Origin: an uncultured Lachnospiraceae bacterium
GTDB taxonomy: Bacteria; Bacillota; Clostridia; Lachnospirales; Lachnospiraceae
Length of the DNA stretch: 23,582 nucleotides
Assembly (NCBI GenBank): GCA_934370915.1
Contig: CAKRNI010000011.1
Coordinates: 1-23,582, forward strand
Reading direction: 5' to 3'
In this document: positions 1 to 23,582 of the stretch, piece by piece
How positions within the stretch are numbered: the first letter of the stretch is position 1
Layout: each line of letters opens with the position of its first letter
The notes under the pieces: model-generated
What the model was told of the DNA's origin: nothing
The model's input: only the letters and a program-made list of their open reading frames with translations
Database searches by the model: none
Program-made: the position numbers and the translations under genes

Positions 1-192
1 CTGATCGGCGGCTTCCACCTCTACAATAAGACCGACGCAGAGATCCTTGCCCTCGCCGAAGGGATCCGCTCCACCGGCATCTCTGAAGTCTACACCGGCC
101 ACTGCACCGGAGATCATGCCTTTGATCTCCTGAAAGAGACATTAGGAGAATCCGTTCACAAGCTGCATGCGGGGCTTGTGATGGAATTTTGA
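1..192 (+). CDS. MBL-fold metallo-hydrolase, 3' end (partial)
   Basis: The frame is open from the first base to a TGA at 190-192 and gives 63 C-terminal residues. It contains a Gly-Gly-Phe-His-Leu segment near the start and a Tyr-Thr-Gly-His-Cys-Thr-Gly segment about 30 residues later. This pairing is typical of the C-terminus of metallo-beta-lactamase-fold hydrolases of the COG1237 type, annotated as dihydropterin-linked ribofuranosylaminobenzene phosphate synthase-like; the histidines there are usually metal ligands. The substrate cannot be told. The N-terminal HxHxDH motif lies outside the window, so the assignment rests on the tail only. A bidirectional terminator follows about 85 bases downstream. 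Confidence 0.75.
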   Translation: MIGGFHLYNKTDAEILALAEGIRSTGISEVYTGHCTGDHAFDLLKETLGESVHKLHAGLVMEF

Positions 193-277
193 TATATCCC
201 GGTCTGCAAATACGATATAAGCGCTTACCTTGTAATAGCGGATTGAACAAGAAAATCGAACCGAAGAATTGGCAAAC

Positions 278-310
278 AAAAACGGCACCGTTCTAAACAG
301 TGCCGTTTTT
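278..310. terminator. Bidirectional rho-independent terminator between convergent genes
   Basis: Arms AAAAACGGCAC (278-288) and GTGCCGTTTTT (300-310) are perfectly complementary around an 11-base loop. The A/T ends supply a U-tract in both directions. It sits between the hydrolase gene on plus and the ATPase gene on minus, so it can serve both. Confidence 0.9.
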
Positions 311-335
311 GCTTATCTTGTTATTTCAATAAATT

Positions 336-1676
336 CTATTTCTGTAGTTGCTCCAATGCCAATCCAATCAGTCTATCCGCTTGATCTGCCATGAATAGCG
401 GAATATTCAACACATCATCGTCCAGTTTCAGATTGTCCAATGAGAAACGAATGCGGAGCTTGACCTTATCAGGAAACAGCTCCTTGAACTTCTTCATACT
501 CCTGCTGGTTGTGTTGGCTTCGGATTTGACCTCCACGGGGAAGATGTCATTCTCCCGCTGAATGAGAAAATCCACTTCGTAAGGAGGGTTGTTCTGGCTC
601 CAATAACGGGGCATGACTTCAAACTGCGTAATCAAAGTCTGCAGCACAAAGTTTTCGGTCAATGCGCCTTTGAATTCAGTAAATAGACGATTGCCTTCGC
701 CAAAAGCCGTGGGGGCCAACTGTGCCAGACGGCGGAGCAGTCCCACATCCACCAGATAAATCTTGAAAGCAGACAAGTCATCGTAAGCTGCAATCGGCAG
801 GCCGGGAGCTGAACTGCGATAAACTTTATGCACCAAGCGGGCATCCACCAGCCATTGCAAGGCATCCTCGTACTCACGGGCTCGTGCACCTTCCTTGACC
901 ACTTTATAGATAAACTTCTTGTTCTCTCTTGCCAGTTGAGAAGGAATGGATTTCCAGATCATAGAGATTTTCGGGAATTCGCTGAGATCAGGATGTTTGG
1001 CAAAATCACGCTCATAGGCTCCGATGATTCCGGACAATGCTTCCTGCATGGCAGAAACATCCCGTGCCTCCGTCCACATCAATACCGGCTCCGGCATACC
1101 ACCGGTAACATAGTACATCTTCAGCTTTTCATATAGTGGATTAAAGAAGGCGTCAGGAATAGGTTCAAGGGTGTCCACCTGTTCCAGATACTGTGCCAGA
1201 TTTTCATCACCGTTGGCAAGCAGGAATTCATTAAAGGTCATCGGGTCAATCTGCATAAAGTTGACCTTACCCACCGGAAAAGAGGAAGGTTTCGCCAGGG
1301 CAATCCCCAACAGAGAACCGGCGCAGGCAACATGGTACTGCGGTGCGTTCTCGCAGAAATATTTCATAGAGTTAATGACTTTCGGGCAGTCCTGTACCTC
1401 GTCAAAGATGATGAGGGTCTTTTCCGGTACTATCTTTTGACCGCTTGCCATCATAAGGTTTTGCAGAATCCGCTCCACATCCTTTGTTGTCTCGAAAAAT
1501 TGCTTATATTCTTCATTTTCGTCAAAGTTAAAGTAGGCTGTATTTTCATAACAGCGTCTTCCGAACTCTTTCAGAATCCAAGTCTTACCCACCTGACGTA
1601 CGCCCTTCAAAATTAAGGGCTTGCGGTAGGGAGAATTCTTCCAAGCCAGCAGCTTTTTTAAGATAAATCGTTCCAT
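336..1676 (-). CDS. AAA_14 / DUF4143 family ATPase
   Basis: The 446-residue protein is a stand-alone P-loop ATPase of the COG1373 type. It has a Walker A segment (GVRQVGKT, about residues 25-32), a Walker B segment (LIIFDEVQD, about 87-95) and a C-terminal DUF4143 region. Near residues 365-385 that region has an Asp-Phe-Leu...Glu-Val-Lys pattern (VDFLIQ then PVEVKSE) like the core of PD-(D/E)XK nuclease folds. Whether it cuts DNA is not known for this family. A longer reading from GTG at 1691 exists, but ATG at 1676 is preferred because a GAGGAG ribosome binding site lies just upstream of it, inside that extension. The gene is monocistronic, with its own promoter and a terminator. It is the kind of accessory gene that is patchily distributed in gut bacteria; its biological role is not established. 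Confidence 0.88.
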   Translation of the reverse strand: MERFILKKLLAWKNSPYRKPLILKGVRQVGKTWILKEFGRRCYENTAYFNFDENEEYKQFFETTKDVERILQNLMMASGQKIVPEKTLIIFDEVQDCPKVINSMKYFCENAPQYHVACAGSLLGIALAKPSSFPVGKVNFMQIDPMTFNEFLLANGDENLAQYLEQVDTLEPIPDAFFNPLYEKLKMYYVTGGMPEPVLMWTEARDVSAMQEALSGIIGAYERDFAKHPDLSEFPKISMIWKSIPSQLARENKKFIYKVVKEGARAREYEDALQWLVDARLVHKVYRSSAPGLPIAAYDDLSAFKIYLVDVGLLRRLAQLAPTAFGEGNRLFTEFKGALTENFVLQTLITQFEVMPRYWSQNNPPYEVDFLIQRENDIFPVEVKSEANTTSRSMKKFKELFPDKVKLRIRFSLDNLKLDDDVLNIPLFMADQADRLIGLALEQLQK

Positions 1677-1687
1677 AGAATCACTCC

Positions 1688-1827
1688 TCACATTTTTATT
1701 GGAGTTTTATGCTTCATAATCACACTTTTATTATATGTGAAATTCACGAAAATCACAAGTGCAATCACATAATTATTTAATTTTAATGTCTATTAATCAC
1801 ACTTTTATATGAAATAGTGTGATCACA
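1688..1827. repeat. Cluster of TCACA-type repeats in the ATPase promoter
   Basis: The 12-mer TCACAYTTTTAT occurs at 1688-1699, 1720-1731 and 1797-1808, with a 10/12 relative at 1765-1776. Shorter TCACA copies start at 1753 and 1823. Spacings between successive copies in the same orientation are 32, 33, 12 and 32 bases, about three helical turns for the long ones. The copy at 1797 is also the left arm of an inverted repeat TCACACT/AGTGTGA (1797-1803/1816-1822), next to a palindrome TGTGATCACA (1818-1827). This is a plausible multi-site operator; the regulator is unknown. Confidence 0.6.
1730..1758 (-). promoter_or_regulatory. Promoter of the ATPase gene
   Basis: Read on the minus strand, a TTGTGA -35 element (1753-1758) is separated by exactly 17 bases from a perfect TATAAT -10 element (1730-1735). 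It is 54 bases upstream of the chosen ATG at 1676. Copies of the TCACA/TGTGA repeat overlap the -35 box (1753) and the expected start point (1720), which suggests repressor control. Confidence 0.7.
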
Positions 1828-1948
1828 AGAATACCGAGACATTCCCGAATACATCTTATCATTTCTTTTCCATTCCGGATAGGGAAGGAAAAGATCAGTA
1901 ACACTATCATTCATTCTAACCTCCCGCAGAACAGAGCCCTGTCCTGAC

Positions 1949-1983
1949 AAAAAGAAACTCCGCACAGTTTCCCGTGCGGAGTT
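1949..1983 (-). terminator. Rho-independent terminator of the DUF819 gene
   Basis: Ten-base arms AACTCCGCAC (1956-1965) and GTGCGGAGTT (1974-1983) enclose an 8-base loop. On the minus strand they are followed by a U-rich run (complement of 1949-1956). It lies 30 bases past the stop codon of the DUF819 gene. Confidence 0.9.
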
Positions 1984-2012
1984 CATGTATTACCCGTTTC
2001 AATTGTTGTTCT

Positions 2013-3188
2013 CTACCCGATCAGGCTCATTAAGTATCCTACAAATGCGCCGCCCGGCGTTCCAATAATATTGCCGAGAAGAGCCATCAGGATACCGATC
2101 GGAACCAACGCGCTGCTGTATGCGCCTGCAAGTACCGGTGCTGTCGCAGTTCCTCCGACATTCGCCAGAGAAGCAACCGCACAGGTAAAGATATCCAGTC
2201 GGATCAGCTTTGCAAGGATTACCATAACCGCTATATGGATCAGCAGGATCAGGAATCCGGCAGCCAGCCATACCGGTGCATTTCCCATAGCAGAAATATC
2301 TGCTCTGGAAGCGATCATCGCGACGACAATGTAAAGCATGATATTGGAAACTTCTTCCGCTCCCTTAATCTTTCCAAAAGGAGTCATTGCTACGATCAGG
2401 CCTGTAGCTGTTACAAGAAGAACTGTCCAGGTTGCCTTATCAAAAACAGGCAGAACAGATGCAACCATAACACCGGCATCCTTGGACAGAGAGGATATAA
2501 AGAAGGATACACCGATTAAAAGAAGCATGTTTTTCCAGCTAAGAGGTCTCTTGTCCTCCTTTGCCTCTTTTTCCAGAGCTGCTCCTACTTCATCGATCAG
2601 ACGTACATCTGCCTTTGTCCAGGAGTTGAATTCCTTAGAGAAGTTGATCACCCACAGAAGGAACATAACATAGATTACTGCACAAACCGAATCCATTACC
2701 AGAGAATATGCCAGACTTTCTTCACTTACATCCAGAATTGCCTGAATCGCCAGCATATTACTGCCGCCGCCTAACCAGCTTCCGCACAGTGCTGCAAGTG
2801 CTTTCCAGCTTTCCGGGCCCAGTAATTTATGGAAAATGCCATAGCTTACTACAAAACCAACACCGATTGAAATACTCGCTGAGAAGAAACCGATCAGCAT
2901 TTTCGGTCCTAATTTAATGATCTTTTTCAGATCACAACGCAGCAGCATTAAAAACAGCATTGCGTAGAGCAACGGATTTTTGATCGATACGTAAATGGCT
3001 GACGTATCCTGCAGATCCCATACTTTCATAGTACATAAAAGCATCATGCCTAAATAGATCAGAACGATCGGTGGTGCAAATTTAAAAAAGGTCTGTGCGC
3101 CTTTTCCCCGCAGGTACACAGGAAGATTGACCAGAATTGCTGCCAGCAGCATTAAAGTGGCCAGATAGATAAATCCATCATGAATCAT
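2013..3188 (-). CDS. DUF819 family integral membrane protein (YjcL-like)
   Basis: The 391-residue protein is almost entirely hydrophobic helices, roughly ten to eleven membrane segments, with one charged cytoplasmic-type loop around residues 195-215 (EVGAALEKEAKEDKRP). The Gly-rich stretch GSWLGGGSNMLAIQ (about residues 137-150) and the C-terminal segment NVGGTATAPVLAGAYSSALVPIGILMALLGNIIGTPGG are characteristic of the DUF819 family (B. subtilis YjcL). The family resembles secondary transporters but its substrate is not established. ATG at 3188 has a GGAG site 8 bases upstream. A promoter about 290 bases upstream and an intrinsic terminator in the leader suggest conditional expression. A good terminator follows the gene, so it is a single-gene unit. 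Confidence 0.88.
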   Translation of the reverse strand: MIHDGFIYLATLMLLAAILVNLPVYLRGKGAQTFFKFAPPIVLIYLGMMLLCTMKVWDLQDTSAIYVSIKNPLLYAMLFLMLLRCDLKKIIKLGPKMLIGFFSASISIGVGFVVSYGIFHKLLGPESWKALAALCGSWLGGGSNMLAIQAILDVSEESLAYSLVMDSVCAVIYVMFLLWVINFSKEFNSWTKADVRLIDEVGAALEKEAKEDKRPLSWKNMLLLIGVSFFISSLSKDAGVMVASVLPVFDKATWTVLLVTATGLIVAMTPFGKIKGAEEVSNIMLYIVVAMIASRADISAMGNAPVWLAAGFLILLIHIAVMVILAKLIRLDIFTCAVASLANVGGTATAPVLAGAYSSALVPIGILMALLGNIIGTPGGAFVGYLMSLIG

Positions 3189-3206
3189 TTGAAATGCTCC
3201 ATTCCG

Positions 3207-3223
3207 CCACCAGATATCGGTGG
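3207..3223 (-). other. Hairpin just upstream of the DUF819 ribosome binding site
   Basis: CCACC (3207-3211) and GGTGG (3219-3223) form a 5-bp stem with a 7-base loop. It ends 7 bases from the GGAG site of the DUF819 gene, so it could affect translation. Read on plus it is followed by a T-rich run, but no plus-strand gene ends here. Confidence 0.35.
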
Positions 3224-3377
3224 GCTTTATTTTCTTATTCAGAACAAGTCAAAACGGGCGGTTAAAATTTTCAGCTCCCCCTTCCTTCTCCTTTTCGATA
3301 CCTTTTCACGAACCGCAGGGCAATGTGTGAATAGCATAGCAGTGTACTGTTTCTCCTTAAAACTTCCGCAGGAGGCT

Positions 3378-3410
3378 AAAAAAGGGTCCAGAATAATGTT
3401 CTGGACCTTT
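3378..3410 (-). terminator. Intrinsic terminator inside the DUF819 leader (possible attenuator)
   Basis: Nine-base perfect arms GGTCCAGAA (3385-3393) and TTCTGGACC (3399-3407) with a 5-base loop are followed on the minus strand by six U residues (complement of 3378-3383). It lies between the promoter at 3479-3507 and the DUF819 start codon at 3188. Transcripts from that promoter would therefore end after about 95 bases unless the hairpin is prevented from forming. Confidence 0.75.
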
Positions 3411-3478
3411 CAATGACCTCTCGAATAGTGTACTGCCCTTCCACATTGCTGTTTCTTTTTTTGACTTTTCCTCTACGT

Positions 3479-3507
3479 AGTATAAAAGGTGTCAGCAAAA
3501 AAGTCAA
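3479..3507 (-). promoter_or_regulatory. Promoter driving the DUF819 leader
   Basis: On the minus strand TTGACT (3502-3507) and TATACT (3479-3484) are 17 bases apart; each is one or two bases off consensus. The predicted start is near 3472, giving a leader of about 284 bases before the DUF819 start codon. Confidence 0.65.
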
Positions 3508-3943
3508 TTTTCAGACATAAATATCCTTAAATGCAATTTTCATGCAGTTCCTTATTGCAACTTCTTATATTTTCCCGGTTTTCGGGGAAAATTTCTTTTT
3601 TTCAACAAATCACCTGGCATACTAATGGGTGCCTTAATGGTGAGCCTTCAGGAAATTTTAAAGCTCAGCAGTGAACAACTGACTGCTTTTACATATTATT
3701 TGACATTGATTCCGAAACCATCTTCCATATCGATAGGGATGTAAAATACTTGTTTGACATTTATGCCGAAAATAAATATTGCAATTCATCGAGGATCGCT
3801 GGAAAAGATAGTAGACGTAAATGGAATTATTAAATGCTCTTATACATTATATGCCCGTAAGAACACCCTCGCTGCTTTGCACACTGTATTCTGATGAATT
3901 CCCCTCTATCTATTGACATAGTTCCCTAAATTAAGTTTGAAAG
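3508..3943. other. AT-rich intergenic stretch with a terminator and possible ORF debris
   Basis: No intact gene was found between the DUF819 promoter and the surface-protein terminator. There is a plus-strand terminator at 3569-3603. A short reading frame from ATG at 3625 gives about 39 residues. A second frame directly after it (around 3700-3830) and a third (around 3835-3895) each read some tens of protein-like residues. A 20-base imperfect direct repeat is present at 3698-3717 and 3752-3771 (17 of 20 identical). This could be a decayed gene, but no family was recognised. Confidence 0.4.
3569..3603 (+). terminator. Orphan rho-independent terminator on plus
   Basis: Arms ATTTTCCC (3569-3576) and GGGAAAAT (3585-3592) with an 8-base loop are followed by a T-rich run to 3603. 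No convincing plus-strand gene lies upstream, so its transcript is unknown. Confidence 0.55.
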
Positions 3944-3991
3944 ACGGCACTGCCTCTTTCTCAGATGTAAATACCGATGAAGCAGTGCCGT
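3944..3991 (-). terminator. Terminator-like hairpin after the surface-protein gene
   Basis: Ten-base perfect arms ACGGCACTGC (3944-3953) and GCAGTGCCGT (3982-3991) lie 9 bases past the surface-protein stop codon. On minus they are followed by a short U-containing run. The 28-base loop is longer than usual, so efficiency is uncertain. Confidence 0.7.
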
Positions 3992-4000
3992 TCCCATTTT

Positions 4001-7000
4001 TTATTCCATCCAGGCTCCATTCGAATCTACTTTGTATCCGTCTGGAGTAACTGTATTCACGAACAAATGTCCCTTATTCTGGCCAGAAACTGGTTCTAAA
4101 TAATACCATTTTCCATCAATCTTCTTCCATCCTGTTTCCATTCTGCCAAACCAGCCGTCAGAAATAGGATTCAGATAGAAATAGCATCCATTCCATTTCA
4201 ACCAGCCAGAAACCACATAGCCATTCTTGTCAAAATAGTACCACTCTTTTCGTCCCAAATATTCCAGTTCGCACCATTCATCATGTGGCCATGTACCATC
4301 TATTCTCTGATACCACCAGCCATTTTCATTTTTTATCCACTTTCCTGTTGCTCCTCGTTTCGGTATATAGGAGGTATCATCACTGTCGTCTGAACTATCC
4401 GAGCCACTATCTGATGCCCCTCTTACCGTAAATTTGGCAGTAAAGTTCTGCTCTTCCAATACTCTGAATCGGAACTCAAGTTCTTTTGATACACAATTGC
4501 CATCTTTATCATACCAGCCGACAAAACGATATCCACTATCTGGCTTTGCTGTTAATTTTGCAAAATCTCCACGAATTGCAGCTTTGCTTCCTTCAACAGT
4601 GCCATGTCCTTCTGCCGAAGCATTGATCAGATAACTTGTCAATGTATCCTGATATTCAGCCAACTCAATCTCTGTATTTTCTTTCAGAAGACGATATGAA
4701 TTATGCTCTTCACCATTATAGAACATTGATTCCGTAATTCCATAGAAATGATCCGTCTGATTAAGTGTCACAGCGCGATAGTCCGTCTTTCCAATCAAAC
4801 CCGAACCATCTGACGCAAACTCAGCAACAGAATAATCCATAGTTCCTGCAGCACGGGCAATAATCTCCAGTTTATATTTGCCATTCTGTGGAACGCCAAC
4901 GATCTTCTGTCCCGCAGAATCAACATATACGTCGATTTCATCATCCGTCACATTTTGCACCTGATCATTTACAATTTTCCCGACCATATTGTCGTTTTCA
5001 TCGTAAATAATAATATCTACCGGGCAGTTGGTTGCGTATCGGATTCCGCCTTTATCATAGAACTTATGGTTTGGATCTGTATCCGTAACTTCCGAAAATC
5101 CACTCTTTTCTCTGTCGTAAGCACCATCAGGTCCATAATACCGGTAGTCTTTTGGTCCAATTTCGATCCGGCTGTTTATTACTTTCCGGCCACGATTTAC
5201 TCCTGAATTTGAATCATAATAATATTCTTTGCCATTGATCTCAATCGGTCCAGTCTGCATTGCTCCACGATGATCCTTGTTATGTTCTGAGCCATCACCG
5301 GTGCTGAAGTAATATTCCCCTTCTCCGGTTTCATCCGTGATCTTCTGTGCTCCGACTAAAACCCGACCATTCTGATCAAAATAGTACCGTTTGCCATCAA
5401 TGTAGGCCCATCTGTTTTCTATGTAAAATCTCTCATCTCCATTCGTTCCATAGTAATATTTTTCTCCCGATTCATCCCATGAACCGGCAAATGTCAGAGG
5501 ACTGAACTCGTTTTCATAATAGTTTAACGGCGAGATTCTCTGAAGCTTATTAATTTCTTTCTGCAGAAAATCTACTTTAACTTGTTTCAGATTATCTCTA
5601 TTGTATATAGACGTATACACTGCTTTCATATTCTGATATCTCAAAAGCGTTATGCATCTCATAAATTCAAAGGCATTTAAATAGTCAGCTAAATTCTCTG
5701 AATTTCCGTCTATTAAAAACTTGTCCTCTTTTTCCCGAAGAACATCATACGCCACCGTATAAAGCATTTGCGACTGGGCAATCGTATTAACAGCCTCCGG
5801 TCTTCCATCAATTGTCTGGATCGTAGTAATGGCCTGACTGAATGTCTTGAGTAAAGGAAGACCTCCCTCCACAGATTTTTTTATAACATCCGTTGCAATC
5901 TTTGCCACATTATATTTCGGATTTTCTTTTGGGTCTTCTGTAAAAGTCCAGTCTGCTAATGGATTTTTTTCTCCGGTCACAACTTCATCCCACAAATTTG
6001 CCTGTTCTATTAGCGCAAAGCTGGTCTCAAGTACCTGGAATTTTATCTGTTTTTTATAATTACTCTTTAATTCCGAAACTGCATTCTTCAGCTTCTGAAT
6101 GTTTTGTACCTTTCTGGAGTCGATCTTATTAATTGACTCTTCCAGAGCATTCAGATAGCTTATTTTTTCTGAACAATCCTTAAGCGCGTCTGACCAGCCA
6201 TTCGCCTGTTCCATAATTACTTTAAATGTTTCATAACTCTGTTTTCCAACGCCCTCCAAAATTTTCTTTTTATTATTCTCTCCACTATCTTCTTTTTTCT
6301 TGACCTCCTTCGCCAATTTCTTAAATGAATTCGAATATTTTTTTTCATTTTTCGATGCGTCGGCAATTTTTTCTGCTATGAATTCGGCATATTCTACTTC
6401 ATCTATTACTTCATCCCAAGCATTAACCACTGCCTCCGGGGTTGGCTTTGCTTCCGTATTTTCCTGTCCCGGGAATTTTAAATCCATCATCTGAGCCAGG
6501 ATTTTTCTGTTATTTGACTCTTCCATTAAATACTCAACGTTTATATCATCAATATCCACATATCCACGCTGTTTTCTCAATGTCTGGAATACATACCCGG
6601 TCAATCTCATCCAGCCATCATCAATCTTGGCTGAAAGAATATACGATAAATAATTCATATCGTCCATATATGTTGAGATGAATGAATATCTGCTCATTAC
6701 TGTCGATGGACGAATATGGAACTGATCGTACTCCTCTTTTAGAATTTCATCCACTTCTTTATCCGGAACACACATTCCATATGGGTACACTCCATCTTCT
6801 TTGTCATAATAATACAGTCCTTTATCTATACCTGTTATAGCATAGCCGTTTTCATCAAATTTCCATTTACCAGTGAAAATCACGCCGTTTCCATCCGTGT
6901 AATTTAATTCACGTACACATGATTTCAGCAAATGGCACTGATTATTTTCAGAAATATAATATCCAACTTTACCATTTTCAAATTTTACCCAGCCTAACTG

Positions 7001-7780
7001 CTCATCGCTGTCTGGTATATCTGGATTGTCTGGCTGTTGCGGAACATCATTTTGGAATTGAAGGATTGGATATGGATATTCCCCTTCTCCCATTTTCCAC
7101 ACATTTTCAAAATCAAAATTTTCAAATGTGGATTGCTGTTCCATATCCTGTTCATTAATTGCTGTACCTACTGGTTCAGTTTCATCGCCGCTATATGTTC
7201 CTCCGTTCAAATAATATACATTTTCCTGTTCATGCAAATGTGCATTTGTCATTATACCTTTTGCACCTAAAATTTCTCCAACATATACATGTTCGCCTTT
7301 AATTTTAGCTTTCAACCCTGATGTATATTGAGAATTATATATGTTTTGTAGTTTCACCTGCCAATACACACCGACAATACCACCTATATGACACCAGTCG
7401 GCATAGTAGCTTGAATCAAATACTTCTTTAACATCAACTGTTATCTTTCCGGAATTATAGCAATCTAATAATATTCCTCGTCCACAACCTCCAATAAGTC
7501 CCCCAATAAATAAACCACGACTAGATTGGGCATTCTCTCTATCTCCAAACGTTATATTGATATTTCCTAAATTAGCACATTTTTCTATTTGCCGTTCCCA
7601 TACAGAACCACGTTGATAATCCGTTAGCGAAATCAATCCTCCAATGCACGTCATTACTCTCACTGAAGATGATAAGGAAATATCTCCCAGATTTAGGCAT
7701 TCAACTATATTATTTTGTGCATCACAATCCGTAGTACCCACCAGTCCTCCAATTTGAACATATGATAAACCGGATTTTTT
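4001..7780 (-). CDS. C-terminal part of the surface protein (GLUG, helical and cell-wall-binding regions)
   Basis: This frame is open from before the A-run to TAA at 4001-4003 and holds about 1,250 residues. The first residues after the run (SGLSYVQIGGLVG) continue the GLUG-like pattern of the upstream part. The only local start candidate, GTG at 7741, lies inside that conserved motif and has no obvious ribosome binding site or signal peptide, so independent translation is unlikely. The C-terminal 115 residues carry Trp/Tyr/Gly repeats (WYYFDKNGYVVSGW, GWKKIDGKWYYLEP) typical of choline-binding/CW_binding_1 modules. Confidence 0.75.
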   Translation of the reverse strand, partial: KKSGLSYVQIGGLVGTTDCDAQNNIVECLNLGDISLSSSVRVMTCIGGLISLTDYQRGSVWERQIEKCANLGNINITFGDRENAQSSRGLFIGGLIGGCGRGILLDCYNSGKITVDVKEVFDSSYYADWCHIGGIVGVYWQVKLQNIYNSQYTSGLKAKIKGEHVYVGEILGAKGIMTNAHLHEQENVYYLNGGTYSGDETEPVGTAINEQDMEQQSTFENFDFENVWKMGEGEYPYPILQFQNDVPQQPDNPDIPDSDEQLGWVKFENGKVGYYISENNQCHLLKSCVRELNYTDGNGVIFTGKWKFDENGYAITGIDKGLYYYDKEDGVYPYGMCVPDKEVDEILKEEYDQFHIRPSTVMSRYSFISTYMDDMNYLSYILSAKIDDGWMRLTGYVFQTLRKQRGYVDIDDINVEYLMEESNNRKILAQMMDLKFPGQENTEAKPTPEAVVNAWDEVIDEVEYAEFIAEKIADASKNEKKYSNSFKKLAKEVKKKEDSGENNKKKILEGVGKQSYETFKVIMEQANGWSDALKDCSEKISYLNALEESINKIDSRKVQNIQKLKNAVSELKSNYKKQIKFQVLETSFALIEQANLWDEVVTGEKNPLADWTFTEDPKENPKYNVAKIATDVIKKSVEGGLPLLKTFSQAITTIQTIDGRPEAVNTIAQSQMLYTVAYDVLREKEDKFLIDGNSENLADYLNAFEFMRCITLLRYQNMKAVYTSIYNRDNLKQVKVDFLQKEINKLQRISPLNYYENEFSPLTFAGSWDESGEKYYYGTNGDERFYIENRWAYIDGKRYYFDQNGRVLVGAQKITDETGEGEYYFSTGDGSEHNKDHRGAMQTGPIEINGKEYYYDSNSGVNRGRKVINSRIEIGPKDYRYYGPDGAYDREKSGFSEVTDTDPNHKFYDKGGIRYATNCPVDIIIYDENDNMVGKIVNDQVQNVTDDEIDVYVDSAGQKIVGVPQNGKYKLEIIARAAGTMDYSVAEFASDGSGLIGKTDYRAVTLNQTDHFYGITESMFYNGEEHNSYRLLKENTEIELAEYQDTLTSYLINASAEGHGTVEGSKAAIRGDFAKLTAKPDSGYRFVGWYDKDGNCVSKELEFRFRVLEEQNFTAKFTVRGASDSGSDSSDDSDDTSYIPKRGATGKWIKNENGWWYQRIDGTWPHDEWCELEYLGRKEWYYFDKNGYVVSGWLKWNGCYFYLNPISDGWFGRMETGWKKIDGKWYYLEPVSGQNKGHLFVNTVTPDGYKVDSNGAWME

Positions 7781-9012
7781 TCCTTTAAAGCGACTCTAAT
7801 ATCTCCCTTATTAATACATTTACTAATTTGGGCATATTCTATAGTATATGCTACTGGTGCTATATATACGTCAGTTACATTTTCTAAAGAATCGAAAGAG
7901 ATATCAATTTCATTGATGATATTTGTTATTTCTGCTTTATATCCAGATATACTACATGCCAGAACACTTAAAGTAATAATATCGGACACCCAAAATCTGT
8001 TTGTCTCTGAAAGAATACTAGTATCATGGAAAGAAAGTTCACCATCAAATTTTATATTTCTTACTACACCAGAATTTATATTTTGAAATATACTAAAGCT
8101 CCAATTGAATTCTTTTTTATACGAGCCATTCCAATTAGGCGTATCATTATTTATGTTAATATCGCCGTTCAAAGTAATTATATGGTTATTTCCATCCAGT
8201 GTACCTCTAAATGCTGTGTCTTTATCACTTCCATCTAAAGGAAATTCATTTATATATTCCGATAGATCTATATCATTCATTAATTTATACGTTCCATCTA
8301 AATTATTCTTGATAGAAACAAACTCTTCCGCCGTATAAATCGGAATCCATTCCTCTGCCTGCACCACAGCGATTCCATAAACCGAAAATCCTACCGATTG
8401 GCAGCTAATCTCTTGATCTCCTTCTACTGTCTTCGGAACAAATTCAGCAACATCTTCCCCATCTCTCACATGGAAAATTTCTGATCCATCGACTTGTTCT
8501 CCAGTCATGGTATCCGGGAATTTAAACGTTACCTTCACTCCATCAGACGGTTCAAACTCTTCCCCATCATTCCAGAATGAAATATCATAGGCATAAATCT
8601 GTTCAAGTTCTTTTTGATTTTCCTGCATTGATGAGCGCACAGAATCTGTGATCTCAGATCCTAAATCGACCTTTTTCACCTGGATCTGTGTGTTTTCCGG
8701 CAGAATGACATCCTGTGAGTCTATCTCAACAATAATTCCATCTTCTGTCGTAAACTGTTTTTTTAATCCTGTTGTTTCAGTTGGTTTATTTGTTGTATTT
8801 TCTGTTGCCGCATTGCTTGATGTCATAAGCTCTACCGCATTGCTCGGCGTCAATAACCCCAACTCATCCCAAAAGCTGCTCTCTTCCTTCTCCACATTGG
8901 CAGTTTTGTCCTGATTCGTATTTTCAAACGCCCAGGAAATTCCACTGTTTCCAAATATGGTTCCTATGGACAAGCTTATTGCCAGTCCCCATGCCAGATA
9001 TTGTTTCTTCAT
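7705..9012 (-). CDS. N-terminal part of the surface protein as read without frameshift
   Basis: This is the 435-residue product made if the ribosome stays in the first frame. It carries the signal peptide (MKKQYLAWGLAISLSIG..., hydrophobic core then SWA), the linker, and the first GLUG-like region (for example FRGTLDGNNHIITL). After the A-run it adds about 24 out-of-frame residues ending in HKII and stops. It would be secreted but would lack all cell-wall-binding repeats, so it would not be anchored. A longer reading from 9105 has no ribosome binding site and would bury the signal peptide, so ATG 9012 was chosen. Confidence 0.75.
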   Translation of the reverse strand: MKKQYLAWGLAISLSIGTIFGNSGISWAFENTNQDKTANVEKEESSFWDELGLLTPSNAVELMTSSNAATENTTNKPTETTGLKKQFTTEDGIIVEIDSQDVILPENTQIQVKKVDLGSEITDSVRSSMQENQKELEQIYAYDISFWNDGEEFEPSDGVKVTFKFPDTMTGEQVDGSEIFHVRDGEDVAEFVPKTVEGDQEISCQSVGFSVYGIAVVQAEEWIPIYTAEEFVSIKNNLDGTYKLMNDIDLSEYINEFPLDGSDKDTAFRGTLDGNNHIITLNGDININNDTPNWNGSYKKEFNWSFSIFQNINSGVVRNIKFDGELSFHDTSILSETNRFWVSDIITLSVLACSISGYKAEITNIINEIDISFDSLENVTDVYIAPVAYTIEYAQISKCINKGDIRVALKEKNPVYHMFKLEDWWVLRIVMHKII

Positions 9013-9052
9013 ACAATTCCTCCCTGTGGTCCACTTTTTTCGTTTAGACACA

Positions 9053-9070
9053 AATTGTAATGTAACAATT
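9053..9070. promoter_or_regulatory. Inverted repeat upstream of the surface-protein gene
   Basis: AATTGT (9053-9058) and ACAATT (9065-9070) are complementary around 6 bases, about 40 bases upstream of the start codon at 9012. It lies where the promoter should be, though no convincing -35/-10 pair was found. It could be an operator. Confidence 0.3.
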
Positions 9071-9162
9071 GAAGAAACTAAAAAGCAGGGGTGCAAAGAT
9101 TCCACTTCATACTCCTGCTGTCATTTTCTGTACAACAAATAGACTCCTACCCCATTTCCATC

Positions 9163-9191
9163 TTGTCTATTATTATTATTTCGACTATAAT
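9163..9191 (+). promoter_or_regulatory. Promoter of the RNA candidate
   Basis: TTGTCT (9163-9168) and a perfect TATAAT (9186-9191) are separated by 17 bases. The predicted start, G at 9197 or 9198, coincides with the first base of the closing helix of the RNA candidate. Confidence 0.7.
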
Positions 9192-9196
9192 GGAAT

Positions 9197-9293
9197 GGCA
9201 TAGTAGTGGCGCAACCATTGTGAGAAGTGTCCCTTAAACACTTTTCACATCTGCAAGGGTGTTGGTAGCACCCTTGCAGATGCTATGCTTTTT
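9197..9293 (+). ncRNA. Candidate structured small RNA with four-helix junction and own terminator
   Basis: About 97 bases fold by eye into a compact cloverleaf. P1 pairs GCATAG (9198-9203) with CTATGC (9283-9288). P2 pairs AGTGG (9205-9209) with CCATT (9215-9219), with one G-U pair. P3 pairs 9221-9230 with 9238-9247, 10 bp with one G-U, 7-base loop. P4 pairs 9248-9261 with 9269-9282, a perfect 14 bp with 7-base loop. Only one or two bases are left unpaired at the junction. TTTTT (9289-9293) follows P1 directly, as in an intrinsic terminator. A promoter ends 6 bases upstream. It has no T-loop signature, so it does not look like a tRNA. I do not recognise the family. No plus-strand gene follows for more than 6 kb, so it is not a leader. 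Confidence 0.6.
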
Positions 9294-9431
9294 AGTTTTC
9301 TATGTTCATTCTAACACGGACGTAAAACATATTCAACTATATTTATCTATGTTGCTTTCCGATTATTTATGCAATTTATGCTAAATTGGCGATGCTGGAA
9401 ACGAAATGTCCCATACGAAATACGCCAATAG
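9294..9431. other. AT-rich spacer without recognised features
   Basis: Nothing supportable was seen between the RNA candidate and the ribosomal operon terminator. There are short stop-rich frames on both strands and no strong hairpin. Confidence 0.5.
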
Positions 9432-9466
9432 AAAAAAGCCCCTGTGTGATCTCTCACATAGGGGCT
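9432..9466 (-). terminator. Rho-independent terminator of the rpsF-ssb-rpsR operon
   Basis: Thirteen-base arms (9437-9449 and 9454-9466, one G-U pair) enclose a TCTC loop. On minus they are followed by six U residues (complement of 9432-9437). It lies about 67 bases past the rpsR stop codon. Confidence 0.92.
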
Positions 9467-9532
9467 CGAATGATGCTTCAAATTAATTAGATAAAACCTT
9501 ACTTTATCAGTGAAAATCCTTATTCTAAGGAA

Positions 9533-9799
9533 TTATTCACATGTGTACGGCATAAGAGCGATATGACGTGCTCTCTTGATAGCTACTGTTAAAGCTCTCT
9601 GGTGCTTTGCGCAGTTGCCTGTGATTCTTCTCGGGAGGATTTTTCCTCTCTCGGATACGTATCTCTTTAACTTGTTTACGTCCTTGTAATCGATCTCGCC
9701 GTTCTTATCGCCGCAGAATACGCAAACTTTTTTTCTTCTATGCATGCCGCCTCTTCTTACTCTGGAAGAATCGGACTTGTCACCTTTATTGAATGCCAT
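9533..9799 (-). CDS. rpsR: 30S ribosomal protein S18
   Basis: The 88-residue basic protein matches S18 in length and in core sequence ([50 protein letters not shown]). S18 binds the small ribosomal subunit platform as a pair with S6. An upstream extension with Cys residues ([18 protein letters not shown]) is typical of Clostridia. The start at 9799 has GGAGG 9 bases upstream. It is the last gene of the rpsF-ssb-rpsR operon and ends before a strong terminator. Confidence 0.97.
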
Positions 9800-9866
9800 T
9801 TTAAATTACCTCCTGTTAGTTTCGTTGTCTGTAACCGTCCAACGCCTGTCCGGTCACGTGCAAACT

Positions 9867-9916
9867 CAGTCTACTCACAGCGAATTAGGAGTAACGCACT
9901 GTATTGCCTCAGACTG
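9867..9916 (-). other. Hairpin in the ssb-rpsR intergenic space
   Basis: CAGTCT (9867-9872) pairs with AGACTG (9911-9916), and inside it ACAG (9877-9880) pairs with CTGT (9899-9902). The 121-base gap between ssb and rpsR is long for a ribosomal operon, so this may be a processing or stability element. It has no U-tract, so it is not a terminator. Confidence 0.3.
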
Positions 9917-9920
9917 ATAT

Positions 9921-10415
9921 TTAGTTGAATGGAAGTCCTTCGTCCTCGACTCCATCCGGGATATTCATAAATCCGTCGCCGATGGCACTGGACGGAGCAG
10001 GTCTTGTTCCCTGCTGGTAGCCGCCGCGGTTTCCGCCGCCGTAGCTGTTTCCGCCGCCAAAGCCGCTGTTATCGCCGCCCTGACCCTTGCTGTCAGCGAA
10101 TTCCTGGTCATCTACAATAATATCTGTTGTATAGACCTTCTGGCCATCCTTATTTACATAGCTTCCGGTCTGGATTCTTCCGGAAACCAGTACACGCATG
10201 CCCTGACGGAAATATTTCTCCGCAAATTCACCGGCACGATCAAAAGCTACGATGTTGATAAAATCGGCCGTCTGACCCTGATCGCCGTCCTGGCTTCTTC
10301 TGCCTCTTCTGTCAACTGCAAGTGTATATCTTGCGATTGCCATAGAGCGCTCGCCCTGGGAATAGCGTACTTCCGGATCTCTGGTTAATCTACCCATAAG
10401 GATAACTCTGTTCAT
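9921..10415 (-). CDS. ssb: Single-stranded DNA-binding protein
   Basis: The 164-residue protein has the OB-fold core of bacterial SSB (MNRVILMGRLTRDPEVRYSQ, then FINIVAFDRAGEFAEKYFRQGMRVLVSGRI, about residues 1-105). A Gly/Asn/Gln-rich linker (about 112-140) follows, and the acidic tip ends in DEGLPFN. That tip recruits replication and repair partners; the usual ending is DDDIPF, so here Leu replaces Ile and one residue follows. It lies between rpsF (18-base gap) and rpsR, the standard Firmicutes order, and is co-transcribed with them. The ribosome binding site is weak (AGAGTGAGA), so translation may be coupled to rpsF. Confidence 0.96.
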   Translation of the reverse strand: MNRVILMGRLTRDPEVRYSQGERSMAIARYTLAVDRRGRRSQDGDQGQTADFINIVAFDRAGEFAEKYFRQGMRVLVSGRIQTGSYVNKDGQKVYTTDIIVDDQEFADSKGQGGDNSGFGGGNSYGGGNRGGYQQGTRPAPSSAIGDGFMNIPDGVEDEGLPFN

Positions 10416-10433
10416 ATTCTCACTCTTTCTTTA

Positions 10434-10721
10434 TTAAGCGTCCTGTCTTACGCAAAGATAGCGAACAACCGGCTCCATAATACGGATGTGAGCCTCAACC
10501 TCGTTCGGGCAGTTTGCCTCGCCCTCGAAGTGGATGAAGTAGTAGAATCCCTCTTTGCTCTTCTGGATCTCGTATGCAAGTCTCTTCTTGCCCCATTCGT
10601 CCACATCAACGATATTGCCGCCGAAACGTGTGATATAGCCTTTCACTTTCTCAAGTGCGGCTGCTCTCTCGTCATCTTCAAGTTTTGCGCTAAGAACAAC
10701 TGCTAACTCGTATTTGTTCAT
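10434..10721 (-). CDS. rpsF: 30S ribosomal protein S6
   Basis: The 95-residue protein matches S6 (MNKYELAVVLSAKL..., VDEWGKKRLAYEIQKSKEGFYYFIHFEG, IMEPVVRYLCVR). S6 dimerises with S18 and, with it, can repress its own mRNA in many bacteria. The ATG at 10721 is 11 bases after AAGGAGG, longer than ideal. Between them is ATG AAA CTA TGA, a three-codon mini-frame whose stop overlaps the rpsF start. It is the first gene of the operon. Confidence 0.96.
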   Translation of the reverse strand: MNKYELAVVLSAKLEDDERAAALEKVKGYITRFGGNIVDVDEWGKKRLAYEIQKSKEGFYYFIHFEGEANCPNEVEAHIRIMEPVVRYLCVRQDA

Positions 10722-10732
10722 AGTTTCATAAA

Positions 10733-10780
10733 CCTCCTTCTGGTCTTCCGGCCCCCGATTTTCAGTATCAGGAGCAAGGA
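10733..10780 (-). promoter_or_regulatory. Candidate S6:S18 leader element
   Basis: In the rpsF leader, CCTGAT and ATCGGG (complements of 10767-10772 and 10754-10759) form a hairpin with one G-U pair. A CCG triplet lies on its 3' side (complement of 10749-10751). This resembles the known S6:S18 leader, where a CCG bulge next to a hairpin mimics the S18 site on 16S rRNA. TCCTT (complement of 10776-10780) could also pair with the AAGGA of the rpsF ribosome binding site, giving a way to block translation. Assigned by eye. Confidence 0.5.
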
Positions 10781-10803
10781 TTTTTTACATGTCACAGGTA
10801 ATA

Positions 10804-10832
10804 ATCTTAGCAAAAAAGAGCAGGAAATGCAA
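10804..10832 (-). promoter_or_regulatory. Possible promoter of rpsF-ssb-rpsR
   Basis: On minus, TTGCAT (10827-10832) and TAAGAT (10804-10809) are 17 bases apart, each partly matching consensus. The pair is embedded in the terminator of the upstream tct operon. Confidence 0.35.
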
Positions 10833-10862
10833 GCACTTTTTGCCTGATTTCCTGCTCTTTTT
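10813..10862. terminator. Terminator of the tct operon (bidirectional)
   Basis: Perfect 16-base arms (10813-10828 and 10847-10862) with A/T ends give a U-tract in both directions. The loop contains a further GCAA/TTGC pairing. It is about 100 bases past the tctA stop codon and upstream of rpsF. Confidence 0.9.
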
Positions 10863-10961
10863 ATACTTTTTTCATTTCTTGCCAGCTTTCACACCGGTGA
10901 GAAATCCTGCGCCGGTCGAAATTTGATGATCCGGCCTGTTTTTCAGAAGTTTTATCTGAAA

Positions 10962-12464
10962 TTACGCCGTTTTTCTTGAAAAGATGCCTTTTACCTTATC
11001 GACATACGGCTTCGTCCACGGAATATTTCCAAGAAGGACGAACAATGTACAGATGGAAAGCACGATCGTGATCGGATGTCCGAACATCGCCATAAACGGG
11101 TTATCGGAGGACGATGCCAGGGACACTGCCTGACGGAAGTTGGAATCCATCATCTTTCCGAGTACCATCGCGAGGATCAGCGGGGCAACCGGATAATCGA
11201 ACCGGCGCATCATGAATCCCATCAGTCCGAAGAAGAACATGAGTCCCACATCAAAAAGACGGTTGTTGCATGCGAAGGAACCGATCACACAGAGGCTCGT
11301 TACCACCGGGATCATGATATTCTTCGGGATCGTAATGACCTTACAGATCCTCGGAGCAACAATCAGTCCTAACAGCAAAAGTGCAAAGCACGCGATGATT
11401 CCCGCTACTACGATAGAGTAGAAGGATTCTTTGTTCTGCGTGATAAATAACGGACCCGGCTGTAAGCCATGGACATAGAATACGGAAAGGATGATCGCGG
11501 TAACTGCGTCGCCCGGAACCGCTAACGTCAGCATCGGGATCAGCGCACCGCCGATACATGCGTTGTTGGAGGACTCACTGGCCACGATTCCTTCCACTGC
11601 ACCCTCACCGAAGGGAACCTCCGGCTTCTTTACAAGACGCTTCGCCTCATTGTACGCGATAAAGGATGCCACCGGTCCGCCTGCTCCCGGAAGAGCGCCG
11701 ACTAAAAGACCGATCGTTGATGTATATAAGGAAAGCTTCCAGCTCTTTAAGATCTCTTTCAGGCTGACCTTCGTCTTTTCCATCGCAAGGACATTCTGCT
11801 CCTGCTTCATATTGTATACAACGGAGAGCACTTCCGCGAAGCCGAAGAAGCCGACAAGCGCCGGGACTGTGCTGACACCACCCGCGAGGTTCTGGATTCC
11901 GAAGGTCAGGCGCTTTGTTCCCATCAGCGGATCCAGTCCGATCATGCTGATCACAAGACCGATCATAACGCTGATAAGGCCCTTCGCGTAGTTCTTCGTG
12001 CTGACGGAACCAACCGTCGCAAGTCCGAAGAGGGCCAGCAGGAAATAGTCCATCTTTGTAAATTTGATCGCAACTCTGGATACCGGCTCCGCTAAGAGTC
12101 CCAGAGCCAGAAGACCAAATAAGCTTCCGATAAACGAGTAGATCGTTGCGGTAAAGAGCGCCTTGTAGGACTGACCTTTTTTCGACATCGGATAGCCGTC
12201 CAGTGTCGTTACGACCGATGAAGGCGCGCCGGGGATATTGATCAGGATCGCCGATACCGCACCGGAGAAAACTCCGACTACATAGACGCCCATGATCATC
12301 GCCAGGGCATCTGAATGTTCCCAGGTATAAGTAATGGATACGAGAAGCGCCGTCGCCATGGACACAGAAAGTCCCGGGATCGCTCCTACGAACAGACCAG
12401 CCACAGAACCAAGGAGAACCATAAGGATAAACCGCGGATCGACCACGGATAACATCTGCATCAT
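10962..12464 (-). CDS. tctA: Tripartite tricarboxylate-type transporter, large membrane subunit
   Basis: The 500-residue protein has about 11-12 hydrophobic segments and the duplicated Gly/Pro-rich signatures of TctA: GAIPGLSVSMATALLVS near residue 30 and GALPGAGGPVASFIAYNEAKR near residue 255. ESSNNACIGGALIPMLTLAVPGD also matches the family. With TctB it forms the membrane channel that takes substrate from the TctC binding lipoprotein, probably using an ion gradient. Family members carry citrate or other carboxylates; this substrate cannot be told. The start at 12464 has GGAG 8 bases upstream. It is third in the tctC-tctB-tctA operon, 15 bases after tctB, and a short hairpin directly follows its stop codon. 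Confidence 0.95.
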   Translation of the reverse strand: MMQMLSVVDPRFILMVLLGSVAGLFVGAIPGLSVSMATALLVSITYTWEHSDALAMIMGVYVVGVFSGAVSAILINIPGAPSSVVTTLDGYPMSKKGQSYKALFTATIYSFIGSLFGLLALGLLAEPVSRVAIKFTKMDYFLLALFGLATVGSVSTKNYAKGLISVMIGLVISMIGLDPLMGTKRLTFGIQNLAGGVSTVPALVGFFGFAEVLSVVYNMKQEQNVLAMEKTKVSLKEILKSWKLSLYTSTIGLLVGALPGAGGPVASFIAYNEAKRLVKKPEVPFGEGAVEGIVASESSNNACIGGALIPMLTLAVPGDAVTAIILSVFYVHGLQPGPLFITQNKESFYSIVVAGIIACFALLLLGLIVAPRICKVITIPKNIMIPVVTSLCVIGSFACNNRLFDVGLMFFFGLMGFMMRRFDYPVAPLILAMVLGKMMDSNFRQAVSLASSSDNPFMAMFGHPITIVLSICTLFVLLGNIPWTKPYVDKVKGIFSRKTA

Positions 12465-12479
12465 TTTCCTTTCTCCTTT

Positions 12480-13007
12480 CTATGGCAGAAGCACATGTAA
12501 GAATGTGCGGAATGCAAGGCTTAAGAACAAGGTGGTTCCGATCGGCACGAAGACAAGGACCGGAATTTTTCTGACACCCATGAAAACCATCATGGCGATC
12601 AGGAATACCACCGTCACAACCTCAAATGTCGAAAATGTATACGCAAAAGATAAAATTCCGATGGTGATATACGGAATTTTAATGAAGGCAAGTGCCGCAT
12701 AGTAGACCGCGCAGAGGATCAGGGCGATCACAACCCAGCGCCGCTTTTCTGTTTTTCCTGCTTTTTCCGCCTTCTTGTCATTCGAATTTGCGGCCGCTTT
12801 TTTCATTGCCGTAACTCCCTCTCCGACGATCCATAAGGACAGACCGATCATGGCGATCGCCACGATCAGCGGGAACAGGTACGGGGACTGTGCCCAGCTT
12901 TTGTTAAACCCTTTCGCGTAGGATGAAAGAGAATACGAGAGCAGCACAAGGCCGCTCCCGCAAAATACAATTCCTTCGACGATCAGCGAATGAATCTTAT
13001 TCTTCAT
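12480..13007 (-). CDS. tctB: Tripartite tricarboxylate-type transporter, small membrane subunit
   Basis: The 175-residue protein has four hydrophobic segments with a Lys/Ala-rich hydrophilic loop between the second and third (about residues 67-88, AMKKAAANSNDKKAEKAGKTEKRR). This matches TctB in size and topology. The sequence is poorly conserved in this family, so position between tctC and tctA is the main support. Its start lies 3 bases after the tctC stop, with GGAG inside the tctC end, so translation is probably coupled. Confidence 0.9.
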   Translation of the reverse strand: MKNKIHSLIVEGIVFCGSGLVLLSYSLSSYAKGFNKSWAQSPYLFPLIVAIAMIGLSLWIVGEGVTAMKKAAANSNDKKAEKAGKTEKRRWVVIALILCAVYYAALAFIKIPYITIGILSFAYTFSTFEVVTVVFLIAMMVFMGVRKIPVLVFVPIGTTLFLSLAFRTFLHVLLP

Positions 13008-13010
13008 TGA

Positions 13011-14141
13011 TTATTCTCCAATTCTCTTGATGCCGAACTCTTCCGGACTCTTCTCGGCAACACCGTTGTCATACTGTAACCAGCAGATTACGGATTTCCA
13101 GTTGTCATAGAATGCCTGGATCGATGCGTCATCTTTGTACTCGTCATATACCGGATCCGCTGCGTTCTGTTTTACGAACTCGGTCCACTCCGGATCTGCG
13201 AATACCTTCTCAGATGCTGCCTTTAATACATCAACAACCTCCTGCGGTGTATCGTTGTTTACAACGAAGGAAAGGAGTGTGTACGGGATATTTAAGTACT
13301 TTTCAGCTTCCGGAACCGTCTCTGTGAATGCCGGGATATCCGGGTAAGCGTCCATTCTCTTATCGGAGAATACTGCTAACGGTTTCACATCGCCGCTCTC
13401 GATATAGCCGCCGAGGGTGGAGATATTCGGGTTTGTGAAGTCAACCTGTCCGCCGATGACACCGAGAAGTGCGTCGTTACCGGAGTCAAAGCTTGTCATT
13501 GCAACTTCATAGCCGAGCTCTTTTAATACAAGGCCCTGATTGTGTCCGCTTCCTCCAGGACCGGAGTGGGACATTGTGATCTTTCCCGGATTTTCCTTGA
13601 TCGCATCAAGAAGCTCCTGAAGTGTGTTGTACTTGGAGTCTTTTCCGACTACAAGGACCTTCGGATCACCAACCAACGGGGAGATAACGGTGAAATCATC
13701 GTATCCAAGGTCGCAGATATTCATGGTTCTGTAGGTTCCCATCGTCTCAGCGCAAACAAGAAGTGTGTAGCCATCAGAAGGCTGCTCTTTTACGAACTGG
13801 CTTCCGATGGAGCCGGACGCGCCGCCCTGATTTGTAACGGTGATCGGCTGTCCTAAATATTTTTCAAGCAGAACTGCAAGCTTTCTGCCCCAGGTATCGG
13901 TTGTTCCGCCTGCACCGTAAGGAATGATCATTGTGATCGGTTTTGTCGGATAATCTGCGGTCGCAACAAGATCGCCGGCAGCCTCTGCGGTTGTCTCGCT
14001 GTCTTTTGCTGCTTCTGCAGTTGTCTCAGCTGCTTTTGTTGCTGCTGCGGTCGTCTCGGTCTTGGAAGATGTGGAGACACTGCATGCAGTCATGGACAGG
14101 CACATCATAGCGGCCATGCCCAGTGCAATCATCTTTTTCAT
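13011..14141 (-). CDS. tctC: Tripartite tricarboxylate-type transporter, substrate-binding lipoprotein
   Basis: The 376-residue protein starts with a lipoprotein signal (MKKMIALGMAAMMCLSMTAC; lipobox SMTA before Cys-20), so it should be anchored outside the membrane. A Thr/Ala/Glu linker (about residues 27-60) repeats TTAEAA. The TctC/Bug fold then follows: PTKPITMIIPYGAGGTTDTWGRKLA and GGASGSIGSQFVKEQPSDGYTLL are strongly family-like. It would bind a small organic acid and deliver it to TctAB. The start at 14141 has GAGGAG 9 bases upstream. It is first in the operon, behind a clear promoter. Confidence 0.95.
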   Translation of the reverse strand: MKKMIALGMAAMMCLSMTACSVSTSSKTETTAAATKAAETTAEAAKDSETTAEAAGDLVATADYPTKPITMIIPYGAGGTTDTWGRKLAVLLEKYLGQPITVTNQGGASGSIGSQFVKEQPSDGYTLLVCAETMGTYRTMNICDLGYDDFTVISPLVGDPKVLVVGKDSKYNTLQELLDAIKENPGKITMSHSGPGGSGHNQGLVLKELGYEVAMTSFDSGNDALLGVIGGQVDFTNPNISTLGGYIESGDVKPLAVFSDKRMDAYPDIPAFTETVPEAEKYLNIPYTLLSFVVNNDTPQEVVDVLKAASEKVFADPEWTEFVKQNAADPVYDEYKDDASIQAFYDNWKSVICWLQYDNGVAEKSPEEFGIKRIGE

Positions 14142-14177
14142 TGTGGTACTCTCCTCTTTTTTGTATTTGCGATGCTT

Positions 14178-14206
14178 ATTATAACACAGGTTATTTCGAT
14201 ATTCAA
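14178..14206 (-). promoter_or_regulatory. Promoter of tctCBA
   Basis: On minus, TTGAAT (14201-14206) and a perfect TATAAT (14178-14183) are 17 bases apart, about 37 bases upstream of the tctC start codon. A long inverted repeat abuts the -35 box. Confidence 0.78.
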
Positions 14207-14207
14207 T

Positions 14208-14237
14208 ATAAAAACTTTTACACTTTAAAGTTTTTAT
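14208..14237. promoter_or_regulatory. 11-bp inverted repeat abutting the tctC -35 box
   Basis: ATAAAAACTTT (14208-14218) and AAAGTTTTTAT (14227-14237) are perfectly complementary around 8 bases and start 2 bases from the -35 box. This is the usual place for an activator site. It could also act as a weak terminator for the symporter gene upstream. Confidence 0.55.
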
Positions 14238-14260
14238 GCGTGTATTGCGTTAAATCGGTA

Positions 14261-14298
14261 AGTTTTTCATGAATTCCGGTCTTCTTATGAATTCCGTT
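14261..14298. repeat. Imperfect 18-bp tandem repeat
   Basis: Two adjacent 18-base units share ATGAATTCCG (14269-14278 and 14287-14296) and about 15 of 18 positions. It lies just past the symporter stop codon. Function unknown. Confidence 0.45.
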
Positions 14299-14314
14299 CA
14301 TATCTGAAAGCCTG

Positions 14315-15676
14315 TTATCCGATCAGCCCCTGGATCAGGATCACCAGGATCAGCACCGGAAGAACATACCGGAAATAGATCTTCGCCCAGTTCGCCCCCG
14401 GCATCTTAAGTCCCGCTCCCTTGTTCGCCTCCGCGAGATACTTATCATATCCCCAGCCCCACTTGCTCACACAGAATAACAGGTAAACAAGGGATCCAAG
14501 TGGTAAAAGCAGGTTGCTGACCAGGAAGTCCTCAGAATCCAGAACATCTCTCGCGCCGATGATGTGGAGGCTGCTCCATACATTGTAGCCCAGAACACAG
14601 GGCAGGCTGGCGATCAGCACGAAAATACAGTTGATCACGGAAGCTTTCCTTCTGTTCCAACCGAAGTTATCCATGCAGCTGGAAAGCAAATTTTCGAACA
14701 CGGCGATAACGGTTGAGAAGCTTGCCGCCGACATAAATAAGAAGAACAGCATGCCCCAGATCCGTCCGCCTGCCATGTTGGCAAACACGTTCGGAAGTGT
14801 GATGAAGATCAGCTGCGGGCCGGCATCCGGCTGTACGCCGAAGGAAAAGCACGCCGGGAAGATAATCAGTCCGGCAGAAAGGGCTACCAGCGTATCGAGA
14901 CCGCAGATCCGTACCGCCTCGCCTGCAAGCGTATGCTCCTCGGACATGTAGCTTCCGAAGATCTCCATCGCCGCAATGCCGAGGCTTAATGTAAAGAAGG
15001 ACTGGTTCATGGCCGCCATGATCACCGATCCGAGTCCGACATCCGACGCGCGTTTGAAATCCGGGAGAAGGTAAAAGCTCAGTCCCTCTTTCGCGCCCGG
15101 AAGGATCAGGCTGTGTCCCGCAAGCACCAGGATCAGCAATAACAGCGCCGCCATCATCCATTTTGTGATCTTCTCAAGGCCATTCTGGAGGCCTCTGCTG
15201 CAGATAAAGAAGCCGACGATAACGGTCACAGCCATCCATAAGCCCATCTCACCGGGATTGCCGAGCATATCCCCAAATACTCCTGCGACCTGATCCGCAT
15301 TCATTCCAGTGAATGTTCCCGTCGCGAACTTCACGAAATAACTGAGCATCCAGCCGGATACGGTCGTGTAATACATCATTAACAGATAACAGCCAAGGAT
15401 ACAGAACCAGCCGTGTACATGCCATTTACTGCCCGGCTTTTCCAGCGCCCGATACGCGCCGACCGCGCTCTTTCGTCCCGCACGTCCCACCGCAAGCTCC
15501 ATGGTGAGGACCGGGACGCCCATACACAACAGGAACAGCAGATAGAACAGGACGAATACGCCGCCGCCGTTCTGTCCCGCTACATACGGGAACCGCCACA
15601 CATTTCCAATTCCGATCGCACAGCCCGCGCTTACCAGTAAAAAGCCTAAACGTGAGCCAAAATTTTCTCGTTTCAT
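14315..15676 (-). CDS. Neurotransmitter:sodium symporter family (SNF) transporter
   Basis: The 453-residue protein has about 11-12 membrane segments, typical of bacterial members such as MhsT and LeuT. The first helix carries the family signature (AGCAIGIGNVWRFPYVAGQNGGGVF, about residues 15-39) that forms the sodium and substrate site, followed by ELAVGRAGRKSAVGAYR. Such proteins import amino acids or related compounds with sodium; the substrate here is not known. The start was set at ATG 15676 because it lies 8 bases after a GGGGAG site. ATG 15682 is too close to that site, and a longer frame to 15769 adds only charged, non-membrane sequence. It is divergent from the LysR gene, which probably regulates it. 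Confidence 0.92.
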   Translation of the reverse strand: MKRENFGSRLGFLLVSAGCAIGIGNVWRFPYVAGQNGGGVFVLFYLLFLLCMGVPVLTMELAVGRAGRKSAVGAYRALEKPGSKWHVHGWFCILGCYLLMMYYTTVSGWMLSYFVKFATGTFTGMNADQVAGVFGDMLGNPGEMGLWMAVTVIVGFFICSRGLQNGLEKITKWMMAALLLLILVLAGHSLILPGAKEGLSFYLLPDFKRASDVGLGSVIMAAMNQSFFTLSLGIAAMEIFGSYMSEEHTLAGEAVRICGLDTLVALSAGLIIFPACFSFGVQPDAGPQLIFITLPNVFANMAGGRIWGMLFFLFMSAASFSTVIAVFENLLSSCMDNFGWNRRKASVINCIFVLIASLPCVLGYNVWSSLHIIGARDVLDSEDFLVSNLLLPLGSLVYLLFCVSKWGWGYDKYLAEANKGAGLKMPGANWAKIYFRYVLPVLILVILIQGLIG

Positions 15677-15819
15677 AAGCATAACTCCCCTCTTACGGCT
15701 GCGGTCCGCGCCTGTCTTATCCGCAGCTCTTGTCCTGCTGCCTTCACTGTATTTGGTATGGTACAGCATATTCTATTTGGAAAATGTCTGCCCTTGTACC
15801 GCCATCCAGCATCAGTAGT

Positions 15820-15888
15820 CTTATGATACCGCCCGGTAAAAGGATTTGCAACCGCGCATTTTGTATGATATCATAAGAAAAACTTATG
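15820..15888. promoter_or_regulatory. Divergent control region with CATAAG half-sites (LysR operator candidate)
   Basis: CATAAG-AAAAA-CTTATG (15872-15888) is a perfect interrupted palindrome that fits the LysR-type T-N11-A box (T15874, A15886). It overlaps a palindrome ATGATATCAT (15865-15874). A further CTTATGATA lies at 15820-15828. All are in the 279-base gap between the divergent symporter and LysR genes. Confidence 0.6.
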
Positions 15889-15955
15889 TTTTACGAAGAG
15901 TAACGATCCTTCCCACAGAGTGGGGCGATTTATTCCTATTTTTCAGGAGGAGCTT

Positions 15956-16861
15956 ATGAACACAAACCAGCTGCGCTACTTTGTGACCGCCGCTGAATGC
16001 CGCAGCTTCACGAAAGCCGCAGATCAGTTTTACATTACCCAGACTGCCATCACCCAGCAGATCCGCGCGTTAGAAGACAGCCTCGGCGTCCCGCTCTTTG
16101 ACCGGTCGAGCCGCCCGATCTCCCTGACTCCCGCCGGAAGCGCATTTCTAAGTGATGCAAGGTCGATCCTCGGCCGCATTGATCAGGCGGTAAACCGGAT
16201 TCAGGAGGTTTCAACCGGTATGGTAGGAACCCTGCGGATCGGATATACAAAAGGCTTTGAGCGAAGCAATTTTTCCAACTCCCTGCGTTTCTTCCATAAT
16301 AAATATCCGAATATTCTTGTTTCCTGTTACAGACGGAACACCGATCTTCTCGCCGCAGGGCTTTTGAAGGACGAATATGATATTATTTTTACCTGGGACA
16401 GCACGGAGCTTGTGAAAAACGAGTCCATTGAATACCGGCTCATTGAACGCAGTCCTCTGATGGTCGCTGTTTACAGCAATCATCCGCTTTCCAGGCGGGA
16501 ATCCCTGCAGCGGTCAGAGCTCCACGGCGAACGCCTGCTGTTCATGACCCCGTCCAGCACCGGGGATTCCGTCAGTGACCTCCGCTTCTACGAGATGTAT
16601 GAGCAGGCCGGATATCATCCGGACATCTTCTTCCGTTCCAACGATGTGGAGAGCATTCTCATGATGGTATCCATCGAGGAAGGGATCTCCATTATTCCCT
16701 CCTATGTGACGCATAAGCTGACAAACGCGGAAAACCTTGTGTTTATTCCGCTGATCGGCGAAGAGGAGGTCGTTGAGATCATTGCAGCGTGGAAAAGATC
16801 CTCCGGGAATCTGGCGCTGCAGCAGTTTTTGGGGCATTATCCATTATTGAAGTCGGAGTAA
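15956..16861 (+). CDS. LysR family transcriptional regulator
   Basis: The 301-residue protein starts with a classic LysR winged helix-turn-helix (MNTNQLRYFVTAAECRSFTKAADQFYITQTAITQQIRALEDSLGVPLFDRSSRPISLTPAG, residues 1-61). A periplasmic-binding-like effector domain follows from about residue 88 (GTLRIGYTKGFERS). ATG 15956 was chosen because AGGAGG ends 5 bases upstream; a GTG at 15920 would add 12 residues before the conserved start. It probably regulates the divergent symporter gene and its own expression. The effector is unknown. It may also affect tctCBA, but that is speculation. Confidence 0.94.
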   Translation: MNTNQLRYFVTAAECRSFTKAADQFYITQTAITQQIRALEDSLGVPLFDRSSRPISLTPAGSAFLSDARSILGRIDQAVNRIQEVSTGMVGTLRIGYTKGFERSNFSNSLRFFHNKYPNILVSCYRRNTDLLAAGLLKDEYDIIFTWDSTELVKNESIEYRLIERSPLMVAVYSNHPLSRRESLQRSELHGERLLFMTPSSTGDSVSDLRFYEMYEQAGYHPDIFFRSNDVESILMMVSIEEGISIIPSYVTHKLTNAENLVFIPLIGEEEVVEIIAAWKRSSGNLALQQFLGHYPLLKSE

Positions 16862-16897
16862 AATATGTGTCGGCAGACTCGCCCGCCCACGTTTTAG

Positions 16898-17086
16898 GAA
16901 ACCGCTTCTGCTATTCCCGGAAACTTTGTCCTCGCTCTTATTGCCTTTCTTCTATATTTATGGTATTTTATATGTGCTTTTCATTTACAGACCGACATTG
17001 CCGGCTCATTTGATACCCGGCGCGGTATTATCAAAAACGCAGAATACTTTCGCCAGAATCAGCAGGCCTTTCGAGAGGAACCAGAC
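16898..17086 (+). other. Open stretch in frame with aroK, coding potential uncertain
   Basis: After a TAG at 16895-16897, 63 codons without a stop run directly into the shikimate kinase frame. The reading gives a 20-residue hydrophobic segment (LALIAFLLYLWYFICAFHLQ) and then a charged stretch ending REEPD before the aroK Met. No ATG, GTG or TTG occurs in this frame, and aroK has its own ribosome binding site, so it is probably untranslated or a remnant. The rest of the LysR-aroK gap shows nothing. Confidence 0.3.
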
Positions 17087-17590
17087 ATGACACCAGAACA
17101 TCCAATTATTTTATGCGGCTTCACGAGCAGCGGAAAGACCACCATCGGGAAACTTCTCTCCGAACAGCTCGGTCTCCCGTTTTACGATACGGATCAGATG
17201 CTGATCGAACATTACAGGATGACGATCCCGGAGATCTTCGCAAAGGGCGGGGAATCTTTGTTCCGGGACTATGAACACAAGATTGCCCATCAGGTATGCG
17301 GCCTCGGCCCGTCCGTAATCTCCACCGGCGGCGGAATGCTGACCTTTGACCGGAATGGGGAGATTCTCGAAAAGAGCGGCACGATCTTCTATATCGACCG
17401 CCCGTTCGAGGACTGCTACCGAAACCTTGCGTTACACCCGGAACGGCCGTTATTTAAGAACCATACAAAAGAGGAAATCGAGAATACCTATCTCACGCGA
17501 CGCGGGTTATATAAGAAATATGCAAAGTACGATATCCCGAATATCGGGGAGCCGCAAAATGCGGTGGAAAGAATCTGTGCGGTTTTATAG
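17087..17590 (+). CDS. aroK: Shikimate kinase
   Basis: The 167-residue protein is a P-loop kinase that phosphorylates shikimate at the 3-hydroxyl with ATP, a step of aromatic amino acid synthesis. It shows the Walker A loop (GFTSSGKTT, residues 10-18), the DTDQ motif around residue 35 that binds shikimate and Mg, GGESLFRDYE near 57-66, STGGGM near 84-89 and RPLF near 122, all in the order and spacing of AroK/AroL. The length is normal. ATG 17087 follows GAGAGGA by 7 bases. It stands alone, without other aro genes in view. Confidence 0.93.
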   Translation: MTPEHPIILCGFTSSGKTTIGKLLSEQLGLPFYDTDQMLIEHYRMTIPEIFAKGGESLFRDYEHKIAHQVCGLGPSVISTGGGMLTFDRNGEILEKSGTIFYIDRPFEDCYRNLALHPERPLFKNHTKEEIENTYLTRRGLYKKYAKYDIPNIGEPQNAVERICAVL

Positions 17591-17602
17591 TTGCCTCCGA
17601 CC

Positions 17603-17630
17603 AAAAAAAGAATGTGCCCTGGCACATTCT
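17603..17630 (-). terminator. Rho-independent terminator of the minus-strand DUF951 gene
   Basis: AGAATGTGC (17609-17617) and GCACATTCT (17622-17630) form a 9-bp stem with a 4-base loop, followed on minus by seven U residues (complement of 17603-17609). It is about 130 bases past the DUF951 stop codon. Confidence 0.8.
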
Positions 17631-17665
17631 CGCGCCTCGCGCGGTCGCTTGCGACAATCTACATA

Positions 17666-17729
17666 AAAAACCAGCCACACGTTTTCCATTACGCTTCCTG
17701 CTCTGATGGATCCCATGTGACTGGTTTTT
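17666..17729 (+). terminator. Long-loop terminator after aroK
   Basis: AAAAACCAG (17666-17674) pairs with CTGGTTTTT (17721-17729), extended by CACA/TGTG after one mismatch. A T-rich run follows on plus. The loop is about 36 bases. It may also serve the minus strand. Confidence 0.6.
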
Positions 17730-17758
17730 GTTTTCCTTCTTCTTAATCTAAGTTTCCT

Positions 17759-17956
17759 TTATTTTACTTCCGTCCCATCCGGCTTTCTGAGTCCTCTGGT
17801 ATTCTTCTCCACCAACCGTCTCGTCACCATGACCATATGGCCGCAGCCCATACATTTTAAGCGGAAGTCTGCGCCCACGCGCAGGATTTCCCATTCCTGA
17901 CTGCCGCAGGGATGCGGTTTCTTTAATTTTACGATATCGCCTACTTCATATACCAT
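17759..17956 (-). CDS. DUF951 family protein
   Basis: The 65-residue protein matches the small Firmicutes family DUF951: VGDIVKLKKPHPCGSQEWEILRVGADFRLKCMGCGHMVMVTRRLVEKN. Three Cys in a CG...C..CGH pattern suggest a metal site, and the fold is thought to be a small beta-barrel; the function is unknown. GGAG lies 9 bases upstream of ATG 17956. It is separated from the aldo/keto reductase gene by about 110 bases and has a terminator downstream. Confidence 0.93.
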   Translation of the reverse strand: MVYEVGDIVKLKKPHPCGSQEWEILRVGADFRLKCMGCGHMVMVTRRLVEKNTRGLRKPDGTEVK

Positions 17957-18065
17957 TCTCTATGTCTCCTGTTGCCTGAAACCTGTCTTCTCAAACGATC
18001 TCTTATTTCTTACAAATTTTCACGCTCCATATGTTTTCTGCGTGCTGATCCTGTTCTAAGTTCTT

Positions 18066-19055
18066 TTATGCCAGAATCTTGTCGATCCTTTTCAGCTCAT
18101 CCTCTGAAAATCCCGTACACCCAAGCGCCGCAAGACTGTTATCCAGCTGCGAAACCCTGCTGGCGCCCACCAGAACGGCTGTCACCTCCGGGCGGCGTAA
18201 AATCCAGGCGATAGCCATCTGCGCCAGCGTCTGTCCGCGTTCTTCCGCAAGTTGATTTAATTGTTTGATTTTTTCTAATTGTTTATCAGAAAGATACCGC
18301 TGCGCCACCGTCGTTCCCTCACGGGACGCACGGGAACCTGCCGGGATTCCCTTCAGGTATTTATCTGTCAGCGCTCCCTGGGCGAGCGGGGAAAAGCAGA
18401 TACAGCCCACTCCGTTTTCATCCAGCGCGGAGAGTAAACCGTCCTCCACCCAGCGCTCCAGCATATTGTAACGCGGCTGATGGATCAGGCACGGCGTTCC
18501 GTTTTCCTTTAAGATCCTGACTGCCTTTCTCGTTTCTTCCTCTTTATAATTGGAAAGTCCGACGTAAAGTGCCTTTCCGCTGCGGACGATGTCGCTGAGT
18601 GCGCCCATGGTCTCCTCCAGCGGTGTCTCCGGGTCCGGTCTGTGGTGGTAGAAGATATCCACATAATCCAGTCCCATACGCTTTAAGCTCTGGTCGAGGC
18701 TCGCCATCAGATACTTTCTGGAACCCCAGTTTCCGTAAGGTCCCGGCCACATATCATATCCGGCTTTCGTGGAGATCACAAGCTCATCCCGGTATGTACC
18801 AAGACAGTCCTTAAGCGCCTGACCGAAGTTTTTCTCAGCAAGGCCGTTTGCCGGATGTCCGTAGTTATTCGCAAGATCAAAGTGTGTGATCCCGCGGTCG
18901 AAAGCATGGCACAGGATCTCCTCCTGTTCCGCAATCGTCTTCTCCAATCCAAAATTCTGCCAGAGTCCCAGCGCGATCCGCGGAAGCTTCAGTCCGCTCC
19001 TTCCGCATCGCTTATATTCCATCGTATCATACCGATCTGCTGCTGCCTGATACAT
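18066..19055 (-). CDS. Aldo/keto reductase, L-glyceraldehyde 3-phosphate reductase-like (YghZ type)
   Basis: The 329-residue protein is a TIM-barrel NADPH-dependent oxidoreductase. The catalytic tetrad is visible: Asp and Tyr in FDLANNYG (about residues 56-63), Lys in STKAGYD (about 96), and His in FYHHRPD (about 135). The motif MWPGPYGNWGSRKYL and the start MYQAAADRYDTMEYKRCGRSGLKLP are typical of the YghZ/Gpr group, which reduces L-glyceraldehyde 3-phosphate and methylglyoxal in E. coli. The true substrate here is untested. ATG 19055 was preferred over 19070 because GGGAGG lies 7 bases before it. It follows the sirtuin gene by 88 bases on the same strand and may be co-transcribed. Confidence 0.9.
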   Translation of the reverse strand: MYQAAADRYDTMEYKRCGRSGLKLPRIALGLWQNFGLEKTIAEQEEILCHAFDRGITHFDLANNYGHPANGLAEKNFGQALKDCLGTYRDELVISTKAGYDMWPGPYGNWGSRKYLMASLDQSLKRMGLDYVDIFYHHRPDPETPLEETMGALSDIVRSGKALYVGLSNYKEEETRKAVRILKENGTPCLIHQPRYNMLERWVEDGLLSALDENGVGCICFSPLAQGALTDKYLKGIPAGSRASREGTTVAQRYLSDKQLEKIKQLNQLAEERGQTLAQMAIAWILRRPEVTAVLVGASRVSQLDNSLAALGCTGFSEDELKRIDKILA

Positions 19056-19143
19056 ATCTCTGCCTCCCATATTCCGCCTGCTGCAATATTCCGCATTTAT
19101 CCCGGCATAGTCACTGTTTCCTGCCCTGATATTCTTTCCGGAA

Positions 19144-19866
19144 TCACACGCCGACTGCGTCCCCGAGAACCTCTCCGATCGGTCCGCTGATCACAAGATC
19201 CGCACGGTTATCCATCGGTGTCACGGATTTATTGATGAGAACCAGCTTATGTCCCCTGTAATAATCGATGAGCCCAGCTGCAGGATATACCGTGAGGGAC
19301 GTTCCGCCGATGATCAGCACGTCCGCATTCGCGATATAATTCACGGACTTTTCGATGGTCTCCGAATCCAGACCTTCCTCATAGAGGACCACATCCGGCT
19401 TGATCGTTCCGCCGCAGGTACATTTCGGAACTCCCGTAGAATTTAAGATTGCATCCAGCCCATAGAACTTTCCGCAGCGCGTACAGTAATTCCGCAGTAC
19501 GGAACCATGAAGTTCTAAAACCTCCCTGCTGCCTGCTTTCTGATGCAGTCCGTCGATATTCTGTGTTACGACCGCCTTTAATTTTCCCATTTCCTCTAAC
19601 TTTGCAAGCGCCTTATGGGCCCTGTTCGGCTCCGCGTTCGGAAACAGCATCTTATTCCGGTAGAATCGGTAAAATTCCTCCGGCTTTCTCATATAGAAGG
19701 AATGGCTTAAGATCGTCTCCGGCGGATAATCATACTGCTGGTTGTACAGTCCGTCCGTACTCCTGAAATCCGGAATATGGCTCTCCGTGGACACGCCGGC
19801 CCCGCCGAAAAATACAATATTATTGCTCTCATCCAGCCACTTTTTTAATGTCTCCCGCTCTGTCAT
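19144..19866 (-). CDS. cobB: Sir2 family NAD-dependent protein deacylase
   Basis: The 240-residue sirtuin removes acyl groups from lysines while consuming NAD. It has the NAD-binding GGAGVSTESHIPDFRS (about residues 21-36), TQNIDGLHQKAG (about 97-108), the catalytic His in ELHGSVLRNYC (about 117), a zinc site made of CTRC and CTCGG (about 124-150), and GGTSLTVYPAAGL near 185. This matches bacterial CobB in length and order. ATG 19866 has GGAGAG 9 bases upstream. It lies near an Eis-like acetyltransferase gene, but a functional link is only a suggestion. Confidence 0.95.
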   Translation of the reverse strand: MTERETLKKWLDESNNIVFFGGAGVSTESHIPDFRSTDGLYNQQYDYPPETILSHSFYMRKPEEFYRFYRNKMLFPNAEPNRAHKALAKLEEMGKLKAVVTQNIDGLHQKAGSREVLELHGSVLRNYCTRCGKFYGLDAILNSTGVPKCTCGGTIKPDVVLYEEGLDSETIEKSVNYIANADVLIIGGTSLTVYPAAGLIDYYRGHKLVLINKSVTPMDNRADLVISGPIGEVLGDAVGV

Positions 19867-19963
19867 GACAGATCTCTCCTTCCTGTTATATCATGCGCTT
19901 TTCTGCTCCGCTGCAAACGGAGTTTACACTTTCTGGCAAATCCAAAAGTCAGGCATCCTCTTG

Positions 19964-19985
19964 AAGGCAGACTTGCGTCTGCCTT
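19964..19985 (-). other. Hairpin between the GNAT and sirtuin genes
   Basis: AAGGCAGAC (19964-19972) and GTCTGCCTT (19977-19985) form a perfect 9-bp stem with a 4-base loop, 25 bases past the acetyltransferase stop codon. The minus-strand tail is only weakly U-rich, so it is a poor terminator at best; some read-through into the sirtuin gene is likely. Confidence 0.5.
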
Positions 19986-20009
19986 TGGGCTGTTTGGCTC
20001 TCGTACCAT

Positions 20010-21035
20010 TTATACAACTTCATCTAAGAACACTCCGCGAAACGGCTCAATATACTCCCCATATGGGATCTTCGCCACCTGCTCCGGCGTCCGGTACCCG
20101 AACAGCCACTCGGTAAGCTCCGAGATCGTCAGGACCTCCATTTTCCCCTTCGCGATAAACCGGGATTCCTGGACCAGCCTCGAGCCTTCCTTCGTCAGCT
20201 GCCACAGCCATGCACCCTGATTCTGCGGTACGAAGAGATCATTGATCCCGATCTCCACCGTCACTTCATCCTGAGGGCAGTCCTCCGCCAGCCGGATCGT
20301 CTTTACGAACTCCGGCATGCAGACGATACGTGCCATAATCGCCGGCTTCCGTCCCGCCTCGCTCCGGTAATGTTCTCCGGTGTAGAGATAGCGCATCTCC
20401 CGCTCCTTTAAGCCCCACTCGCTCTGCATTCCGATAAACCAGTCATCATCATAGAGCAGCGTGCAGGTTCCGTTCTCGCTGGCAAGCTCCTTCTCCATCC
20501 GCTGTAAATATGCCTCATCGCGGATTGCGAAGACCTCATATTGTCTCTTTAACCAGGCAGTCTGCCACTCCGCCAGATCCGCACCCAGCGTTTTCAGGTT
20601 ACAGGGCTCTCTGTGGATGTGGGGATTATATTTGAGAACCCAGCGCGGCTGATCATAAATATACCGGAAATCGTAGGGACGGTACAGGGACTCTCTCGCC
20701 GGCATCAGAAACGTAAACGGCATCCGCTCTTCCTGCATATCCCGCAGCATGGCCAGTATGAGACTTCTCATGTATCCCTTGTGGCGCTCGGCAACCAGTG
20801 TGGAAACGCCGACAATATAGTCGCACACGGTCTCACTTCCCCGCATATAGATCTTATAGGGGTTCCGGTGGATCATGGACACGATCTCGCCATTCTCCTC
20901 CCGGACAAGTACCTTGTTGTCCTTCATTTTTTCCTTAAAATAATAATCGCAAAATTCCGTGGAATCTTCCGGGAATGCCTCTCTCCAGAGATTCCGGCAG
21001 CTTCCCTTCTCTTCTGTCTCCAAATACCGTATCAT
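20010..21035 (-). CDS. Eis-like GNAT N-acetyltransferase
   Basis: The 341-residue protein has the Eis-type plan: an N-terminal GNAT domain with the acetyl-CoA loop VAERHKGYMRSL (about residues 79-90), a second degenerate GNAT part, and a C-terminal SCP2-like region ending FGYRTPEQVAKIPYGEYIEPFRGVFLDEVV. The FTFLMPARESLYRPYDFRYIYDQPRW stretch is also typical. Eis enzymes acetylate amines such as aminoglycosides or protein lysines; the substrate here is unknown. It starts 3 bases after the DUF2156 stop codon, so the two are translationally linked. Confidence 0.85.
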   Translation of the reverse strand: MIRYLETEEKGSCRNLWREAFPEDSTEFCDYYFKEKMKDNKVLVREENGEIVSMIHRNPYKIYMRGSETVCDYIVGVSTLVAERHKGYMRSLILAMLRDMQEERMPFTFLMPARESLYRPYDFRYIYDQPRWVLKYNPHIHREPCNLKTLGADLAEWQTAWLKRQYEVFAIRDEAYLQRMEKELASENGTCTLLYDDDWFIGMQSEWGLKEREMRYLYTGEHYRSEAGRKPAIMARIVCMPEFVKTIRLAEDCPQDEVTVEIGINDLFVPQNQGAWLWQLTKEGSRLVQESRFIAKGKMEVLTISELTEWLFGYRTPEQVAKIPYGEYIEPFRGVFLDEVV

Positions 21036-21038
21036 ACT

Positions 21039-21968
21039 TTACTCCGCGCTCTGTGCTTCATAATCTAACTGCTTAATTCTATATTTTCTTGCGAAATCCA
21101 TCGGCGCATAGGACATCTTTGCCTGGCGAAGTCCCGGAAGTCCCATATCATCCTCGCGGTTTACGATCTCCGCCTCCGGAAATTCATGGATCAGGAACTG
21201 CTGGTTGATCATCTGGTAAAGCCCTCGCATTTCCGGGTTTGCCTTTTCGATGTGAATGATCGCCATCTTTTCCTTACTGTTATAGCTTCCGATGGAGAAC
21301 GCCTCCAACTGGTCATCCACATAAATTCCACCCATGCGGACCGAAAGCATCGAGCAGTTTCTTAAGATCTCGTGGATTCCTTCCACTTCATAATCCAAGT
21401 GTCCTTCGACCTCCTGGCCTTTTCCCTCTCTCCATTGATCCAGAAACTTCCAGATCTCGCAGCCGTCCGAACAGCAGAGCGTCCGGTACTCATATCTTCC
21501 GTCATATGCTTTCTTGAATGCGTTCAGGTTGTTTTTCTTCTTGTGAAGCGCTTTTCCCGACAATGTCTTCAACGCCTCCGCACTGTAAAGGTAGTCCCTG
21601 GCATCCGGAAGCTCCGTCACGGAGTAGCGGTCCGCCGGAAGCTTTAAATAATCCACTGCCTCCTGATCCGCCAGATAGATCTCAAGCGGCAGATGAAGAT
21701 TCTTATTGAAATATTGTTCGATCTCTTTAAAGTAGTGGGGCATATCTTCGATGGCGCACACAGGAAGAGAGGCATACATCTTTCCTAAAATCTTCATGAT
21801 CCAGAGAACTGCCTTGTCATCTCTCTCGCAAAAGTGGACATGATAATAATCCGCCCAGAGGAAATTGTCAAGCATCACACTGTCGCAGGTATTGTCGTGG
21901 CGCCTTCCATAATACTTACTGAGTTCCGCAAAATTCTCGGCGCCCAGCTTCTGAAACTGTATATCCAT
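21039..21968 (-). CDS. DUF2156 domain protein (phosphatidylglycerol lysyltransferase-like)
   Basis: The 309-residue protein is a soluble two-lobed acyltransferase-like fold of family DUF2156. Recognisable parts are LHKKKNNLNAFKKAY (about residues 140-155), FSIGSYNSKEKMAIIHIEKANPEMRGLYQMINQQFL (about 219-253) and NREDDMGLPGLRQAKMSYAP (about 265-284). The related domain in MprF moves lysine from tRNA to phosphatidylglycerol, but this protein lacks the membrane flippase half, so its role is unknown. The ribosome binding site is weak (AAAGGGA, 13 bases upstream). It forms an operon with the Eis-like gene. Confidence 0.85.
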   Translation of the reverse strand: MDIQFQKLGAENFAELSKYYGRRHDNTCDSVMLDNFLWADYYHVHFCERDDKAVLWIMKILGKMYASLPVCAIEDMPHYFKEIEQYFNKNLHLPLEIYLADQEAVDYLKLPADRYSVTELPDARDYLYSAEALKTLSGKALHKKKNNLNAFKKAYDGRYEYRTLCCSDGCEIWKFLDQWREGKGQEVEGHLDYEVEGIHEILRNCSMLSVRMGGIYVDDQLEAFSIGSYNSKEKMAIIHIEKANPEMRGLYQMINQQFLIHEFPEAEIVNREDDMGLPGLRQAKMSYAPMDFARKYRIKQLDYEAQSAE

Positions 21969-22165
21969 ATAATTGTTTTTTCCCTTTCTAACTGCCGCTC
22001 ATCTCCGGCAGCCGTTCCCGGTCTTTCACAGGAAATATTTTTCTGCTCTTATGGTTCCCTTGTTTTTTACTTTTTATAGTTTACCACACTTCCATAATAA
22101 AATGAAGCGATTTGTTTTTCGGCAGTTTTACTCAGAAAATCCAGTAAAATTAGGCTTTTTCGCTA
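21969..22165. other. Divergent intergenic region upstream of the DUF2156 gene
   Basis: On the DUF2156 side a hairpin CTGCCG/CGGCAG (21992-21997/22006-22011, 8-base loop) lies in the probable leader. No confident minus-strand promoter was found; TATAAA-like and TAAACT-like hexamers near 22070-22085 are candidates. No gene was seen. Confidence 0.4.
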
Positions 22166-22193
22166 TTGACAATTCGAATCTCATGAGTATAAT
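22166..22193 (+). promoter_or_regulatory. Consensus promoter of the KDPG aldolase operon
   Basis: Perfect TTGACA (22166-22171) and perfect TATAAT (22188-22193) with a 16-base spacer. The leader from about 22200 is some 125 bases long. Such a strong promoter fits the highly biased codon use of the aldolase gene. Confidence 0.85.
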
Positions 22194-22217
22194 CTAATTT
22201 AGATGATACCGCAATGC

Positions 22218-22278
22218 GAAACTTAGTTCCGTATTATGAAACTCGGTATTAAGACTCAATATGACTTGATTATTGACT
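22218..22278. promoter_or_regulatory. Short repeats in the KDPG aldolase leader (operator candidate)
   Basis: GAAACT occurs at 22218-22223 and 22238-22243, GTATTA at 22231-22236 and 22246-22251, and GACT at 22253, 22263 and 22275. The 20-, 15-, 10- and 12-base spacings just downstream of the promoter suit a repressor site. No regulator gene is next to it. Confidence 0.35.
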
Positions 22279-22325
22279 AAAACTGAATTTCCTAAATTTA
22301 TAAAGCAAAAAAGGAGACAGGAATC

Positions 22326-23285
22326 ATGAACGAAGTTTTAGAGAAGATCCAGAAAATTGGTATTGTTCCGGTTGTTGTACTTGACGATGCAAAGGACGCA
22401 GCACCGCTTGCAAAGGCACTTTGCGAGGGCGGTCTTCCGTGCGCTGAGGTTACATTCCGTACAGCTGCAGCAGAAGAGTCCATCCGTATTATGGCAAAAG
22501 AATTCCCGGAGATGTTAGTTGGCGCAGGTACTGTTCTTACAACTGAGCAGGTTGACCGTGCAGTAAACGCAGGCGCAAAATTCATCGTAAGCCCGGGCTT
22601 AAACCCGACCGTTGTTAAATACTGTGTAGATAAGGGAATTCCGGTAACTCCGGGTACTTCCAACCCGAGCGATGTTGAGATGGCTATCTCCCTTGGCCTT
22701 GATGTTGTTAAATTCTTCCCGGCTGAACAGGCTGGCGGAATCAACATGATCAAAGCTATGGCAGCTCCGTACACACAGATGAAATTCATGCCGACAGGCG
22801 GAATCAACGCTAAGAACATCAACTCCTACCTTGCATTCGACAAGATCCTTGCCTGCGGCGGAAGCTGGATGGTTAAGAAAGACCTCGTAGCTGCCGGTGA
22901 GTTCGATAAGATCCGCGACCTCACAAAGGAAGCTGTTCAGACAATGCTCGGCTTTGAGCTTGCTCATATCGGAATCAACTGCGACAGCGAGACAGAAGCT
23001 GAAAAGACTGCTGACGCATTCGACGGTCTGTTCGGATTCACAAAGAAAGTCGGCAACAGCTCCGTATTCGCAGGAACCGCTGTTGAGGCTATGAAGTCCA
23101 AGGGACTTGGCTCCAAGGGTCATATCGCCGTTGCTACAAACTCTGTAGTAAGAGCTAAGAACTACCTTGAGATGATGGGCTACAAGTTCAACGAAGAGTC
23201 CGCTAAGTTCAAAGGCGACAAGATGACAGCAATCTATCTCGCAGACGAGATCGGCGGCTTCGCAGTACATCTTGTACAGAAATAA
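22326..23285 (+). CDS. KDPG/KHG aldolase with C-terminal VOC domain
   Basis: The 319-residue protein joins two domains. Residues 1 to about 212 are a class I aldolase that splits 2-keto-3-deoxy-6-phosphogluconate into pyruvate and glyceraldehyde 3-phosphate. It shows EVTFRT (about 41-46), GAGTVLTTEQ (about 67), SPGLNP (about 89), GTSNPSDVE (about 109) and KFFPAEQAGG with the Schiff-base Lys (about 128), then MPTGGIN. Residues about 213-319 look like a VOC/glyoxalase-fold module (HIGINCDSETEAEKTADAF, GHIAVATNSVVRAKNYLEMMGY, FAVHLVQK) whose role is unknown. A typical Eda ends near 210 residues. AAGGAGA lies before ATG 22326. Codon use is markedly more biased than in the neighbours, suggesting high expression. 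It is followed by a probable KDG kinase gene. Confidence 0.93.
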   Translation: MNEVLEKIQKIGIVPVVVLDDAKDAAPLAKALCEGGLPCAEVTFRTAAAEESIRIMAKEFPEMLVGAGTVLTTEQVDRAVNAGAKFIVSPGLNPTVVKYCVDKGIPVTPGTSNPSDVEMAISLGLDVVKFFPAEQAGGINMIKAMAAPYTQMKFMPTGGINAKNINSYLAFDKILACGGSWMVKKDLVAAGEFDKIRDLTKEAVQTMLGFELAHIGINCDSETEAEKTADAFDGLFGFTKKVGNSSVFAGTAVEAMKSKGLGSKGHIAVATNSVVRAKNYLEMMGYKFNEESAKFKGDKMTAIYLADEIGGFAVHLVQK

Positions 23286-23312
23286 GTAAAATTGCACAGC
23301 GTGCAATTTTAC
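23286..23312 (+). other. Perfect 12-bp hairpin after the aldolase stop codon
   Basis: GTAAAATTGCAC (23286-23297) and GTGCAATTTTAC (23301-23312) with a 3-base loop directly follow the aldolase gene. There is no U-tract after it, so it is more likely an mRNA-stabilising or processing hairpin than a terminator. A second copy of its 3' arm sequence, GCGTAATTTTAC, near 23445 could form an alternative pairing. Confidence 0.55.
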
Positions 23313-23430
23313 GCTACGCAAACATAGCGCAGCGGAGTTCGCGGTTCCCGTCACGCTGTGCAAACGGAACAAAGTGAAGTTCGCACTTCCCGTTACGCTA
23401 CGCAAACGCAGCGGAGTTCGCGGTTCCCGT
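23310..23430 (+). repeat. Three imperfect tandem repeats of about 40 bp
   Basis: Units at about 23310-23351, 23352-23392 and 23393-23430 share the pattern ACGCT..GCAAAC, then AGTTCGC, then TTCCCGT. The first and third are identical over their first 14-15 bases and their last 23 bases (the 23-mer starts at 23329 and 23408). The middle copy is diverged. They fill the gap between the aldolase and kinase genes. Confidence 0.8.
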
Positions 23431-23550
23431 ATTATACGGCAAGCGTAATTTTACACCGTACGGGCTGGAAGGAAACGTGATTTGCGCTCTCCCCCAGCCC
23501 ACGCGGTTCATGACTATAAATCATATTATAAATATTTAAGGAGAATCCTC

Positions 23551-23582
23551 ATGTCCAAGAGAGTTATTACATTTGGTGAAAT
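23551..23582 (+). CDS. PfkB-type sugar kinase, probable 2-keto-3-deoxygluconate kinase (5' end only)
   Basis: ATG at 23551 follows AAGGAG by 7 bases and opens a frame reading MSKRVITFGE before the window ends. V-I-T-F-G-E is the usual first beta strand of PfkB/ribokinase-family sugar kinases. Directly after a KDPG aldolase gene, the best guess is KDG kinase (KdgK), which makes KDPG from 2-keto-3-deoxygluconate. Only ten residues are visible. Confidence 0.65.
   Translation, partial: MSKRVITFGE

Follow-up and report, generated by a model that had tools for sequence, protein, structure and literature searches.

A patchily distributed small RNA of Lachnospiraceae-type genomes, predicted to act as a cis-antisense attenuator of an adjacent gene for a probable surface protein

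The window analysed here is a stretch of 23,582 nucleotides from an uncultured Lachnospiraceae bacterium (contig CAKRNI010000011.1), a short segment of which had been singled out as an unassigned small RNA, folded into a four-helix cloverleaf and provided with its own promoter and terminator. The question raised by this locus is what such an RNA is and on what it could act. The reading that we favour, and that the sequences make moderately probable, is a chromosomal cis-antisense RNA which uses transcription attenuation to turn down the adjacent gene, that of a probable surface protein. The features of the small RNA itself are as follows.

9163..9191, plus strand: promoter TTGTCT-17-TATAAT of the small RNA, recurring across copies
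9197..9296, plus strand: putative antisense small RNA, a four-helix cloverleaf, with its 3' end expected in the U-tract 9289-9302
9197-9204/9282-9289, plus strand: helix P1, 8 bp in the minimum free energy (MFE) structure
9205-9209/9215-9219, plus strand: helix P2, 5 bp in the MFE structure
9220-9230/9238-9248, plus strand: helix P3, 11 bp in the MFE structure
9249-9263/9267-9281, plus strand: helix P4, 15 bp in the MFE structure

The promoter is found where the original prediction had placed it, at 9163-9191 on the plus strand. Taken alone it is unremarkable, the 701-base stretch around the small RNA holding 3 promoter-like sites compared to 2.3 expected in shuffles; it becomes more credible because the TATAAT of the -10 box and the TTG of the -35 box are present in 18 of 18 homologous copies, with a spacing of 17 (18 in G336) and with the -35 box of G428a identified by eye. 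Since the -10 box is contained in R1, one of the search models described below, its conservation was partly selected for. The RNA 9197-9293 has an MFE of -50.3 kcal/mol and folds into the four-helix cloverleaf, followed by U's, while 200 dinucleotide shuffles average -24.6 kcal/mol with none as stable (z -7.61). Hence the cloverleaf stands, with P1, P3 and P4 slightly longer than the 6, 10 and 14 bp given at first and P2 equal at 5 bp, and three homologues show the same fold with z from -7.4 to -9.5. As was also claimed, no gene lies directly downstream on the plus strand, the next likely gene being at 9533-9799 on the minus strand.

No Rfam family (release 15) reaches its gathering threshold anywhere in the window, in agreement with the failure to recognise a family at the outset; the best weak match near the small RNA, rivX, scores 22.4 bits for a threshold of 100, and such matches are at chance level. 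A search for tRNA and tmRNA gave nothing. A coding role was rejected as well, given that the GTG-started ORF seen in some copies ends after five codons in the window.

In total, 17 homologous copies were found in 13 other genomes, with at most three per genome, which together with the window makes 18 copies (17 distinct). The SSB protein of the window was used as query and the best 80 of 571 relatives were considered, most of them with titles naming Lachnospiraceae, Clostridium or the like; L027, nearest in SSB identity (93%), has no small-RNA copy behind rpsR. A DNA search of 397 genomes from the family of L027 gave matches at E <= 0.05 in 26, of which three were kept at 78-81% identity (G373 and G121 over approximately the whole RNA, G336 over 75 of 111 bases), the other 23 showing short pieces only (at most 44 query bases) and being left out. 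These three sequences and the window formed the covariance model R1. Scanning with R1 gave a copy in one of 9 genomes of the genus of G373 (G373 itself), in 8 of 26 genomes of the genus of G121 at E <= 0.01 (7 of 26 after rejection of G432), in 5 of 50 genomes drawn from those behind the 80 loci (among them G417, already known) and in 3 of 24 genomes of the genus of G443, all previously known. Clostridium sp. AT4 and strain 1XD21-29 carry one copy each. In the 397-genome family sample R1 returned G121, G373, G336 and a 27-bit match in G001. The latter, on contig C5, and the 25.5-bit match on contig C49 of G432 were rejected as hairpins that lack the conserved motifs, and minus-strand matches of 17-40 bits, located at true copies, arise from reading the cloverleaf in reverse. 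A second model, R2, built from all 18 sequences and scoring the window, one of them, at 94 bits, added no copy, as it returned G438 alone among 17 genomes of its genus, G121 alone among 392 order-wide and G336 alone in a scan of one. Scans of more than 40 genomes were run with stricter filters, so that weak copies may be missed. The distribution of the small RNA is patchy.

The alignment of the 18 copies (A5; 29 pairs scored, the lower part of P3 left unscored) shows that the two sides of the helices change together. Indeed, 97.4% of the cells pair and 51 cells carry two-sided changes compared to 12.7 in shuffles, figures that are not probabilities since the structure was derived from the aligned sequences and the copies are related. 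When the partner is shifted by one to three columns, pairing falls to 24-53%. The two-sided changes fall in 13 of the 29 pairs, that is 12 of the 14 pairs of P4 and one in P3; P2 is invariant and P1 shows a one-sided change at a single pair, neither being informative, and by eye two mismatches are present in the lower P3 of G427a, G427b and G428b. In the sense of the small RNA, P4 has 16 G.U cells vs 3 A.C cells, which suggests that it is selected as RNA on that strand.

The small RNA faces a second promoter and the gene that this promoter would serve:

9308..9336, minus strand: predicted promoter of the neighbouring mRNA, TTGAAT-17-TAGAAT with an extended -10 TGT and a predicted start at ~ 9301
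9013..9301, minus strand: predicted untranslated mRNA leader, complementary over its initial ~ 105 nt to the small RNA
7705..9012, minus strand: first ORF of the putatively regulated gene, 435 aa, with a signal-peptide-like N terminus by eye
4001..7741, minus strand: 1246-aa second ORF, in a different frame, carrying InlB B-repeat and choline-binding repeats

A gene-strand promoter lies directly 3' of the small RNA in 18 of 18 copies (TTG---, 17 nt, extended -10 with TGn); 14 were chosen by the script and those of G427a, G427b, G428b and G414b were read by eye, the other site proposed by the script scoring equally. As the predicted mRNA start in the window falls within the complement of the small-RNA U-tail, the mRNA would open with ~ 105 nt of exact complement to the small RNA. 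In all copies but that of G336 (17 of 18) the small RNA and the nearest gene clearly diverge; in G336 an exported-protein ORF begins after ~ 630 nt, and a possible ORF of 114 aa stands between the two. Thus the small-RNA gene holds as a structured unit with promoter and terminator of its own; as a free-standing gene it most likely does not, because the opposed minus-strand promoter would make it antisense to the mRNA of its neighbour.

By eye, the N terminus of the first gene resembles that of an exported protein in 10 of the 17 loci that have a leader terminator; in G121, G414b, G417 and G444 a smaller first gene (108-176 aa) is followed by an exported-protein gene, and the first genes of G427a, G427b and G428b share another N terminus. 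In Pfam scans of 14 of the 18 loci, choline-binding repeats were found at E <= 0.01 in six (window, G373, G428a, G428b, G427c and G438), at or above the curated cut-off in four of these (window, G373, G428a and G428b), and a transglutaminase core in G121; the other loci scanned gave no family match. In the window the ORFs 7705-9012 and 4001-7741 on the minus strand overlap in different frames, which may reflect a fault of the assembly or a gene that is truly broken; the second ORF probably continues the first, within one gene interrupted by a change of frame. The window copy adjoins genes read by eye as rpsR, ssb and rpsF. At ~ 9435-9467 on the minus strand, behind the likely rpsR, an inverted repeat followed by T's can be seen by eye, a probable terminator parting the rpsR operon from the promoter of the gene next to the small RNA. 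In G414a, G417, G413 and G449 (L137, L145, L146 and L159) a serine-recombinase-like gene, again by eye, stands beside the exported-protein genes, ~ 1.4-2.7 kb from the small RNA on the side and strand of the gene.

Folding and alignment of the 17 leaders (A4) revealed, besides a terminator, an antiterminator and three further helices, P5, AT2 and P0. In the window they are:

9084..9119, minus strand: predicted intrinsic leader terminator (5' arm 9119-9108, 3' arm 9092-9084), upstream of the ribosome-binding site
9130..9139, minus strand: antiterminator 5' arm (TTTGTTGTAC), from leader folding and arm matching
9114..9123, minus strand: antiterminator 3' arm, overlapping the terminator 5' arm
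9199..9207, minus strand: P5 5' arm, overlapping the P1 strand of the cloverleaf and hence competing with P1
9143..9149, minus strand: P5 3' arm, within the conserved segment around GGAGTTTATTTGTTGTAC
9220..9227, minus strand: pre-emptor-like AT2 arm, complement of the small-RNA P3 5' arm, which can pair with 9103-9110 in the terminator
9287..9301, minus strand: P0 5' arm, the 5' end of the mRNA, pairing with the terminator U-tract 9072-9086
9072..9086, minus strand: P0 3' arm, containing the leader-terminator U-tract

Of the 18 copies, 17 have the terminator hairpin and its U-tract in the interval from the small-RNA promoter to the gene (G336 has none), and the hairpin of the window shows the smallest folding gain among the 17 leaders. 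The gene starts 28-68 nt behind it in 15 of 17 and 331 nt behind it in G438, a start being the first start codon with a ribosome-binding-site-like motif that the script met (in G428a its frame differs from that of the 346-aa ORF). In G438 (L158) the terminator 5' arm is weakened and the next gene is more than 300 nt off, possibly a decaying copy. Because the antiterminator uses the terminator 5' arm, the two hairpins are mutually exclusive.

The arms were compared, as cognate vs permuted pairs, in 11 group representatives (groups set by eye) with 20,000 permutations; p < 0.001 was attained by none of 250 control segment pairs, p < 0.01 by 1.2% and 0.05 by 10%. P0 pairs at -14.8 with its cognate vs -10.0 when permuted and P5 at -17.2 vs -12.4, no permutation being as good in either case (outer part of P5, p 0.0003); the antiterminator gives -7.2 vs -5.5 (p 0.0001) and the terminator arms match within loci at p 0.0001. 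AT2, the helix of the mRNA P3 3' arm with the terminator 5' arm, matches at p 0.009 and is marginal, since 1.2% of the control pairs go below 0.01. Column counts are high for P0 (24 two-sided cells vs 8.0 in shuffles) and modest for the antiterminator (6 vs 2.5; its 3 pairs with such changes were equalled in 126 of 500 shuffles) and the terminator (3 vs 0.5). On the mRNA strand the G.U to A.C ratio is 47:9 for the antiterminator, 30 of these 47 G.U cells coming from two columns where every standard pair is U.G, 17:0 for P5 and 11:1 for the terminator. P0 has no strand bias (10 G.U vs 7 A.C). Its arms, 9287-9301 and 9072-9086, form an inverted repeat of ~ 15 bp that spans the whole unit and covaries between loci. 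As P0 pairs the 5' end of the mRNA with the terminator U-tract, it cannot act before termination; its role may be message stability or that of a DNA site.

In the P3 loops of the mRNA, TTGGCG occurs in 10 of 18 copies. UUGGCG is a sequence of plasmid antisense targets, for which a literature search gave no confirmation. YUNR, which U-rich loops often carry by chance, is present in 18 of 18 of these loops and is described as the U-turn motif of loop-loop antisense systems (PMC4485353).

The leaders were then considered as folding ensembles. For the 17 whole leaders the mean terminator probability rises from 0.46 when free to 0.96 when the 5' region is blocked, by more than 0.1 in 14 of 17 (from 0.14 to 0.50 in the window), and the mean antiterminator probability falls from 0.49 to 0.04 when the 5' region is sequestered. 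When free, the antiterminator is at 0.12 or above in 12 of 17 leaders and at 0.02 or below in G428a, G433, G413, G417 and G449; G413, G417 and G449 remain terminated whether the 5' region is free or blocked. If the 5' region is exchanged for shuffled sequence, the mean terminator probability is 0.93, hence the native 5' region opposes the terminator in these models. If the 15-nt P0 arm is left native and everything else in the 5' region is shuffled, the mean over the 17 leaders is 0.46, equal to the native value, so that P0 alone carries the whole-leader effect. When the U-tract is kept single-stranded to mimic a paused complex, the mean goes from 0.84 to 0.93 only, and in the window blocking the 5' region moves the terminator from 0.67 to 0.01, opposite to expectation. 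Before the terminator 3' arm is made, blocking leaves the antiterminator about unchanged (means of 0.64 and 0.62). In these calculations, folding energies would back the switch for finished leaders only, through the single long-range helix P0; the putative switch is supported by anatomy and covariation and not by the energies of the nascent state.

The mechanism that we propose for the antisense RNA would be the following. The mRNA of the neighbour would start at ~ 9301 on the minus strand, its first ~ 105 nt being complementary to the small RNA. In an undisturbed leader the antiterminator hairpin (9139-9130 with 9123-9114), P5 and the long-range helices that join the 5' region to the terminator would form, and the polymerase would read into the gene. 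The small RNA would pair with the nascent 5' region, probably through a loop-loop contact first, the 5' helices would be lost, and the terminator at 9119-9084 would win, stopping transcription before the start codon. What can be read directly from the sequences is a conserved RNA structure, opposed promoters, full complementarity and a conserved terminator with a mutually exclusive antiterminator. That the cell produces both RNAs, that the two pair there and that termination follows from their pairing is what we infer from these features.

An RNA that is cis-antisense to the leader could also repress by RNase III cleavage of the duplex, polymerase collision or altered translation, the leader hairpin being fixed or otherwise controlled. 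The complete overlap of the two opposed promoters would fit with this, as would the small effect on termination in the nascent-state model and the reduction of the whole-leader effect to P0 alone; on the other hand a fixed terminator would have no need of a conserved, locus-matched terminator together with a mutually exclusive antiterminator, and we regard these other routes as unlikely, though deserving real weight. Activation is very improbable in our judgement. Here the conserved UUUUCACACCU of the small RNA would pair with the terminator 5' arm AGGUGUGA and break the terminator, and the predicted duplexes are indeed of -15 to -22 kcal/mol, but the small-RNA segment involved is buried in the stable P3/P4 and the opening of the terminator in trans was rejected for want of any preference for the cognate partner (p 0.74), whereas pairing of the terminator arm in cis does prefer its cognate (p 0.024). 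This favours local control through the leader, as far as sequences can indicate it.

The same holds for the terminator hairpins found elsewhere. An earlier leader pattern was too strict; a second, exact terminator pattern worked and gave 15 distinct sites in 13 genomes (12 with a copy, and G001), 14 of them adjoining a small-RNA copy, although it missed 2 of 16 known leaders of the searched genomes (G428b and G438), so that more targets are possible. The fifteenth site, G427:C2:84321 (L141, 6319-6360 on the minus strand), is a leader-terminator hairpin that precedes, in the same operon, an apparently broken exported-protein gene copy, and R2 gave no small RNA there above chance level. A free-standing, trans-acting RNA next to these genes by chance, which the possession of its own promoter and terminator might suggest, is thus hard to reconcile with a single additional leader-like hairpin, with the divergent arrangement in 17 of 18 copies and with an opposing promoter that sets the mRNA start in the small-RNA tail in all 18; little credence is left for it. 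As little can be given to a DNA element, in which the 13-15 bp inverted repeat P0 would be a recombination site or the end of a mobile element and the hairpins by-products. It is true that the two tails match within loci (identity sum of 220 vs a permuted mean of 181, with 0 of 20,000 permutations as high), that P0 has no strand bias and that serine-recombinase-like genes were seen by eye ~ 2 kb off in four loci. However, all 17 leader-terminator units are oriented alike relative to the gene, the repeat encloses one of the two promoters and leaves out the other, and the G.U bias of terminator, antiterminator and P5 points to RNA. Phage and plasmid records gave no match for the two copies searched (window and G414a), which, with the single orientation, speaks against the transposon end that had been named as the case to exclude. 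In viral contigs, four exact 16-mer matches came without the rest of the element, a longer pattern found none and a loose pattern found 70 stretches, the best of 22.1 bits with R2.

A further extension of the attenuation reading, speculative and in our view quite unlikely, is that the copies within a genome form a network of antisense attenuators, in which the often alike P3 loops would let copies repress each other and the variable P4 helices and loops would set the strength of each, so that cells of a population would express different surface proteins, in a manner likened to plasmid incompatibility groups.

Two other kinds of system were compared. No small hydrophobic toxin, as in type I toxin-antitoxin systems, was met in the 17 leader-terminator loci, whose first gene has at least 108 aa (two are cut by the contig end). 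The cwpV type is a site-specific invertible switch; a second orientation was absent here, 17 of 17 units having one orientation in a sample of one genome per species.

Antisense-driven transcription attenuation is known mainly from plasmids. If the attenuation reading is true, this repeated, patchy family would mean that the principle was taken up in Lachnospiraceae-type genomes for exported, probably surface proteins, and would offer a directly testable rule for the timing of surface-protein production in these bacteria. It would also be a natural set of divergent attenuators, such as synthetic biologists are described as building by hand from pT181 (PMC3753616).

The closest model in anatomy is pT181 of Staphylococcus plasmids, where, in the passages cited, the 87-nt RNAI is counter-transcribed to the untranslated repC leader, a terminator-like stem-loop lies directly before the start codon and a pre-emptor pairs with its 5' arm (PMC5703833). 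The present loci have in common with it an antisense RNA complementary to an untranslated leader (~ 105 nt with opposed promoters, as predicted from sequence), an intrinsic terminator ahead of the start codon (17 of 18 copies) and an antiterminator or pre-emptor on the terminator 5' arm (p 0.0001 for the antiterminator and 0.009 for AT2). As for termination raised by the antisense RNA, the models give 0.46 to 0.96 for whole leaders, through P0, and 0.84 to 0.93 for the nascent state, with the window reversed. In contrast to pT181, the genes targeted are other than replication genes, the copy of the window adjoins a ribosomal-protein operon, and the small RNA is a closed four-helix cloverleaf without an Rfam family.

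In the account cited, Anti-Q of pCF10 (prgQ, Enterococcus) is likewise a countertranscript RNA, favouring the terminator IRS1 ahead of a surface-adhesin operon (PMC8265641), but that system is plasmid-borne, with a peptide pheromone as input, PrgX and a target operon of ~ 30 kb including a T4SS. RnaG of the Shigella plasmid pINV, as described in the part cited, is an antisense RNA that attenuates icsA through a Rho-independent, that is intrinsic, terminator (PMC5394118). It differs from the present RNA in being 450 nt long, transcribed within icsA and plasmid-borne, with the VirF protein as relief factor. RNAIII of pIP501 has an RNA structure different from that of the present small RNA and serves plasmid copy control. 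According to the source cited for pT181 it shares with our loci the antisense-driven attenuation of a leader, that of repR (PMC5703833). RCd2 of Clostridium difficile, compared by its description in the passages cited, is a cis-antisense RNA over the 5' end of a putative cell wall hydrolase gene (PMC3649979); it overlaps the 3' end of a second gene too, and a leader terminator is absent from that description. The RNA surveys of C. difficile and S. agalactiae report many cis-antisense RNAs, none of which is described with such a leader in the passages cited (PMC3649979, PMC4448216), and the best matches in open-licence PubMed Central for antisense RNA, Lachnospiraceae, surface proteins, attenuation and cis-antisense leaders gave no title or abstract describing this small-RNA family. 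Hence the family and its target are new and the principle of antisense attenuation is already known: by anatomy the small RNA appears to be like pT181 RNAI, Anti-Q and RnaG, from which its lack of an Rfam match, its targets and its hosts set it apart.
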